The translations under genes and the position numbers were made by a program. This document shows positions 1-64,000 of a stretch of 64,000 nucleotides of DNA, in pieces. Where the stretch lies: the NCBI RefSeq assembly GCF_018476645.1, contig NZ_JAHCTB010000002.1, forward strand, positions 558,001-622,000, given 5' to 3'. How positions within the stretch are numbered: the stretch's first letter is position 1; every line of letters begins with the position of its first letter. The DNA comes from Aequorivita echinoideorum (lineage in GTDB: Bacteria > Bacteroidota > Bacteroidia > Flavobacteriales > Flavobacteriaceae). The notes below the pieces were generated by a model that saw nothing but the letters and a program-made list of their open reading frames with translations, did no database searches and was not told where the DNA came from.

Positions 1-1184
1 AGTCCACATATATTGGCATCCATTCACGGCTTATCGAGTATTATTGCGAACACGAACAACTGGAAGAAGCCAAAGCCCATGTTGCTCTTATAGATAAGGA
101 AGAATATCAAATCTTTAATGACAATAGCACAGAGCTCAATTATTTGAGCGGAAAGGCTAAATATTTATTGACCACTGGGAAATACGATGAAGCCCTAAAA
201 CTTGCAAAACAAAAACTGGAAGTTGCCAAAACATTCGGGATAGAGGATGAAATAATGAATTCCTATTTTCTCCTTTCAGAGATTTTTTATGAAATGGGCG
301 ATTTCAAAAAAAGTCTGGATAACAATAGGGCGGCTGGGGCCATCAAGGATTCTATTTATAACAGAAGTACCGCTACATCCCTGGCCTATTACCAAACACT
401 CTATGAAACGGAGAAAAAGGAAAAGGAGCTGGTAGAAAAAACCACAAATATTTCCTTGCTTGAAAAGGACAACGAAAGCTTCAAAAAAGCAATATTGCTT
501 GCCGGTCTCGCAATTTTGTTGGGTTTCGGAATTATAATTTTATACAGAAATCAAAGGCATTTAAAGGGAAACAAAACGCTTCAGGAAAAATTCAGTCAAG
601 AGCTCATTGTCTCGCAGGAGAGCGAGCGCAGGCGAATTTCAAAAGATTTGCACGATGGGATTGGGCAACAATTGCTTCTGATAAAAAATAAATTGATAGA
701 CAGCAATGATATTGAAACAAAAAAAATGGTAGATCTCACCATTGAAGAAGTCCGAACCATTTCACGCGATCTCCATCCATTCCATTTGCAGGAATTAGGG
801 ATTACAAAAGCAATAGAATACACTATAAATTTAATTGACGAAAATACCAACCTTTTCATTTCAGCGGAGATTGACAATATTGATAATATTTTTTCAAAAG
901 AAGAAGAAATGAATATTTACCGCATTGTACAGGAAAGTTTGAGCAATATTTTGAAGCATGCCAAGGCCGAAGCCGGGAAAGTTTCCATAAAAAAATTCAG
1001 GAATAATATTTTGATTTCCATTCGCGATAATGGAGCTGGATTTGATTTTAATGAGAAATTCCAGGACGTAAAAAGCCTTGGCCTTAAAACATTGTTGGAG
1101 CGTACCCGGTTTTTAAGGGGGCAAATGAAAGTGACCTCAAAAAAAGAAACAGGAACTTTACTTGAATTTCAATTTCCGCTATGA
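1..1184 (+). CDS. TPR-containing sensor histidine kinase, 5' end outside window
   Basis: The frame is open from base 3, so the true start lies upstream of the window. The visible part has TPR-like helices (nt 3-450), one membrane helix near nt 490-545, then a HisKA_3-type dimerisation domain with the phospho-accepting histidine in SKDLHDGIGQQL (nt ~640-675). A HATPase_c domain follows, with N box (IVQESLSNILKHA) and G box (RDNGAGF). This architecture is the Bacteroidota NarL-type kinase, in which TPRs sense and the cytoplasmic core autophosphorylates. The last 4 bases (ATGA) overlap the start of the response regulator, so the two are translationally coupled and almost certainly a cognate pair. 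The input signal cannot be read from the sequence. Confidence 0.93.
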   Translation, partial: STYIGIHSRLIEYYCEHEQLEEAKAHVALIDKEEYQIFNDNSTELNYLSGKAKYLLTTGKYDEALKLAKQKLEVAKTFGIEDEIMNSYFLLSEIFYEMGDFKKSLDNNRAAGAIKDSIYNRSTATSLAYYQTLYETEKKEKELVEKTTNISLLEKDNESFKKAILLAGLAILLGFGIIILYRNQRHLKGNKTLQEKFSQELIVSQESERRRISKDLHDGIGQQLLLIKNKLIDSNDIETKKMVDLTIEEVRTISRDLHPFHLQELGITKAIEYTINLIDENTNLFISAEIDNIDNIFSKEEEMNIYRIVQESLSNILKHAKAEAGKVSIKKFRNNILISIRDNGAGFDFNEKFQDVKSLGLKTLLERTRFLRGQMKVTSKKETGTLLEFQFPL

Positions 1185-1822
1185 TTGCTAAACCATCCAT
1201 AATTATTGCAGATGACCATCCCCTACTTTTAAAGGGACTGAATGACTTTTTGATTGAAAGGGAATACAACCTTGTGGGGTTGGCAAATGATGGTCTGGAA
1301 GCCTACAACCAAATTGCTGAAAAAATGCCGGAAATAGCCATTCTAGACATTCAAATGCCGCAAATGTCTGGAATTGAAATCGCCCAGATATGCCGAACAA
1401 AACAATTTACTACAAAGATTGTATTGATTACGCTTCATAAAGAAAAGGAATTGTACCAAAAGGCACAAGAACTTAATATTTTCGGATACATATTGAAAGA
1501 ATTTGCTCTGGAGGAAATTGAGAATTGTATAAAAACAGTAACTGATGGAAAACATTTTTTCAGCCCAAAAATAAAGGAGCTTATTTCAGGGTTTTCCGAA
1601 ACCGAAACTGAAAATCTAAATATTCTTACCCCTTCTGAAAAAAAGATTCTAAAGCTTATTGCAATGGATAAAACCACGCGTGAAATTGCGGAACAACTTT
1701 TTATTTCACACCGTACCGTGGAAAAACATAGGAGCAACATTATAAACAAACTTAAGATTACCGATCCCAAAACCAATAGCCTCCTCATTTGGGCCAAGGA
1801 AAATCATGAATTGCTGAAATAG
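1181..1822 (+). CDS. NarL/LuxR-family response regulator
   Basis: The protein has 213 residues: a receiver domain followed by a LuxR-type helix-turn-helix. The acidic pair is D11-D12 (IIADDHP) and the phospho-accepting aspartate is D56 (AILDIQMP). The DNA-binding domain at about 150-200 contains LTPSEKKILKLIA and ISHRTVEKHRSNI, typical of the recognition helix. Its start overlaps the kinase stop (ATGA). Phosphorylation by the upstream kinase should promote dimerisation and DNA binding. A perfect 16-bp palindrome 29 bp downstream of the stop is a plausible binding site (inference). The target genes are otherwise unknown. Confidence 0.95.
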   Translation: MIAKPSIIIADDHPLLLKGLNDFLIEREYNLVGLANDGLEAYNQIAEKMPEIAILDIQMPQMSGIEIAQICRTKQFTTKIVLITLHKEKELYQKAQELNIFGYILKEFALEEIENCIKTVTDGKHFFSPKIKELISGFSETETENLNILTPSEKKILKLIAMDKTTREIAEQLFISHRTVEKHRSNIINKLKITDPKTNSLLIWAKENHELLK

Positions 1823-1850
1823 AGCACGTTTCTTAAAGAAATCTTAAAAT

Positions 1851-1866
1851 TACGTACTAGTACGTA
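1851..1866. promoter_or_regulatory. Perfect 16-bp palindrome, candidate response-regulator operator
   Basis: TACGTACTAGTACGTA is an exact palindrome lying between the response regulator and the 44-residue peptide gene at 1902. A weak -7-like element, TAAATTTT, lies at 1880-1887, which would place the palindrome near -35 of a promoter for the peptide. LuxR-type regulators bind such dyads as dimers. The link to the adjacent regulator is inferred from position only. Confidence 0.5.
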
Positions 1867-1901
1867 TTTCATATTCTTTTAAATTTTAGGATATTTACCG
1901 T

Positions 1902-2036
1902 ATGAAAGATTCAGTTATTATAGATGATAATGATAAGATTGAAACAGAAACTAGCAATCCAGCCGTGGTTGTGGTTGCCGTTTCAGTAGTGTTAATTATC
2001 CTATTAAATTTAGTGGTGAACTTTATATTTTATTGA
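1902..2036 (+). CDS. 44-residue single-pass membrane peptide
   Basis: ATG at 1902 to TGA at 2034-2036 encodes 44 residues. An acidic, polar N-terminus (MKDSVIIDDNDKIETETSNP) is followed by a hydrophobic stretch rich in V, L and I that runs to the C-terminus and would form one membrane helix. It lies just downstream of the regulator and 35 bp after the 16-bp palindrome, and a strong terminator follows at 2072. This arrangement (own promoter, operator and terminator) supports a real small gene, perhaps under control of the kinase/regulator pair. No family is recognised and function is unknown. Confidence 0.55.
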   Translation: MKDSVIIDDNDKIETETSNPAVVVVAVSVVLIILLNLVVNFIFY

Positions 2037-2071
2037 AGGGAGCTGCAAGCGAATGTTCAATAACTAACCAA

Positions 2072-2101
2072 AAAAAATCCGGCCTTATGGCCGGATTTTT
2101 T
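2072..2101. terminator. Bidirectional intrinsic terminator
   Basis: The stem ATCCGGCC / GGCCGGAT closes on a TTAT loop, with an A-run before and a T-run after. It therefore works for the small peptide gene on the + strand and for odhB on the - strand. Confidence 0.85.
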
Positions 2102-2123
2102 CATTATATTCTTAATAATTTGG

Positions 2124-3452
2124 TTACAATTCCAATGCGCGTTTTACATTATTGTTCATCAATAAATCCTCGGGGCTTTCAAGCGCTTCTTTAATAGCCA
2201 CTAAAAACCCAACGGATTCGCGCCCGTCAATAATTCTATGATCGTAGGACAGCGCCACATACATAACGGGTGCCACAACAATTCCACCATCACGAACAAT
2301 AGCGCGATCTACGATATTGTGCATTCCCAAGATTGCAGATTGCGGTGGATTGATGATAGGCGTGGAAAGCATACTGCCAAAAACACCGCCATTTGTAATG
2401 GTAAAAGTACCACCCGTCATTTCATCCACGGTAATATCTCCTTCGCGAGCGCGCAAAGCCAATCGTTTTACCTCATCTTCAACTCCTCTAAAGCTCAGAT
2501 TTTCAGCATTTCTGATTACTGGAACCATTAGACCTTTTGGCCCAGATACCGCAATTGAAATATCCTTGAAGTCATATGAAACTTTATAATCCCCATCAAT
2601 CATGGAATTTACATCCGGGAAAAGTTCGAGGGCTCTTACCACGGCGAGCGTGAAGAAGGACATAAAGCCCAAGCCTACCCCGTGTTTTTCTTTGAATTGC
2701 TCCTTATATTTATCGCGAAGTGCAAAAATGGCACTCATATCCACTTCATTGAAGGTGGTGAGCATAGCGGTTTCATTTTTTACTGAAACCAAGCGCTCCG
2801 CAACTTTTCTTCGAAGCATTGAAAGTTTTTTGCGCTCACTGCCTCGTGAACCATTTCCGGGGGTTCCCATGGATGGCGTAGCATTTGAGGCATCTTCTTT
2901 AGTAATCCTTCCGTCGCGTCCGCTTCCTTTTACATCTTTGGAATCTATACCTTTTTCATCCAATATTTTTTTCGCTGCCGGAGATGTACTACCAGTGGCA
3001 TATGTTTTTTTATCCTGCGCTTGATTGGGAGTGGAAGGTTTTGAAGGTGTTTGTTTTTCCGCCTCCAATTTTTTGGAATTCTCTTTTTTATCTTCCTTTT
3101 CTTTCTCTTTTGCTTTTTCCTTATCTAAATCTGGACCAGAATTTTCCCCACCGGTTTCATCGCCTGCATTCTTGTAGGTTTCTGTTTCCTCATCTTCGCC
3201 ATTGCCCGGTTTTTTTGCGTCGGTATCAATAAGGCAAACCACTTCACCCACACCAATAACGTCGCCCTCTTCGGCTTTTAATGTAATAATTCCGCTGGCT
3301 TCCGCGGGGAGTTCAAGCGTGGCTTTATCACTATCCACTTCGGCGATAGCCTGATCTTTTTCAACATAGTCACCATCTTTTACTAACCAGGTTGCTATCT
3401 CAACTTCGGTAATGGATTCTCCGGGAGACGGAACTTTCATTTCTAGTGCCAT
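2124..3452 (-). CDS. odhB: 2-oxoglutarate dehydrogenase E2 (dihydrolipoamide succinyltransferase)
   Basis: The 442-residue E2 subunit transfers succinyl groups from the lipoyl arm to CoA in the TCA cycle. An N-terminal lipoyl domain (1-77) carries the lipoylated K43 in DSDKATLE. A long Glu/Lys-rich linker (about 85-150) follows, then a peripheral-subunit-binding domain (about 152-190, with KGSGRDGRITKED). The catalytic acetyltransferase-like core ends with the DHRIIDG motif, in which H405 is the catalytic histidine. The length matches flavobacterial OdhB. It lies 69 bp downstream of odhA on the same strand, so the two are co-transcribed. E3 (lpd) is not in the window. Confidence 0.97.
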   Translation of the reverse strand: MALEMKVPSPGESITEVEIATWLVKDGDYVEKDQAIAEVDSDKATLELPAEASGIITLKAEEGDVIGVGEVVCLIDTDAKKPGNGEDEETETYKNAGDETGGENSGPDLDKEKAKEKEKEDKKENSKKLEAEKQTPSKPSTPNQAQDKKTYATGSTSPAAKKILDEKGIDSKDVKGSGRDGRITKEDASNATPSMGTPGNGSRGSERKKLSMLRRKVAERLVSVKNETAMLTTFNEVDMSAIFALRDKYKEQFKEKHGVGLGFMSFFTLAVVRALELFPDVNSMIDGDYKVSYDFKDISIAVSGPKGLMVPVIRNAENLSFRGVEDEVKRLALRAREGDITVDEMTGGTFTITNGGVFGSMLSTPIINPPQSAILGMHNIVDRAIVRDGGIVVAPVMYVALSYDHRIIDGRESVGFLVAIKEALESPEDLLMNNNVKRALEL

Positions 3453-3521
3453 AATTTTATCTTTTATGAACCTGCCTTTTGAAAGCAGGGCGTTTATTTT
3501 TTAATTTTTAAAAGGAATTTT

Positions 3522-6317
3522 TTATTGATCCATGGTTTTATCAAAAACATTTTCCATCACTTTTGCGTGCCGTGCCTTTGAACGAACGGAGCTTCCGGCG
3601 GCAGGGGCAGCATACATTTTACGGCTGCAAACCCTAAAGTTTCTGGCTTCTTCAAAATGCATCAATATGTGTGAGTAAGCACCCATGTTTCTTGGTTCTT
3701 CCTGTGCCCAAACAATATCATCCGCATTTTTGTATTTCTTCATAATTTTTTTCATTCCCTCAATCGGCAATGGAAATAGTTGCTCAATGCGTACCAATGC
3801 AACATCATCCCTTTCCAATTCTTCCCTTTTTTCCAAAAGATCATAATAGAATTTACCCGAAACAAAAACCAATGATTTCACTTTTGAAACTTTAGCTTCG
3901 GTATCATCTATAATAGTTTGGAAACTTCCGGTCGCCAATTCCTCTTTTGTGGAAACTACCTTGGGATGGCGCAGTAAACTTTTGGGCGTAAAAACAATTA
4001 ACGGTTTTCTGTAATTAATTTTCAATTGTCTTCTGAAAAGATGAAAAAGATTTGCAGGCGTTGTTACATCTGCCACAAACATATTATCCGTTGCGCAAAG
4101 TTGTAGGTATCTTTCCATTCGCGCCGAAGAATGCTCAGCTCCCTGCCCTTCGTAACCGTGGGGCAATAACATTACCAACCCATTCTGAAGTTTCCATTTA
4201 TCCTCTGCCGCCGAAATATATTGGTCTATCATAATCTGCGCGCCATTGCTGAAATCACCAAATTGCGCTTCCCAAAGCGTGAGTGTTCTAGGGCTTGCCA
4301 TTGCATATCCATAATCAAAACCTACAACGCCATATTCTGAAAGCAATGAGTTATAAATATAGAAATCGCCCTGATCGCCCTTAAGTTGGTTTAAAAGAAC
4401 CACCTCTTCCTCACTATCTTCAACTTTTATAACGGCGTGCCTGTGCGAAAATGTTCCGCGCTCCACATCCTGGCCACTCATTCGAACGTCGTGACCTTCT
4501 TTTAAAAGTGTTCCGTAGGCAAGCAATTCGCCCATTGCCCAATCTAGTTTGTTGTCCTCAAAATACATCGTGTGGCGGGCTTCCACGAGTTTTGCGATTT
4601 TTCTCAGGAATTTTTTGTCCTCTGGAAGTTTGGTTATGGCTTCGGCAATTTCATCCAGTTTTTTAAGATCGAAAGTGGTGTCTACCGCTTCCATCATTTT
4701 GTCCTCCTCGGCATATTCAAAACCTTCCCATTCATCCTGCATAAAAGGAGTAATGGTTGTTTTATCCTCTTTGCGGGAATCTTCCAGACTTGTCTCAAGT
4801 TTATCCTTATATTCCTGCTCGAGCTTTTCAGTATATCCTTTTTCTATAACGCCTTCGGCATAAAGCTTTTCGGCATAGATATCTCTTGGATTTTGGTGCT
4901 TGGCGATTGCCTTATATAATTTAGGCTGTGTGAAGCGTGGCTCATCACCCTCATTGTGTCCATATTTTCTATAACCCAAAAGGTCGATAAACACATCCCG
5001 GCCAAATTCCATTCTGAAATCAAGCGCAAAATTCATAGCGTGCACTACGGCCTCAACATCATCCGCATTTACGTGAAGTATAGGCGAAAGTGTGACTTTA
5101 CCTATATCTGTACAATAAATTGATGAACGGGCATCCAGATAATTGGTAGTAAAACCTATTTGATTATTGACCACAATATGTATGGTGCCCTGTGTTTTAT
5201 ACCCGTCAAGTTGCGCCATTTGCACAATTTCATAGACGATTCCCTGTCCCGCGATTGCGGCGTCACCGTGAACAATAATTGGCAAAACTTTATTGGGGTT
5301 TTCCTTATGGTGGTCATCTTGTTTTGCCCTCGCTATCCCTTCAACCACGGCACCCACAGTTTCCAAATGAGATGGGTTGGGTGCGATGTTCAAATTAATT
5401 TCCTTTCCGGATTCTGTCTTTCTTTTTGAAGTCCAGCCAAGATGGTATTTTACATCTCCATCAAAAATATCCTGTGCGTAATCCTTTCCATCAAATTCGC
5501 TAAAAATATCTTTGGCACTTTTTCCGAATATATTAGTTAACGTACTCAAACGCCCGCGGTGCGCCATTCCCATTACAAATTCCTCAACTCCTTTTTCGGC
5601 GGCATTTTCTATGAGAGCATCCAGTGCGGGAATTAAACTCTCGCCACCCTCCAGAGAAAATCGTTTCTGGCCCACGTATTTGGTATGAAGGAAACTTTCA
5701 AAAGCAACGGCTTCATTCAGTTTCTTCAAAATATGTTTTTTATGTTCTTTTGAAAAATTGGGCTGATTGTCGTTAACATTCAGTTTTTGCTGAATCCATT
5801 GTATTTCGTTGGGCTTTCTGATGTACATATATTCAATCCCAATGGAATCGCAATAAATACTTTCCAGATGTTTTACAATAACTTCCAGCGTTGCTTCCCC
5901 TATCCCAAGGATTTCGCCCGCTTTAAATGTTGCCTTTAAATCATGTTGCGAAAGTCCAAAATTTTCCAGTGCCAGCGTGGGCTCATATTTTCTGCGCTCA
6001 CGTACGGGATTGGTTTTGGTAAATAAATGCCCGCGGGTGCGGTAGCCATCTATCAATTTTATAACTTGAAATTCCTTTACAACATCCTCTACCGCTTCCT
6101 TTAAATTGCTTTTGTCACCATTTTCCCTTTCCGAAGCATCTCCGCCGGAATATTCACCAATAAAAGCTTCGGCACCTCCATTTTCAGAAGCAAAGTCAAA
6201 GCCTTGAAAAAATGCCCTCCAGCTGGGCTCGATACTGTCTGGATACTGTAAATATTTATCGTAAAGTTCAGCGAGATGTGAAGGATGAACTGCGTTTAAA
6301 AATGAGAATTTATCCAT
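3522..6317 (-). CDS. odhA: 2-oxoglutarate dehydrogenase E1 component
   Basis: The thiamine-diphosphate enzyme decarboxylates 2-oxoglutarate and succinylates the lipoyl arm of E2 (TCA cycle, cytoplasm). I chose the ATG at 6317 (MDKFSFLNAVHPSHLAEL, 931 residues). The frame stays open upstream, but those residues are not family-like and would cover the promoter. Visible signatures are the N-terminal segment SWRAFFQGFDFA typical of OdhA, the active-site loop GMAHRGRL, and the ThDP/metal site running from HGDAAIAGQG to NNQIGFTT. Length matches the family. It heads the odhA-odhB operon and has a TATTTTTG promoter element at 6355-6362. Confidence 0.97.
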   Translation of the reverse strand: MDKFSFLNAVHPSHLAELYDKYLQYPDSIEPSWRAFFQGFDFASENGGAEAFIGEYSGGDASERENGDKSNLKEAVEDVVKEFQVIKLIDGYRTRGHLFTKTNPVRERRKYEPTLALENFGLSQHDLKATFKAGEILGIGEATLEVIVKHLESIYCDSIGIEYMYIRKPNEIQWIQQKLNVNDNQPNFSKEHKKHILKKLNEAVAFESFLHTKYVGQKRFSLEGGESLIPALDALIENAAEKGVEEFVMGMAHRGRLSTLTNIFGKSAKDIFSEFDGKDYAQDIFDGDVKYHLGWTSKRKTESGKEINLNIAPNPSHLETVGAVVEGIARAKQDDHHKENPNKVLPIIVHGDAAIAGQGIVYEIVQMAQLDGYKTQGTIHIVVNNQIGFTTNYLDARSSIYCTDIGKVTLSPILHVNADDVEAVVHAMNFALDFRMEFGRDVFIDLLGYRKYGHNEGDEPRFTQPKLYKAIAKHQNPRDIYAEKLYAEGVIEKGYTEKLEQEYKDKLETSLEDSRKEDKTTITPFMQDEWEGFEYAEEDKMMEAVDTTFDLKKLDEIAEAITKLPEDKKFLRKIAKLVEARHTMYFEDNKLDWAMGELLAYGTLLKEGHDVRMSGQDVERGTFSHRHAVIKVEDSEEEVVLLNQLKGDQGDFYIYNSLLSEYGVVGFDYGYAMASPRTLTLWEAQFGDFSNGAQIMIDQYISAAEDKWKLQNGLVMLLPHGYEGQGAEHSSARMERYLQLCATDNMFVADVTTPANLFHLFRRQLKINYRKPLIVFTPKSLLRHPKVVSTKEELATGSFQTIIDDTEAKVSKVKSLVFVSGKFYYDLLEKREELERDDVALVRIEQLFPLPIEGMKKIMKKYKNADDIVWAQEEPRNMGAYSHILMHFEEARNFRVCSRKMYAAPAAGSSVRSKARHAKVMENVFDKTMDQ

Positions 6318-6354
6318 TATAAAATTGCAAAGGGTCTTTTTGTATAAAACGGTA

Positions 6355-6362
6355 CAAAAATA
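6355..6362 (-). promoter_or_regulatory. Bacteroidota -7 promoter element for odhAB
   Basis: On the minus strand this reads TATTTTTG, an exact match to TAnnTTTG, 37 bp upstream of the chosen odhA ATG. It also argues against the longer odhA start, which would lie upstream of it. Confidence 0.6.
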
Positions 6363-6430
6363 CAATAAATACATAAACTACCGGAGGTGATTTTATATAT
6401 TTATGGCTCAAAAAACTTAAAATATTCTAA

Positions 6431-6961
6431 ATGAAAAGGACTGAATTTACGAAGATTGGCAAAATTGCAATAGCCCTATTTATCATGGCGTCCTTTCAGC
6501 AAACAAGTGCCCAAGAAACGCAACAAAATTTCTGGCAAAATGTTCGTTACGGCGGAGGACTAGGCTTAAGTTTTGGAAATGGCTTTTTCAGTGGGACGCT
6601 CGCTCCCAGCGCCATCTATCAATTTGATGAACGCTTTGCAGCCGGCATTGGCCTGAATGGGACCTATAATAGTTTGCGGGACACGTACAATTCCACCATT
6701 TTTGGCGGAAGCATTATCGGTTTGTACAATGTAATTACACAGATACAATTTTCTGCGGAATTTGAGCAGTTGCACGTTACCCGCAAGTATGAACTTGATG
6801 GCGCCAATCTTTCTGAAAATTACTTCTATCCCGGGCTGTATGCCGGTGTGGGTTATACCAATGGCAACGTTACGGTAGGCCTCAAATACGATGTGCTTTT
6901 TGATGAACGAAGAAGCATTTACGCAGATCCGTTTTTTCCGTTCATTCGGGTATTCTTTTAA
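6431..6961 (+). CDS. Small outer-membrane beta-barrel-like protein
   Basis: The protein has 176 residues with a signal peptide (cleavage after QQTSAQ). The mature part is rich in glycine and alternating aromatic residues (YGGGLGLSFGNGFF, AGIGLNGTYNS, GLYAGVGYTNGNVTVGLKYDVLF) and ends in phenylalanine (IRVFF), as outer-membrane barrels do. It is divergent from odhA. From general recollection, homologues at this locus may carry the label 'alpha-ketoglutarate decarboxylase', but nothing in the sequence resembles an enzyme. Its stop codon overlaps the stop of the convergent prenyl synthase. Function is unknown. Confidence 0.85.
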   Translation: MKRTEFTKIGKIAIALFIMASFQQTSAQETQQNFWQNVRYGGGLGLSFGNGFFSGTLAPSAIYQFDERFAAGIGLNGTYNSLRDTYNSTIFGGSIIGLYNVITQIQFSAEFEQLHVTRKYELDGANLSENYFYPGLYAGVGYTNGNVTVGLKYDVLFDERRSIYADPFFPFIRVFF

Positions 6962-7932
6962 ATATTTCGACGCATCAATTCGTTTCCAAAAGTTTGCAGT
7001 TGCTGCCTTTTTTCATTTGAAATATTTAGACTTTCCAAGTTTTCAAAAGCCTTTAGCGTATACAATTCAATAGCTTTTTTTGTTGCTTCGGAGGCGCCGG
7101 AGGATTCATAAATTTGTTTTACAGTCTCAATTTTATCGGCCGGATCCTTTGGGTTTATGCTGAAAAGATTTTGAAGATCTTCCTTTTCCTTCATTGAGCC
7201 ATTTTCAAGGGAATTCAAATACAGAAATGTTTTTTTATTCGAAATAATATCGCCGCCCACTTGTTTCCCGAAGTTTTCCGGATTTCCGAAAACATCCAGA
7301 TAATCGTCCTGAAGCTGAAACGCAATCCCCAGATTTCTTCCGAATTGATAGATTTTTTCAGCATCCGCTTCCGAAGTTTTTGCCACTATGGCACCCATTT
7401 TCATTGCGGCACCTATAAGCACGGCGGTTTTATAATCTATCATTTTAAGGTATTCCTCCAGCGTAACATCATCCCGTGTTTCAAAATCCATATCCCATTG
7501 CTGTCCCTCACAGACTTCCAGAGCCGTTTTGCTGAAGAGCATTGCCAACTTTTGGAACATTTTGGGCTCATAATTTTCAAAAAATTGATACGCCAAGATC
7601 AACATGGCATCGCCAGAGAGAATAGCGGTGTTCACGTCCCATTTTTCGTGGACAGTTTCCTTTCCCCGGCGCAAGGGCGCGTTATCCATGATATCGTCAT
7701 GGATCAACGAGAAATTGTGAAAAAGTTCCACTGCCAATGCCGCATTGATGGCCTTTTTGTGGTCTTCCCCAAAAATATCGCACACCAATAGGGTAAGCGT
7801 GGGCCGAATACGCTTTCCGCCAAGCGAAAGAATATAATCTATGGGCTGGTATAAATGGCTGGGTTCTTTCTGATTTATAGCGTTTTGTAAATATTCCCGA
7901 AGGGTCCCGCTATACAATTGTAATGACTGCAT
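6958..7932 (-). CDS. Polyprenyl (geranylgeranyl/farnesyl-type) diphosphate synthase
   Basis: The ATG at 7932 (MQSLQLYSGTLREYL) gives 324 residues, the usual length. The enzyme condenses isopentenyl diphosphate with allylic diphosphates. The two aspartate-rich Mg2+ sites are visible: the first in LIHDDIMDNAPLRRG and the second in QLQDDYLDVFG. The GGKRIRP motif that binds IPP is near residue 54. Chain length (C15, C20 or longer) cannot be decided by eye. Together with dxs at 20.2 kb it belongs to MEP-pathway isoprenoid synthesis. It is convergent with the 6431 gene and the two stops share the bases TTAA. Confidence 0.93.
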   Translation of the reverse strand: MQSLQLYSGTLREYLQNAINQKEPSHLYQPIDYILSLGGKRIRPTLTLLVCDIFGEDHKKAINAALAVELFHNFSLIHDDIMDNAPLRRGKETVHEKWDVNTAILSGDAMLILAYQFFENYEPKMFQKLAMLFSKTALEVCEGQQWDMDFETRDDVTLEEYLKMIDYKTAVLIGAAMKMGAIVAKTSEADAEKIYQFGRNLGIAFQLQDDYLDVFGNPENFGKQVGGDIISNKKTFLYLNSLENGSMKEKEDLQNLFSINPKDPADKIETVKQIYESSGASEATKKAIELYTLKAFENLESLNISNEKRQQLQTFGNELMRRNI

Positions 7933-8007
7933 CTTCAATTTTTTGCTAAAATATAACAAGCATAATTTCTGTGCGAAAATGAAGGTCAAAAAATTCTTTT
8001 AAACTTC

Positions 8008-8035
8008 GGAAACTTTTTTTGTTTTATAAGTTTCC
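8008..8035. promoter_or_regulatory. Inverted repeat overlapping the -33 box, candidate TetR operator
   Basis: GGAAACTT (8008-8015) and AAGTTTCC (8028-8035) are perfect inverted arms 12 bp apart. They enclose the TTTG -33 box (8018-8021) of the promoter for the TetR-efflux operon. A TetR dimer bound here would block RNA polymerase, giving autorepression. Assignment to the adjacent TetR is inferred from position. Confidence 0.6.
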
Positions 8036-8049
8036 TTGCTGTACTTTTG
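8018..8049 (+). promoter_or_regulatory. Promoter of the tetR-efflux operon
   Basis: TTTG (8018-8021) and TACTTTTG (8042-8049) are 20 bp apart, a full match to the Bacteroidota -33/-7 pattern. The -7 element ends only 9 bp before the ATG at 8059, so the mRNA must have almost no leader. Confidence 0.75.
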
Positions 8050-8058
8050 CCGCCTGTT

Positions 8059-8670
8059 ATGAAAGAGAAAATAATACAAAAAGCAACGCAACTATTTCTA
8101 AGCATTGGTTTTAAGAGCGTTACCATGGATGATTTGGCAACAGAGATGGCTATTTCAAAAAAAACAATCTATACGCATTTCAGCAATAAAACTGAATTGG
8201 TACGGGAATGTACCTGCTCTATAATGAATACCATTACTGACGGCATCGATAGTATTTGTGCACAAAACCACAATCCCATTGAGGAAATTTATGAAATAAA
8301 ACGACTAGTATTGAGCCATTTAAAGGATGAAAAATCCTCACCGCAATACCAGCTTCAAAAGTATTACCCAGAAATAAATGAGAGTTTAAAGGAACTTCAT
8401 TTTGAAAAAATGATGGAACTCACCCGCAGAAACCTACAACGAGGCATCAAACAAGGTCTCTACAGAAGCAGTCTGGATGTGGAGTTCATTGCTAGGCTTT
8501 ATTTTATGTGCGTACACGGCACAAAGGATGAAAATCTATTTCTATCAGAAAAATTCAGCAAGCAGTTTGTCACGGAAGAATATCTGGAATATCACTTGCG
8601 CGGCATTGTAACGGAAAAAGGTTATTTAACACTAAATAAATACATAAAAGAACAACACACCAATGCTTAA
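8059..8670 (+). CDS. TetR/AcrR-family transcriptional repressor
   Basis: The protein has 203 residues from ATG 8059; an in-frame TTG at 8047 lies inside the promoter and is rejected. The N-terminal helix-turn-helix is typical (KATQLFLSIGFKSVTMDDLA, then AISKKTIYTHFSNKTELV). The C-terminal half is the variable helical ligand-binding domain. It is the first gene of the efflux operon and overlaps the TolC gene by 8 bp, which supports local control of the pump through the inverted repeat at 8008-8035. The inducer is unknown. Confidence 0.93.
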   Translation: MKEKIIQKATQLFLSIGFKSVTMDDLATEMAISKKTIYTHFSNKTELVRECTCSIMNTITDGIDSICAQNHNPIEEIYEIKRLVLSHLKDEKSSPQYQLQKYYPEINESLKELHFEKMMELTRRNLQRGIKQGLYRSSLDVEFIARLYFMCVHGTKDENLFLSEKFSKQFVTEEYLEYHLRGIVTEKGYLTLNKYIKEQHTNA

Positions 8671-10039
8671 AAAACTTGTAATAATAGGCTTGTTACTGTT
8701 TCAATCCGTGATGATTTCACAGGAAAAAAACTACACATTTACATTGCAGGAGGCCATTAATTTTGCGCTGGACAGCAACTATACGTCCATCAATGCGCGG
8801 CGGGACATTGCCATTGCTCTAAAGCAAAAATGGGAGACTACGGCAACGGGACTTCCACAGATTGACGCCAACGTTTCCTACAATAACAATTTAAAACAAC
8901 CGGTAACGCTTATTCCAGCGGAATTCAGTGGTGGTGCGCCCGGTACTTTTGTCCCTGTAACCTTTGGCACAAAGCAAAATGCGAATGCGGTTGCCACGCT
9001 TAACCAGCTTATTTTCGACGGCAGTTATCTGGTGGGCCTTCAAGCGGCAAAGGCATTTCTTCGTTTTTCTGAAAATTCAAATGAAAAAACAAGACTAGAG
9101 GTAAGAAAAGGAGTGGTGAATGCGTACGGAAGCGTACTGCTTGCCGAAGAATTGGTAGCCATTTTTGAAAAAAACAAAAAAAATCTGGAGGACAACCTTT
9201 TTGAAACACGCAAGATTTTTGAAAACGGCCTAACCGAAGAAGAAAGCGTGGAACAACTGGAGATAACACTATTAGACATTGACACCCAATTGAACAATGC
9301 CAAAAGAACACAGGCCATTGCCAAACAAATGTTCAATCTTGCATTGGGAATAGATGTGGAAACACCAGTCCTTTTAACTGAAGAACTAAATGATCTAGCC
9401 CAACAAAATATAAGTCTGGAACTTTTGGATTCCTCATTAAATATGGAAAGTAACGTGGATTATAAAATTGCCTACAATCTTACGGAGCAGCGGCTTTTTG
9501 AGATGAAACTTGAAAAAAGTAAGGCACTGCCCAGACTTTCAGCTTTCGTGAATTATGGAACATCGGCAAATGGGCAGGAATTCAACTTTTTTAGTGATGA
9601 TCAAGTTTGGTTTCAGTCTTCTCTTTTGGGCATCAGTCTTAACATACCCATTTTCAGTAGTGGACAGCGTAGCGCGGCAACACAGCGCACCAAGATTGCA
9701 CTGGAGCAGGCCGAAACTGATTTTGAGCAGACAAAACAGCAGATAAGGCTGGATCTTACAACCGCAAGAAGTAACTATCAATTTGCTATCGATACTTATG
9801 AGAATTCAAAAAAAAATCTGGAACTCGCTGAACGCATTGAATCAAAAAACCTGACCAAATTCACGGAAGGTCTATCAGAAAGTTTTGATCTTCGGCAGGC
9901 CCAAACCCAATTATATTCGGCGCAGCAACAATATTTTCAGTCGATGCTGGATGTAATCAATGAGAAAGCAAACCTGGAAACAGTACTTAACATCCCGCAG
10001 TTGCGGATTTCTTCGGAAACTATTAAAGAAATGGACTAA
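8663..10039 (+). CDS. TolC-family outer-membrane efflux protein
   Basis: The protein has 458 residues with a signal peptide (cleavage near MISQEKNYTFTLQEAI). Two repeated OEP halves of long helices plus beta segments are visible, with typical phrases such as LTLQEAINFALDSNY-like at the start and ESFDLRQAQTQLYSAQQQYFQSMLDVINEKANLE near the end in shortened form. It forms the outer-membrane channel of the tripartite pump whose adaptor and permease follow. The MFP gene is 459 bp downstream because a four-helix-bundle pseudogene lies between them. TetR and TolC genes overlap by 8 bp. Confidence 0.94.
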   Translation: MLKKLVIIGLLLFQSVMISQEKNYTFTLQEAINFALDSNYTSINARRDIAIALKQKWETTATGLPQIDANVSYNNNLKQPVTLIPAEFSGGAPGTFVPVTFGTKQNANAVATLNQLIFDGSYLVGLQAAKAFLRFSENSNEKTRLEVRKGVVNAYGSVLLAEELVAIFEKNKKNLEDNLFETRKIFENGLTEEESVEQLEITLLDIDTQLNNAKRTQAIAKQMFNLALGIDVETPVLLTEELNDLAQQNISLELLDSSLNMESNVDYKIAYNLTEQRLFEMKLEKSKALPRLSAFVNYGTSANGQEFNFFSDDQVWFQSSLLGISLNIPIFSSGQRSAATQRTKIALEQAETDFEQTKQQIRLDLTTARSNYQFAIDTYENSKKNLELAERIESKNLTKFTEGLSESFDLRQAQTQLYSAQQQYFQSMLDVINEKANLETVLNIPQLRISSETIKEMD

Positions 10040-10052
10040 AAGTTTAATTGAT
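10038..10052 (+). repeat. Left arm of inverted repeat flanking the four-helix-bundle gene
   Basis: AAAAGTTTAATTGAT matches the reverse complement of 10460-10474 at 14 of 15 positions. The pair brackets the four-helix-bundle pseudogene and starts inside the TolC stop codon. Confidence 0.45.
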
Positions 10053-10063
10053 GAATAATTTAA

Positions 10064-10468
10064 ATGTTTGAAAACTCAATTAAAACAAACAGAAAAATGA
10101 GAATCTTTTCATTTGAAAAATTGAATGTCTGGCAGAAATCCCGTCAACTTTCAATAAAAATTAATGAGATAACTCAAGAATTTCCCTCTGAAGAAAGATT
10201 TGGGTTGTCCAGTCAAATGAGAAGGGCATCAGTTTCAATTTCGTCAAATATCGCTGAAGGTAGTGGAAGACATTCTTTTAAAGATCAAGCTCGTTTTACT
10301 GAAATAGCTTATAGTTCGGTTTTGGAATTATTGAACCAAGTTATTCTTTCAAATGACTTAAAATATTTAGCAGATGAAGAGTATGAGTAAATTCGTGAAA
10401 CCATATCTGAAATAGCTGCCATGCTCGATGGATTATACAAAACTCAAATCAAAAAATCAATCAAATAA
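10064..10468 (+). pseudogene. Four-helix-bundle (23S rRNA intervening-sequence/Avd-like) gene with in-frame TAA
   Basis: The frame reads MRIFSFEKLNVWQKSRQL from ATG 10097 (or from 10064), then SSQMRRASVSISSNIAEG, the signature of the four-helix-bundle S23/IVP family. A TAA at 10388-10390 stops it after DEEYE. The same frame goes on with IRETISEIAAMLDGL, the expected last helix, to a second TAA at 10466-10468. One base change therefore removes about a quarter of the protein, and a functional product is unlikely. It is inserted between the TolC and MFP genes of one operon. Near-perfect 15-bp inverted repeats flank it. Alternatively the stop could be a sequencing error. Confidence 0.8.
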
Positions 10469-10474
10469 ACTTTT
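10460..10474 (+). repeat. Right arm of inverted repeat flanking the four-helix-bundle gene
   Basis: ATCAAATAAACTTTT is the partner of 10038-10052. It overlaps the final stop codon of the pseudogene. AT-richness lowers the weight of the match. Confidence 0.45.
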
Positions 10475-10498
10475 AATCTTATAAACTCATAATAAACA

Positions 10499-11659
10499 AT
10501 GAAAAAAATACTATTCCTTTTAGCAATTATCACCCTCGTTTCCTGTGGTGGAGACGGCAACCAGTCGGTTGATGCTATTTTGGAGTCGGGAGACCTTAGC
10601 GCCATAAAGGCCAAAAGAACCGAACTGAACAACCAACAACGGGAGCTGAAGAGCGACATTGATAAGCTGAATGCTTTCATAGACAAAAAAGAGAAAAATG
10701 AACGTCCAGCGTTGGTCACCACGCAGGTTATCAATGATTCTGTTTTCAAACATTATGTAGAGGTTCAGGGAAATGTGGAAACAGACCAGAATGTGGTTCT
10801 CAATGCAGAATATTCAGGTATTCTTACCCAAGTTTATGTTAAGGAGGGCCAAAAAGTAAGCAAAGGACAACGGTTGGCAAAAATTGACGATGGCGGCCTT
10901 TCCAGCCAAGTAGCACAACAGGAGGCCCAATTGGCACTGGCCAAGACTACTTTTGAACGCCAACAACGGCTGTGGGACCAAAAAATTGGTTCAGAAATTC
11001 AATTTCTTCAGGCTAAAACCAACTACGAGGCGGCCCAAAGCGCAAACAAGCAGCTTAAATCCCAATTGGGCAAAACCATTATTACAGCACCCTTCAGCGG
11101 TGTGGTTGATGATGTAATTTCAGATCCCGGTCAAGTTGTTGTTCCCGGTCAAACACAAATTATTCGATTGGTGAATTTGAGCGATATGTACGTGAAGGCT
11201 TCCATACCCGAAAATTACCTTCAAAGTGTAAAAGTGGGTACAGAAGTAAACGTCAAACTTCCTTCCATAAACGCTGAATTTAAAGGAAAGGTTCGCCAAG
11301 TGAGCAATTATATTAATCCGAATAATAGAAGTTTTGACATTCAGGTTGAAATCCCGAATAAAGATGGATTTGTAAGGCCCAACCTCATCGCTACGGTTCA
11401 GGTAAATGATTATACCGCAGATTCTGCCATTACCATCCCTGAAAATATTCTTCAGGAAAATGCCGAAGGTGAAACTATTGCTTTCCTTTTTGAAAGAGTA
11501 AATGATTCCCTGGGCACGGCAAAACGCGTTGTGCTTGAAACGGCCTACTCTTACGACAATCATACTGAAGTAAAATCCGGCTTAAAGGAAGGCGATATTT
11601 TAATTGTAGAAGGCGCCAAAACATTGCGTGACGGACAGAAAGTAATCATCAAAAAATAA
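10499..11659 (+). CDS. RND efflux periplasmic adaptor (membrane fusion lipoprotein)
   Basis: The protein has 386 residues with a lipobox signal (LVSCGGDG), so it should be anchored as a lipoprotein in the periplasm. A coiled coil at about 30-65 is followed by a biotinyl/lipoyl-like half motif (GILTQVYVKEGQKVSKGQRLAKID), a helical hairpin at about 130-190, a second lipoyl half (TIITAPFSGVVDDV) and beta-barrel domains. This is the HlyD/AcrA-type order. It links the permease that follows (15 bp gap) to the TolC protein. Substrates are unknown. Confidence 0.95.
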   Translation: MKKILFLLAIITLVSCGGDGNQSVDAILESGDLSAIKAKRTELNNQQRELKSDIDKLNAFIDKKEKNERPALVTTQVINDSVFKHYVEVQGNVETDQNVVLNAEYSGILTQVYVKEGQKVSKGQRLAKIDDGGLSSQVAQQEAQLALAKTTFERQQRLWDQKIGSEIQFLQAKTNYEAAQSANKQLKSQLGKTIITAPFSGVVDDVISDPGQVVVPGQTQIIRLVNLSDMYVKASIPENYLQSVKVGTEVNVKLPSINAEFKGKVRQVSNYINPNNRSFDIQVEIPNKDGFVRPNLIATVQVNDYTADSAITIPENILQENAEGETIAFLFERVNDSLGTAKRVVLETAYSYDNHTEVKSGLKEGDILIVEGAKTLRDGQKVIIKK

Positions 11660-11674
11660 GAAAGCAGCTGCGTT

Positions 11675-14600
11675 ATGAGCAAAAATCCGTATAAAGAATT
11701 TAGCATATCATCGTGGGCCATCGAGAATAAAATGACGGTCTATGTAGTGATGGCAATCATCCTATTCCTGGGGATTTTTGCGTACTACAGCATGCCGCGC
11801 GAGGCGTTCCCTGAGATAATTGAAACCAAAATCTACATAAGCTCCGTGAATCCCGGAAACTCTGCGGAAGACGTAGAAAAATTTATCACTGAACCTTTAG
11901 AGGAAGAATTCAATAACGTGGCGGGCGTAAAGGAAATTACCTCCACAACCGTTCAGGATTATTCAATTATTATAGTAGAATTTGAGGAAACCGTTGAAAT
12001 TCCTATAGCAAAGCAACTGATAAAAGATAAGGTCGATCTTGTAAAAGCTGAAACCACGTGGCCCGTGTTAGCCAACGGTGCAAAGGTAGAACCCAATGTT
12101 TTCGATCTTAATTTTTCTGAAGAATTTCCCATCTTAAATATAAATCTTACGGGAGATTATCCTGTACAACAACTAAAGGAATACGGCGAATATATTCAAG
12201 ATCAGGTAGAATTGCTTCCAGAAATAAAAGAGGCAACAATTCGTGGAGCAGAGGAAAAAGAAGTAGAAATTGCCGTGGATGTTTACAAAATGACGGCTTC
12301 CCAAGTTAGTTTTGATAATATTATAAATGCTATTGCGGGAGAGAATAACACCATTTCCGGCGGAAATATAATTACAAATGGCGTTCAAAAGAATATTCGT
12401 ATAACTGGCGAAATTGAAAATCCAAGAGAACTTGAGAATGTGGTCGTAAAAAGGGACGACGGACTTATTTTCCTGAAGGATATTGCCTCCATCAACTTCC
12501 GTGAAAAAGATGCCACAACTTACGCCCGCGAATACGGCGAACCGGTAGTTATGCTCGATGTGAAAAAACGAGCCGGCAAGAACATGATCGAAGCAGTTGA
12601 AAAAATCAAAAAAGTAATTGCCGAGGAACAGGAAAATTACCTTCCGCAGGGCTTGCACGTTTCATTGACCAATGACCAATCCATAAAAACCGAAAACCAA
12701 GTGAACGATTTGGTAAACAATATCATTTTCGGGGTAATTCTGGTGGTTTTGGTACTTATGTTTTTCCTCGGTTTCCGCAATGCGCTTTTTGTTGGGTTTG
12801 CCATTCCGCTTTCCATGCTCATGTCGCTCTTCATTTTATCGGCTCTCGGCTTTACGCTGAACACTATGGTGCTCTTCGGCTTGGTAATGGGGCTGGGAAT
12901 GCTTGTTGACAACGGTATTGTTGTAGTGGAAAACGTTTATACTTTAATGAGTGAGGGTATGCCCCCTCGCAAGGCAGCGAAACAGGGAATGGGAGAAATT
13001 GCTTGGCCCATTATTGCTTCTACGGCAACCACGCTTGCTGCTTTTTTCCCGCTGGGTCTATGGCCGGGAACCATTGGAAAATTCATGATCTATTTCCCCA
13101 TAACGCTTTCGGTGGTGCTTTCTTCCTCCCTTTTTGTGGCGCTGATTATAAATTCCATGCTTACATCAGAATTTATGAAGACAGAGGAAGAGCCTCTGGC
13201 CAAAAAGAAATTGATCCGCTGGAGTTTGATCCTTCTTGGGGTGGGTATTTTATTGCTCGTCTCAGGATTTGCTATGGATGTTGCCGCATTCCGTGGTTTT
13301 GGAAATCTCGCCATTCTCACTGCAATTATGCTTTGGGCATACAAATATTTCCTAGCCGGCGCGGTAGATTATTTTCAGTTCAAGGCACTTAAAAGACTGG
13401 AGGATTTCTACGAACGGATTTTAAAATATGCCCTGTTGGGAAGAAAGGCCTACGTTTTTTTCTTCGGAACGGTTATCGTTCTTATTCTATCGTTTATTTT
13501 AGTTGGCATTGCACAGCCCAACGTGCTATTTTTCCCAGAAAATGAACCCAATCAGATTATCACCTATATAGAATATCCGCAGGGAACAGATATTGAAAAA
13601 ACCAATGAGCTGACCAAAAAGGTGGAAGAAAGGGTTTTTGACGCCATCAGTAAATATGATGATAATGGCTACAATTACATGGTTGAATCTGCCATATCGC
13701 AAGTGGGGCAAGGTGCCGGAAACCCGCAGACCGATGGTGGTGCTACCAATGAAATGCCGCACAAGGGAAAAATCACTTTGTCCATGCGCGATTTCCAATT
13801 GCGCCGCGGCGTAAAGAGTAGCGATGTCCTGGAAGAGGTGCGCGAATCCGTAAAAGGATTTCCCGGCGCTTCCATTATTGTTGAAAAAGATGCCGCTGGC
13901 CCGCCCGTAGGGTATCCCATCAATATTGAGCTTGCCGGGGAAGATTATGAGGAAATGCTTCGCGAAGCGGAAAACCTGCGCTCCTATATTGAGGGTCTGG
14001 GCATAAGCGGAATCGAGGAACTGAAAATTGATGTAAACAAAAGCAAACCAGAAATGGACGTGACCGTGGACCGCGAGAAAGCGGGCCAACTGGGAATTTC
14101 CACAGGACAAATTGGCCAAACCCTGCGCCGAGCCATTTTCGGTGAGGAAATTTCTACTTACAAAGAGGGTGATGATGACTATGAAATAAACGTTCGCCTT
14201 GCAGAGCAGTACAGATATGATGAAAACGCGCTCTTCAACCAGCCCGTAACTTTCAGAAACAATCAAGGTGCTATTGCCCAAGTACCCATTTCTTCTCTGG
14301 TAAAGAAAAACAATACGGCCTCCTTCAGCAGTATTAAAAGGAAAGATTTAAAACGCACCATCACCCTATACTCAAATGTTTTGGGGGATTATAACGCAAA
14401 CGAAATAGTAACCGACCTTAAAGCTGAGCTTCAAAATTACGATCTGCCTAAAGAAATCTCGCTCGCCTTTACCGGTGAACAGGAAGAACAGGCAGACAAC
14501 ATGAGCTTTTTGCTCTTGGCACTATTCTTCGCCATGGGCGGCATCCTTTTAATTTTGGTGGCGCAGTTCAATTCGCTTTCAAAACCCATCATTATTTTAA

Positions 14601-15172
14601 CTTCCGTGGTATTGAGTCTTGCGGGGGTTTTCTTGGGATTGGTCGTTTTCCAGATGGATTTCGTAATTATTATGACGATGATGGGCATAATCTCCCTTGC
14701 GGGAATCGTGGTCAACAACGCCATTGTACTCATAGATTACACCCAAATACTCATAGACCGCAAAATGCGCGACCTAGAGATGGGAGATGATGATATGCTT
14801 ACCAAACAGCAATACTTTGAGCTCATTGTGGCGGGAGGAAGATCGCGCCTGCGCCCCGTATTGCTCACGGCAATCACCACCGTACTTGGGCTTATCCCGC
14901 TGGCTATTGGTTTCAATATAGATTTCTTCGGGCTTTTCACAGATTTTGCGCCCAATATTTTCATAGGCGGGGACAACGTAATTTTCTGGGGGCCGCTGGC
15001 GTGGACGGTAATCTTCGGGCTGGTTTTTGCCACGTTCCTTACGCTTATCGTGGTGCCGGTAATGTTCTATCTGGTAAACCGCGCCAAGATTAAAAGAAGA
15101 AAAAAGCGAAAAATGAAGGAACTTAAAAAGCTAAGGGCAAAGCAATTTCAAAACCAAATGAAAGAGGCTTAA
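11675..15172 (+). CDS. RND (AcrB/HAE1-type) inner-membrane efflux permease
   Basis: The 1165-residue proton-driven pump has one N-terminal membrane helix (about 17-35), a large periplasmic porter loop, a block of helices at about 345-530, a second porter loop and a final helix block at about 940-1120. RND signatures include MPREAFPEI near the N-terminus, GLVMGLGMLVDNGIVVVENVY (shortened here: GMLVDNGIVVVEN, with the D of the proton relay in TM4) and GIISLAGIVVNNAIVLIDY in the second half. An extra hydrophobic stretch at about 510-570 precedes the second half, as in many Bacteroidota homologues. It is the last gene of the operon. Confidence 0.96.
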   Translation: MSKNPYKEFSISSWAIENKMTVYVVMAIILFLGIFAYYSMPREAFPEIIETKIYISSVNPGNSAEDVEKFITEPLEEEFNNVAGVKEITSTTVQDYSIIIVEFEETVEIPIAKQLIKDKVDLVKAETTWPVLANGAKVEPNVFDLNFSEEFPILNINLTGDYPVQQLKEYGEYIQDQVELLPEIKEATIRGAEEKEVEIAVDVYKMTASQVSFDNIINAIAGENNTISGGNIITNGVQKNIRITGEIENPRELENVVVKRDDGLIFLKDIASINFREKDATTYAREYGEPVVMLDVKKRAGKNMIEAVEKIKKVIAEEQENYLPQGLHVSLTNDQSIKTENQVNDLVNNIIFGVILVVLVLMFFLGFRNALFVGFAIPLSMLMSLFILSALGFTLNTMVLFGLVMGLGMLVDNGIVVVENVYTLMSEGMPPRKAAKQGMGEIAWPIIASTATTLAAFFPLGLWPGTIGKFMIYFPITLSVVLSSSLFVALIINSMLTSEFMKTEEEPLAKKKLIRWSLILLGVGILLLVSGFAMDVAAFRGFGNLAILTAIMLWAYKYFLAGAVDYFQFKALKRLEDFYERILKYALLGRKAYVFFFGTVIVLILSFILVGIAQPNVLFFPENEPNQIITYIEYPQGTDIEKTNELTKKVEERVFDAISKYDDNGYNYMVESAISQVGQGAGNPQTDGGATNEMPHKGKITLSMRDFQLRRGVKSSDVLEEVRESVKGFPGASIIVEKDAAGPPVGYPINIELAGEDYEEMLREAENLRSYIEGLGISGIEELKIDVNKSKPEMDVTVDREKAGQLGISTGQIGQTLRRAIFGEEISTYKEGDDDYEINVRLAEQYRYDENALFNQPVTFRNNQGAIAQVPISSLVKKNNTASFSSIKRKDLKRTITLYSNVLGDYNANEIVTDLKAELQNYDLPKEISLAFTGEQEEQADNMSFLLLALFFAMGGILLILVAQFNSLSKPIIILTSVVLSLAGVFLGLVVFQMDFVIIMTMMGIISLAGIVVNNAIVLIDYTQILIDRKMRDLEMGDDDMLTKQQYFELIVAGGRSRLRPVLLTAITTVLGLIPLAIGFNIDFFGLFTDFAPNIFIGGDNVIFWGPLAWTVIFGLVFATFLTLIVVPVMFYLVNRAKIKRRKKRKMKELKKLRAKQFQNQMKEA

Positions 15173-15192
15173 TAATTCTTCAATCCAAAAAT

Positions 15193-15227
15193 AAAAAACC
15201 CTGCGACGCCACATTGCAGGGTTTTTT
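15193..15227 (+). terminator. Intrinsic terminator of the efflux operon
   Basis: AAAAAACCCTGC pairs with GCAGGGTTTTTT across an 11-nt loop, 20 bp after the permease stop. Confidence 0.85.
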
Positions 15228-15416
15228 ATTTTACCACAACTGAAACAAAATCTTGGCCTCAGAACTTATTTCATTTAAATAAATAAAACATTTCTCTGAA
15301 AAATTAGAATGTATTCCCACAACGGTTATGCATTTGTGCATTCGTGGTCAAACTACACATCAACCCACACATAATAATAATCCCCTCAAAACCACTTCCA
15401 TTCCCATATTACTTAT

Positions 15417-15424
15417 TAAATTTG
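15417..15424 (+). promoter_or_regulatory. -7 promoter element for aspS
   Basis: TAAATTTG is an exact TAnnTTTG match 28 bp before the aspS ATG. Upstream, 15228-15416 holds nothing else that I recognise except the phrase GTGCATTCGTGGTC, which resembles the intergenic motif near 39321. Confidence 0.6.
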
Positions 15425-15452
15425 CCTCCTAAAATTTTTTTTCAGAAGAAAA

Positions 15453-17216
15453 ATGTACAGAACGCACAACAACGGACAGCTTCGCGCCGCAGACATAAAC
15501 AAGCAAGTGACCCTTGCAGGCTGGGTGCAGAAGACCCGAAACAAGGGCTTTATGGTCTGGGTAGACCTGCGCGACCGCTACGGCATTACCCAGCTCATTT
15601 TTGATGAGGAAAGAACATCAAAAGAAGTTATGGAAAAGGCCACAAAACTGGGCCGCGAATTTGTAATACAGATCACCGGGACCGTTATTGAACGCGAATC
15701 CAAAAACCCGAACATTCCCACTGGCGATGTGGAGATTTTAGTCTCTGAATTGAATCTGCTCAACGATTCCATAACTCCGCCGTTTACCATAGAAGATGAA
15801 ACCGATGGGGGCGAGGATTTGCGTATGAAGTATCGATATCTGGATATCCGCAGAAAACCCGTTCGCGAGAATCTTATTTTCCGTTCAAAAGTGGCAATGG
15901 CGGTTCGCAATTATCTTTCAAATGAAGGATTTATCGAGGTTGAAACGCCCTATCTTATAAAATCTACTCCCGAAGGTGCGCGCGATTTTGTGGTACCATC
16001 GAGGATGAACGAAGGGCAGTTTTATGCGCTTCCACAGAGTCCACAAACCTTTAAGCAATTGCTGATGGTGGGCGGAATGGATAAATATTTCCAAATAGTG
16101 AAATGCTTCCGCGATGAGGATTTGCGCGCAGACCGTCAGCCAGAATTCACGCAGATTGACTGCGAAATGGCATTCGTGGAACAGGAAGATATTCTGAATG
16201 CCTTCGAAGGGTTGACCAAACATTTGCTAAAGGAGATAAATGGTGTTGAAATAGCACAGTTCCCCCGAATGACCTACGATGAGGCAATGGAAAAATACGG
16301 TAACGATAAACCAGATATACGCTTTGGGATGGAATTTTGCCCCCTAGCCCCCGAATGGGGAACTTTCGAGCCCAAAGGTTTTCCCGTTTTTGATGTTGCG
16401 GAATTGGTCGTGGCCATTAACGTTGAAGGCTGTGCTAAATATACCCGAAAGCAAATAGATGCCCTGATAGATTGGGTAAAGCGCCCACAAATTGGAGCAA
16501 CGGGATTAATTTGGGTAAAATATAACGAAGATGGAACATTAAAATCCTCAATTGATAAGTTTTTTGGTGAAAAAACTTTAAAGCAATGGGCTGAAAAATG
16601 CAATTCAAAACCTGGTGATTTAATGCTGATCATGGCCGGTCAGAAGAATAAAACAAGAACGCAGTTGAGCGCGCTGCGTATGCATTTGGCAGAACAATTG
16701 GGTCTTCGGAAAAATAATGAATTTGCACCACTTTGGGTTGTGGACTTTCCGCTTTTGGAATGGGATGAAGACACCAACCGTTACCACGCAATGCACCACC
16801 CCTTCACTTCCCCAAAACCTGGACAATTGGAACTTTTGGACACCAACCCAGGTGATGTAAAGGCAAATGCTTATGATTTGGTACTAAACGGAAATGAAAT
16901 AGGCGGCGGCTCCATTAGAATACACGATAAAAAAACACAAGCGTTAATGTTTGACTATTTGGGCTTCACCACCGAAGAAGCCAAGGCGCAATTTGGCTTT
17001 TTGATGGATGCTTTTCAATACGGCGCACCGCCACACGGTGGTATCGCCTTTGGACTGGACAGACTGGTTGCCATTTTGGGCGGACAGGAAACCATCCGTG
17101 ATTTCATCGCTTTCCCAAAAAACAACGCAGGCCGCGATGTAATGATAGACGCGCCAGCTAAAATTGACGAAACGCAACTAGAAGAACTTCACTTAAAAGT
17201 TGAAATAAAATCCTAG
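15453..17216 (+). CDS. aspS: Aspartate-tRNA ligase
   Basis: The 587-residue class II synthetase charges tRNA-Asp. It has an N-terminal OB-fold anticodon-binding domain ([21 protein letters not shown] in shortened form, residues 20-100), motif 2 with [18 protein letters not shown] (about 216-233), the bacterial GAD insertion domain, and motif 3 with [15 protein letters not shown] near the C-terminus. The bacterial-type length and insertion domain fit AspRS. Whether it is discriminating or non-discriminating (AspRS/AsnRS supply) cannot be settled here. It is a single gene with its own promoter and terminator. Confidence 0.97.
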
Positions 17217-17245
17217 AAAAAAATCCTGCAATTGCAGGATTTTTT
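17217..17245 (+). terminator. Intrinsic terminator of aspS
   Basis: AAATCCTGCAATTGCAGGATTT is a perfect palindrome (written here in two arms: AAATCCTGCAA / TTGCAGGATTT) starting directly after the stop codon, with A- and T-runs. Confidence 0.85.
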
Positions 17246-17258
17246 GATAGCTTTAAAA

Positions 17259-19058
17259 ATGCCAACACAAAAAAGAACTTTACTGACCCGCTTTCTTATC
17301 TGGCGGATAAAATACATCTCGCAAACGCAATTTGTGTACTTTATAAGTATTGTGGTTGGTTTTCTTGCGGGAGTTGGCGCCGTTATACTCAAAAACCTTA
17401 CGCACTTTATTCAGCATTTGCTCGAAGGGAATTTAATTCAATATTACCATACCGCATTTTACTTTATATTCCCCATTCTTGGGCTTACCATTGTATATAT
17501 AATCATAAAATATATAATAAGGAACAAAGTGAATCACGGCATTCCCTCCACGCTTTTTGCAATTTCAAAAAGAAAGGGATTTATAAAGCGGTATCAAATG
17601 TTTGGAAGCATACTTACCGCGCCTTTAACGGTGGGCTTCGGTGGCTCGGTGGGTCTTGAAGGTCCAACCGTGGCAACGGGGGCAGCGCTCAGTTCAAATC
17701 TTTCGCGCGTACTTCATTTAAACCAAGCAAATAGAACTTTATTGATTGGCTGCGCTGCTGCCGGCGCCATGGCTTCCATATTCAAAGCTCCCATTGCGGC
17801 ACTCATTTTCGCAATTGAGGTATTTAGCCTGGACCTTACGCTAGCGTCCATGTTACCGCTTCTTTTGGCATCCATTTCTGGAATTCTTACTTCCTATTTT
17901 TTCTTCGGAAGTGATATTTTATTGCCCTTCAAGGCAATTGATTCATTTACACTTAGGGACGTTCCGTTTTTTATGGTTTTGGGTCTTGTTGCTGGCTTTA
18001 CATCGGTTTATTTTACGCGCGTCTATGCATTTTTTCAGGATTTTTTTGAGAAAATAAAATCGCCCTTTCAAAGATTGGTAATAGGTGGGTTGGGCATTGG
18101 TATTCTTATTTATTTTATTCCACCACTTTACGGCGAAGGGTTTGACGTAATAAACAATTTGGTAAAAGGCAATCCCGAAAAAGCGCTGGAGAATAATATT
18201 TTTCACTTAGAGCTCAGCAGCATTTGGATTGTTATTGCACTTTTAACGGGACTTTTGCTCTTCAAAATTATTGCAAGTTCGCTTACTTTTGGTGCCGGTG
18301 GTGTGGGCGGAATTTTTGCTCCCGTGCTTTTCATGGGCAGCATTATGGGAAACCTGGTAGCAAAAATCCTGAACAATTGCGGGCTGCTTTCTACACCAAT
18401 TTCTGAAAGTAACTTTACGCTTGTCGGGATGACGGGCCTGATGGCAGGCGTGCTCTACGCTCCGCTTACGGCAATATTCCTCATTGCTGAAGTAACCGGC
18501 GGATACGAGCTTTTTATCCCTTTGATGATTACTGCGGCCATTTCCTTTTCCATAACTAAATATTTCATCCCTCATTCTGTTTATGCCATGGAATTGGGCA
18601 GAAAAGGCGAATTGATAACCCATAACAAAGACCACGCAGTGCTCACATTGATGGACATACGCACGGTCATTGAACAGGATTTCATAAATATTTATCCAGA
18701 TATGACTTTGGGGGAAATGGTGCACGAGGCAATCGTAAAATCGAAACGGAATATTTTTCCCGTCTTAAACCGAAATACCAAGACACTGGAAGGAATTATT
18801 CTGCTGGACGACCTAAGACCGGTCATGTTTGATCAAGCCCTATACAAAGAATTAAAAGCCAGCGAATTAATGCACAGCGCGCCCGATACTATACTTTTAA
18901 ATAAAGATAAAATGACCGATGTTATGAAGAAATTTCAAGATACGGGCGCTTGGAACCTTCCCGTAATCAATGATGGCGTATATTTTGGTTTCGTATCAAA
19001 GTCAAAGCTTCTTACGGCATACAGAAGGAAGTTGATTGATTTTTCGGGAAGACAATAG
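17259..19058 (+). CDS. CLC-family chloride channel/transporter with CBS domains
   Basis: ATG 17259 gives 599 residues; an in-frame TTG at 17232 lies in the aspS terminator and is rejected. About ten to twelve membrane helices span residues 25-440. The CLC ion-pathway motifs are visible: GFGGSVGLEGPTVATGA, with the gating glutamate, and GAGGVGGIFAPVLFMG. The C-terminal 130 residues form a pair of CBS domains that bind nucleotides and regulate the channel. It probably moves chloride (or other anions) across the inner membrane, by exchange with protons or as a channel. The neighbours give no further hint. Confidence 0.93.
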   Translation: MPTQKRTLLTRFLIWRIKYISQTQFVYFISIVVGFLAGVGAVILKNLTHFIQHLLEGNLIQYYHTAFYFIFPILGLTIVYIIIKYIIRNKVNHGIPSTLFAISKRKGFIKRYQMFGSILTAPLTVGFGGSVGLEGPTVATGAALSSNLSRVLHLNQANRTLLIGCAAAGAMASIFKAPIAALIFAIEVFSLDLTLASMLPLLLASISGILTSYFFFGSDILLPFKAIDSFTLRDVPFFMVLGLVAGFTSVYFTRVYAFFQDFFEKIKSPFQRLVIGGLGIGILIYFIPPLYGEGFDVINNLVKGNPEKALENNIFHLELSSIWIVIALLTGLLLFKIIASSLTFGAGGVGGIFAPVLFMGSIMGNLVAKILNNCGLLSTPISESNFTLVGMTGLMAGVLYAPLTAIFLIAEVTGGYELFIPLMITAAISFSITKYFIPHSVYAMELGRKGELITHNKDHAVLTLMDIRTVIEQDFINIYPDMTLGEMVHEAIVKSKRNIFPVLNRNTKTLEGIILLDDLRPVMFDQALYKELKASELMHSAPDTILLNKDKMTDVMKKFQDTGAWNLPVINDGVYFGFVSKSKLLTAYRRKLIDFSGRQ

Positions 19059-19078
19059 TAAATTAGAATAACATAAAA

Positions 19079-19324
19079 ATGAAATACATAATTTCTATCC
19101 TATTTATAGCTGTGCTTATCGCTTTGGCAATAGGTTTTTATATTCAATCTGAAAATGAAACCACGGGAAATTTAATAATCGGCCTGTCGCTGATGGTCGG
19201 CTTTTTTGTCGTTATGCCCTTATTTATTTATCATCGCTGGCGCGGAAAAAATGTGAAAGACTACATGCTCACGAAAGAAAACATTGAAAAAATGCAGGCA
19301 TACCAAAGAGACAACAAAAAATAA
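19079..19324 (+). CDS. Small two-helix membrane protein
   Basis: The protein has 81 residues: two hydrophobic helices (about 4-22 and 33-52) and a basic, soluble tail (WRGKNVKDYMLTKENIEKMQAYQRDNKK shortened to YMLTKENIEKMQAYQ). It follows the CLC gene by 20 bp and may be co-transcribed. Small proteins of this kind are common in flavobacteria, but I do not recognise a function. Confidence 0.75.
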   Translation: MKYIISILFIAVLIALAIGFYIQSENETTGNLIIGLSLMVGFFVVMPLFIYHRWRGKNVKDYMLTKENIEKMQAYQRDNKK

Positions 19325-19384
19325 TTCAATTTTTTATCCAAAAAAAAATTATAATTTCATTAACATTTCAAAAGAGATTTATTA

Positions 19385-19392
19385 TACATTTG
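19385..19392 (+). promoter_or_regulatory. -7 promoter element of the cold-shock gene
   Basis: TACATTTG matches TAnnTTTG exactly and lies 28 bp before the ATG. Confidence 0.65.
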
Positions 19393-19420
19393 TAGCTAAT
19401 TATTAATTTATTTTTTTACA

Positions 19421-19618
19421 ATGGAAGGAACAGTAAAGTTTTTTAACGAATCTAAAGGGTACGGTTTTATTACCAACGATGAAACCGGAAAGGACATTTT
19501 TGTACACATTACGGGCCTTAACGGCGAAGCTTTAAACGAAGGTGATAAAGTGGAATATGTGGAAGAAGAAGGCAGAAAAGGACGTGTAGCGGCGCAAGTT
19601 CGCGTAATCCACGATTAA
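19421..19618 (+). CDS. cspA: Cold-shock domain protein
   Basis: The 65-residue single cold-shock domain protein begins MEGTVKFFNESKGYGFI and contains the RNP-1 motif KGYGFI and an RNP-2 motif (DIFVHI). It binds single-stranded RNA/DNA and loosens RNA structure. Length and motifs fit CspA/CspB. The specific symbol is a family-level assignment. It has its own -7 element and a terminator at 19641. Confidence 0.95.
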   Translation: MEGTVKFFNESKGYGFITNDETGKDIFVHITGLNGEALNEGDKVEYVEEEGRKGRVAAQVRVIHD

Positions 19619-19640
19619 ATATATAGAATTTTATTTTTAC

Positions 19641-19669
19641 AAAAAGCTCTTCAAACGAAGGGCTTTTTT
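19641..19669 (+). terminator. Intrinsic terminator of cspA
   Basis: AAAAAGCTCTTC pairs with GAAGGGCTTTTT around an AAAC loop. It overlaps the convergent tadA stop by about 2 bases and may serve both strands. Confidence 0.8.
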
Positions 19670-20123
19670 AGTTAAGATTTCTTTTTTCGATAAAAAAACG
19701 CTTCAATAACTGAGAGCACTCTTCGCTTAAAATTCCGCCAATCATATTCGTTTTAGGATGCAGCTGGGTATTTAGATTTATACATCCTCTTTTTTCATCG
19801 CGCGCACCATACACGATTCTCGATATTTGGCTCCAAAATAATGCTCCCGCGCACATTTGGCAGGGTTCAATGGTAACATAGAGCGTGCAATCAATCAAAT
19901 ATTTTCCGCCCAAAAAATTCGCAGCGGCGGTTATTGCTTGCATTTCGGCGTGGGCGGTTACATCGTTTAAGGTTTCGGTTAAATTATGGGCACGAGCGAT
20001 TATTTGGTTATTGACAACAATAACGGCACCAATGGGAATTTCATTTTTTTCAAAGGCCGTTTCCGCTTCCTGCAAGGCCCGCTTCATAAAAAACGTATCG
20101 TCAAATGGTTCAATAATACTCAC
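19668..20123 (-). CDS. tadA: tRNA-specific adenosine deaminase
   Basis: The 151-residue zinc deaminase converts A34 to inosine in tRNA-Arg(ACG). The cytidine-deaminase fold shows the catalytic HAE motif (TAHAEMQAI) and the zinc ligands PCQMC (EPCQMCAGAL). Length and the KRALQEAETA opening are typical of TadA rather than of guanine or cytosine deaminases. It lies alone between cspA (convergent) and dxs (divergent). Confidence 0.93.
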   Translation of the reverse strand: MSIIEPFDDTFFMKRALQEAETAFEKNEIPIGAVIVVNNQIIARAHNLTETLNDVTAHAEMQAITAAANFLGGKYLIDCTLYVTIEPCQMCAGALFWSQISRIVYGARDEKRGCINLNTQLHPKTNMIGGILSEECSQLLKRFFIEKRNLN

Positions 20124-20218
20124 AAAAAATTCTTTTGAATCGCAAAACTACAAATTAACTTTCCATAAATTATTCGGTTAATAAAAAAGTAATTTCGCAA
20201 TAAACGTATCTTTACATC

Positions 20219-21997
20219 GTGCCAAAAAATATATTAGATACCATACAATCCCCAAAAGATCTTCGCAAAATTCAGAAGCAAAAATTGCCACAACTGGCAC
20301 AGGAACTTCGCGACTTTATTATCAACATTGTTGCAACAAAAGAAGGACATTTGGGCGCGAGCCTTGGGGTTGTAGAACTTACCCTGGCACTCCATTATGT
20401 TTTTAATACGCCCGAGGATTTATTGGTCTGGGATGTAGGCCATCAAGCATACGGACATAAGATTATTACCGGCCGAAAGGATATTTTCCACACCAATCGT
20501 CAACTGCGCGGAATTAGTGGTTTCCCGAAGAGGGACGAAAGCGAATATGATACTTTTGGGGTGGGCCATAGCAGCACCGCGATTTCTGCTGCGTTGGGAA
20601 TGGCCATTGCATCTCAATTTAAGGGAGATTTTGCCAAACAACATATTGCAGTGATAGGCGATGCATCCATTGCCAGCGGGATGGCGTTTGAGGCATTGAA
20701 CCACGCAGGGGTTACAGATTGCAATCTACTTGTTATTTTGAACGATAATGCTATTGGAATTGATCCTAGCGTAGGGGCTCTAAAAAATTATTTTACCAAA
20801 GTGAATTTGGATGTCGCCCCGGAAACCGATAATATTTTTGAAGCGTTAAATTTTGATTATTCCGGGCCTGTTGATGGCCACGATCTCGACATTCTGATTT
20901 CTGAATTGGAACGTTTGAAAAAAATTACGGGGCCTAAATTGCTTCACGTAATTACAAAAAAGGGTAAGGGGTTAAAACAAGCCGAAGAAAATCAAGTAGT
21001 GTATCACGCACCCGGAAAGTTTGATGCGTTGACCGGGGATTTGGAACCAAAAAGCAATGATTCTCTTCCCCCGAAATTTCAGGATGTATTTGGAATAACC
21101 CTCGTAAAGTTGGCCGAAAAAAATGACAAAATCATAGGCGTGACCCCGGCAATGCCCACAGGGAGCTCACTTAAATTTATGATGGATGCATATCCGAAGA
21201 GAGCTTTTGACGTAGGCATTGCAGAACAGCACGCCGTTACATTTTCTGCCGGGCTTGCCACGCAGGGATTTACGGTATTTTGTAATATCTATTCCACTTT
21301 TTTGCAACGCGCTTACGATCAAGTGATCCACGATGTGTGCCTACAAAAAATTCCAATCGTATTTTGTTTGGATCGCGCCGGACTTGTGGGAGAAGATGGA
21401 GCAACGCACCACGGAATTTTTGATTTGGCATTTTTGAACTGTATCCCAAACGCAATTATCTTCGCTCCGCGGAATGAGGTTGAACTACAAAACATTATGT
21501 ACACAGCCCAGCTCGGCTTACCGCTGCCCATTTTTATTCGATACCCGCGTGGCAGAGGACGAATAATTGATTGGGAAAAGCCATTTCAGAAAATGGAAAT
21601 TGGTAAAGGTGAAGTTTTAAAAGAAGGTTCAGAAATCGCTATTGTTTCAATTGGAACCATTGTAAACAATGCCCTTGAAGCTATTTATCGGCTTTCAGAA
21701 ACTGAAAATGAAAAGGTTGGAATTTTCGATATGCGCTATTTAAAAACTATTGATGAAGATTTGCTGCATCATATTTTCAGAAATTACAAAACCATAATAA
21801 CGCTGGAAGATGGGACTATAAAGGGCGGTCTTGGCAGCAGCATTTCAGAGTTCGGCGCAAAAAATATTTATAAAAATAGGATTGTACAACTGGGTATTCC
21901 AGATATTTTTCCGGAACATGGAAGCATTGAAGAGTTGCAGGATATTTGCGGGATTTCTTCAGAAAAAATCTTAAGCACCATTCAAAGTTTTATATAA
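20219..21997 (+). CDS. dxs: 1-deoxy-D-xylulose-5-phosphate synthase
   Basis: The 592-residue ThDP enzyme makes DXP from pyruvate and glyceraldehyde-3-phosphate, the entry step of the MEP isoprenoid pathway. A GTG at 20219 is the start (MPKNILDTIQSPKDLRKI); no ATG fits the family N-terminus. Motifs visible are the ThDP site GDASIASGMAFEALNHAG, the early VGHQAYGHKI, and the transketolase pyrimidine domain DVGIAEQHAVTFSAGLA. It is slightly shorter than the E. coli enzyme. It acts upstream of the polyprenyl synthase at 6958. Confidence 0.96.
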   Translation: MPKNILDTIQSPKDLRKIQKQKLPQLAQELRDFIINIVATKEGHLGASLGVVELTLALHYVFNTPEDLLVWDVGHQAYGHKIITGRKDIFHTNRQLRGISGFPKRDESEYDTFGVGHSSTAISAALGMAIASQFKGDFAKQHIAVIGDASIASGMAFEALNHAGVTDCNLLVILNDNAIGIDPSVGALKNYFTKVNLDVAPETDNIFEALNFDYSGPVDGHDLDILISELERLKKITGPKLLHVITKKGKGLKQAEENQVVYHAPGKFDALTGDLEPKSNDSLPPKFQDVFGITLVKLAEKNDKIIGVTPAMPTGSSLKFMMDAYPKRAFDVGIAEQHAVTFSAGLATQGFTVFCNIYSTFLQRAYDQVIHDVCLQKIPIVFCLDRAGLVGEDGATHHGIFDLAFLNCIPNAIIFAPRNEVELQNIMYTAQLGLPLPIFIRYPRGRGRIIDWEKPFQKMEIGKGEVLKEGSEIAIVSIGTIVNNALEAIYRLSETENEKVGIFDMRYLKTIDEDLLHHIFRNYKTIITLEDGTIKGGLGSSISEFGAKNIYKNRIVQLGIPDIFPEHGSIEELQDICGISSEKILSTIQSFI

Positions 21998-22026
21998 AAA
22001 AAGAGGCCCGAAGGCCTCTCTTTTTT
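21996..22026. terminator. Bidirectional intrinsic terminator between dxs and the M36 protease
   Basis: GAGGCC and GGCCTC close a CGAA loop, with an A-run before and a T-run after, so it can serve both convergent genes. Confidence 0.85.
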
Positions 22027-22045
22027 ATTCTCAAAAGCTTTAATC

Positions 22046-24667
22046 TTAATTAATTATAAGCTTACTGGTGTGCGAATAATTTTCACCATCTATTTTGATT
22101 AGATAAATACCAGATTTTAAACCACCTGCATTGATATTCACAACGTTGTGCATTTCAACTTGCTGGTTGAAAACTTCTCTTCCATTCATATCAAAAATAG
22201 ATATTGTAGCATCACCTGCAGCGTATTTCGCTTTAATGTTCACCTCACCATTTGAGGGGTTTGGATAAATTATGAAGTTATTATCAAGGTTGCCCTGATC
22301 GTCAACTCCTAATACGCAATCTGCAGGAACATCAAACGCTTGTGCTCCATCGCTTCTACTAAATGAACTACCTTGGTTAGCGCTTAACCCCAGACCTCTT
22401 CTTGCAAAAGCCCTCCAAATGATACATCTATTGGCGCCACCATTTGCAATTTCATCAGCCTCAAGAATGGCATCACGTCCTGATACAAAACCTGGATTAC
22501 AAGGTTGTAGTTTAAGACCATCAACTACTAACTGCAAAGCAATGTTATTGCCACCAGTTCCATTGTAAATATCAGGATCAAAACCATATTCATCAATTAA
22601 ATCCCAGGTAAGATCCCATAACATTGTAGCCCAAACTGAACCAACACCGTGTGGTATAGATATAGATGGGGATTTAATATTATCATAGGTAAAGTTATTT
22701 ACTGTAAAATCTGTACTATAACGTTTTGTTCTTAAACCTAATCCATTTAAAGGTTGGCCCAAAACGTATGTTGCGAAACCTCTACCATCTTCTCCAGCAT
22801 CACCCTCTTTCATAGTTAAAATAAGTCCAAAATAATCACTCCATCCTTCTCCCATTTGCTCATCATTTTGAAGGCAACCGGCAGCATTTGGACCGCCTGT
22901 AAGACGATTGGAGATTCCATGTCCGTACTCATGAGCAATTATACTGTTGTCAACATCTCCATCAATTTGAAATGGTCCCGCTTCAACCAATGTTCCATTT
23001 ACGGTTGCCGGAGCTAAAAGCTGAGCAATAATAGCATCTCCATCTGCTTGCGAAACCATTATCGAGGGAATAGTAACTTGGTCACCCGCAGCTCCTGGCC
23101 CCATTGCTATTGGTGCTCCAGCTACATTGTTTACCACAATAACCGCTATGGCACCTGCATTTTCAGCATTTAAAACCTTTACGCCGAATTCACAGTCGCC
23201 TCTTCTAAGAACTGCAATTTTATTATTAATAGCGGCCGCGTTTGTAATTACATCGCAACCATCGTAAATATCTGTGGAAGTCCCACCAGAATTATCATCT
23301 ACAACCAAAACCAAATCACTTGTTATTGGAACATTTGTAAGAGGAGCGCCAAATTGTGCAGGCACGCCGGTATAACCACCGGCAAGCGGACCATTGTTTA
23401 TAGTCAAAGGTTCCCCCGGAGGGCCATTAGCATTCCATAAAAACATTTGCATTCTGCCTGATCCGCCATCTGGAGGTGTTCCAAAATTTGCGTTATTCAA
23501 ACCGCTTCCATCCTGAGCATCCGCGATTACAAAATCCCCGGCATTACCGCCATTTCCATAATTATTTTGCTGAAAATTACCGCTTGCCTCATCAAAGCCA
23601 TAACGATACCAAACATCGTGCATGATATTATTCAAATAAAACAGGTTCACTGTAGCGGCATCAAGCATATTTACTGGTTGTGTACTGAAATTGAAATCGT
23701 AATCGAAATCCAAATCAGCACCACCATCAGGGGCAGAACCAAATCCATTGTTCCCGTTAATATCATCCTGTGCATATACATTATTTCCCCTAGTTATCGT
23801 AAATTCTGCTCCCGTGGCGCCGTTGGTATCATGCCATCCAAAAGGAGATGCTATAGGGTCTGCTGGTTCAGAAACCAAAGCAGCGACACCGTGATTGGGA
23901 GATTCTACCGGTATTGGAAAAACCCTGTACTGGGAGCCATCAACCATTATGGATTGTTTAGCTGGGGCAAATAATATGCTCTGAGAATTGATATTTTGTG
24001 AACTTACTTCTGTTGAATGTGAATGTTCCTTGTTGGGATCATCAAAATTACAGCTCACTACCCAATCATCCGTAGCAAGTATAGTTCCCGTTTGAGCATC
24101 TACGCGCACACTGTAATAATGGCTTCCATCCAAAAGATAAATACTTAAATTCCAAGCAAGTTTTAGCGTATTGGAATCTTCTAATTTTTGATAGACCAAT
24201 TCTACCGGAATATTTTCCAACGATATATTTCCATTGGTAAAAATATAATTATTGTCATCGCCTGTTTCTAATAACGATAGACCACTAGGTGCTTGCAAAC
24301 CCAATTGATTGGCGGCATTTGTTATTGCCGAAGCTGCAGAAATTGTTGGAGTTGCAGCATTTGCCTTTGAAGCAATGTTCTGGATAAAAGAAACCTTCGC
24401 GCTTATGACCTGACCATTTTTTAAAACAAATGGCGAAACGGAATTAAAGATTCTTATATCCTGATAACGTTGCTCAACATATACGTTATCTGCATTTAAG
24501 CTCTTCGAAAAACTTTGGGAAGCGATAGATATTTCTGAAATGTCTTGGGACTGAAGCTGTAATTGCGTTCGATTGTTTTCAAGATAAGACTTTATTGGAA
24601 TCTTAGATTCTTGTCCCGTTACAAGAGAAACGGTAAAAAATAATAATAAGTAAAAAAATTTTTTCAT
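22046..24667 (-). CDS. Secreted M36 (fungalysin) metalloprotease with PA domain and T9SS sorting domain
   Basis: ATG 24667 (MKKFFYLLLFFTVSLVTGQ) gives 873 residues and a signal peptide; the longer frame upstream lacks a signal. After an FTP-type propeptide (about 20-220), the M36 catalytic domain holds the zinc motif HEYGH (IIAHEYGHGISNRL) with the downstream glutamate region. A PA domain is inserted between about 430 and 590 (LRRGDCEFGVKVLNAENAGA). The C-terminal ~75 residues form a type A sorting domain (NNFIIYPNPSNGEVNI to GIYLIKI), which sends the enzyme to the type IX secretion system. A TACTTTTG promoter element lies upstream. It should be an extracellular peptidase. Confidence 0.93.
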   Translation of the reverse strand: MKKFFYLLLFFTVSLVTGQESKIPIKSYLENNRTQLQLQSQDISEISIASQSFSKSLNADNVYVEQRYQDIRIFNSVSPFVLKNGQVISAKVSFIQNIASKANAATPTISAASAITNAANQLGLQAPSGLSLLETGDDNNYIFTNGNISLENIPVELVYQKLEDSNTLKLAWNLSIYLLDGSHYYSVRVDAQTGTILATDDWVVSCNFDDPNKEHSHSTEVSSQNINSQSILFAPAKQSIMVDGSQYRVFPIPVESPNHGVAALVSEPADPIASPFGWHDTNGATGAEFTITRGNNVYAQDDINGNNGFGSAPDGGADLDFDYDFNFSTQPVNMLDAATVNLFYLNNIMHDVWYRYGFDEASGNFQQNNYGNGGNAGDFVIADAQDGSGLNNANFGTPPDGGSGRMQMFLWNANGPPGEPLTINNGPLAGGYTGVPAQFGAPLTNVPITSDLVLVVDDNSGGTSTDIYDGCDVITNAAAINNKIAVLRRGDCEFGVKVLNAENAGAIAVIVVNNVAGAPIAMGPGAAGDQVTIPSIMVSQADGDAIIAQLLAPATVNGTLVEAGPFQIDGDVDNSIIAHEYGHGISNRLTGGPNAAGCLQNDEQMGEGWSDYFGLILTMKEGDAGEDGRGFATYVLGQPLNGLGLRTKRYSTDFTVNNFTYDNIKSPSISIPHGVGSVWATMLWDLTWDLIDEYGFDPDIYNGTGGNNIALQLVVDGLKLQPCNPGFVSGRDAILEADEIANGGANRCIIWRAFARRGLGLSANQGSSFSRSDGAQAFDVPADCVLGVDDQGNLDNNFIIYPNPSNGEVNIKAKYAAGDATISIFDMNGREVFNQQVEMHNVVNINAGGLKSGIYLIKIDGENYSHTSKLIIN

Positions 24668-24700
24668 GTCTTTTATTGAATTTAAATTATGGAGTTTAAC

Positions 24701-24708
24701 CAAAAGTA
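24701..24708 (-). promoter_or_regulatory. -7 promoter element for the M36 protease
   Basis: On the minus strand this reads TACTTTTG, an exact TAnnTTTG match 33 bp upstream of the chosen ATG, supporting the shorter start. Confidence 0.55.
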
Positions 24709-24813
24709 GGTTTGAGATTTGTTCGGCACATCCTTGTACCGAATTCATAAAAATATAACAAAAAATATAAAAAACACTTTCAATCCGTCGGATTTAACAC
24801 AAATGCCTTATTT

Positions 24814-26151
24814 TCAAAGACTTCCTTTTATCTTATGGAATATTTGTAGAGCATTCCCATCCGTAAGTTTTGAAATATAGAAACAACTCTCCATAAGGTA
24901 GTCATAAACAGATATTTCATCCTTATTAAAATTTCCAACCAATTTCAAAACGAGTTTATCGTAATGGGTTTCGCTACTATTTTGCTTATTTTCAAAAGCA
25001 GTAGTAATTGCGTGCAAAAGCGTATTTAGAATAGTGTAACCAGCAATTTCCTTCTCCAGCACTTCCTTGCTTTGATAAATTTTTGCAACACTCAATTTAA
25101 TGATGTCATCTATCTGCGCTGTGTATTTGCTTTTGGATAGCAAAGGCACAGAAAATTCCCCTTTTAAAATTGATTCTTCATTCTCAATAAAAATGGAGGC
25201 CGCTTCCTGAATCAATGTACTTATGGCTAGGGAACGAAGGTATGCCAATCGGTCTGCAGTGTGTTTCAATTCTTGGTATTTGGAAGTATTTATATTTTCC
25301 TTTACCAAATTTATCAAATACTCCAGCGCAAATTCCTCTTCAATTAAACCCAGGTTTATTCCGTCTTCAAAATCAATAATAGTATAGCAAATATCGTCCG
25401 CCGCCTCAACCAAATATGCTAGCGGATGACGGGAAAAACTAAGTGAATTCCCATTTCTTTTAAGCATTCCCAAATTGGTGGCCACCTCTTCGAAAAATTC
25501 CTTTTCAGATTGGAAAAAACCAAATTTTTTATCGGCTACGTGTGCGGTTGGTTTCTTCGGAAGTGATTCTTTGGGATATTTCATAAATGCCCCAAGCGTT
25601 GCATACGAAAGCCGAAGGCCGCCCTCCACACCATTTCTGGTCTCGGTCAATATTTTGAAGCCATTGGCATTTCCTTCAAAATCTACTAAATCTTGATATT
25701 CCTTTTCAGTTAAATTATCCTTGAAACGTTTTCCTTCACCATTTAAAAAATAACTGCCCATAGCCTTCTCGCCGCTATGTCCAAATGGCGGATTTCCAAT
25801 ATCGTGCGCAAGCGCCGCTGCGGCTACAATAGCGCCGAAATCGTTGAAATGATGTCCGTGGATTTTTGAAAGGTGTGGATGCTTCTCAATAATTGCCTTT
25901 CCCACCGTTCGCCCTAAGGAACGGCCAACAACCGAAACTTCCAGACTGTGTGTTAACCTGGTGTGTACAAAGGATGTTTTGGACAACGGAATTACTTGTG
26001 TCTTGTCCTGTAAGCTTCGGAAAGCGGAAGAAAATATTATTCTATCATAATCCACTTCAAACCCTAGCCGGGTCTCATTTTCCTCGGTTCGCAAGCGCTT
26101 GTTTTTAACTCCCTGTTTTTGGAGGGAGAGCAACCTTTCCCATTGCATCAT
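24814..26151 (-). CDS. dgt: Deoxyguanosinetriphosphate triphosphohydrolase (dNTPase)
   Basis: The HD-domain enzyme hydrolyses dGTP (and perhaps other dNTPs) to the deoxynucleoside and triphosphate. I chose ATG 26151 (MMQWERLLSL, 445 residues); a second ATG follows directly and the upstream in-frame ATG 26175 is less family-like. Metal-binding HD residues are visible in FVHTRLTHSLEVS and AAALAHDIGNPPFGHSGE. The N-terminal segment RTEENETRLGFEVDYDRI fits the Dgt family. It is divergent from the TonB receptor, sharing a 172-bp intergenic region that contains the Pho-box-like array. Confidence 0.93.
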   Translation of the reverse strand: MMQWERLLSLQKQGVKNKRLRTEENETRLGFEVDYDRIIFSSAFRSLQDKTQVIPLSKTSFVHTRLTHSLEVSVVGRSLGRTVGKAIIEKHPHLSKIHGHHFNDFGAIVAAAALAHDIGNPPFGHSGEKAMGSYFLNGEGKRFKDNLTEKEYQDLVDFEGNANGFKILTETRNGVEGGLRLSYATLGAFMKYPKESLPKKPTAHVADKKFGFFQSEKEFFEEVATNLGMLKRNGNSLSFSRHPLAYLVEAADDICYTIIDFEDGINLGLIEEEFALEYLINLVKENINTSKYQELKHTADRLAYLRSLAISTLIQEAASIFIENEESILKGEFSVPLLSKSKYTAQIDDIIKLSVAKIYQSKEVLEKEIAGYTILNTLLHAITTAFENKQNSSETHYDKLVLKLVGNFNKDEISVYDYLMESCFYISKLTDGNALQIFHKIKGSL

Positions 26152-26222
26152 ATTTTTCAGATTTTGGAAAAGCAAGATACTATTTTAAGCCATGAAACCA
26201 ATGGCCGCAAGCAAAGTTGTTG

Positions 26223-26300
26223 TTAACGTTTAGCTAACACTATGGTGACGAATTGGTAATGCGCAATTAACATCGTCTTTACATAGCAGAAGTTCCTTTG
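26223..26300 (+). promoter_or_regulatory. Six-unit 11-bp Pho-box-like array plus TTTG promoter element
   Basis: Hexamers recur exactly every 11 bp: TTAACG (26223), CTAACA (26234), GTGACG (26245), GTAATG (26256), TTAACA (26267) and TTTACA (26278). A TTTG -7 core follows at 26297-26300 and then CACC. An 11-bp direct-repeat period with TTAACA-like units is the hallmark of PhoB/PhoP sites. The fifth unit ends 24 bp and the sixth 13 bp before TTTG. The regulator gene is not in the window, so its identity is inferred. Confidence 0.75.
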
Positions 26301-26323
26301 CACCATAAAATCAAACGACAAAA

Positions 26324-29149
26324 ATGAAAACTTTAGTACAATTATTTTTCTTTCTTTTTACTGTAATTTCAGTAGCCCAAAACGGCTCTATCGTTGGGAA
26401 ATTGACCGACACAGATTACAATAACGAGCCGCTTCCATTTGCAAACATTTTTATAAAAGGAACTACAAAAGGGGTGACGTCTGACATTGACGGACTTTAT
26501 TCCATTGAAAATGTGGGACCCGGTACTTATACCGTAGTGTACAGTTTTGTAGGGTATGAAACCGTTGAAATACCGAATGTAAAGGTTGTAGCCGATAAAG
26601 TTACGAATGTAGATGTACCTATGGGTGCAAGTGCGGCAGCCCTAGATGAAGTTGTAATTAAAACCACTACGCGCCGCGAGAGTGCGGTTGCACTTTTATT
26701 GGAACAAAAAAAGGCCGTGGGAATTACACAATCTATTGGTGCTGAAGATTTATCCCGCAAAGGAGTGGGCGATGCGGAAAGTGCGGTAACCAAGGTTACG
26801 GGTATTAAAAAGCAGGCCGGAATAAAAAATGTTTTCGTCCGTGGATTGGGCGATCGTTACAACTCTACTACTTTAAATGAATTGCCTTTGCCATCAGAAG
26901 ATCCAGAGTATAAGAATATTTCATTGGATTTCTTTGCTTCCGATATAATTGAGAGTGTTGGTATTAATAAAACATTTTCTACTCCAATTTATGGTGATGT
27001 TGCAGGAGCGAATATCAATATTGTAAGCAAAGAACTCAATGGTTCCGGCAGCTTGCAGTTTTCAATTTCTCCGGAGGTTAACTCACGTGCCATCGGCAAG
27101 ACCTTCCTTACAATGGATAACGCCAAGTATATTGGGAATATCCACAATGTTTCGGTTCCTATTAAAGATTTAGGTGTGCATTCTTTCGACAATAATTATA
27201 AGCCAGAAATGCAAAATGCGCAGTTGAACTCGAGCTACTCTCTTTCTGGCGGAAAGCGCTTCGCTTTGGGCGATAATAGCTTGAGCGTGTTTTTTGTCGG
27301 AAAATTTGATAACAAATATGAATTCAGGGAAGGAACTTCAGATAGGATCAATGCATCCGGAAATTACAGACAACAGTTTGACCGGACTGAATATATCTAT
27401 AATGTTTCCAAACTTGGAATGGGAAATATAAAGTACCGCTTCGCCGGTGGTGATTATATTGCCGTAAATAGTCTTTTCATAAAAAATAATGGACAAAGCG
27501 TTGCTGATTATTATGGCCTTAGAGCAGGTTTAACTGAAAATGACGAGCCTGGAAACCCCGTACGCGCGCTTATTAGAAGGCAACAAGAAAATGAAAACAA
27601 CCTTTTTGTAAACCAACTTCTTACCTCATTTACGCTTACCGAAAAATTAAGCCTGGAAGCCGGCGCTTCTTATAATACCATACGCGGTTATGAACCGGAC
27701 AGAAGAACAAACACGTATGTTATCGATGTCAACGAAAATATAGCACGTGCTGCTTCCGGTAGTGCGCTTAACAACAGATTTTATTCAAATCTTGAAGAAA
27801 ATGACCTTGCCGGCAAGCTCTACTTAGATTATGCCCTCAATGGCAAAAACGAGGACAGTAATAACAGTCGCGTACGTTTGGGCTACAATTATCGCGATAC
27901 CGATAGAACTTTCAACTATACGCAAATCAATTACCTTTTCGACAGCCCAGCCGTTGTGGATATTGACAACCCGGACACGTCGCTTTTCAATCAGGAATCA
28001 CTTAATGCCGGAATTTTCAGGCTTACCACAAACCGTGGCGATGGCCGTGATGGCACTGATCCTTTCAGACCATTTTCATATAGTGGTGATAGAAAAATTC
28101 ATGCAGGACTGGCCGAGGTTGCCTATGATTTTTCAGATAAATTTTCAGCGAATGCCGGGGTGCGTTACGAGCAAGTGAAGCAAGAAGTAACTTTTGATAC
28201 AAACCTTGCCAGCACGGACGATCCCAACACAGATCCTTCACTAATTGACGAAAATTTCATACTGCCAAGCTTCAACTTAAAATATAATTTCAACGAAAAC
28301 AGTATCGTGCGTATGGCAGGTAGTAAAACCTACACGCTTCCGCAGTTTAAAGAGGTGGCGCCATTTTTATATGAAGATGTAACCTTCAACAGTTTTGGTA
28401 ATCCTTCATTATTAACTGCTGAAAATTACAACGTTGACCTTAAATATGAATATTATTTCAGTCCAGGTGAAATAATCGCGGTAACTGGTTTTTACAAGAA
28501 TATCAAAAATGCGATCAATAGAATTGAAGTAAACTCTGCCGCAAGTGAACTTTCTTATGTAAATACTGGTGATGCAAATGTGGGTGGAATTGAATTCGAA
28601 CTCAGAAAAGACCTAATTCGATTTGCAGATGAGTCTGGAGCAGAAAAATCCTTGACATTTGGATTGAATGGTTCCTATCTCTATTCAAATCAAAAATTGG
28701 AAGATGTTCCTACGGATGATTTAACTGTTCGTTTTACGAACCAAGAAGATGAACTTGAAGGTTCTTCACCTTTGGTAATCGGGTCAGATTTAACGCTCAA
28801 TCTTAAAAAAGGCTCTACTGGAATTACCAGCTCGTTGGTTTTCAATTATAACAGTGAGAGTATCTATTCTTTGGGAACTGGTGGTGATGATGCCAATCCA
28901 GGATCGGGTAAAAACAATATCATGCTTTCATCTATTGCCACTTTGGATTTCATAAATAGAATAGCAATCAATGAAAACTTTGGAATCAAATTGAATATTA
29001 AGAATATCCTCGACCCGGAGTATAAATTGAGCCAGGACGTAAATAACATTGGGGTAGCAAATCCCACTTTGCCAGATGGCCAAGAAACCACAATCGAAAC
29101 GTTTAAACGTGGGGTATTGTTCAGTGCTGGAGTATCATACAGTTTTTAA
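26324..29149 (+). CDS. TonB-dependent outer-membrane receptor of the phosphate island
   Basis: The protein has 941 residues with a signal peptide (cleavage after VISVAQ). A CarboxypepD_reg-like beta-sandwich (about 22-105, GKLTDTDYNNEPLPFANI) is followed by a plug domain (about 120-250, with VFVRGLGDRYNSTTLNELPL and NINIVSKEL) and a 22-strand barrel ending in the aromatic YSF. No SusD partner follows, so it is not a classical SusC/D pair. It is coupled instead to a beta-helix lipoprotein. Six Pho-box-like repeats lie upstream, so the substrate is probably phosphate or a phosphorus-containing compound (inference). The leader ends CGACAAAAATG, complementary to the sRNA loop at 31201. Confidence 0.92.
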   Translation: MKTLVQLFFFLFTVISVAQNGSIVGKLTDTDYNNEPLPFANIFIKGTTKGVTSDIDGLYSIENVGPGTYTVVYSFVGYETVEIPNVKVVADKVTNVDVPMGASAAALDEVVIKTTTRRESAVALLLEQKKAVGITQSIGAEDLSRKGVGDAESAVTKVTGIKKQAGIKNVFVRGLGDRYNSTTLNELPLPSEDPEYKNISLDFFASDIIESVGINKTFSTPIYGDVAGANINIVSKELNGSGSLQFSISPEVNSRAIGKTFLTMDNAKYIGNIHNVSVPIKDLGVHSFDNNYKPEMQNAQLNSSYSLSGGKRFALGDNSLSVFFVGKFDNKYEFREGTSDRINASGNYRQQFDRTEYIYNVSKLGMGNIKYRFAGGDYIAVNSLFIKNNGQSVADYYGLRAGLTENDEPGNPVRALIRRQQENENNLFVNQLLTSFTLTEKLSLEAGASYNTIRGYEPDRRTNTYVIDVNENIARAASGSALNNRFYSNLEENDLAGKLYLDYALNGKNEDSNNSRVRLGYNYRDTDRTFNYTQINYLFDSPAVVDIDNPDTSLFNQESLNAGIFRLTTNRGDGRDGTDPFRPFSYSGDRKIHAGLAEVAYDFSDKFSANAGVRYEQVKQEVTFDTNLASTDDPNTDPSLIDENFILPSFNLKYNFNENSIVRMAGSKTYTLPQFKEVAPFLYEDVTFNSFGNPSLLTAENYNVDLKYEYYFSPGEIIAVTGFYKNIKNAINRIEVNSAASELSYVNTGDANVGGIEFELRKDLIRFADESGAEKSLTFGLNGSYLYSNQKLEDVPTDDLTVRFTNQEDELEGSSPLVIGSDLTLNLKKGSTGITSSLVFNYNSESIYSLGTGGDDANPGSGKNNIMLSSIATLDFINRIAINENFGIKLNIKNILDPEYKLSQDVNNIGVANPTLPDGQETTIETFKRGVLFSAGVSYSF

Positions 29150-29173
29150 TTAGCAATTAACAAAAGCATAATA

Positions 29174-29212
29174 TTAACCTAAACGTGACGAAACAACACA
29201 ATTGTTTCTTTG
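29174..29212 (+). promoter_or_regulatory. Two-unit Pho-box-like repeat and TTTG element
   Basis: TTAACC (29174) and GTGACG (29185) are 11 bp apart; TTTG (29209-29212) is followed by CACC, exactly as at 26297. Here 18 bp separate the second hexamer from TTTG, unlike the 24 bp of the other promoters, so this is the weakest member. Confidence 0.5.
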
Positions 29213-29239
29213 CACCAAACTTTTAAAATCAGACAAAAA

Positions 29240-30511
29240 ATGAAAAAAATTCTTTTATCCAGCCTTTTATTAGCAGCCTTAGCAATCTCCAGCTGCAGTA
29301 AAGATGATGATGGCGGAACACCCGAACCGGTAGCAACTTGTAATGACGGAATTCTTAATGGGGATGAAACTGCTGTAGACTGCGGTGGTTCTTGTGAGCC
29401 TTGTGAGATCGCTGCCGAAAAAGATGGTATTATCGCTGGACAGGACGATCCAGATTTAGATCCAGAAGATCTTAAAGGAGATGTTACTGCAAATGTGTGT
29501 TTAACTTCAGATACAGTATGGACTCTTAATGGACCACTAAGCGTTAAAAACGGAGCAACCCTTTGTATTGAGCCGGGAACAGTAATCAGGGCTACCGCAG
29601 GGGGAACTGATGTATATGTAGCTATTGAGCAAGGTGCAAAAATTGATGCTCGCGGAACTGCCAATTCACCTATTACATTTACTTCCAATGCCGGAAATCC
29701 AAGATCTGGTGACTGGGGTGGTATTTTGATTATTGGTAAAGCACCTATCAGCGGTGGTGGAACAGCTACAACAGAGGTTGTAAACTTAACCTATGGTGGT
29801 ACAGATGCAAGTGACAATTCTGGTGTAATGACTTATGTACAGGCATTATATACTGGCGCGCGTATTAACGGTGATAAGGAATTCAACGGTATCACTTTCT
29901 ACGGAGTTGGTAATGCAACTGTTGTTGAAAACGTAGGTGTATTCTTCGGTGATGATGATGCCTTTGAGTGGTTTGGCGGAACGGTAAACGTTCGTAATGC
30001 AATTGCTGTAAACATTAAGGATGATATGTTTGACTGGACACAAGGATGGACCGGTACTGCTACAAATCTTTATGGATTAAGAGAAGCTAGCTATACCGCT
30101 ATAACTGAAGACCCGCGTGGTATTGAAGGAGACGGTAACCTTGACGGACAAAATCCTGGAGATTCAGGTCAATCTAACCCAACAATCAATGGACTTGTAT
30201 TGATTAATGGAGCTCCTGTATCTATGGCAGATATGATCAAAGTACGAAGAGGAAGCGGTCTTACCTTAACAAATGGCTACGTTGCATTTGCAAATGAAAA
30301 TGCTGAGGCAAGTGATTTTATCGATCTATTGGACGGTGCTGGTGATGCAAACGGTGCAAACATCAATATGTCTTTAGTAGGTGATGCAGCTTCAGGATTG
30401 GATATTACAGATATTAAGTCAGTTTCTGGCGCAACAATCAATGTAACTGAAGGAACAACACCAACAGTTGACAGAAACATCTTTAACTGGACTGGTTACA
30501 GTTTTGAATAA
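29240..30511 (+). CDS. Surface lipoprotein with beta-helix-like domain, partner of the TonB receptor
   Basis: ATG 29240 gives 423 residues with a lipobox (LAISSCSK) and an acidic tether (DDDGG) typical of surface lipoproteins in Bacteroidota. A short cysteine motif, CNDGxxNGDExxxDCGG then CEPC (about 36-57), follows; the same kind of motif is known in other Bacteroidota surface proteins. The rest (from about 95) has repeats like VKNGATLCIEPGTVI and TYGGTDASDNSG that suggest a right-handed beta-helix. It sits 90 bp after the TonB receptor with its own weak Pho-like promoter. Its ligand is unknown; capture of a phosphorus compound is inferred from context. Confidence 0.8.
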   Translation: MKKILLSSLLLAALAISSCSKDDDGGTPEPVATCNDGILNGDETAVDCGGSCEPCEIAAEKDGIIAGQDDPDLDPEDLKGDVTANVCLTSDTVWTLNGPLSVKNGATLCIEPGTVIRATAGGTDVYVAIEQGAKIDARGTANSPITFTSNAGNPRSGDWGGILIIGKAPISGGGTATTEVVNLTYGGTDASDNSGVMTYVQALYTGARINGDKEFNGITFYGVGNATVVENVGVFFGDDDAFEWFGGTVNVRNAIAVNIKDDMFDWTQGWTGTATNLYGLREASYTAITEDPRGIEGDGNLDGQNPGDSGQSNPTINGLVLINGAPVSMADMIKVRRGSGLTLTNGYVAFANENAEASDFIDLLDGAGDANGANINMSLVGDAASGLDITDIKSVSGATINVTEGTTPTVDRNIFNWTGYSFE

Positions 30512-30531
30512 ATAGTGGATTAGCAAAAAAT

Positions 30532-30567
30532 AAAATCCCCGGGCCAAAGGATGACCCGGGGATTTTT
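30532..30567. terminator. Strong bidirectional intrinsic terminator
   Basis: AAATCCCCGGG pairs with CCCGGGGATTT around an 11-nt loop, between the lipoprotein gene (+) and the convergent 119-residue gene (-). Confidence 0.88.
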
Positions 30568-30590
30568 ATTTATGCAATAAAGAAATTTAA

Positions 30591-30950
30591 CTAGTTTGAT
30601 ACAATTTGGGTATTTTCAGATTTCCAGGTAACCACTTTCGCAATACGCGCATCCGCATAGGTTACTTCTTGAATATTTTTATTTGAAAAGAAATACCAAG
30701 TGCCAGTTTTAGCGCCATTGTTATATTTAGCTACGGCAGTTTTGTTTCCATTTCTATCAAAACTTACCCACTCACCGTGAAGTTTGTTTTCTTTTGTGTA
30801 AAAACCAGTTTGTGCAACCTCACCATTATCGTGGTAAAGTGTAGCTTGAATAACATCACCATCTAGATAGAAAGTGTCTTTATTGTTTTCTTGTGCCAAA
30901 GCAACTGAAGAAATAAGTGCTATAACCAAAAGGGACAATATATTTTTCAT
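30591..30950 (-). CDS. Secreted MORN/YwqK-like repeat protein
   Basis: The protein has 119 residues with a signal peptide (cleavage after SSVALAQ). The mature part has short YwqK/MORN-type repeats (ATLYHDNGEVAQTGFY, LHGEWVSFDRNGNKTAVAKY, AKTGTWYFFSNKNIQEV). Such proteins are widespread in Bacteroidota and are sometimes labelled 'toxin-antitoxin system YwqK family antitoxin', a label I would not trust. It has a TAACTTTG element at 30982-30989. It sits inside the phosphate island on the opposite strand. Function is unknown. Confidence 0.82.
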   Translation of the reverse strand: MKNILSLLVIALISSVALAQENNKDTFYLDGDVIQATLYHDNGEVAQTGFYTKENKLHGEWVSFDRNGNKTAVAKYNNGAKTGTWYFFSNKNIQEVTYADARIAKVVTWKSENTQIVSN

Positions 30951-30981
30951 ACGTTTAATTTTTTTAAATTTTCTGAATACT

Positions 30982-30989
30982 CAAAGTTA
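30982..30989 (-). promoter_or_regulatory. -7 promoter element for the YwqK-like gene
   Basis: On the minus strand TAACTTTG, an exact TAnnTTTG match 31 bp before the ATG. Confidence 0.6.
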
Positions 30990-31117
30990 AAAAATTAACC
31001 CTAATTAAACAATTACATAACGTTGAATTAACATTAAGCCTATAATACATTCATTATAAGATATTTAATAATTATAATATTCAATATATTCAAAAAATTT
31101 TATCTCTTAATGATTTA

Positions 31118-31162
31118 GTAAACATCTGTTTACGGTAAAGGAACATTGAAAGTTTTCCTTTG
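31118..31162 (+). promoter_or_regulatory. Pho-box-like promoter with no protein gene behind it
   Basis: Hexamers GTAAAC (31118), TTTACG (31129) and GGAACA (31140) are spaced by exactly 11 bp. TTTG at 31159-31162 lies 13 bp after the last and 24 bp after the middle hexamer, the same two distances as in the TonB receptor promoter. No ATG occurs before the terminator at 31227, so it should drive a non-coding RNA. Confidence 0.6.
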
Positions 31163-31166
31163 TAAC

Positions 31167-31254
31167 CGCCTTATAATAGGCAACATTTAAAATCGTTTAG
31201 TTTTTGTCGACTAGATTTTAAAAACTGGGCTGTCCATTTGGGCAGCCCTTTTTT
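31167..31254 (+). ncRNA. Candidate phosphate-regulated small RNA (~88 nt, three hairpins)
   Basis: Downstream of an orphan Pho-box-like promoter, the sequence can fold into three consecutive hairpins. The first is GCCT/AGGC with a 6-nt loop (31168-31181). The second is a 9-bp perfect stem, TTTAAAATC (31186-31194) with GATTTTAAA (31214-31222), extended by TAG/CTA past a bulge and closed by the loop TTTTTGTCGA (31201-31210). The third is a terminator, GGGCTGTCC/GGGCAGCCC with an ATTT loop and six T. There is no ATG. The segment 31196-31209 is complementary to 14 contiguous nt of the porin leader (31334-31347). The exact 5' end is estimated from the promoter. Confidence 0.6.
31227..31254 (+). 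terminator. Orphan intrinsic terminator (3' end of candidate sRNA)
   Basis: A 9-bp stem with one G-T pair, loop ATTT, then TTTTTT. No protein gene ends within 700 bp upstream on this strand, so it must close a non-coding transcript. Confidence 0.88.
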
Positions 31255-31284
31255 CATTTGAAAAGTAGTAAATTGTCCCATCAC

Positions 31285-31329
31285 TTAACATTAAGGAAAC
31301 ATTAGAGACGTTAAAAATTGTGTTCTTTG
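31285..31329 (+). promoter_or_regulatory. Pho-box-like promoter of the porin gene
   Basis: TTAACA (31285) and GAAACA (31296) are 11 bp apart, and TTTG (31326-31329) starts 24 bp after the second hexamer. TTTGCTCC resembles the TTTGCACC of the two upstream genes. Confidence 0.65.
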
Positions 31330-31359
31330 CTCCCGACAAAAACTAAAATTCGAAATTAA

Positions 31360-32559
31360 ATGTACCGCACCAGTTGTCTTCTTGGCCTAATGCTTCTTTT
31401 CGCCTACACCGTACCGGCACAGGAAACCTCTTCAAAATTCGGCAACGGAATGGTGAATTATGTGGCGAAGGATAGTTCCTGGAGCGTAAAATTTGCCCCC
31501 CGTATCCAGTTTAGAGCAAACTCATTGTGGCTGTATGAAGGCACACAATTCGGCAAACCAGAGCAAGATTATCAAATTCGCCGGGCGCGATTAAAGTTTG
31601 ATGGCTTCGCTTATACCCCAAAGCTTCGATATAAATTTGAGCTTGGCCTTTCCAGTTTAGATATGGCTGGCGCTTCAGAATTTACCGCCAACGCGCCACG
31701 TATTATTTATGACGCCGTCATAAAATGGAAATTTTATAAAAATGTGGAATTATGGGCCGGACAGACCAAACTTCCCGGAAACCGTGAACGCGTAATTTCT
31801 TCGGCAGATATGCAACTGGTTGACCGTTCGGTTTTAAACCGGGTTTTCAATATAGATCGTGATGTTGGTTTTCAACTTCGACACTTCTTTTCAATTTCAG
31901 AAGAAATAATTATCCGCGAAATTTTTGCGCTTTCACAAGGTGAGGGAAGAAATGTGGTTACGGGAAACCTGGGAGGCCATCAATATACGGGCAGGATTGA
32001 AGTGCTGCCTTTTGGAAACTTCACAAAAAGGGGTGATTATATTGGCGGTGATATTTATAGGGAAAAAAATCCTAAATTGTCAATCGGCGCCACATATGAT
32101 TATAACGACAATGCCGTAAAAACCCGAAGTAATATGGGTGCGTATATGCGAAACGACATCGGTTTTTTTGAAACGGATATTTCAACAATATTTGTGGATG
32201 CCATGTTTAAATATGAAGGATTTTCATTTATGGGAGAATATAGCCATAGGCAAGCGGATAATCCCATAGCAACCAATAGTGATGGCACTTTGACAGGACA
32301 GGAGGTTTACGAAGGAGATGGGCTTAATCTGCAATGCGGTTATCTTTTTGATTCAAATTGGGAAGTAGCCGGAAGATATAGCACCGTACTTCCGGATACC
32401 GAATTTTTTCCCACTGAAAGCATCAATGAATATACCTTTGGAATTTCAAAATATATTGTGGGCCACAAGCTCAAATTCCAAACTGATATAACGTATGGAA
32501 CCATAGGAAATACAAGCAACTTAATTGAATACAGAATGGGTTTTGACCTCCATTTTTAA
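31360..32559 (+). CDS. Phosphate-selective-type porin (Porin_O_P family)
   Basis: The protein has 399 residues with a signal peptide (cleavage after TVPAQ). The barrel begins with WSVKFAPRIQFRAN and carries the family segment YQIRRARLKFDGFAYTPKLRY (shortened: IRRARLKFDGF). It ends with MGFDLHF, an aromatic terminal strand. This is the OprP/OprO family, which forms anion- or phosphate-selective channels. The PiT transporter follows after 79 bp with its own similar promoter, so outer- and inner-membrane uptake are paired. The leader 31334-31347 is complementary to the upstream sRNA candidate. Selectivity for phosphate is inferred. Confidence 0.88.
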   Translation: MYRTSCLLGLMLLFAYTVPAQETSSKFGNGMVNYVAKDSSWSVKFAPRIQFRANSLWLYEGTQFGKPEQDYQIRRARLKFDGFAYTPKLRYKFELGLSSLDMAGASEFTANAPRIIYDAVIKWKFYKNVELWAGQTKLPGNRERVISSADMQLVDRSVLNRVFNIDRDVGFQLRHFFSISEEIIIREIFALSQGEGRNVVTGNLGGHQYTGRIEVLPFGNFTKRGDYIGGDIYREKNPKLSIGATYDYNDNAVKTRSNMGAYMRNDIGFFETDISTIFVDAMFKYEGFSFMGEYSHRQADNPIATNSDGTLTGQEVYEGDGLNLQCGYLFDSNWEVAGRYSTVLPDTEFFPTESINEYTFGISKYIVGHKLKFQTDITYGTIGNTSNLIEYRMGFDLHF

Positions 32560-32571
32560 CCAAAAATACAG

Positions 32572-32616
32572 TTAACAATTTGGTAACAATCAATCCTAAT
32601 TTATATGGGAAATTTG
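32572..32616 (+). promoter_or_regulatory. Pho-box-like promoter of the PiT gene
   Basis: TTAACA (32572) and GTAACA (32583) are 11 bp apart; TTTG (32613-32616) starts 24 bp after the second hexamer. Confidence 0.65.
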
Positions 32617-32638
32617 TGCCAGTTTAATAAAACGAGCA

Positions 32639-34882
32639 ATGGATAATATTTACTTAATGATGATTATTGCCTTGGGGGTTCTAGCCATCGCAGACTTGGT
32701 GGTAGGCGTTAGTAATGACGCTGTTAACTTCCTGAATTCGGCAATAGGTTCAAAGGCTATCCCCTTCAAAACCATTTTAATCATTGCCAGTATAGGCATA
32801 TTTATTGGCGCCAGTTTTTCCAGTGGAATGATGGAAGTAGCCCGAAAGGGAATTTTTGTCCCTGGCGAATTTTACTTCGATGAGATCATGATCATTTTCA
32901 TGGCTGTCATGATTACGGATATCCTCCTTTTGGATTTTTTCAATACGTTGGGCCTTCCCACCTCTACCACTGTTTCTATTGTATTTGAACTTTTGGGTGC
33001 GGCCGTGGTTATGGCATTAATAAAGGTTGGATACTCAGACACCGAAAATATTACCAACCTTGCAAAGTACATCAACACAAGCAAAGCTTTGGAAATTGTC
33101 ACGGGTATTGTTGTCTCCGTCGTGGTCGCGTTTACGGCGGGTAGCATTGTTCAATATATTTCGCGTCTTATTTTTACCTTTCAGGCAGAACCCCGGATGA
33201 AATATTTTGGCGCAATATTCGGTGGTATCGCGCTCACGTCCATAAGCTATTTCATTTTTATGAAAGGTTTGAAAGGCACACCCTTCTACGGAAGTTTTGA
33301 AGGAATTGTAGACGGAAATACGTGGCTTACCATAGGTTTAAGTTTTATATTCTGGGTAGTGTTCTCCCAACTTTATATGATGATTTTCAAAAGAAATGTT
33401 TTGGTAATCGTAATTGCCGTTGGAACTTTTGGTCTTGCACTTGCATTTGCCGGAAATGATTTGGTGAATTTTATAGGAGTACCTATGGCTGCCTACCATA
33501 GTTATGAAGCCTGGGTAAATTCTGGCGTTGCAGCTACGGATTTTGAAATGACCAGTTTGGCGAATGCCGTTCCCGCAGAACCCATTTTGCTTTTTATAGC
33601 TGGAGGCGTTATGGTTTTAACGCTTTGGTTTTCAAAAAAAGCACAAACTGTTTCTGATACGGAAATCGATTTGGCACGCCAAGGCGAAGGACATGAAAAA
33701 TTCAACCCGAATATGCTCTCCCGCTTGCTGGTAAAAGGAGGAACGCAACTCGCATATTTCTTTGAAGCCATTATCCCACAAAGCTTGCAGGCCAAAATAG
33801 ATAAACGTTTCGAAAAACCTGTTGTGGCACTTCCAAAACATAAAACGTATGAACTACCTGCGTTTGATATGATTCGTGCCTCAATAAATCTTACCGTTGC
33901 AGGGGTACTTATTTCTACCGCAACGTCTTTAAAACTTCCGTTGTCCACAACCTACGTAACCTTTATGGTTGCCATGGGTACTTCGCTTGCAGACCGTGCT
34001 TGGGGCCGTGAGAGCGCCGTTTACAGAGTTGCGGGTGTATTGAACGTAATTGGCGGTTGGTTTTTCACAGCATTTGTGGCATTTGTGGCAGCGGGAACAT
34101 TGGCGTACCTCATTTACATAGGAAGAGGGGCTATGATAGCCGTTTTATTGCTTCTTGCGATATTGCTATTGGTTCGCAATTATATTTCACATAAAAATAA
34201 AGTGCAGCTTAAACTGAGCAAATCAAAATTGAAGAAGACTGAAAGCAAAACAGTACAGGGAATTATCCAGGAAAGTGCCGAAAACATTAGCAATGTTGTT
34301 TCGCGTTCCAATAAAATCTATACTGATATGCTTCGTGGCCTCGCAAAACAGGACACCAAAAAGTTGAAGAAAAGCAAGAAAGGCGTCAAGAAGCTTAATG
34401 ATGAGGTTGAGGAACTTCGGGACAATATTTTCTATTTCATAAAAAATCTTGATGAAAACAGCGTCCGCGGAAGTAATTTTTACATAGTGGTACTCGGATA
34501 TCTCACCGATGTTGTACAATCGCTGGAGTTTATTTCAAAAGCCAGTTATAAGCACGTAAACAATAATCATAAAGCGTTACGATTCAATCAAATTAAGGAT
34601 CTTCAAGAAATTGATCAGCATTTGGAAGCGTTATTTAAGGAAATTGAAGATATTTTTGAAAAGAAAGATTTTATCAGAATTGAAAAAGTGCTTCAAAATC
34701 AAGATAAGATTTTTACGAGTCTTACTAATAAAATTGAAAAACAGATTGCCAGAACAAGAACTGAAGAATCAAGTCCAAAAAATACGACCCTATACTTCAG
34801 TCTTCTGTTAGAAACAAAAGATTTGGTCACTGCACTTATGAATTTGATGGGAGAGTACTACGGTAGCTATAAAAAATCATAA
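32639..34882 (+). CDS. pit: PiT-family inorganic phosphate transporter fused to a PhoU-like domain
   Basis: The protein has 747 residues, longer than a plain PiT protein (about 500). The first ~520 residues hold the two PHO4 repeats with the signatures GVSNDAVNFLNSAIG and GLPTSTTVSI in the first half and LKLPLSTTYVTFMVAMGTSLADRAWGRE (shortened: LPLSTTYVTFMVAMG) in the second. A long soluble loop (about 335-420) separates them. The last ~210 residues are helical (KKLKKSKKGVKKLNDEVEEL) and resemble a PhoU-type regulator. Import would use a cation gradient. A fused PhoU part could modulate transport or signal phosphate status. The Pho-like promoter supports induction by phosphate shortage. Confidence 0.9.
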   Translation: MDNIYLMMIIALGVLAIADLVVGVSNDAVNFLNSAIGSKAIPFKTILIIASIGIFIGASFSSGMMEVARKGIFVPGEFYFDEIMIIFMAVMITDILLLDFFNTLGLPTSTTVSIVFELLGAAVVMALIKVGYSDTENITNLAKYINTSKALEIVTGIVVSVVVAFTAGSIVQYISRLIFTFQAEPRMKYFGAIFGGIALTSISYFIFMKGLKGTPFYGSFEGIVDGNTWLTIGLSFIFWVVFSQLYMMIFKRNVLVIVIAVGTFGLALAFAGNDLVNFIGVPMAAYHSYEAWVNSGVAATDFEMTSLANAVPAEPILLFIAGGVMVLTLWFSKKAQTVSDTEIDLARQGEGHEKFNPNMLSRLLVKGGTQLAYFFEAIIPQSLQAKIDKRFEKPVVALPKHKTYELPAFDMIRASINLTVAGVLISTATSLKLPLSTTYVTFMVAMGTSLADRAWGRESAVYRVAGVLNVIGGWFFTAFVAFVAAGTLAYLIYIGRGAMIAVLLLLAILLLVRNYISHKNKVQLKLSKSKLKKTESKTVQGIIQESAENISNVVSRSNKIYTDMLRGLAKQDTKKLKKSKKGVKKLNDEVEELRDNIFYFIKNLDENSVRGSNFYIVVLGYLTDVVQSLEFISKASYKHVNNNHKALRFNQIKDLQEIDQHLEALFKEIEDIFEKKDFIRIEKVLQNQDKIFTSLTNKIEKQIARTRTEESSPKNTTLYFSLLLETKDLVTALMNLMGEYYGSYKKS

Positions 34883-34906
34883 CACCCAGAAAATACAATG
34901 CAAAAC

Positions 34907-34936
34907 AAAACCCTTACTTTTCGGTAAGGGTTTTTT
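34907..34936. terminator. Bidirectional intrinsic terminator between pit and nrdA
   Basis: AAAACCCTTAC pairs with GTAAGGGTTTT around a 6-nt loop; A-run and T-run on the two sides. Confidence 0.85.
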
Positions 34937-34958
34937 ATTTGTTTCAATATTTAAGAAA

Positions 34959-37373
34959 TTAAGACCCACACATCAAGCAATCATCATCTGCCCCATTTTT
35001 GGATTGCGCCAACATTTCACGAAGTTCCTGCGGAGTTATAGGTTTTGTTGAAATTTCTTCCGCTACAACTGCTTCAACCTGCGCGCCCACCGTTTCCTTC
35101 TTTTCTTCTTTTTTGAGGGTGAATTTAATGGCATCCACCGCGCTCTTCGTGCGCAAATAGTACATTCCAGTTTTAAGGCCACTTTTCCAAGCATAGAAAT
35201 GCATTGAGGTCAGTTTCGCCATATTTGCATTCTCCATAAAAAGGTTCAATGATTGGCTCTGGTCTATGAAATACCCGCGGTGGCGGCTCATATCTATAAT
35301 GTCTTTCATTGAAAGCTCCCATACGGTTTTGTACAATTCCTTCAAATCCTGCGGAATAATTTCTACATCCTGAATAGAGCCGTTCGCACGCATAATTTCT
35401 TCCTTTAAGTCATCATTCCAAAGCCCAAGTTTCACTAAATCTTCCAGTAAATGTTGATTCACTACAATAAATTCTCCAGAAAGTACGCGGCGTGTGTAAA
35501 TATTTGAAGTATAAGGTTCAAACGCTTCGTTATTGCCTAAAATCTGTGAAGTTGAAGCTGTTGGCATCGGCGCCACCAAAAGTGAATTTCGCACGCCGTG
35601 CTTCTTTACATCTTTTCTCAGTTTTGCCCAATCCCAACGGCCGCTCAATTCCTCATCTTTTATTCCCCATAAATTATGTTGAAATAATCCTTCGGAAATA
35701 GGCGATCCCTTATAGCTTTCATAAGCGCCGTCTGCTTTGGCTTCTTCCATAGACGCTGTGACAGCCGCAAAATATAGCGTTTCAAAAATTTCTTGGTTCA
35801 GCTTTTTCGCCTCATCGCTGGTAAAAGGCATTCTAAGCATAATAAACGCATCTGCCAAGCCTTGTATTCCCAGACCAACGGGACGGTGGCGGAAATTCGA
35901 ATTTTGCGCTTCAATCACGGGATAATAATTTCTGTCAATTACCCGATTCAGGTTTTTGGTAACGCGTTTTGTTACTTTAAAAAGTTCTTTGTGGTCAAAT
36001 TCGCCATTTTTGACGAACATTGGCAATGCAATGGAAGCCAAATTACACACCGCAACCTCATCCGGCGATGTATATTCCATAATTTCCGTACACAGATTCG
36101 AGGATTTTATGGTTCCCAGATTTTTCTGATTGCTCTTGCGGTTTGCCGCATCTTTGTAAAGCATATATGGCGTACCGGTCTCTATCTGCGATTCCAAAAT
36201 TTTCTCCCAGAGCTCACGCGCTTTTACGGTTTTTCTACCTTTATTCTCTGCTTCATATTTTTGGTAAAGCGCCTCAAATTCCTCACTATGGCAATTGTGC
36301 AGTCCGGGACATTCATTTGGGCACATAAGTGTCCAAGTGCTATCTTCCTCCACACGTTTCATAAATAAATCTGGAATCCACATGGCATAAAAAAGATCGC
36401 GGGCGCGCATTTCCTCTTTTCCGTGATTCTTTTTCAGATCCAAAAAGTCAAAAATATCGGCATGCCAGGGCTCCACATAAATGGCGAAGGATCCTTTTCG
36501 CTTTCCGCCGCCCTGATCCACGTAACGCGCGGTATCATTGAAAACACGAAGCATTGGTACAATTCCATTTGAAGTGCCATTGGTGCCAGAAATATAGGAT
36601 CCCGTTGCACGAACATTGTGTATTGAAAGCCCAATTCCACCGGCAGATTGCGAGATTTTTGCAGTTTGCTTCAGCGTGTCATAAATTCCATCGATGCTAT
36701 CATCTTTCATTGCAAGCAGAAAGCAGGAAGACATTTGCGGCTTTGGCGTACCACTGTTGAAAAGCGTTGGTGTGGCGTGGGTAAAGAATTTTTTCGACAT
36801 TAATTCGTAGGTTTCCTTGACCGCCGCAAGATCATTCAAATGAATTCCAATGGAAACGCGCATCAACATATGTTGTGGGCGCTCCACAATTTTCCCGTTC
36901 AATTTCAACAAATAAGAACGCTCTAAAGTTTTAAAGCCAAAATAATCGTACCCAAAATCACGATTATAAATTATGGTGGAATCCAGTTCTTCAGCATTGT
37001 TTTTTATAACCTCGTAAACCTCATCGCTCAGCAATGGTGCCTTTTTCCCGGTACGCGGATTAACATATTCGTAAAGATCCGTCATTACTTCAGAAAAAGT
37101 TTTCTTGGTGTTTTTATGAAGGTTTGAAACAGAGATTCTAGCCGCCAAACGCGCATAATCTGGATGCGAAGTGGTCATTGTTGCGGCAATTTCAGCCGCA
37201 AGATTATCCAGCTCGCTTGTGGTTACGCCATCGTAAAGTCCTTCAATAACGCGCATCGCTACTTTTACGGGATCTACCAATTCATTTAAACCGTAGCACA
37301 GTTTGCGCACGCGTGCCGTAATTTTATCGAACATTATAGGTTCTTTGCGGCCGTCTCTTTTTATTACATTCAT
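34959..37373 (-). CDS. nrdA: Ribonucleoside-diphosphate reductase alpha subunit (class I)
   Basis: The 804-residue catalytic subunit reduces NDPs to dNDPs. An N-terminal ATP-cone (about 1-90, [16 protein letters not shown]) provides allosteric activity control. The barrel contains [18 protein letters not shown], the active-site region NLCTEI and the P-x-A-S-T-S motif ([18 protein letters not shown]). The C-terminal tail ends CLMCGS, the swinging cysteine pair reduced by thioredoxin. It lies downstream of nrdB on the same strand, but 616 bp away because a four-helix-bundle pseudogene and repeats have come between them. Confidence 0.97.
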
Positions 37374-37394
37374 AATTTTGGGTTTATGGGGTTA

Positions 37395-37444
37395 GATACT
37401 TTTGATTCTATTGTGACTATTGATACTATGAATTCTATTGTCTT
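37395..37444. repeat. Degenerate 9-bp tandem repeats, nrdA side
   Basis: Successive 9-mers TTTTGATTC, TATTGTGAC, TATTGATAC, TATGAATTC and TATTGTCTT share a TATTGATAC-like core. Related 9-mers occur on the other side of the four-helix-bundle pseudogene. Confidence 0.55.
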
Positions 37445-37509
37445 AATTGAAATGTATAAATCTTAAAATAATATCCAACTTAGCATCCATAGTACTAATA
37501 AACATCATA

Positions 37510-37887
37510 TTATTCATCAAACTTATTGTGATTCTTTTCGATGCTTTGCAAAAAATTATTTATTTTAATTCCTAACTGCTGGGATCTTTTATGTAGATCT
37601 TTGAATAAATCTTCATTATTTAAAGATTTTGTTTCAAATAAAGTTTCTAAATGGACAATAGTTTCATCATTTGAAGAAAGTGCAAAAACCATAAATCGAA
37701 TATATTCTTGCTTATATCTTCTTCTGCCATAACCTTCAACAATATTTGATTTCACAGATTTTACTGACCGTCTAATTTGACTTCCAACTTCAAATTTTTA
37801 AAAAGAGGGCAAATTCAGCGACATATTATGAACGTCAATCACCAGCAATCTTGAAAGTTGCCATATCTGTAAATTCCTATAACTCAT
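37510..37887 (-). pseudogene. Four-helix-bundle (23S rRNA intervening-sequence/Avd-like) gene with in-frame TAA
   Basis: From ATG 37887 the frame reads MSYRNLQIWQLSRLLVIDVH to NLPSF, then a TAA (37798-37800), then [20 protein letters not shown] and EGYGRRR to the real end at 37510. The family consensus has glutamate at the stop position, so GAA to TAA by one base is the likely history. The piece after the stop (from GTG at 37755) could be made as an 81-residue fragment but lacks helix 1. The gene lies between nrdB and nrdA, breaking a conserved operon, and is flanked by degenerate 9-bp repeats. It is the second decayed member of this family in the window. Confidence 0.8.
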
Positions 37888-37895
37888 TTTGAAAT

Positions 37896-37988
37896 GATAC
37901 TATTTATTCTATGGATACTATTGTCGCTATTGTTTTTTCAAACTATAGTATCCACTAAGAATCTATAGTATCAACTTAGAAACAATAG
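37896..37988. repeat. Degenerate 9-bp repeats in both orientations, nrdB side
   Basis: TATTTATTC, TATGGATAC, TATTGTCGC and TATTGTTTT run on one strand. They are followed by TATAGTATC twice and ACAATAG, which are the same core inverted. The array touches the nrdB stop codon. Confidence 0.55.
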
Positions 37989-37989
37989 T

Positions 37990-38967
37990 TTAAAAATCCG
38001 CGTCGAAACTGATTTTGTTCGAATCTTTGTCCTTATTGGTAACACCAGCTTTTTGATATTCGCCTACACGTTTTTCAAAGAAATTGGTTTTTCCCTGAAG
38101 TGAAATCATATCCATAAAATCAAACGGATTGCCCACATTATACTCTTTTTCACAATTCAATTCTACCAAAAGTCTATCGGTTACAAATTCAAGATATTGC
38201 GTCATCAATTTTGAATTCATCCCGATTAAACTCACGGGAAGTGATTCAGTAATGAACTCGCGCTCAATGTTTAAAGCGTCCACGATAATTTCACGGATGC
38301 GCTCCTTTGGGACTTTGTTTACCAAATGGTGGTTGTGCAGATGCACGGCAAAATCGCAATGCACGCCTTCGTCGCGGGAGATCAATTCATTGGAAAAGGT
38401 AAGTCCGGGCATCAATCCGCGTTTTTTCAACCAAAAAATAGAACAAAAAGCACCCGAAAAGAAAATGCCCTCTACTGCCGCAAAGGCTATCAATCGCTCA
38501 GCGAAGGAATCGCTTTCAATCCATTTTAAAGCCCAATCTGCTTTCTTTTTGATTGCGGGAAACGTTTCGATTGCGTTGAAGAGTTGGTCTTTTTCCTTGT
38601 CGTCCTTCACATAAGTATCAATCAAAAGCGAATAGGTTTCACTGTGAATGTTTTCCATCATAATCTGGAAACCGTAGAAGAATTTTGCCTCGCTATACTG
38701 AACTTCGTTTACGAAATTTTCGGCTAGATTTTCATTTACAATTCCATCCGAAGCGGCGAAAAATGCGAGAATATGCTTTATGAAATAACGCTCGTCGTCT
38801 GTTAGTTTTGAGTTCCAATCGGTAAGGTCCTGGTGCAGATCAATTTCCTCAGCTGTCCAAAAACTAGCTTCGCTCTTTTTATACCAATCCCAAATATCGT
38901 GATGCTGGATGGGGAATATTACGAATCTGTTTTTATTTTCTTGAAGAATTGGTTCAATTGCACTCAT
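37990..38967 (-). CDS. nrdB: Ribonucleoside-diphosphate reductase beta subunit (class I)
   Basis: The 325-residue subunit houses the di-iron centre and the tyrosyl radical. Metal ligands are visible in the ferritin-like core, for example [18 protein letters not shown] (in which the Y aligns with the radical tyrosine of E. coli R2) and [14 protein letters not shown]. Length fits class Ia-like R2 proteins of Bacteroidota. It is the first gene of the nrdB-nrdA unit. Confidence 0.96.
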
Positions 38968-39342
38968 TTGTCCTTTGTTTTTAGATTAAAATTTGTCGCT
39001 ACTCGGGACTAACAAATATGAAAAAATTAAAAGGGAAATGCGGAGAAAATTCGTTAAGGTTTTTAACAAAGTTTTCAACACGTGAAAATCAAATGTTTAC
39101 AAATTTTTTAAAATTATAAATTGCAACTAATTTATTTTTAATTAATTACAAATTTTTTACTGGCTTTGCGCAGGCAAAAAGTTTACAAAAAATGATAACA
39201 GAAATCATTTTTTTTGAAACTTTGGAAAGTGTTGTAAAAGGGGAATTTTTTGAATGTAAGACAATACAAATTCACGAATTTTATTTCTTAAGAGAAGCAT
39301 ATTTGAAGCCCTAAAAAAATATTCGTGAATTCGTGTTAAAAA
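38968..39342. other. AT-rich intergenic region between nrdB and serS
   Basis: No gene is seen in this 375-bp stretch. It contains a symmetric AT-rich hairpin at 39187-39213 (AAAAAATGAT / ATCATTTTTT), which could be a weak bidirectional terminator. It also has an 11-bp inverted repeat, AATTCACGAAT (39269) and ATTCGTGAATT (39321). On the minus strand CATATTTG near 39014-39021 is a 7-of-8 match to a -7 element and could serve nrdB. No convincing NrdR box was found. Confidence 0.5.
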
Positions 39343-40614
39343 TTATTTTATAAAATCAAATCCACAATACGGCACCAAAACCTCGGGGATTTTTATTCCA
39401 TCCTCGGTTTGGTAATTTTCAAGAATCCCCGCCAAAACACGCGGCAGAGCCAAAGCGCTTCCGTTTAAGGTGTGGGCAAGTTTATTCTTTCCGTCGGTAT
39501 CCTTAAAGCGAAGTTTCAATCTATTCGCCTGAAAGGTTTCAAAATTTGAAACAGAGGAAATCTCCAACCAACGATCCTGCGCGGTAGAAAAAACTTCAAA
39601 ATCATACGTCAACGCTGAAGTGAAACCCAAATCGCCTCCGCAAAGACGAAGGATTCGGTATGGCAATTTCAATTCGCGAAGAATTCCTTTTACATGTTCA
39701 ACCATTCCGTCCAACGCTTTATAGGAATTATCGGGATGCTCGATGCGTACGATTTCCACTTTATCGAATTGGTGCAAACGGTTCAACCCGCGCACGTGCG
39801 CGCCGTAGCTGCCAGCTTCTCTTCGGAAACAAGGCGTGTAACCCGTGCAGGTAATGGGCAGCTCGGAATGGTTCAGTAAATCGCCACGGAACATATTGGT
39901 AACGGGAACTTCGGCCGTTGGTATTAAATACAAATCGTCCATTTCCACGTGATACATTTGCCCTTCCTTGTCCGGCAATTGCCCAGTTCCGTAGCCCGAA
40001 GCTTCGTTCACCAAATGCGGAACTTGGTATTCGGTATATCCTGCGGCGGTGTTTTTATCCAAAAAATAAGCAATCAAAGCACGTTGCAAACGTGCACCTT
40101 TCCCTTTATACACTGGAAAACCTGCGCCAGTGATTTTTACGCCGAGTTCAAAATCGATGAGATCGTATTTTTTTGCAAGTTCCCAATGCGGAAGCGCGCC
40201 ATCAATCAATTTAGGTATTTCGCCTTCTTTGTAAACTTCCTCATTATCATTTTCATCGGTTCCGGCGGGCACCAAATCATTCGGGATATTGGGCAAAGTG
40301 TATAAAAGTTGCTGCAGTTTTTCTGCCGCAGCAATCATTTGTTCGTTAAGCTGTTTTGAAGATTCCTTCAGCGCTATGGTTTTTTCCTTTAATTCGTTGG
40401 CTTTTTGTGCTTCACCACTTTGAAAAAGTTTCCCGATTTCCTTGGAATAGGAATTGCTTTGCGCCAAAACCTCATCCAGTTGTGCTTGAAGACCACGGCG
40501 TTCTTCGTCCAGCGACAATACTTCATTTAAAACATTTTCAGTTTGCAGTCCACGTTTTGCCAAGCTTTGTACATACTTGTCCTTGTTTTCACGGATATCG
40601 GTTACTTGTAGCAT
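39343..40614 (-). CDS. serS: Serine-tRNA ligase
   Basis: The 423-residue class II synthetase charges tRNA-Ser. The N-terminal tRNA-binding coiled coil spans about 25-110. The core shows AEVPVTN, TPCFRREAGSYG (motif 2) and the motif 3 region THTLNGSALALPRVLAGILEN (shortened: LNGSALALPRVLAGILEN). Length is typical. A TAACTTTG promoter element lies 18 bp upstream. Confidence 0.97.
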   Translation of the reverse strand: MLQVTDIRENKDKYVQSLAKRGLQTENVLNEVLSLDEERRGLQAQLDEVLAQSNSYSKEIGKLFQSGEAQKANELKEKTIALKESSKQLNEQMIAAAEKLQQLLYTLPNIPNDLVPAGTDENDNEEVYKEGEIPKLIDGALPHWELAKKYDLIDFELGVKITGAGFPVYKGKGARLQRALIAYFLDKNTAAGYTEYQVPHLVNEASGYGTGQLPDKEGQMYHVEMDDLYLIPTAEVPVTNMFRGDLLNHSELPITCTGYTPCFRREAGSYGAHVRGLNRLHQFDKVEIVRIEHPDNSYKALDGMVEHVKGILRELKLPYRILRLCGGDLGFTSALTYDFEVFSTAQDRWLEISSVSNFETFQANRLKLRFKDTDGKNKLAHTLNGSALALPRVLAGILENYQTEDGIKIPEVLVPYCGFDFIK

Positions 40615-40631
40615 ATTAATTATTTTGAAAG

Positions 40632-40639
40632 CAAAGTTA
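40632..40639 (-). promoter_or_regulatory. -7 promoter element for serS
   Basis: TAACTTTG on the minus strand, exact TAnnTTTG, between the HTTM stop and serS ATG. Confidence 0.65.
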
Positions 40640-40650
40640 GAAAATAGCCG

Positions 40651-41988
40651 TTATTCTTTTACGGGCTTTTTATTATAATCCTCTGGCGAAGGTAAAATCC
40701 AATCGTGATGTTTAAATGGATGCCATTCTTCTGAAGCCAAATCTACATTAGGGTCTATAAATGGGAAATAAACACCATTGTTTACCATCACCAAACAATC
40801 CATGTATACCGCAACGTCATTACCCTTTTCGGCCTCCACTTTTTTTATACGCTGCGCAAGCTGCCATAGCAAATCCGGTTTGGTCTTTACCGCTCTCGCC
40901 TGTTTATCTCCCAGCAATTCCTGGTAATTATAGCGCTTCTTGACGCCACTTTCTTTATCCTTGACGTAAACGGTAAGATTTCCACTCTTCGAGCGCAGCA
41001 TCATGCGCCAACTCAACCTATGCCCTTCCTCCGTCCACAATACGTCATCCTTAAAAAACCAATGCCGTAGTGGAAGACCAATTTGTACCAAAAAATAAAT
41101 TGAAAATACACCAATGATGATATTTCTATTTTTCGGAATAATCACTTCACCTTCCGTGTATAATTTTTTCTTCGGAAGAAAACGTTTCTGAAGCGTTTCC
41201 GGTGAAAAGAAAAATAAGGCAAAAGCAATAGACATATACGGGAATATTCCTATTTGGAACACAATGGAATTAAAAAGATGGAAAAACACCGAAATAACGA
41301 AGCCCAAAAGGCGGGTGCGCTTCCAAAGCATGAGCGGGACGATCAACAGATCGAAAAGGATGCCTACATAGGCAATGCTCCAGTGCACCCAATTTTTTTG
41401 AAGAAATTCGCCAATAAGCCAATAGTGTTTTTTCCCCTGCATAAATAGTGCGGGAACGCTGGCATTCAACCATTCTGGATACCACTTTGCCACGCTGGCG
41501 TAGGTATAGACTATCCAAACCTGTAAGATTAAAATCAATAATACCCATCTGGGCATGGCTGGATTCTTAATCCCAGGATTAATCTTTGCGTCCAGTGAAA
41601 ACCATCTATTTGCGGGCAAAAACGCCATAATCCAGCAAAGCAGCATCATTAAATAATAATGATTGTTGTAGCTACTTTTCTGCATTAAATAAACACAGGT
41701 CCACATAAGCGCATACGCCACCATGCTGAAACGGTATTTGAACCCTAGCATCACGAAGATGCCGAAAAGCCCCATCACCACAAAATAATAATAAAGCAGC
41801 GGCCCTTGCAGATTTTGTAAAAAATCGAACCCAATAAAGTTGAAAGTAAAGGGCGTATCTACTAAAGTCCTGCGCAACCAGCCCGTAAAAATAGCGCCAA
41901 ATGCTTCGGTTGCAATGAGCGCACCAAATACTACCCTAAAGAGAACAAGGCCAGTGTTATCAATATACTTGAAGAGAAATTTATTCAC
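40651..41988 (-). CDS. HTTM-domain membrane protein (vitamin K-dependent carboxylase-like)
   Basis: The protein has 445 residues. About nine membrane helices cover residues 10-310, containing the HTTM pattern (RVVFGALIATEAFGAIF, MMLLCWIMAFLPANRWFSLD, WIVYTYASVAKWYPEWLN). A soluble domain of about 130 residues follows. HTTM proteins are related to gamma-glutamyl carboxylase, but the substrate of bacterial members is mostly unknown. It overlaps the end of ribF by 8 bp and is co-transcribed with it. Confidence 0.85.
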   Translation of the reverse strand: MNKFLFKYIDNTGLVLFRVVFGALIATEAFGAIFTGWLRRTLVDTPFTFNFIGFDFLQNLQGPLLYYYFVVMGLFGIFVMLGFKYRFSMVAYALMWTCVYLMQKSSYNNHYYLMMLLCWIMAFLPANRWFSLDAKINPGIKNPAMPRWVLLILILQVWIVYTYASVAKWYPEWLNASVPALFMQGKKHYWLIGEFLQKNWVHWSIAYVGILFDLLIVPLMLWKRTRLLGFVISVFFHLFNSIVFQIGIFPYMSIAFALFFFSPETLQKRFLPKKKLYTEGEVIIPKNRNIIIGVFSIYFLVQIGLPLRHWFFKDDVLWTEEGHRLSWRMMLRSKSGNLTVYVKDKESGVKKRYNYQELLGDKQARAVKTKPDLLWQLAQRIKKVEAEKGNDVAVYMDCLVMVNNGVYFPFIDPNVDLASEEWHPFKHHDWILPSPEDYNKKPVKE

Positions 41989-42913
41989 GGTTTCTTAAAA
42001 ATTCTTTAGCAAAAGATTCGTCTTTTATAATTGCCTGTCGTAAAATTTCAATGGATTCAAAATTTTCTTCATCACGGATGTTTTTCAGAAATTCGATGGT
42101 CAAATTATTCCCATAAAGATCTTCATTGAAATCAAGAAAATGTGTTTCTATGGTCCTATCTATTCCGCCAACGGTAGGATTTGTACCGATGCTTGTAATA
42201 CCAAAAACCTTGCGTTCGGCGATTTGCGCCTCTACTATATAAACTCCATTTTTCGGAATAAGCTTATATTTTTCTGCGGGTTTCAGGTTTGCGGTTGGAT
42301 AATTTATTGTTCTTCCCAGTGCTTTTCCTTTTACAACTTCGCCGGAAATCATAAAATTATAACCCAAAAAACTATTGGCCGTTTCAATATCGCCAGCATC
42401 GAGTGCCTTTCTTATTTTTGTGGAACTTATGGCAACGTCATCTATTTCCTTAGCGGAAATTTCCTCGACTTCAAAATTGAATTTCTTCCCATATTCCTTT
42501 AAATCTTCAATATCAGCATTCCTATTCCTTCCAAAGCGATGGTCGTACCCAATGATTATCTTTTTCGCCTTTAAGTTTTTTACCAAAATATCACGCACAT
42601 ATTCCAGTGCCGTCAAACGTGAAAATTCCTGGGTAAAAGGGTGGATTACCAAATGGTCTATACCGGTTTCTTCAAGCAGATTGGTACGTTCATCAATAGT
42701 ATTTAGCAATTTTATTTCCGTGTTTTGCTGAAGCACCATACGCGGATGCGGAAAAAACGTGAGCACCACGGAATCCAAATAGTCATTTTTTGCGGTGGCC
42801 ACCAACCGTTTCAAAATAGCGTTGTGACCTTGGTGCACGCCATCAAAAGTACCAATGGTAACAACACTTGGCCGTTCATTTTTATAGGTTGAAGCTGCGG
42901 AATGTTTCTTCAA
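41981..42913 (-). CDS. ribF: Bifunctional riboflavin kinase / FAD synthetase
   Basis: The 310-residue enzyme makes FMN and then FAD from riboflavin. The N-terminal nucleotidyltransferase domain has TIGTFDGVHQGHNAIL and the C-terminal kinase domain has GKALGRTINYPTANL and NGVYIV. Both domains appear complete. It sits 2 bp downstream of pth and overlaps the HTTM gene, forming pth-ribF-HTTM. Confidence 0.95.
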   Translation of the reverse strand: MKKHSAASTYKNERPSVVTIGTFDGVHQGHNAILKRLVATAKNDYLDSVVLTFFPHPRMVLQQNTEIKLLNTIDERTNLLEETGIDHLVIHPFTQEFSRLTALEYVRDILVKNLKAKKIIIGYDHRFGRNRNADIEDLKEYGKKFNFEVEEISAKEIDDVAISSTKIRKALDAGDIETANSFLGYNFMISGEVVKGKALGRTINYPTANLKPAEKYKLIPKNGVYIVEAQIAERKVFGITSIGTNPTVGGIDRTIETHFLDFNEDLYGNNLTIEFLKNIRDEENFESIEILRQAIIKDESFAKEFLRNRE

Positions 42914-42915
42914 AA

Positions 42916-43548
42916 TTATTTACCGTTAAATGTGTTCATGGTTGTATTCATTCCTGCCAGCGCGAAGGATTCAATAATTTCAGCACTAAGCTCCAAACGT
43001 TCGGGCAGTTGCTTTTCTTCCTCTGCCTCCCACTCGCCCAACACGTAATCTACCTGTCTTCCTTTAACAAAAGCGTCGCTAATCCCAAAGCGAAAACGGT
43101 TGTAATTGGTGGTCTGTAACATTTGCTGAGTATCCTTCAAACCATTGTGGCCGCCGTCGCTACCTTTTGTTTTTATGCGAATGGTGCCAAATGCCAAATT
43201 CAAATCATCTGTAATTACCAAAATATTCTCTAAAGGAATTTTTTCCTTTTCCATCCAGTATTTTATAGCCTTTCCGCTTAAATTCATAAATGTGCTCGGT
43301 TTCAGAAAAATGAAAGTTCTTCCCTTTAATTTATTCGAAGCAATGTCACCCAACTTTTCCGTTTGCCACGAAAGCAAATTTTTTTCGGCGTAAAAATCAA
43401 GGATTTTGAAACCAATATTGTGGCGGGTGTTTGCATACTTGGGGCCTATATTACCGAGGCCAACAATAAGAAATTTTTTCATTGGATCTATTTCTGAAAC
43501 AATACTGGCGGGTTTTGTCCGTAAAATTTTTTTGAGAAATGGGAACAT
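42916..43548 (-). CDS. pth: Peptidyl-tRNA hydrolase
   Basis: ATG 43548 gives 210 residues: a short N-terminal extension (MFPFLKKILRTKPASIVSE) of the kind common in flavobacteria, then the enzyme MKKFLIVGLGNIGPKYANTR. Catalytic and substrate residues are visible in NTRHNIGF (H), FLKPSTFMNLSG (N) and DDLNLAFG (D). It releases tRNA from prematurely dropped peptidyl-tRNAs. A start at the internal ATG would give the plain enzyme and cannot be excluded. It follows the rplY terminator and is followed by ribF. Confidence 0.93.
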   Translation of the reverse strand: MFPFLKKILRTKPASIVSEIDPMKKFLIVGLGNIGPKYANTRHNIGFKILDFYAEKNLLSWQTEKLGDIASNKLKGRTFIFLKPSTFMNLSGKAIKYWMEKEKIPLENILVITDDLNLAFGTIRIKTKGSDGGHNGLKDTQQMLQTTNYNRFRFGISDAFVKGRQVDYVLGEWEAEEEKQLPERLELSAEIIESFALAGMNTTMNTFNGK

Positions 43549-43573
43549 ACTGCCGTTAATCTTCTGTAAAAAT

Positions 43574-43606
43574 AAAAAAAGCACCCCGAATTAATGGGAT
43601 GCTTTT
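43574..43606 (-). terminator. Intrinsic terminator of rplY
   Basis: On the minus strand AGCATCCC pairs with GGGGTGCT around an 8-nt loop, followed by a T-run. Confidence 0.78.
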
Positions 43607-43629
43607 CAGTTATATTTAAAAAGAAAATG

Positions 43630-44265
43630 TTATGCTTCAGCGGCTGCTTCTGCATTTTCCTCGGCACCTTCAGCGGCTGCCTCATCTCCTTCTTCAGCTT
43701 CTTCCTCAACATCAGCCACAGCAGTACGTGAAGTTCTAATCTGGCAGATAACGGTGTTTTCTGGGTGCATGATTTTGTAGTCTTCCGTTTTTAGCGATTT
43801 TGTGTACATTTTGTTGCCAATACGCATTTCAGTAATGTCCGCTTCAATAAAATCAGGAAGGTTTTCTGGCAATGCCTTCACGCGAAGTTTTCGGTTTACT
43901 ACACGTAAAACCCCGCCGTTACGAACACCGCGAGAGTTACCAACGGTGCGAACAGGAATTTCCATAGTTACTTCCTTATCATCAAAAATTTGATAAAAAT
44001 CGATGTGGAGAATACGGTCAGTCACTGGGTGAAATTGGATATCCTGCAGGATAGCGTTGATTTTTTTGCCGCCCAAATCGATTACAACTGTGTGTACGTC
44101 TGGAGTGTAAACCAAGTCTTTGAAGGCAATTTCATCTGCTGAAAAACTGATTGGCTCTTCTCCTCCGTAAACTACGCAAGGAACCATTCCAGCATTACGT
44201 AGGGCTTTGGTCGCCTTTTTGCCCACGCTTTCTCTTTTTGATCCTTTAATTGTAATAGATTTCAT
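43630..44265 (-). CDS. rplY: 50S ribosomal protein L25 (CTC/TL5 form)
   Basis: The 211-residue protein binds 5S rRNA. The N-terminal L25 domain begins [20 protein letters not shown] and the beta-rich TL5 C-domain follows (about 95-180). A tail very rich in Glu and Ala ends the protein ([18 protein letters not shown]), a common feature of Bacteroidota CTC proteins. Its neighbour pth is a frequent partner of rplY in bacteria. It lies after prs, separated by a terminator-like hairpin at 44289. Confidence 0.96.
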
Positions 44266-44288
44266 TTTTCTTAAAATTATTTATGAAT

Positions 44289-44322
44289 AAAAACTCCCTA
44301 AAAAGCTGTTTTTTAGGGAGTG
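44289..44322 (-). terminator. Terminator or attenuator between prs and rplY
   Basis: On the minus strand ACTCCCTAAAAA pairs with TTTTTAGGGAGT (12 bp) around ACAGC, then TTTTTA. It lies 24 bp before the rplY start. Confidence 0.75.
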
Positions 44323-44396
44323 CAAAGATAAATTTTATTTTGGATTATCTATTTTGTATTTCAATTTTTTACTTCTGAAATATAGTTTTCCATACA

Positions 44397-45335
44397 TTAC
44401 ATCAAGAACTTTGAACTGATTGATTTATTTGCGTTTACACTTAGCATCACGTCGGCAAATAATTTGGCACAGGTAAGAACCCTAATTTTACTATGTGGTT
44501 TCGTGGGAATGGAATCTGATACAATCAATTCCAACATTTTTGATTTTTCGATTCGCTCATACGCATTTCCGGATAGAAGTGGATGCGTACATACGGCGCG
44601 CACGCTCAAGGCACCGCGCTCCATCATTAAATCTGCAGCCGTGGTAAGTGTTCCCGCAGTGTCTACCATATCATCAACCAACACGACATTTTTCCCTTTA
44701 ACGTCTCCAATCAATTCCATATATGAAATGACATTCGCTTTTTCCCGCTGTTTGTAGCAGATTACGACATCACTTTCAAGAAATTTTGAATATGCATAGG
44801 CCCTTTTTGAACCTCCCATATCTGGCGAGGCGATGGTAAGATTATCAAGATTTAGGCTTCGCAAGTATGGCAGAAAAATACTTGAAGCAAAGAGGTGATC
44901 TACAGGCTTTTCAAAAAATCCTTGAATTTGGTCTGCGTGCAAATCCATAGTGATTATTCTAGTAGCGCCGGCCGTTTCCAGCATTTTCGCTACCAATTTT
45001 GCTGCAATGGGAACACGCGGCTTGTCCTTTCTATCCTGTCTGGCCCAACCAAAGTAAGGCAAAACCGCCGTAATATGTCTTGCCGAAGCGCGTTTTGCAG
45101 CATCAATCATCAGCAAAAGCTCCATTAAATGGTCGCTATTGGGGAATGTAGACCCGATCAAGAAAACCCTGCTTCCACGTACAGACTCCTCAAAAGAAGG
45201 CTGAAATTCACCATCACTGTAATGTGATGTTATAATTTTTCCCAATGGAATCCCGAAGGATTTGGCAATATCCTGAGCGAGCGCCTCGCTTTGTTTACAG
45301 GCAAAAATCTTTGGTTCGGGAGTGGCGGAAGACAT
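44397..45335 (-). CDS. prs: Ribose-phosphate pyrophosphokinase
   Basis: The 312-residue enzyme makes PRPP from ribose-5-phosphate and ATP for nucleotide, His and Trp synthesis. Class I signatures are visible: FSDGE-like HYSDGEFQPSFEESVRG, YFGWARQDRKDKPR, the pyrophosphate loop DLHADQIQGFF, and the PRPP-binding VVLVDDMVDTAGTLT. Length fits. A TACCTTTG promoter element lies 28 bp upstream. Confidence 0.97.
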   Translation of the reverse strand: MSSATPEPKIFACKQSEALAQDIAKSFGIPLGKIITSHYSDGEFQPSFEESVRGSRVFLIGSTFPNSDHLMELLLMIDAAKRASARHITAVLPYFGWARQDRKDKPRVPIAAKLVAKMLETAGATRIITMDLHADQIQGFFEKPVDHLFASSIFLPYLRSLNLDNLTIASPDMGGSKRAYAYSKFLESDVVICYKQREKANVISYMELIGDVKGKNVVLVDDMVDTAGTLTTAADLMMERGALSVRAVCTHPLLSGNAYERIEKSKMLELIVSDSIPTKPHSKIRVLTCAKLFADVMLSVNANKSISSKFLM

Positions 45336-45363
45336 AGTTTTATGTTTTTGGAAGGTTTGGCTG

Positions 45364-45371
45364 CAAAGGTA
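45364..45371 (-). promoter_or_regulatory. -7 promoter element for prs
   Basis: TACCTTTG on the minus strand, an exact TAnnTTTG match. Confidence 0.65.
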
Positions 45372-45439
45372 AAAATTTATGGCACTAAATTTTTAAAAAA
45401 TACCATTTCAAAATATAAAGCATATTCTAAATAATTGTT

Positions 45440-45447
45440 TATTTTTG
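45440..45447 (+). promoter_or_regulatory. -7 promoter element for tRNA-Leu
   Basis: TATTTTTG, exact TAnnTTTG, 10 bp before the tRNA 5' end. Confidence 0.6.
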
Positions 45448-45457
45448 CCTCCCGCTT

Positions 45458-45539
45458 GCTCGAGTGGCGGAATTGGTAGACGCGCTGGATTCAAAATCCA
45501 GTTCTTTCGGGAGTGTGGGTTCGATTCCCACCTCGAGTA
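45458..45539 (+). tRNA. tRNA-Leu (anticodon CAA)
   Basis: The 82-nt cloverleaf has acceptor GCTCGAG pairing with CTCGAGT (G1-U72 wobble), anticodon stem CTGGA/TCCAG with loop TTCAAAA (anticodon CAA, codon UUG), a long variable arm (TTCTTTCGGGAGT region) as expected for a class II tRNA, and T arm GTGGG-TTCGATT-CCCAC. CCA is not encoded. It reads UUG leucine codons. A terminator follows directly. Confidence 0.95.
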
Positions 45540-45540
45540 C

Positions 45541-45573
45541 AAAGCCCTGACGGATATGTCGGGGCTTTTTTTT
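45541..45573 (+). terminator. Intrinsic terminator of tRNA-Leu
   Basis: AAGCCCTGAC pairs with GTCGGGGCTT (one T-G pair) around GGATAT, then a long T-run. Confidence 0.85.
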
Positions 45574-45615
45574 CTAAAAATTCCAAACCAAACAACACAA
45601 AAAATACCGTGGCGG

Positions 45616-45633
45616 TCCCGATAGCTATCGGGA
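45616..45633. repeat. 18-bp palindrome inside the tRNA duplicate
   Basis: TCCCGATAGCTATCGGGA is a perfect palindrome. It exactly replaces AAT of the D-loop. From memory it resembles a palindrome found many times in flavobacterial genomes; this was not searched. Confidence 0.75.
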
Positions 45634-45679
45634 TGGTAGACGCGCTGGATTCAAAATCCAGTTCTTTCGGGAGTGTGGG

Positions 45680-45698
45680 CTCCCCCGAAGTCTCGGGG
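45680..45698. repeat. Hairpin element inside the tRNA duplicate
   Basis: CTCCCCCGAAGTCTCGGGG contains CCCCGA and TCGGGG around AGTC. It replaces eight bases of the T arm. Confidence 0.7.
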
Positions 45699-45713
45699 CC
45701 ACCTCGAGTACAA

Positions 45714-45738
45714 TGCCCTGACGGATATGTCGGGGCTT
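45714..45738. terminator. Duplicated tRNA terminator
   Basis: A copy of the tRNA-Leu terminator with one mismatch before the stem (AATGCCC instead of AAAGCCC). It now ends just before the convergent VF530 stop. Confidence 0.75.
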
Positions 45739-45740
45739 TT

Positions 45741-45953
45741 TTATTTTAAGCTTTTCAGATAAAGAGCTTCCACTTTATCCCTTGCCCAAGGTGTCTTTCG
45801 AAGAAAAACCAAACTCGATTTAATGGAGGGATTGTGCGTAAAACAGCGAATATTTATTTTTTCGCCTAAATATTCCCAACCGTATTTTTCTTCTAAGTGC
45901 AATAAGATATCGGCTAATTTTACTCCGTGTAATGGATTATTGGGCTGTTGCAT
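45741..45953 (-). CDS. VF530-family DNA-binding protein
   Basis: ATG 45953 ([20 protein letters not shown]) gives 70 residues, the normal length of this small family; the longer frame upstream runs into the preceding gene. The segment [19 protein letters not shown] is characteristic. VF530 from Vibrio is a small DNA-binding protein of unknown role. It starts 1 bp after the stop of the upstream T9SS protein gene and is probably co-transcribed. Confidence 0.88.
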
Positions 45954-45954
45954 T

Positions 45955-46641
45955 TCAATTTTTAATGAATTTTTTGATAGTTTTTCCTTCAGCTGAAATA
46001 ATCTCCAAAAAGTACATTCCTTTTGGAAATGAAGAAACATCAATATTATTTTCATTTGAAATTTCCATCATTTTTTGGCCTGTCATTGAATAAACAATCA
46101 AGCTTTCCAACAAAGATTTTTTAGATGAAATGAATAATTTATCTGAAACAGGGTTTGGGTAGATTTTGAATTCACTTATGAAATTATCAGAAATTGACAG
46201 CGGCTCGTTTTGGTAAACCAGATCAAACCCGGGAGAAAATGAAAGAACCAATTGCATAATTCCAGAGTTAAACTCGCTTATATCAAATTCATAGCTATAG
46301 TCCACCTGAAAATAACTGAAATAATCAACCTCAAAATTATTATGCTCTTCAAAATTGCAAAGTCCTAAAGTAGAATCGAAACTATTAAGTATTAATTCAT
46401 TTGAATTTGAATCAAAAGCAAAATTTCCAATGTAGGAATTGCATGCTCCTTCTCCCAAAAATTCTAAATTTTCATCAATAATTATATATGGAGATACTGG
46501 TGGTTGTATTGCTGAAATAAAATTAGGATCCTCCATGTCTGCCGTATAGGAGGCTAAATACCACGTCCCAAACAATTCCGGGTCTTGCGCAAAACCTTCA
46601 AAAGCACAAAGCGTAAGAGCGAAGAGTATAAATTTTTTCAT
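45955..46641 (-). CDS. Small secreted protein with T9SS sorting domain
   Basis: The protein has 228 residues with a signal peptide (cleavage after EGFAQ). The mature N-domain starts [13 protein letters not shown], recalling lipocalin-like folds (GTWYL), with paired cysteines (GEGACNSY and GLCNFEE). The last 80 residues form a type A sorting domain ([14 protein letters not shown] to GMYFLEI ... KKFIKN). It should be exported by the type IX system. Function of the N-domain is not known. Confidence 0.85.
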
Positions 46642-46695
46642 CTTTTAAAAATTATTATTCCTTTAACAAGATAACAAAATCTTCAATACAATCAT

Positions 46696-46703
46696 TATAT
46701 TTG
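46696..46703 (+). promoter_or_regulatory. -7 promoter element for the HupE/UreJ gene
   Basis: TATATTTG is an exact TAnnTTTG match 27 bp before the ATG. Confidence 0.6.
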
Positions 46704-46730
46704 GGCAAACCTTGAAAACCCAAATCCCCA

Positions 46731-47309
46731 ATGTCAGATTTCTGGTTGTATTTTAACCTTGGCCTGCACCACGTTCTAGATTGGCAGGCGTACGATCATA
46801 TTCTTTTTCTTATTGTTCTCTGTGCCGCCTACACGTTTTCTTCTTGGAAAAAAATATTGATCCTTGTAACCATGTTTACCATTGGGCACACGCTTTCACT
46901 AGTTTTGGCCAGCTATGGCGTAGTGAAAGTCTCCAGCAGTCTTATTGAATTTTTAATACCTATCACTATTTTAATTACCGCTCTTTTCAATCTTTTTACC
47001 GCTGGCAAAGAGAAAAAGGTAGAGAAACTGGGAATTTTTTACATGGTGACCATTTTCTTCGGAATCATCCACGGACTGGGCTTTGCCTCATTTTTTACGG
47101 CTTTGGACACCGGCGGGGGAATCTTGAATTTGCTTGAATTTGCCCTTGGGATTGAGGCCGCCCAAATAATAGTTGTCATTTTAATCCTAATAATCGCCTT
47201 TATTTTCCAAACCATCTTTCGTTTCAATAAAAGGGATTGGGTGTTGGTGGTCTCCTCACTTGTAATTGGTATGATAATCCCAATGCTTATTGACAATTGG
47301 ATTTTCTGA
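46731..47309 (+). CDS. HupE/UreJ-family membrane protein
   Basis: The 192-residue protein has about six membrane helices. The start FWLYFNLGLHHVLDWQAYDHILFLIVL contains the conserved H and D residues (shortened here: GLHHVLDWQAYDHILFL), and TIGHTLSLVLA and FGIIHGLGFASFF follow. The family includes nickel/cobalt permeases linked to hydrogenase or urease, but no such genes are here, so the substrate is uncertain. Confidence 0.87.
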   Translation: MSDFWLYFNLGLHHVLDWQAYDHILFLIVLCAAYTFSSWKKILILVTMFTIGHTLSLVLASYGVVKVSSSLIEFLIPITILITALFNLFTAGKEKKVEKLGIFYMVTIFFGIIHGLGFASFFTALDTGGGILNLLEFALGIEAAQIIVVILILIIAFIFQTIFRFNKRDWVLVVSSLVIGMIIPMLIDNWIF

Positions 47310-47392
47310 AATTAAAACTTTATACATAAAAAAATCCACTTTCAGAATTATAACCTTATTACCCACTTTGGCAAATAGTTAACAGCATTTTT

Positions 47393-47424
47393 TTTGGCAG
47401 TGCTGTAACTTCCTTTTAATTTCG
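47393..47424 (+). promoter_or_regulatory. Promoter of the dCMP deaminase gene
   Basis: TTTG (47393-47396) and TAATTTCG (47417-47424, 7 of 8 match) are 20 bp apart. Confidence 0.5.
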
Positions 47425-47440
47425 TTGCCTATTTATTAGA

Positions 47441-47872
47441 ATGAAAGACAGCAAACAAAGGCAATACGATGTTGCTTATCTACGGATGGCGCTTGAGTGG
47501 AGCAAACTCTCTTACTGCAAGCGAAGACAAGTTGGCGCGCTTATTGTTAAAGACAAGATGATTATAAGCGATGGGTACAATGGTACGCCTACCGGTTTTG
47601 AAAATATATGCGAAGATGATGAAGGGTACACCAAGTGGTACGTACTCCACGCCGAAGCGAATGCAATTTTGAAAGTGGCCTCCTCAACGCAAGCCTGCAA
47701 AGGTGCAACGCTCTACATAACCATGTCGCCCTGCAAGGAATGTAGCAAGTTGATTCACCAAGCCGGAATTAAAAGATTGGTGTATGCTTCAGAATACAAA
47801 GACAATTCCGGCATTTCTTTTTTGGAAAAAGCAGGCGTAGACATTCAGCATATTACAGATTTGGAACTTTAA
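47441..47872 (+). CDS. dCMP deaminase-family protein
   Basis: The 143-residue zinc deaminase has LHAEANAIL (HAE catalytic motif) and MSPCKECSKLIH (PCxxC zinc ligands), plus the N-terminal RRQVGALIVKD. The order fits deoxycytidylate deaminases (ComEB-like), which make dUMP from dCMP for thymidylate synthesis. The dut gene at 57.4 kb is in the same pathway. It is 6 bp from the S41 protease gene. Confidence 0.9.
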   Translation: MKDSKQRQYDVAYLRMALEWSKLSYCKRRQVGALIVKDKMIISDGYNGTPTGFENICEDDEGYTKWYVLHAEANAILKVASSTQACKGATLYITMSPCKECSKLIHQAGIKRLVYASEYKDNSGISFLEKAGVDIQHITDLEL

Positions 47873-47878
47873 TATTTT

Positions 47879-49477
47879 ATGGGAAATCAAAAAAAATACT
47901 TGCCTTTGTGGATTGGTTTGGCGCTGGCCGCAGGTGTTTTTATTGGCTCTAAGCTCAATTTTAACGATACCACAGAGAAAATCTTCGCTACAAATTCCAA
48001 AAAAGACAAGCTCAATAGACTTATAGACTACATTGATTATGAATATGTGGACAATGTAAATACGGATAGTATTGTGGACGTTACCGTAAACGGAATACTC
48101 GAAAATCTGGATCCGCATTCCGTATATATTCCCAAAAGCGAATATGCCCACAATGCAGACGATATGCGCGGGGCTTTTACGGGAATTGGCGTAAGCTTCT
48201 ACGTTTATAATGATACCATCGCCGTAATTAGGCCTATTGAAGGCGGTCCAGCCGAGCGGGCCGGAATTAGGGGTGGCGATAGAATTCTATATGCAGATGG
48301 CAAAAAACTATATGGCCAGCTGGTTGAGCGGGATAGCATTACCAATTATCTGAAAGGTGATATAAATAGCAAGGTTGAACTGCAAGTATACCGCCCCAGC
48401 GAGAAGAAAATTCTTGATGTAAAGGTGAAAAGAAAACAGGTGCCATTGGTAAGCGTTGATGCTTCCTATAAAATTACAAATGACCTTGGCTACATAAAAG
48501 TGAATCGTTTTTCTGAAACAACCTATAAGGAATTTGAATCTGCACTTGAAAAACTGAAAGACCAAGGCATCAAAAAATTGGTTCTCGATCTTCGAAACAA
48601 TCCCGGGGGCTATATTTCCACTGCGGAAAGAGTGGTTGATGAATTTTTGGAGGACGATAAATTGGTGCTCATCACAAAAAACAAAAGCGGGGACATCAAT
48701 AAAACTTTCGCCACTGGGCGTGGCGATTTTGAGCACGGCAAATTATATGTGCTGATTAATGAAAATTCGGCTTCCGCCAGTGAAATTGTGGCGGGAGCGC
48801 TTCAGGATAATGACAAAGGGACTATTATCGGCAGGCGGTCCTTCGGGAAAGGCCTTGTGCAGCGCGAGATGGCTCTCGGCGATGGGAGTGCAATTCGCTT
48901 AACAATTGCCCGCTACTACACGCCTACCGGCCGTTCCATTCAGCGCCCGTACGGAAAAGGGAACGAAAATTATTACAGTGATTATGAAAAACGGTACCGA
49001 AACGGCGAACTTATTCACGCAGACAGTATCAAAGTTGCCGATTCTTTGAAATACAAAACCCCAAAAGGAAAAGTGGTATACGGCGGCGGCGGAATTATCC
49101 CAGATGTTTTTGTGCCGAAGGATACTAGCATCGAAAACGAAACGCTTCAGTATGTTTCGCGAAGCGGGTTTATGAGTTATTTCATCTTTGAATATCTTGA
49201 AAAAAACCGAAAGATTTTCAAAGGAATGAGTTTTGAAGATTTTAAAAACACCTATACTGTTGACGACAAACTTTCGAAGGAATTTATTGAATATTCAAAA
49301 TTCAATGAAGCTCAGATTGATCTTTCAAATTATACCGAAGAATTGAAAAAAACACTGAAAGCCAATCTTGCCCAGCAACTGTACGGCCCAAATGAATATG
49401 AAATAATCTTAAATGACGGTGACCCTATGCTCTTGAAGGTCCTAGAGCTTGAAGCCGAAAATCATTTGGACAATTAA
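47879..49477 (+). CDS. S41-family C-terminal processing peptidase
   Basis: The 532-residue protein has an N-terminal membrane anchor (LWIGLALAAGVFIG), a PDZ domain (about 90-170, GPAERAGIRGGDRILYADG) and a tail-specific protease core. NENSASASEIVAGALQ holds the catalytic serine and RSFGKGLVQRE the lysine. It should degrade or trim periplasmic or envelope proteins. Its stop codon overlaps the stop of the convergent 49474 gene (TTAA). Confidence 0.94.
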   Translation: MGNQKKYLPLWIGLALAAGVFIGSKLNFNDTTEKIFATNSKKDKLNRLIDYIDYEYVDNVNTDSIVDVTVNGILENLDPHSVYIPKSEYAHNADDMRGAFTGIGVSFYVYNDTIAVIRPIEGGPAERAGIRGGDRILYADGKKLYGQLVERDSITNYLKGDINSKVELQVYRPSEKKILDVKVKRKQVPLVSVDASYKITNDLGYIKVNRFSETTYKEFESALEKLKDQGIKKLVLDLRNNPGGYISTAERVVDEFLEDDKLVLITKNKSGDINKTFATGRGDFEHGKLYVLINENSASASEIVAGALQDNDKGTIIGRRSFGKGLVQREMALGDGSAIRLTIARYYTPTGRSIQRPYGKGNENYYSDYEKRYRNGELIHADSIKVADSLKYKTPKGKVVYGGGGIIPDVFVPKDTSIENETLQYVSRSGFMSYFIFEYLEKNRKIFKGMSFEDFKNTYTVDDKLSKEFIEYSKFNEAQIDLSNYTEELKKTLKANLAQQLYGPNEYEIILNDGDPMLLKVLELEAENHLDN

Positions 49478-49677
49478 ATTTTTCGCTTGCTCTTTTTAGC
49501 AATTTTCTGCGAGATAAGTAAAATTACCAACAACAAAATAGAGCAAAATCCCGCCAGAATGCTTATCACGGCAATGGAACTGTCATCCTGCAAAAGATTG
49601 TTAAAATCAAGCTGAAATGCATTATAAATCACTAATGCAGCAGCTGCGGCGATAAGTATGTAGATTAAAGTTTTCAT
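49474..49677 (-). CDS. Small two-helix membrane protein
   Basis: The 67-residue protein has hydrophobic stretches at about 4-20 and 34-57 and a basic tail (QKIAKKSKRKI). The 36-bp gap to the MarC gene suggests co-transcription. No family is recognised. Confidence 0.7.
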   Translation of the reverse strand: MKTLIYILIAAAAALVIYNAFQLDFNNLLQDDSSIAVISILAGFCSILLLVILLISQKIAKKSKRKI

Positions 49678-49713
49678 TTTGTTTCTTTAAAAATTTTCTC
49701 GGATTGTTCAACC

Positions 49714-50295
49714 TTACGCAAACAATTCCTGAATGTTTGAGGTAAATAACTTTACCGCTATCGCCAACAAAATTACACCAAATATTTTTTGGATAATAGC
49801 AATTCCGGCTTTTCCAAGCCAATTTTGCAGCGTTCCGGACGTTCTCAAAACCACAAAAACCACAACAATATTTACGATAATTGCGATGATAATATTTAAA
49901 ATATCATATTCCGCACGCAGGGACAATAGCGTGGTCAAACTTCCGGGTCCCGCCACAATTGGGAATGCAATGGGAAAAACCGTGGCAGAAGTGGGCGCAT
50001 TTTCGCCTTCCTTAAACAAAGTGATATTCAAAATCATTTCAAGCGCAATAAAGAATAATATAAATGAACCTGCCACCGCAAATTCATTCACGTTGATGCC
50101 TATCAATTTCAAGATTTCCTCCCCTAAAAAAAGAAACACAATCATAACAACGGCGGCAATAATCGCCGCCCTGCCACTGCGAATATTTCCAACCTTTGAA
50201 CGTAGCGAAATCACCACCGGTATACTGCCAATAATATCAATAACCGCAAAAAGTACCATAGTTGCAGTCGCCATTTCCTTAAAATTGAATTCCAT
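49714..50295 (-). CDS. MarC-family integral membrane protein
   Basis: The 193-residue protein has six predicted helices and typical MarC pieces (FAVIDIIGSIPVVISL, AFPIVAGPGSLTTLLSL). MarC proteins were once linked to multiple antibiotic resistance, but no transport function is firmly known. It is divergent from the DUF3109 gene. Confidence 0.9.
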   Translation of the reverse strand: MEFNFKEMATATMVLFAVIDIIGSIPVVISLRSKVGNIRSGRAAIIAAVVMIVFLFLGEEILKLIGINVNEFAVAGSFILFFIALEMILNITLFKEGENAPTSATVFPIAFPIVAGPGSLTTLLSLRAEYDILNIIIAIIVNIVVVFVVLRTSGTLQNWLGKAGIAIIQKIFGVILLAIAVKLFTSNIQELFA

Positions 50296-50419
50296 GCCAA
50301 AAAATTTGAGCCGGCAAAAGTAAGTCTATTGTTTTGTCTTGCGAAACAAAAACCACTTTGTTTATTCAGTTTTAAATTGAATCGGTTATTCTTAGCTGGT
50401 AATTTTATAGTTTTGCGCC

Positions 50420-51001
50420 ATGTTTCAATTAGGCAAAACAATAGTTTCCGAAGAAATTATAGAAAAGGATTTTGTGTGCAATCTCAATGCATGCAAAGGC
50501 GCTTGTTGTATTGAGGGCGAGGCCGGTGCTCCCCTTACGGAAGAAGAGGTCGGAATTTTGGAAAACATCTATCCCCAAGTCAAACCATTTTTGCGTCCGG
50601 AGGGCATCAAGGCAATTGAAGCGCAGGGGACCTCCATAAAAACCGATCTTGACGAACTGGAAACACCGCTCGTGGACGGAAAGGAATGTGCCTACGTAAC
50701 ATTTACTGATAAAGGTATTGCCAGTTGCGGTATCGAGGACGCTTTTAACGCTGGAGCGATAGACCTGATAGCTAAGGGCTTCAGAAAACCGATTTCCTGC
50801 CACCTTTATCCAGTTCGGGTTCAGGAATATAGCGAGTTTTCTGCGGTAAATTACCACAAATGGCCCATTTGTAATGATGCTTGCACCTTGGGCAAAGAAC
50901 TTCAGGTTCCCGTTTATAAATTTGTAAAAACAGCACTCATTCGAAAATTCGGTGAAAACTGGTATGCCGAACTGGAAAAGGTGGCCACTTCACTTAAATA
51001 A
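50420..51001 (+). CDS. DUF3109 family protein (cysteine-rich)
   Basis: The 193-residue cytoplasmic protein has conserved cysteines in CNLNACKGACCIEGEAG, GKECAYVTF, ASCGIEDAF, SCHLYPVR and CNDACTLGK. This pattern, and the family's relation to zinc/iron-sulfur chelate domains, suggests bound metal (YkgJ-like). It is highly conserved in Bacteroidota but its role is unknown. Confidence 0.92.
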   Translation: MFQLGKTIVSEEIIEKDFVCNLNACKGACCIEGEAGAPLTEEEVGILENIYPQVKPFLRPEGIKAIEAQGTSIKTDLDELETPLVDGKECAYVTFTDKGIASCGIEDAFNAGAIDLIAKGFRKPISCHLYPVRVQEYSEFSAVNYHKWPICNDACTLGKELQVPVYKFVKTALIRKFGENWYAELEKVATSLK

Positions 51002-51110
51002 TTGTCTTTTTTCTTATCTATTTCTGAAATATGAAGAACAACACGGCGTTGTTTTTGATAAATATTCTTTGAAACCAAAAGCTCTCCGGGCATTTGCTTA
51101 TATTTACCCC

Positions 51111-52892
51111 ATGCGGAATTTTCAATTTATCATTCTTCTTTTTTCTTTCTCCACGGGCATTTCGCAGAGCGATATGCTTGCCAAAAATTATTTTGAACAG
51201 GGCGAATACGAAAAAGCGCTCGTTATTTATAAAAAACTGAACGATGAAAACCCGTATCGTCTGGACTATTTTATGGCGTTGGTGGAGACCAACCAACAAC
51301 TTGAAAATTTTTCGGAAGCGGAAAAACTGCTGAAGGATAAATTGAATTCTGGTAGAAGCTATCCGCAATTGTACGTGGAATTGGGCTATAATTTTTCGCT
51401 TCAGAATAAAACTGAACTTGCCAATGATAGTTACGCCAAAGCGATCCAGAGCTTGGATGAAAACCCAAGTTTTTCGTACACCGTTGGTTCAACGTTTGAA
51501 AAATACAGCCTTTTGGACGAAGCAGTAAATACGTACGAAAAAGCGATGTCACTCGATGAAAAAATGGATTTCAATTCACAGTTGGCGCGTATTTACGGTG
51601 AACAGGGAAAACTGGAAAAAATGTTCACCAGCTATCTGGATATTGTTGAAAAAAACCGAAGCTACAAAGGTCTGGCGCAACGGTATTTCAGCCTTTATGT
51701 CACGGAAGACCCTTTAAATGAAGCTAATGGAATTCTTCGAAAAACGCTTTTGATGCGCTCACAGGAAAATCCAGATCTGCTCTATAATGAATTATTGAGC
51801 TGGCTTTTTATTCAGCAGAAAGAATACAAAAAGGCTTTTACGCAGGAAAAGGCCATCTACAAACGTACCGATGAAGACATCACTGGCGTGCGTGACCTTG
51901 CGTACATTACCATTGCAGATGAAGATTACGAAACCGGACGGGAAATTGTAAATTTCATAATTGAAAATAGTTACACTCCTGAAGCACGCCTGCAAGCCTA
52001 CCAAATTTTAATGAATATTGAAATTAAAACCGCTACTGCTAAAGATTATCCGCAAATTGAGAAAAAATTTGAAGATCTTTTAAATGAATTCGGCCGCGGT
52101 CGCGAAACGTATTTGCTTCAAACGGATTACAACCATTTTCTTGCATTTCAGAATAACAAAAAAGATTTGGCAATTTCAAATTTAAAAGAACTTTCTAGGC
52201 AGCAACTTACCGCCTACCAAGAGGCGCACGTAAAAATGGAACTGGCCGATATTTTAGTTTTTGATGAAAAATTCAACGAAGCGCTAATCTATTATTCCCA
52301 AATCCAAAAGAAAGTCCAAAACGATGTCCTAGCCCAAGAAGCCCGATTTAAAGTGGCACGAACCAGTTATTTTAAAGGGGATTTTGAGTGGGCGCAGGTG
52401 CAACTGGATGTATTAAAAAAATCCACTTCGCAATTAATGGCAAATGATGCCATGCAGTTGAGTTTGATGATTCGGGATAATTCCTTGGAAGACAGCACAC
52501 AAACAGCGCTGAAAAAATACGCGCGTGCAGATTTGCTTGAATTTCAGGAAAAACACACAGCTGCCATCGCCGTTTTGCAGGATATTCTCACAAATAATAA
52601 AGGCGAAAAAATTGAGGATGAAGCCCTGCTGAAAGAAGGAAAAATCCAAGAAAAATTAGGGGAATACGGCAAAGCCGAAGCAAATTATCTGAAGATTATC
52701 GAGTTTTACGGCGATGATATTTTAGCGGATGATGCGCACTACTTGCTTGCAAAGCTTTATGAAGAAAAGCTGGAACAACCCGAAAAGGCAAAAGAGCAAT
52801 ATGAAAAATTGATTTTCAATTTTGCGGATAGTATTTATTTTGTGGAAGCACGGCAGAAATTCAGGTCACTTCGCGGAGATTCCATCAACTAA
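51111..52892 (+). CDS. Secreted/periplasmic TPR protein
   Basis: ATG 51111 (MRNFQFIILLFSFSTGISQS) gives 593 residues with a signal peptide; an upstream in-frame start inside the DUF3109 gene lacks one. About a dozen TPR-like repeats fill the mature protein (AKNYFEQGEYEKALVIYKKL, KLGEYGKAEANYLKIIEFYG). It probably scaffolds envelope complexes. The neighbour 59567 gene is a similar TPR protein. Function unknown. Confidence 0.88.
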   Translation: MRNFQFIILLFSFSTGISQSDMLAKNYFEQGEYEKALVIYKKLNDENPYRLDYFMALVETNQQLENFSEAEKLLKDKLNSGRSYPQLYVELGYNFSLQNKTELANDSYAKAIQSLDENPSFSYTVGSTFEKYSLLDEAVNTYEKAMSLDEKMDFNSQLARIYGEQGKLEKMFTSYLDIVEKNRSYKGLAQRYFSLYVTEDPLNEANGILRKTLLMRSQENPDLLYNELLSWLFIQQKEYKKAFTQEKAIYKRTDEDITGVRDLAYITIADEDYETGREIVNFIIENSYTPEARLQAYQILMNIEIKTATAKDYPQIEKKFEDLLNEFGRGRETYLLQTDYNHFLAFQNNKKDLAISNLKELSRQQLTAYQEAHVKMELADILVFDEKFNEALIYYSQIQKKVQNDVLAQEARFKVARTSYFKGDFEWAQVQLDVLKKSTSQLMANDAMQLSLMIRDNSLEDSTQTALKKYARADLLEFQEKHTAAIAVLQDILTNNKGEKIEDEALLKEGKIQEKLGEYGKAEANYLKIIEFYGDDILADDAHYLLAKLYEEKLEQPEKAKEQYEKLIFNFADSIYFVEARQKFRSLRGDSIN

Positions 52893-52896
52893 AATT

Positions 52897-52924
52897 CCTG
52901 CGAGGTTTTTTAAAATCTTGAAGG
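52897..52924. repeat. Imperfect palindromic repeat, copy 1
   Basis: CCTGCGAGGTTTT followed by TTAAAATCTTGAAGG forms an imperfect dyad just after the TPR gene. It resembles the copy at 55857-55883. Confidence 0.5.
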
Positions 52925-52951
52925 TTTATTTGAAAATTTAGAATGTAAGAA

Positions 52952-53263
52952 ATGTATATCTACAACGTCACCATCAACATTGAAGAAAGCATCCACGAGC
53001 GCTGGCTGGACTGGATGAAAAACGAACATATTCCTGCGATGCTTGCTACGGGAAAATTCAGCAAGGCGTTGATGACGCGTGTAATGGTTGAAGAAGAAAT
53101 GGGAGGCGTAACCTATGCAGTGCAGTACACGACCGAAAATAAGGAAATGCTAGAAAAATATTATGCTGAAAATGCTGACGAACTTCGCGCGCAATCCAAA
53201 CAATTTGCCGGAAAATTTGTGAGTTTCAGAACCGAACTGGAAATCGTGAGCGAACAATCATGA
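52952..53263 (+). CDS. DUF4286 family protein
   Basis: The 103-residue protein begins [20 protein letters not shown], with the alpha/beta dimeric barrel look of this small family ([19 protein letters not shown]). It overlaps rsmA by 4 bp (ATGA), a coupling often seen in flavobacteria. Function is unknown. Confidence 0.9.
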
Positions 53264-54048
53264 AAGAAGTACGCGCAAAAAAGCACCTAGGCCAGCATTT
53301 TCTAAAAGATGAAAACATAGCCGAAAAAATTGGCGATACGCTAACCCTGCAAGGCTATAAGAATGTTTTGGAAATTGGCCCTGGAATGGGCGTTCTTACC
53401 AAATATTTAATACAGAAAAACGTGGAAGTGGTTGCGATGGATCTGGACACGGAATCCATTGCATATTTGGAAAAAAACTATCTAAATACAAACCTGAAAA
53501 TCCTTGAAGCAGATTTTTTGAAATACGATCTTTCGCAGCTTTTTGGAGCCGAGCAATTTGCTATTACAGGTAATTTTCCCTACAATATTTCAACCCAAAT
53601 CGTTTTCAAAATGCTGGAATGGAAAGCACAGATTCCAGAATTTACGGGAATGTTCCAGAAAGAGGTAGCGCAGCGCATCTGCGAAAAGGAGGGCAGCAAA
53701 ACGTACGGTATTTTATCCGTTTTGGCACAGGCCTTTTATGATGCGGAATATCTTTTTACGGTGCCGCCCTCGGTTTTTAATCCGCCGCCAAAAGTCGATA
53801 GCGGTGTGCTTCGGTTGAAGCGAAAGGAAAATTTTACCCTTCCGTGTGATGAAAAAATGCTTTTTAAGGTTGTAAAGACCGCCTTTCAGCAACGCAGAAA
53901 AACGCTTCGGAACAGTTTAAAATCCTTCAATCTTTCAGAAAAAATAAAAGAAGATACTATCTTTGGGCAACGCCCGGAACAACTTTCTGTTTCGCAATTC
54001 ATAGCACTTACCCAAAAACTGGAAAACGATGCAATTTCAGCTCACTGA
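53260..54048 (+). CDS. rsmA: 16S rRNA (A1518/A1519-N6) dimethyltransferase
   Basis: The 262-residue enzyme (KsgA) dimethylates two adenines in the 3' end of 16S rRNA during 30S maturation. It begins [18 protein letters not shown], has the SAM motif [11 protein letters not shown] and the catalytic NFPYNIST motif (N-F-P-Y). Its last 20 bp overlap the mgtE gene, so the two are translationally linked. Confidence 0.97.
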
Positions 54049-55381
54049 AGTATTTATCGAACAGATAGAACAGCTCATTTCGGAAGACAACCGGACCGCG
54101 CTCACTGAACTTTTGCAGGAATTCCACTTTGCCGATGTTGCCGAATTACTTGAGGAATTAAATACCGAAGACGCCACCTACCTTGTGAAATTGCTGGATA
54201 GCGAAATTACCAGCGAGGCGCTCATGGAATTGGATGACGATTCCCGAGAGCGGATTTTGGACAACCTCTCCCCTTCTGAAATTGCCGATGAGCTCGAGGA
54301 AATGGACACCGATGATGCCGCGGACATTATCGCGGAACTCGATGACGATATTCAAAAGCAGGTAATAGACCACATTGAAGATGAGGAACATGCCGCAGAT
54401 ATTGTTGACTTGTTGCGTTATGATGAAGACACCGCAGGTGGTTTGATGGCTAAAGAATTGGTGCGCGTAAAGGAAACTTGGACCGTAGCCGGCTGCGTTC
54501 GTGAAATGCGCAGACAGGCTGAAAATGTTACCCGCGTACATTCCATTTATGTTACGGATAAACAGGGGAAATTGAAAGGAAGGCTTTCACTCAAAGATCT
54601 ATTGACCGCTCCCGAAAAATCACACATTAGCGATATTTACATCCCAAAAGTGGATTATGTAAACGTACATACTGAGGGCGAGGAAGTGGCCAGAATTATG
54701 CAGAAATACGATCTTGAAGCCATTCCCGTGGTTGATGACAATGGCATTTTAGTGGGTCGTGTTACCATTGATGATATTGTGGATTTTATAAAAGAGGAAG
54801 CCGAAAAAGATTACCAAATGGCGGCCGGTATCTCAGAAGATGTTGAAGCTGACGACAGCATTTGGCAGCTTACCCGCGCCCGGCTTCCGTGGCTTATCTT
54901 GGCACTTATCGGTGGTTTTGTGAGTGTTTCGGTATTGGGCACATTTTCTGGTGCAATGGCAGACCACGCGGCACTTTTCTTTTTTGTGCCACTTATTGCG
55001 GCAATGGCAGGAAATGTGGGCGTTCAATCCTCGGCGATTGTTTTGCAAGGGCTTGCCAATGATAGCTTGAAAGGTTCGCTCTTCAAAAGATTGATCAAGG
55101 AGGTTTTACTTAGCCTTTTAAATGGACTCATACTTTCTATCATTTTAGTTGTTGGAGGAATGTTTCTGCTGGGGCTTGACTTACTTTTTGGAGTTACAAT
55201 TGCCATCTCACTGATTTCAGTAATTGTTACCGCGGCACTCATTGGAACCTTTGTACCCATTATGCTCGATAAGCGCGGAATTGATCCCGCAATGGCCACG
55301 GGTCCATTTATAACCACAAGCAATGATATTTGCGGAATTCTAATCTATTTTACCATTGCAAAATTAATTCTCGGCTTTTGA
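54029..55381 (+). CDS. mgtE: MgtE-type magnesium transporter
   Basis: The 450-residue protein has an N-terminal superhelical domain (about 15-130), two CBS domains (about 135-255) and five membrane helices (about 285-450). The pore segment includes [18 protein letters not shown] and [18 protein letters not shown]. Cytoplasmic Mg2+ binding to the N and CBS domains gates the pore. It overlaps rsmA by 20 bp and is followed by a thioesterase gene sharing its stop. Confidence 0.95.
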
Positions 55382-55773
55382 AATCTTTCGTATTTAAACA
55401 GAAATTCAAAGTACCGCAATCTGCAATTGATGCCTTGAACCACGTCAATAACGTTACGTATCTGCAGTGGTGCCTGGATATTGCGGAAGCGCATTGGATA
55501 TCAAAAACGGATGAAAAGATGCGCGAACAATATGTTTGGGTGGTTCTAAATCATTTCATTTCCTATAAAAACCCTTCATTTTTAGGTGAAGAACTTGAAA
55601 CACAAACTTGGATTGAAAATCACGAAGGCGTAAAATGCGAAAGGCATTACAAAATTATTAGAATAAATGATGGGAAAACCATTGTGGAAGCGCAAACGCT
55701 TTGGTGCCTTCTCGATGCTGAATCATTTCGGCCCACCAAAATCACTGATGAAATTGCATCGCTTTTTACCTAA
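55378..55773 (+). CDS. Acyl-CoA thioesterase (4HBT hotdog family)
   Basis: A TTG at 55378 overlaps the mgtE stop (TTGA) and starts the frame [20 protein letters not shown], giving 131 residues, a normal hotdog-fold length. The family motif is DALNHVNNVTYLQWCLDIAE, with the conserved D and HVNN. No ATG fits, so TTG is preferred; in-frame TTG codons further upstream would extend into mgtE. Likely cytoplasmic thioester hydrolysis; substrate unknown. Confidence 0.85.
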   Translation: MKSFVFKQKFKVPQSAIDALNHVNNVTYLQWCLDIAEAHWISKTDEKMREQYVWVVLNHFISYKNPSFLGEELETQTWIENHEGVKCERHYKIIRINDGKTIVEAQTLWCLLDAESFRPTKITDEIASLFT

Positions 55774-55856
55774 TTTCCCTAAACCCAATTCATCTCGAAA
55801 ACCAATATTTTCAATACTTTTGCTATACCCGAGAGGTTTTCCAAAATATGACTTTT

Positions 55857-55883
55857 CCTGCAAGGTTTTCAAAAGCTTGTAGG
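55857..55883. repeat. Imperfect palindromic repeat, copy 2
   Basis: CCTGCAAGGTTTTC then AAAAGCTTGTAGG form an 8-bp stem with one G-T pair. It is similar to the copy at 52897-52924. Confidence 0.55.
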
Positions 55884-55898
55884 CTTAAACCCAACAGC

Positions 55899-57353
55899 TT
55901 GAGCGTTTTCAAAAAACTTTTTAAACAAACCTTTATCTACGGGTTGGCCACCGTGCTACCAAGAATCTTAACGGTACTTCTCGTTCCGCTTTATGTGAAG
56001 GTTTTATTGCCGGAGGAATATGGAATCTACTCTACCGTCATGGCCTTTCTTATTTTGGGAAATGTACTGCTGAGCTACGGAATGGAAACTGCATTTTTCA
56101 GATTTGTCACCAAAGACAAAAGCCAACAAAATGTCGTGCAATCCACCACGCTTACTTCGCTTACCGTTTCCACTCTTGTTTTCTTGGGAATAACGCTATT
56201 GTTCAGAAATTTTATTGCCGAGGTTTCCGAATTCAAAACGGAATATGTAACCTACGGATTGTTCATTTTGGCTTTGGATGCTTTAGTAGTTTTGCCATTT
56301 GTTTGGTTTCGCGCCAATGAAAAACCGATGCGCTACGCCATTATAAAAATTTTCAACGTTGTTATCAATCTCGTATTCAATTTATTTTTCCTGTTGTTGC
56401 TTCCAAAACTGGCAGAAAGCAACAATTTTTGGAATTCCCTTTGGTTTCCTGAAAATAAAATAGCCTATGTTTTTATTGCGAACGTCATTGCGAGTGCGGT
56501 AACGCTTCTGATTTTGTTGCCCCTTTACGTGAAAATTGGATTCGGATTCAGCAAAACTATCTGGAAACAAATGATGAAATATGCTATTCCAGTACTAATC
56601 GCTGGAATTGCCTTTAGCGTAAATGAAGCTTTTGACAGAATTCTTCTCAAATACCTTTTGCCCGAAACTATTGCCGAAAGACAGGTTGGGCTTTATTCTG
56701 CGTGCTATAAATTGGGTATGTTTATGACGCTTTTTGCAACTGCATTCCGTTTGGGGATAGAGCCGTTTTTTTTCAATCACGCCGCCCACGAAAACGCAAA
56801 AGCCATCTACGCCACCATCACCAAATATTTCACGCTTTTTGGTTGTTTTATTCTTTTGGGAGTGGTTGCGTATATTGATATTTTAAAACGCATTATAATC
56901 CCGAATAGCGAATACTGGGAAGCGTTGAAAATTGTGCCGCTCATCCTTTTGGCGAATCTTTTTTTGGGCATTTACCACAATCTTTCCGTTTGGTACAAAG
57001 TTACGGACCGCACTAAATTTGGTGCGTATATTTCAGTTTTAGCAGCCGTGGTCACGCTGATTCTCAATTACATTCTAATCCCAATTATTGGCTATATGGG
57101 TTCCGCGGTTGCCACACTTTCAGCCTATGGCAGTATGATGGTGCTTTCGTACCTTTATGGCCGAAAGTATTACAGTGTGCCTTATGAAATGAAAAAAATA
57201 AGCGGATACTTGCTTTTGGCAATAGGTTTTTCTGCAATTTCCTTTTACGCTTTTGACGGAAATATTTGGATAGGAACTGCGTTGTTACTAGTGTTTGCCG
57301 TAATTATGTTTTATTCTGAAAAGAATGAATTTTTAAGAATTATCAGAAAATAA
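55899..57353 (+). CDS. Oligosaccharide flippase / polysaccharide biosynthesis protein
   Basis: From TTG 55899 the protein has 484 residues and begins SVFKKLFKQTFIYGLATVLPR, the usual start of these flavobacterial flippases. An ATG at 55848 would add 17 residues derived from the palindrome and is less likely. About 12-14 membrane helices are present (MATE/MOP superfamily, Polysacc_synt type). It should flip lipid-linked sugars across the inner membrane. It heads the conserved run flippase-dut-nucleotidyltransferase. Confidence 0.85.
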   Translation: MSVFKKLFKQTFIYGLATVLPRILTVLLVPLYVKVLLPEEYGIYSTVMAFLILGNVLLSYGMETAFFRFVTKDKSQQNVVQSTTLTSLTVSTLVFLGITLLFRNFIAEVSEFKTEYVTYGLFILALDALVVLPFVWFRANEKPMRYAIIKIFNVVINLVFNLFFLLLLPKLAESNNFWNSLWFPENKIAYVFIANVIASAVTLLILLPLYVKIGFGFSKTIWKQMMKYAIPVLIAGIAFSVNEAFDRILLKYLLPETIAERQVGLYSACYKLGMFMTLFATAFRLGIEPFFFNHAAHENAKAIYATITKYFTLFGCFILLGVVAYIDILKRIIIPNSEYWEALKIVPLILLANLFLGIYHNLSVWYKVTDRTKFGAYISVLAAVVTLILNYILIPIIGYMGSAVATLSAYGSMMVLSYLYGRKYYSVPYEMKKISGYLLLAIGFSAISFYAFDGNIWIGTALLLVFAVIMFYSEKNEFLRIIRK

Positions 57354-57358
57354 TTTTC

Positions 57359-57383
57359 AGGTCTTGCTCCGGTAAGATCTTTT
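57359..57383 (+). terminator. Possible intrinsic terminator after the flippase
   Basis: AGGTCTTGC pairs with GTAAGATCT (two G-T pairs) around TCCG, followed by TTT. It is just upstream of dut and could be leaky. Confidence 0.4.
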
Positions 57384-57394
57384 AAAAGTGAACT

Positions 57395-57859
57395 ATGAAT
57401 AAAAACGAAGAAATGCCTTCCACAGCAATCATAAAAATAATCAACAAATCAAACCATCCTTTACCGAATTATGAAACAATAGCCTCTGCTGGAATGGATT
57501 TGAGGGCTTGCGTTGATGCACCTTCAACATTGAAACCGTTGCAAAGGGCAATAATAAAAACAGGACTTTTTATTGAATTGCCCATAGGTTACGAAGCGCA
57601 AGTGCGCCCACGAAGCGGCCTCGCGGCAAAAAAGGGCATTACCGTTTTAAATTCGCCCGGAACTATTGATGCTGACTATCGCGGCGAGATTGGGGTGATT
57701 TTAGTAAATCTTTCTAATGAAGATTTTACCATCGAGCATGGCGAGCGCATTGCGCAATTGGTAATCGCAAAACACGAGCGCGCCGTTTGGGAAGAAGTGG
57801 AAGAATTGACTGATACTTCTCGCGGAGCGGGGGGATTTGGAAGTACGGGGTTGAAGTGA
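57395..57859 (+). CDS. dut: dUTP diphosphatase
   Basis: The 154-residue trimeric enzyme turns dUTP into dUMP. All five family motifs are visible, for example [45 protein letters not shown] and [10 protein letters not shown]. Length is typical. Confidence 0.97.
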
Positions 57860-57907
57860 AAAAAAAGTAATTCAAAAATCTAAAATCGTTAATCAGTAAT
57901 CGTTAAT

Positions 57908-58924
57908 ATGAAAATAATTGTCCCAATGGCAGGCCGCGGAAGCCGTCTGCGTCCACATACACTTACAGTTCCAAAACCTTTGATACCTGTTGCCGGAAAA
58001 CCAATCGTACACCGTTTGGTGGAAGATATTGCCGAAGTATTAAACGAAGAAATTGAGGAAATTGCCTTCATTCTTGGCGATCCCGCATTCTTTGGGGATG
58101 ATGTTATCGAGAGTTTAAAAAAACTTGCAGAAAATTTGGACGCAAAGCCAACTATTTATCGTCAGCTCGAGCCCAAAGGGACCGGTCACGCAATTATGTG
58201 CGCCAAGGATTCACTTTCAGGACCTGCTGTTATTGCGTATGCAGATACATTAATTCGTGCTGATTTTGATTTGGATAAAAATGCGGATGCCGTTATTTGG
58301 ACCAAAAAAGTGAAAAATCCGGAAGCATACGGTGTAGTAAATCTTAACGAAAAAAACGAAATTATTGAACTGGTTGAAAAGCCAAAGCAATTCGTCAGTG
58401 ATCAAGCGGTAATTGGTATTTATTACTTTAAGGATGTTTCAAAATTGAAAAATGAATTGCAATACGTTTTGGACAATAACATCATCAATGGCGGCGAATA
58501 TCAAATAAACGATGGTATCAAACGAATGATGGCGGCCGGAAAAGTTTTCAAAACTGGAACGGTAGATGAGTGGATGGACTGCGGAAACAAAGAGGTTACT
58601 GTAGAAACAAACAAAAAAATGCTTGGTTTTTTAGCGGAAGCAAATGAAAACTTGATTTCCCAAAAAGTAACCAAGGAAAACTCAAAAATTATTGAACCTT
58701 GCTTTATCGCGGAAAATGTGGTACTTAAAAATAGCACAATTGGACCCTATGCTTCCATAGGAGCGGGCACGGTAATTGAGGACAGTATCGTTAAAAACAG
58801 TATAATTCAAACCCACGCCACCATTAAAAATGCGAACTTGGACAACGCAATGATTGGCAATTACGCTATTTTTGATGGAAAATTCACCAACGTAAGCATC
58901 GGTGATTATTCGGAATTGAAATAA
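57908..58924 (+). CDS. Sugar-phosphate nucleotidyltransferase
   Basis: The 338-residue protein has an N-terminal nucleotidyltransferase domain starting MKIIVPMAGRGSRLRPHTLT with the NTP-binding loop and KPLIPVAGKP. A left-handed beta-helix C-domain follows (about 255-338, hexapeptide-type phrases such as GPYASIGAGTVIEDSIV). It activates a sugar phosphate for polysaccharide or cell-wall synthesis; the sugar is not clear. It forms a unit with the flippase and dut. Confidence 0.93.
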   Translation: MKIIVPMAGRGSRLRPHTLTVPKPLIPVAGKPIVHRLVEDIAEVLNEEIEEIAFILGDPAFFGDDVIESLKKLAENLDAKPTIYRQLEPKGTGHAIMCAKDSLSGPAVIAYADTLIRADFDLDKNADAVIWTKKVKNPEAYGVVNLNEKNEIIELVEKPKQFVSDQAVIGIYYFKDVSKLKNELQYVLDNNIINGGEYQINDGIKRMMAAGKVFKTGTVDEWMDCGNKEVTVETNKKMLGFLAEANENLISQKVTKENSKIIEPCFIAENVVLKNSTIGPYASIGAGTVIEDSIVKNSIIQTHATIKNANLDNAMIGNYAIFDGKFTNVSIGDYSELK

Positions 58925-58934
58925 AATCTATTAA

Positions 58935-59234
58935 ATGATCCTTTCGGAAATTCATAAAAACCAATTGAATAAGTTGTGCCAAAAATTTCACGTGGCACAA
59001 CTCTATATTTTTGGATCGGCAGCACAAAACGCCTTGAAAGCTGAAAGCGATGTAGATTTATTGGTGAAATTTGAATCATTTGATCTTTATTATTACTTCG
59101 ATAATTATATCAATTTCCGGAATGAATTAGAAAAACTTTTTAGTAGAAAAGTGGATTTGGTAGAGGAACAATCTTTAAAAAACCCGATTTTAAAGGCATC
59201 CATAAATAAAGATAAAAAGCTTATCTATGGATGA
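58935..59234 (+). CDS. mntA: MNT-domain nucleotidyltransferase antitoxin (MntA-like)
   Basis: The 99-residue protein has the minimal nucleotidyltransferase motif GSX10DXD: GS then ten residues then DVD (IFGSAAQN and ESDVDLLVKF). It overlaps the following HEPN gene by 8 bp. In MntA-HepT toxin-antitoxin systems the MNT protein adds AMP units to the HEPN toxin and blocks it. The pair is inserted into an otherwise conserved cluster of envelope genes, suggesting horizontal gain. Confidence 0.88.
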   Translation: MILSEIHKNQLNKLCQKFHVAQLYIFGSAAQNALKAESDVDLLVKFESFDLYYYFDNYINFRNELEKLFSRKVDLVEEQSLKNPILKASINKDKKLIYG

Positions 59235-59574
59235 TAGAATTAGAAAATGGTTGGTGGATATTCAAATGCATATCGCTGAAATAGAGGAATTTCATAATGG
59301 AAATTTTACAAATTTTTCGGAATATTTCTCCAATAAACTTTTAAAGAGAGCAACGGAAAGGAATTTAGAAATTATTGGGGAAGCCGTAAATAGAATTTTG
59401 AAAGCAGATAAAACTTTTGAGAAAAAAATTTCTGGTTCCAAATCGATAATCGCCCTTCGAAATCAAGTAATCCACTCTTATGATAACATTACGGATGAAA
59501 TAATCTGGTCAATTTTAATTAACCATCTTCCAAAACTTAAAAATGAAATTGATAATCTTCTGAAATTTGAATAA
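59227..59574 (+). CDS. hepT: HEPN-domain toxin (HepT-like, DUF86)
   Basis: The 115-residue helical protein has the RNase motif RX4HXY in full: RNQVIHSY. The family is a ribonuclease toxin inhibited by its MNT partner. The AUG overlaps the MNT gene by 8 bp, and the stop region (TTGAATAA) contains the TTG start of the next gene. A functional pair is likely, since both active-site motifs are intact. Confidence 0.88.
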   Translation: MDDRIRKWLVDIQMHIAEIEEFHNGNFTNFSEYFSNKLLKRATERNLEIIGEAVNRILKADKTFEKKISGSKSIIALRNQVIHSYDNITDEIIWSILINHLPKLKNEIDNLLKFE

Positions 59575-60940
59575 AAGAATTTACATATTTCTCCTCCTAC
59601 TCGGAACTCTAATTCCGCAGCATTTTTATTCCCAAGAGATAAAAAACGATTCCATTGAAGCGCAGTCCGATAATTTAGGGATTGTTGCCGATGCTTTTCA
59701 GGAAAATTTTTTTGAGGGGCTGAAGCAAAAAGCAATTGAAAATTATGAGTTGGCGCTCATCGCTTTGAACAAAGCGGAAAAAGAAGCGAAAACAGATGAG
59801 AACAAAGCTGTGGTTTTTTTCGAAAAGGGAAAAAATTATACTTCGCTTAAAAACTACGCTGAGGCTGAGGAAAGTTTCAAAAAAGTTTTGGCAACGCAAA
59901 AAGATCGCCCAGATGTTTTGGAACAATTGTACGATCTATACTACCAGCAGCGCGATTATGAAAAAGCAATCCCAATGGTTCAAAAATTAATTCCGTTTGA
60001 TGAGGATTACAAAGAAGATCTCGCCAACCTTTACACACTCACAAAGCAATATGACAAAGCTTTGGCGCAGCTGGATGAACTGGATGGTGTGTGGGGCGAA
60101 AGTGATATTCGCAATGCGTTGCGGTCACAAATTTATAGGGCAACCGGAAATACAGAGGGTGCCATTGAAAATCTGGAAGAAAAAATAGACAGCAACCCAA
60201 AAAATGAAAAGGAATATTTAAACCTCATCTTTCTCTACAGCGAGCAAGGAAATACAGAGAAAGCATACAGCGCCGCCAAGGATTTGCTGAAAAACAATCC
60301 AAATTCCCAACTCGTGCATCTGGCGCTTTACAAATTTTACCTGGGTGAATCAAAAACATCCGAAGCTTTACAATCTATGAAAATTGTTTTCGCTTCAGAA
60401 GAAATTGACCGTGAAACTAAATACAAAGTTTTGGGTGATTTCATCCAATTTGTTAATGACAATCCCGATTTCGAAGATGAACTTTCAGACATAGTAAATC
60501 TTTTTTCAGTTGAAAACGGCCGCGTGTATGAAAAAGTGGGCGATTATTATGTGGCGAAAAACAGGAAAGAAGACGCTCTGGATTTTTACCAAAAAGGGCT
60601 TGAGATTGATGATAACAATTATTATTTACTGAAAAACACCTTGTTGCTTCAAATTGAATTGAAAAAATTTAAGGAAGCAGCCAAGGCGAGCGAAGATGGA
60701 CTGGCAATTTTTCCGGCGCAAGCGTTACTTTATTTGATAAATGGAGTTGCCAATAATTCTCTTGAAAAAAGCGATGCTGCCATTGAAAGCTTGGAAACAG
60801 GTTTGGATTTTATACTGGACGACCCAAATATGGAACGGGATTTTTACCATCAATTGAGCTTGGCATATTCAGCAAAAGGCGATTCAAAAAAAGCCGCTAT
60901 GTATTCTGAAAAGGCTTCAAAAGTGAAACTTCCCAACTAA
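59567..60940 (+). CDS. TPR-repeat secreted protein
   Basis: The 457-residue protein starts at TTG 59567 (MNKRIYIFLLLLGTLIPQHF when read as Met) and has a signal peptide ending near FYSQ. Ten or so TPRs follow (YEKAIPMVQKLIPFDEDYKE, DALDFYQKGLEIDDNNYY). Its start overlaps the HepT stop codon; the original ATG was probably replaced when the toxin-antitoxin pair came in. It is followed after 2 bp by the DUF4292 gene. Confidence 0.85.
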   Translation: MNKRIYIFLLLLGTLIPQHFYSQEIKNDSIEAQSDNLGIVADAFQENFFEGLKQKAIENYELALIALNKAEKEAKTDENKAVVFFEKGKNYTSLKNYAEAEESFKKVLATQKDRPDVLEQLYDLYYQQRDYEKAIPMVQKLIPFDEDYKEDLANLYTLTKQYDKALAQLDELDGVWGESDIRNALRSQIYRATGNTEGAIENLEEKIDSNPKNEKEYLNLIFLYSEQGNTEKAYSAAKDLLKNNPNSQLVHLALYKFYLGESKTSEALQSMKIVFASEEIDRETKYKVLGDFIQFVNDNPDFEDELSDIVNLFSVENGRVYEKVGDYYVAKNRKEDALDFYQKGLEIDDNNYYLLKNTLLLQIELKKFKEAAKASEDGLAIFPAQALLYLINGVANNSLEKSDAAIESLETGLDFILDDPNMERDFYHQLSLAYSAKGDSKKAAMYSEKASKVKLPN

Positions 60941-60942
60941 TT

Positions 60943-61707
60943 ATGAAACATACATTTCTATCTATTTTATTGGTTATTATTTTGACTTCCTGCGGCGGCG
61001 CAAAAAATGTTTCTGGAGTTGAAAATGCATCAGCACGGGAAGTAATTGCCGCACACAAAGCTGCCGCACCAGATTTTAAAACGCTGGCGGGACGTGTGCA
61101 ATTGGTTTATGAGGATGACGAAAAACAGCAAAGCATAACCGTAAGCCTGCGGATGGAAAAAGACAAGAACATTTGGATAAAAGCTTCCATTTTGGGGATT
61201 ACCATCGCCAAGGCACTGATTACGCCGACGCGCGTAAGTTATTACGAAACCCTTGGCGGTACTTATTTTGATGGCAATTTTGCCTTACTGGCGGAATGGA
61301 TTGGCACCCCTATCAATTTTCAGCAAACGCAAAATTTATTGTTGGGACAGTCCATTTTTACATTGAATCCTTCAGAATATTCGGCGGAGCTTTTTCAGAA
61401 TAAATTTAAAGTCCAGCCCAAGCAGCAGCCCCAAAATTTTATACATTCGCTGCTACTGAACCCCGAAAATTTCAAAATAATTTCAGAAACACTTTCGCAG
61501 CCCAGTGAGGAACGTTTGTTGAGCATTCGTTACGGAGATTACCAAAAAGTGAATGATTTTCTATATCCATCGAATATTACAATTGATACTTCAGAAAAAG
61601 GTTCAAAAACAAAAATTGATATCAATTACCGAAAAATTGACATTGATGTGGACGTAAGTTTTCCGTTCGATATTCCGGGAGGTTACGAAGAAATACAGCT
61701 TAACTAA
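60943..61707 (+). CDS. DUF4292 lipoprotein
   Basis: The 254-residue protein has a lipobox (LTSCGGAKN). The body is beta-rich and LolA/LolB-like (VQLVYEDDEKQQSITVSLRM, IWIKASILGITIAKALI). Such proteins may be involved in lipoprotein or lipid handling in the envelope (inference). It lies directly upstream of the EnvC-like gene, with the TAA immediately followed by its ATG. Confidence 0.88.
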   Translation: MKHTFLSILLVIILTSCGGAKNVSGVENASAREVIAAHKAAAPDFKTLAGRVQLVYEDDEKQQSITVSLRMEKDKNIWIKASILGITIAKALITPTRVSYYETLGGTYFDGNFALLAEWIGTPINFQQTQNLLLGQSIFTLNPSEYSAELFQNKFKVQPKQQPQNFIHSLLLNPENFKIISETLSQPSEERLLSIRYGDYQKVNDFLYPSNITIDTSEKGSKTKIDINYRKIDIDVDVSFPFDIPGGYEEIQLN

Positions 61708-62985
61708 ATGAAAAACCCACGCATATATTTGCTTTTGCTTCTTTTTTTTATTGCAAACCCCATTCTTTTTGCGCAGGATAAACAGAAGGAATTGGAGGAA
61801 AAAAGACAGGCAATTCTCAATGAAATAAAACAGATTAATTCCCTTCTTTTTAAAACGAAAAAAGAGGAAAAATCCGTATTAACCCAAGTTGAAGACCTTA
61901 ACCAGCGGATAAGCGCTTCAGAAAATTTAATTTGAATTACCAATCAACAAGCTAATTTGCTTACCCGAAACATCAATGATAACATCGATAAAATAAGTAC
62001 GCTTCGTGAGGAATTAAAAGTGATGAAAGCGGATTACGGAGCAATGATTCAGAAATCCTATAAAAGTAAAAGCCAGCAGAGCCGAATTATGTTTTTGCTC
62101 TCTTCGGAAAATTTTCTACAGGCATACAAGCGCATTCAATATATGAAGCAGTATGCAAAATTCCGAAAAAAACAAGGCGAGGGCATTAAAACCAAAACCG
62201 AGGAATTACAAGCGCTCAACAACGATTTGATTTCACAAAAGAAAACAAAGCAAAAACTTATTGCTGAAAATGAAGTTGCAAAAAAGAAGCTTACCGAGGA
62301 GCGAAAAGACCAGCAGGCGTTAGTTGCCACGCTTAAAAAAGATGAGGGCAAATTTACTTCCCAAATAAAAACAAAGCAAAGACAGGCAGACGAAATTGAT
62401 CGCCAAATTGATGCCCTAATTAAAGCTGCAATCGAGGAAGCCAATAGAATTGCGAGAGAAAAAGCGCGCGCGAACGCTAAGGAAAGCAATACAAAAACCG
62501 CGACCACCACAACAGCAAAATCTACTTCCAGCGAAAAGTTTGAACTTACGGCAGAAGATAAAGCACTTGCGGCAAATTTTACGAATAACAAAGGAAAATT
62601 ACCGTGGCCCGTAGAAAAAGGAATGGTTGTAAAAAGTTACGGAACGCACCAGCATCCACAATTTCCAAATGTTACCACCAACAGCAATGGTGTTGAGATT
62701 GCTACTGAAAACAATGCAACTGCTCGCGCCGTCTTTGATGGGGAAGTGATGCAGATACAACAAATTAAAGGTGCTAACAAAGCCGTTTACATACAGCACG
62801 GAGATTTTATTACTGTTTACAGTAATCTAGGCACCGTTTCCGTGAAACGTGGTGACAAGGTTTCAACCAAGCAAAATATTGGTACCGTGGCGAACAGCCC
62901 CACAGAAGGAAAAACAGTTTTAAAATTCTATATTTATAAAAACACCACAAAAATGAACCCCGCAGATTGGGTTTATAGAATGTAG
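61708..62985 (+). pseudogene. EnvC-like murein hydrolase activator (degenerate M23 domain) interrupted by in-frame TGA
   Basis: The frame codes for a signal peptide (PILFAQ), a long coiled coil and a C-terminal LytM/M23 domain, as in EnvC-like activators. A TGA at 61933-61935 (codon 76) breaks it; the same frame continues ITNQQANLLTRNI, where R is expected at the stop, so CGA to TGA is the simplest change. The C-terminal domain lacks the metal ligands of active M23 peptidases (SNGVEIAT and QHGDFITVYSNL replace the HxxxD and HxH motifs), so it would be an activator. Readthrough, a sequencing error or true loss are all possible. ATG-less restart is unlikely to give an exported protein. Confidence 0.82.
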
Positions 62986-62995
62986 CATAAAAAAA

Positions 62996-63514
62996 TTACT
63001 CCTCGAACAGTGCCTTAAGCTCCGTAGCCTCGTTCGGTTTCATTTTTCCGGCAAGAACCAGGCTTAATTGTTTTCTTCGCAATGCAGCTTCAAACCGTAT
63101 TTTTTCGGTTTCGGTTTCGGGAACGAGCGGCGGAACACTAACGGGATTTCCCATCTCATCTACAGCTACAAAAGTGTAAATAGCTTCATTTGAAATGCTG
63201 CGCTTTCCGCTTTCGCGGTCTTCAATAAAAACATCCATGAAAACTTCCATGGAACTTGTAAAGGCTCTTGAAACGTGAGCCTCTACCGTAACAACGCTTC
63301 CCAACGGAATCATTTTATTGAATGCCACGTGGTTAACCGATGCGGTTACTACAATACGCCTGCTGTGCCTGCGTGCCGCTATACTTGCAGCACGGTCCAT
63401 TCTGGCTAAAAGTTCGCCACCAAACATATTCCCAATAGGATTGGTCTCACTTGGCAACACTAAATCTGTAATAATCGTACGGGAATCTTTCGGGGTTTTG
63501 GGCTCCATTTTCAA
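62996..63514 (-). CDS. Acyl-CoA thioesterase (hotdog family)
   Basis: The 172-residue protein contains the YciA/BFIT-like pattern LVLPSETNPIGNMFGGELLARMD (shortened: NPIGNMFGGELLARMD), with the hotdog core following. The start could also be the second ATG (63508). It hydrolyses acyl-CoA thioesters. It is convergent with the EnvC-like gene. Confidence 0.9.
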   Translation of the reverse strand: MKMEPKTPKDSRTIITDLVLPSETNPIGNMFGGELLARMDRAASIAARRHSRRIVVTASVNHVAFNKMIPLGSVVTVEAHVSRAFTSSMEVFMDVFIEDRESGKRSISNEAIYTFVAVDEMGNPVSVPPLVPETETEKIRFEAALRRKQLSLVLAGKMKPNEATELKALFEE

Positions 63515-63604
63515 ATTTTCGGCAAAGATACTCCGTTACGCGGAAAGAGCGGGAAAGAATGATACGAATTTAAGATAGAGTAAAATTTAAACGAATTACT
63601 GAAA

Positions 63605-64000
63605 TTACTTAATTTCTTGAACAAGTAACCACGCATCTGCGTTTTCAGTTCTCTTAATTTCATTTAATTTATTGATGGCATCTGTTCGATTTTCAAAACT
63701 TCCGTACAAAACTTGGTACAAACCATATTTGGACACATCCATTTTTATGGGTGAAAAGCCCCTTTCGGCAAGTTGTTCCACTTTTTTGTCGGCATTTTCC
63801 TCCATACGGTACGCGCCGGCAACCACATGGTAATTCCCAGAATGTTTGTGAAGATTCAAATTCAAGATTGGCAACGGACTTTCAATCACAAAGGTTGCCT
63901 CTTGGATTTGATTTTCAACCAATCCGTTTGCTTTTTCACGTTCAGCGTAATTGAATTCCTGAACTTGGTTTTCGTAAAGCTTCAAACTTCCCAGACTTAT
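63605..64000 (-). CDS. C-terminal part of SPOR-domain protein, 5' end outside window
   Basis: The frame is open to the window edge. The last ~75 residues form a SPOR domain (YHVVAGAYRMEENADKKVEQ, YGLYQVLYGSFENRTDAIN), which binds denuded peptidoglycan. Before it, YAEREKANGLVENQIQEATF resembles the linker of flavobacterial HU-CCDC81/SPOR proteins. Such proteins often follow acyl-CoA thioesterase genes. The N-terminal part is not visible. Confidence 0.85.
   Translation of the reverse strand: MSLGSLKLYENQVQEFNYAEREKANGLVENQIQEATFVIESPLPILNLNLHKHSGNYHVVAGAYRMEENADKKVEQLAERGFSPIKMDVSKYGLYQVLYGSFENRTDAINKLNEIKRTENADAWLLVQEIK

Follow-up and report, generated by a model that had tools for sequence, protein, structure and literature searches.

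MicF, MicA and OmrA/B are small RNAs (sRNAs) of enterobacteria that repress porins. To our knowledge, few sRNAs of Bacteroidota, the phylum of the Flavobacteriaceae that are common in the sea, have a convincing target. In Bacteroides thetaiotaomicron, GibS is described as a largely unstructured RNA of about 145 nt, induced by N-acetylglucosamine, whose 5′ seed pairs around start codons in a phylum without obvious Hfq or ProQ (PMC7366714). In Flavobacterium psychrophilum, the third stem-loop of Rfp18 is reported to pair with metalloprotease mRNAs, two of which fall without Rfp18 (PMC9723704). F. johnsoniae is described as naturally without Shine-Dalgarno sequences and tuned by mRNA structure (PMC6847099). 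In Riemerella anatipestifer, PhoPR is reported to rise in phosphate starvation, and its motif is compared by the authors with the ArcA motif; the terms porin and small RNA are absent from the main text of that paper (PMC9603813).

Here we present an RNA from a phosphate-uptake locus of Aequorivita echinoideorum, located in a stretch of 64,000 nucleotides that was analysed as a whole and to which we refer as the window. This RNA is probably a trans-acting antisense sRNA of the Flavobacteriaceae phosphate-uptake locus that lowers porin synthesis. Antisense sRNAs to a porin are a known kind of regulator. Like MicF, MicA and OmrA/B, the RNA is antisense to the region where translation of an outer-membrane porin mRNA begins; unlike them, it comes without Hfq, would pair from the predicted mRNA +1, belongs to another phylum and has no Rfam match. 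It resembles GibS, as that RNA is described, in being a Bacteroidota sRNA that would pair in the start-codon region, and the same description sets it apart by its three hairpins, internal seed and phosphate locus (PMC7366714). With Rfp18 and the other Rfp RNAs it shares the family, a strong predicted structure and conservation beyond one species; here it is the second hairpin that would pair, and with a porin leader, a distinction drawn from the description of Rfp18 rather than from its sequence (PMC9723704). New to us are the RNA family, the phosphate locus, the +1 pairing without Hfq and the depth of co-evolution. In the part of the open-access literature that was searched, no phosphate-linked sRNA against a porin in Bacteroidota was found.

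In a family without Shine-Dalgarno pairing and a genome without Hfq, such a pair bears on how sRNAs find and silence mRNAs there. The RNA offers a target kept by evolution in 75 genera, defined pairing bases, and natural compensatory variants and absences.

The small RNA gene and its promoter

The RNA lies on the plus strand in the gap between a ywqK-like gene (minus strand, start 30950) and a porin gene (start 31360); the gap counts 409 bp, within one base pair of the 410 bp given in an earlier note on this DNA. The porin (31360–32559, plus strand; Pfam PF07396, Porin_O_P), a phosphate-selective porin and the presumed primary target gene, is the only PF07396 match in its genome and is followed by a phosphate transporter gene (32639–34882, plus strand; Pfam PF01384, PHO4). 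A TonB-dependent receptor gene sits 5 kb upstream of the gap. Between this receptor and the sRNA, 29210–30511 encodes a putative lipoprotein with no Pfam match, whose place is occupied by similar open reading frames (ORFs) in other Aequorivita; it is perhaps part of the phosphate-uptake cluster. A strong terminator-like hairpin (30532–30566) separates the converging lipoprotein and ywqK genes.

From a predicted +1 at 31167, the RNA would extend over about 88 nt (31167–31254), an assignment based on fold, terminator and covariance model, and would end at its own terminator. A 95-nt RNA folds at -31.9 kcal/mol against -16.4 for shuffles (sd 2.9; z -5.3) and yields the three hairpins that had been proposed. 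Hairpin 1 (GCCU...AGGC, 31168–31181) and hairpin 2 (31186–31222), which bears the antisense arm, are defined by the fold and by compensatory changes. The 9-bp stem claimed for the middle hairpin is borne out, and the 10-nt loop is not: beyond the stem the RNA bulges by 3 nt, pairs again over 5 bp (UAGUU/GACUA) and closes with a 6-nt loop, UUUGUC. Hairpin 3 with its U tract (31227–31254) forms the expected intrinsic terminator, namely 31227–31248 plus T6, identified by terminator scan, fold, RNAalifold and covariation. The scan alone proves little, with 2 terminator-like sites in 1.3 kb against 1.1 expected, and a combined sigma-70 and terminator consensus scan gave no excess above shuffles.

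No ATG occurs between 31160 and 31254, in agreement with the ATG-free stretch of 88 nt noted before. A small ORF was considered and rejected: of 184 loci, 126 have an ATG-started frame of at least 10 codons that opens within the RNA or close to it, the window copy being without ATG. A frequent frame among the sequences inspected starts in the 3′ arm of hairpin 2 and crosses the terminator, and a conserved peptide is unlikely because the terminator loop inside this frame varies by single bases.

The RNA is widely conserved. Of 28 genomes of the genus, 25 have a BLAST match to it, its own among them. A covariance model built from 26 sequences (23 of the genus and 3 from other genera) carries the search beyond the genus, as the earlier note had proposed, with matches in 137 of 397 Flavobacteriaceae genomes (99 genera) at E below 1e-4 and in 189 of the 397 (138 of 237 genera) at E up to 0.01; the 52 weak hits that make up the difference (E 1e-4 to 0.01) are uncertain and may include false ones. 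Class-wide, 7 of 395 genomes match, and we regard five of these hits as chance, four outside the family and one inside it (G676; G denotes genomes and L loci, G000 being the window's own genome), since the hit lacks the near-invariant core of the antisense arm, AGUUUUUGUC. We therefore count the RNA as confined to Flavobacteriaceae, as far as tested, and take the core-less hits as a caution about the weak family hits, some of which may be false. In G166 a second model hit was likewise without the core and was dropped.

The earlier note had let its claim depend on compensatory changes in the stems, and these are present. The alignment of the 26 sequences has 96.3% of its cells paired, and 40 are doubly changed where shuffles give 9.5. 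In 98 of 132 loci, near copies being left out and the alignment being fitted to the model structure, 92.3% of cells are paired (slid controls 19–51%) and 343 are doubly changed against 99 in shuffles. Every helix has at least one doubly changed pair across the 98 loci, hairpin 1 being the weakest with 77.5% of cells paired. Run alone, RNAalifold predicts the terminator and, of hairpin 2, the inner stem; hairpin 1 and the outer stem of hairpin 2 are not recovered. Within the whole window only a tRNA reaches the Rfam gathering score. At a permissive threshold 21 matches appear, none reaching the gathering score, and the best at the sRNA site is BjrC1505 with 26.9 bits against a gathering score of 50. 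The proposal of a regulatory RNA thus gains support from structure, covariation, an own promoter and terminator, and wide conservation, and a free-standing structured small RNA gene is strongly supported.

The predicted sRNA promoter (31107–31162, plus strand), assigned from sequence, phase comparison and published -7 placement, consists of units every 11 bp (TTAATGA 31107, GTAAACA 31118, TTTACGG 31129, GGAACAT 31140) and a -7 box TTTG at 31159–31162. That of the porin (31285–31329, plus strand), assigned from sequence and periodicity, has TTAACAT at 31285, GAAACAT at 31296, GACGTTA at 31307 and its -7 TTTG at 31326–31329. The last unit starts 19 nt before TTTG in both of these and in the TonB receptor promoter (unit 26278, TTTG 26297), so that the likeness to the TonB promoter described in the earlier note holds, in the form of 11-bp units with this common spacing. 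Lag 11 gives the sharpest periodicity, z 30 in 158 of 184 sRNA promoters and z 23 in 171 of 184 porin promoters, measured against letter shuffles with loci taken as independent and those without TTTG in range dropped; lags 22, 16–17 and 5–6 are also raised, less than 11. Aligned on TTTG, the sRNA and porin promoter profiles correlate at 0.48 for shift 0 and 0.61 for shift 11, which places the two promoters in one phase.

The PhoB box is known in the form of 11-bp direct repeats, and other regulators of the OmpR/PhoB family could produce like repeats. The proposed Pho-like control is supported at the level of sequence by 11-bp repeats in the phase of the porin and TonB promoters and by the Porin_O_P and PHO4 neighbours; this speaks for Pho control of the RNA and does not amount to proof. 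The motif core reported for the phosphate-linked regulator of Riemerella anatipestifer, TTTAACA, resembles the TTAACAT units found here (PMC9603813). Five response regulators of the own genome align over the PhoB profile at E below 1e-40, and none of them passes the PhoB cut-off. A scan of that genome with a porin-derived Pho-box pattern gave 14 sites, among them the TonB promoter with one mismatch and two exact sites, one at the porin and another that no ATG-started ORF of 80 codons follows within 260 nt. The scan did not match the window's sRNA promoter, whose repeat units have diverged, and it cannot list a regulon since the reversed pattern gives 15 sites.

Complementarity to the porin leader

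The -7 box, TAnnTTTG, is placed at -12 to -5 (PMC9723704), and from this position we predict that the RNA starts at 31167 and the porin mRNA at 31334. Read as its reverse complement, the hairpin 2 arm UUUAGUUUUUGUCG gives CGACAAAAACUAAA (31334–31347), the bases with which the porin mRNA is predicted to begin. The first sign of a target had been weak minus-strand BLAST matches some 100 bp downstream of the RNA; an alignment of 28 loci explained them by this complementarity of arm and leader. On the RNA, the antisense stretch CAUUUAAAAUCGUUUAGUUUUUGUCG covers 31184–31209 (plus strand) with its core at 31196–31209, as delimited by loci alignment, pairing counts and duplex energies; on the mRNA, comparison places the target in the leader from the predicted +1 to the AUG (31334–31362, plus strand). 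The RNA's target would thus be the leader of the downstream porin mRNA, which adds to the earlier note, where no target was named.

In the window the computed duplex runs on to the AUG or through the start codon, with a dimer energy of -57.7 against -32.1 and -7.1 for the two RNAs alone. The porin start ranks first among 149 ATG start regions of the window (-21.1; mean -9.4, sd 2.6), a set drawn from ORFs of at least 100 codons, spurious ones included, with no more than three ATGs taken from each.

The complementarity extends far beyond the window. In 132 loci found via the RNA region alone (107 from the family and 25 from the genus searches), GACAAAAA occurs within 400 nt downstream of the RNA in 124. 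Of the eight others, three have a porin about 3 kb off that bears the target and two are porin-less; the rest are L136 (G-U variants), L163 (both sides changed) and L023 (degenerate target). Contiguous pairs counted from GAC, with G-U included, have a median of 13 and a range of 8–17 in 123 non-redundant loci. The target adjoins the RNA in 74 genera besides Aequorivita, 75 in all. It begins at the predicted +1, 4 or 5 nt after the -7 TTTG, in 171 of 176 non-redundant target-bearing loci; in three the box reads TTTA. When named genomes were scanned for the core together with the target, at least 117 stretches were returned, and 80 such stretches among the matches listed are, we take it, from Flavobacteriaceae or from records named at order or class level only.

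We then compared the letters on both sides, numbering as position 0 the G that pairs with the C behind AAAAA. Mismatches among 124 targets number six at position 0 and seven at position 1. At position 2, where U-A becomes A-U, Watson-Crick pairs occur in 114 of 124 loci against a maximum of 106 in 2000 permutations, and at position 4 in 94 of 124 against a maximum of 76. Position 3 is at the edge (106 of 124, with the permutation maximum of 106 reached once), and position 1 carries little signal (117, reached 135 times in permutations). Positions 5–7, past most of the pairing, gave no co-change in the permutation test of the 124 loci. Native duplexes reach -21.9 against -18.6 with the leaders of other loci (n=123, p 7e-20, uncorrected for relatedness); this duplex-swap test and the permutations both ignore the relatedness of loci.

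Relatedness enters through a FastTree porin tree of 158 rows, 26 of 184 having been dropped for lack of a target, for no or a short porin, or for a porin of the far type; some rows come from the core plus target scan, in whose pattern positions 0 and 1 are set beforehand, as is position 3 on the mRNA side. Independent pairs on this tree change in the same direction at positions 1–4 together 10.8 times against 0.5 in the opposite one. Taken by position from 1 to 4, the counts are 1.0, 3.9, 3.4 and 2.5 in the same direction, 0, 0, 0.1 and 0.4 in the opposite one, and 0, 0.1, 3.4 and 3.2 pairs without an mRNA change, which is about half at positions 3 and 4. Positions 5 and 6 give 1.1 against 1.0 and 1.1 against 0, and no single position is significant on its own in this test. 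The most explicit case is L163, where the core is altered on both sides (UUUUAGUCA with UGACUAAAA): its native duplex has -21.2, against -10.9 and -9.4 with canonical partners. Complementarity to the mRNA start region is conserved, with both sides changing together.

Loci with lost or replaced partners

Three genomes of the genus (G001, G002 and G009) are missing the RNA. G002 and G009 have a porin with a leader that lacks the target, and both keep promoter remnants, AAGGAAACATT and TTATTTGCAT in G002 and TTATTTGCAT only in G009. As RNA and target are lacking together in these two genomes, the comparison suggests that the porin leader is conserved for the RNA rather than for polymerase or ribosome. 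G001 has a single porin-family match, of 26.5 bits and without target. Elsewhere, L023 has the RNA with a degenerate target, and G356 has the target with no RNA core found in 1.3 kb upstream.

Among the 397 family genomes the leader pattern is present in 90 of the 137 strong-hit genomes of the model, in 21 of the 52 weak-hit genomes and in 15 of the 208 genomes without a hit (Fisher p 7e-32 for strong-hit against no-hit genomes, weak hits omitted and relatedness uncorrected); since the reversed pattern is present in 49 of the 397, a background of about this size must be reckoned with. Five of the 15 pattern-bearing genomes without a hit were inspected: G040 and G140 carry the core of the RNA upstream of their porin, a PF07396 porin is missing from G398, G413 has the pattern on another contig than its porins, and the fifth is G356, described above.

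In ten Aequorivita loci (L005, L006, L008, L010, L012, L016 and L022–L025) a far relative of the porin stands in the porin's place behind the sRNA. Identity is 22–23% in three that were measured, L010 also being PF07396, and the target is kept in nine of the ten, the exception being L023. It is as if the coding part had been swapped behind a fixed leader.

Proposed mechanism and alternatives

What the comparison brings out is the RNA, its structure, its predicted pairing and its ability to act in trans. The most likely mechanism is that of a Pho-induced, Hfq-independent sRNA that blocks porin translation, where we infer the sign of regulation and the phosphate signal. Phosphate starvation would activate a PhoB-type regulator, turning on the RNA and the porin through their like promoters. 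The middle hairpin would then open, and the arm with core AGUUUUUGUC could pair with the first bases of the porin mRNA. A duplex over this short A-rich leader would keep the 30S subunit off and lower porin synthesis, so that the porin might be held back, or its level capped, in phosphate starvation; the purpose may be to limit how much porin is inserted, or to close the porin in prolonged starvation. With no Shine-Dalgarno pairing, the leader duplex should block the ribosome effectively. Hfq would not be involved, because none was found in the genome: the Hfq family PF17209 has no match in G000, and the same search is positive in 5 of 14 genomes. The RNA is not of the Hfq-dependent kind to which the porin sRNA MicF belongs.

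A more far-reaching proposal, which we put forward tentatively and hold to be somewhat less probable than its opposite, is that of a dedicated, co-evolved pair of one RNA and one porin in at least 75 genera, the RNA seizing the first nucleotides of the mRNA to stop or guard the translation start, as an incoherent feed-forward loop in the Pho response. Such first-nucleotide capture would be a translation-start control suited to bacteria without Shine-Dalgarno pairing and without Hfq. The RNA itself would add a post-transcriptional layer to phosphate uptake in Flavobacteriaceae.

The chief rivals are a wider target set and stabilisation of the mRNA 5′ end. According to the first, which we consider rather unlikely, RNA and leader pairing exist as proposed, but the RNA serves several mRNAs, the porin not being the main one. 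Two genomes (L360 in G186, L361 in G172) have lost the porin and retain the sRNA directly upstream of the PHO4-like transporter gene, and other targets may therefore exist. In the own genome, where other targets were sought as exact patterns only, CGACAAAAAY occurs at 25 sites, three of which touch a start codon or the codons that follow it, namely those in the porin leader, at the start of the TonB receptor and in a 132-codon ORF (L034). L041 and L053 have the pattern 46–53 nt before an ATG. These four sites besides the porin speak for a wider set; against it, only the porin site among the five extends the match, by CTAAA behind CGACAAAAA.

The TonB receptor site, CGACAAAAAUG (26316–26326, plus strand), overlaps the receptor's start codon and is a candidate second target on the evidence of pattern and duplex rank, its start duplex ranking sixth of the 149 start regions. 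Among the matches listed, 16 of 22 receptor leaders have it, 14 with CGAC and two with the G-U variant CGGC, two of the rows being from the same genome; the six remaining rows are unrelated receptors of 27–28% identity. In a cross-genus check of 25 rows the match was present only in two Aequorivita rows with this receptor. The receptor is thus ruled out as a family-wide target and is a possible extra target within Aequorivita. Its match was seen in no other genus of that check, whereas the porin match stands beside the RNA in 75 genera, and this favours the porin as main target. At L034 (G000:C11:196578–196587), CGACAAAAAT spans codons 2–4 of the 132-codon ORF, which is a possible further target.

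In the second rival, RNA and pairing are the same but the RNA protects the porin mRNA 5′ end from decay or otherwise activates the porin. That the pairing starts at the predicted mRNA +1 and, with its median of 13 contiguous pairs, need not reach the AUG in many loci would fit protection, and the likeness of the sRNA and porin promoters in build and phase would suit co-activation. However, the pairing can cross the AUG in the window, even a short duplex would occupy the place of the 30S subunit, and start-codon pairing is reported as repression for two Bacteroides GibS targets (PMC7366714). We judge protection unlikely, and repression remains the preferred reading.

The position of the RNA directly upstream of the porin on the same strand, as seen in most loci, could also mark a cis-acting leader, an attenuator or riboswitch of the porin operon whose inverted repeat hides the AUG in a read-through transcript. 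This is very improbable. The porin has its own promoter and -7 box between the terminator and the gene, and no Rfam riboswitch attains its gathering score. Moreover, in four genomes from three genera (G366, G143, G423 and G166; L355–L358) two or three opposite-strand genes, about 2.5–3 kb, part the RNA from the porin, which retains its own -7 box and target. With genes lying between and an own porin promoter, the RNA would not form a contiguous transcript with the regulated gene. Because complementarity is kept across the opposite-strand genes, the RNA can, as judged from these sequences, act in trans. The intervening genes presumably encode a carbonic anhydrase and a SulP transporter, and the gene behind the porin of G366 a PstS phosphate-binding protein, judging from the protein starts.

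That both copies are protein binding sites in DNA, with no RNA pair, is hardly credible: the core does contain the palindrome GTCGAC and both copies are near-invariant, but hairpin compensatory changes, native duplex energies and the location of one copy downstream of the predicted +1 of a short leader speak against it.

At the RNA level, the sRNA core ends in this palindrome, GUCGAC (31206–31211; GUCAAC in some loci); two sRNA molecules could pair with one another through it.
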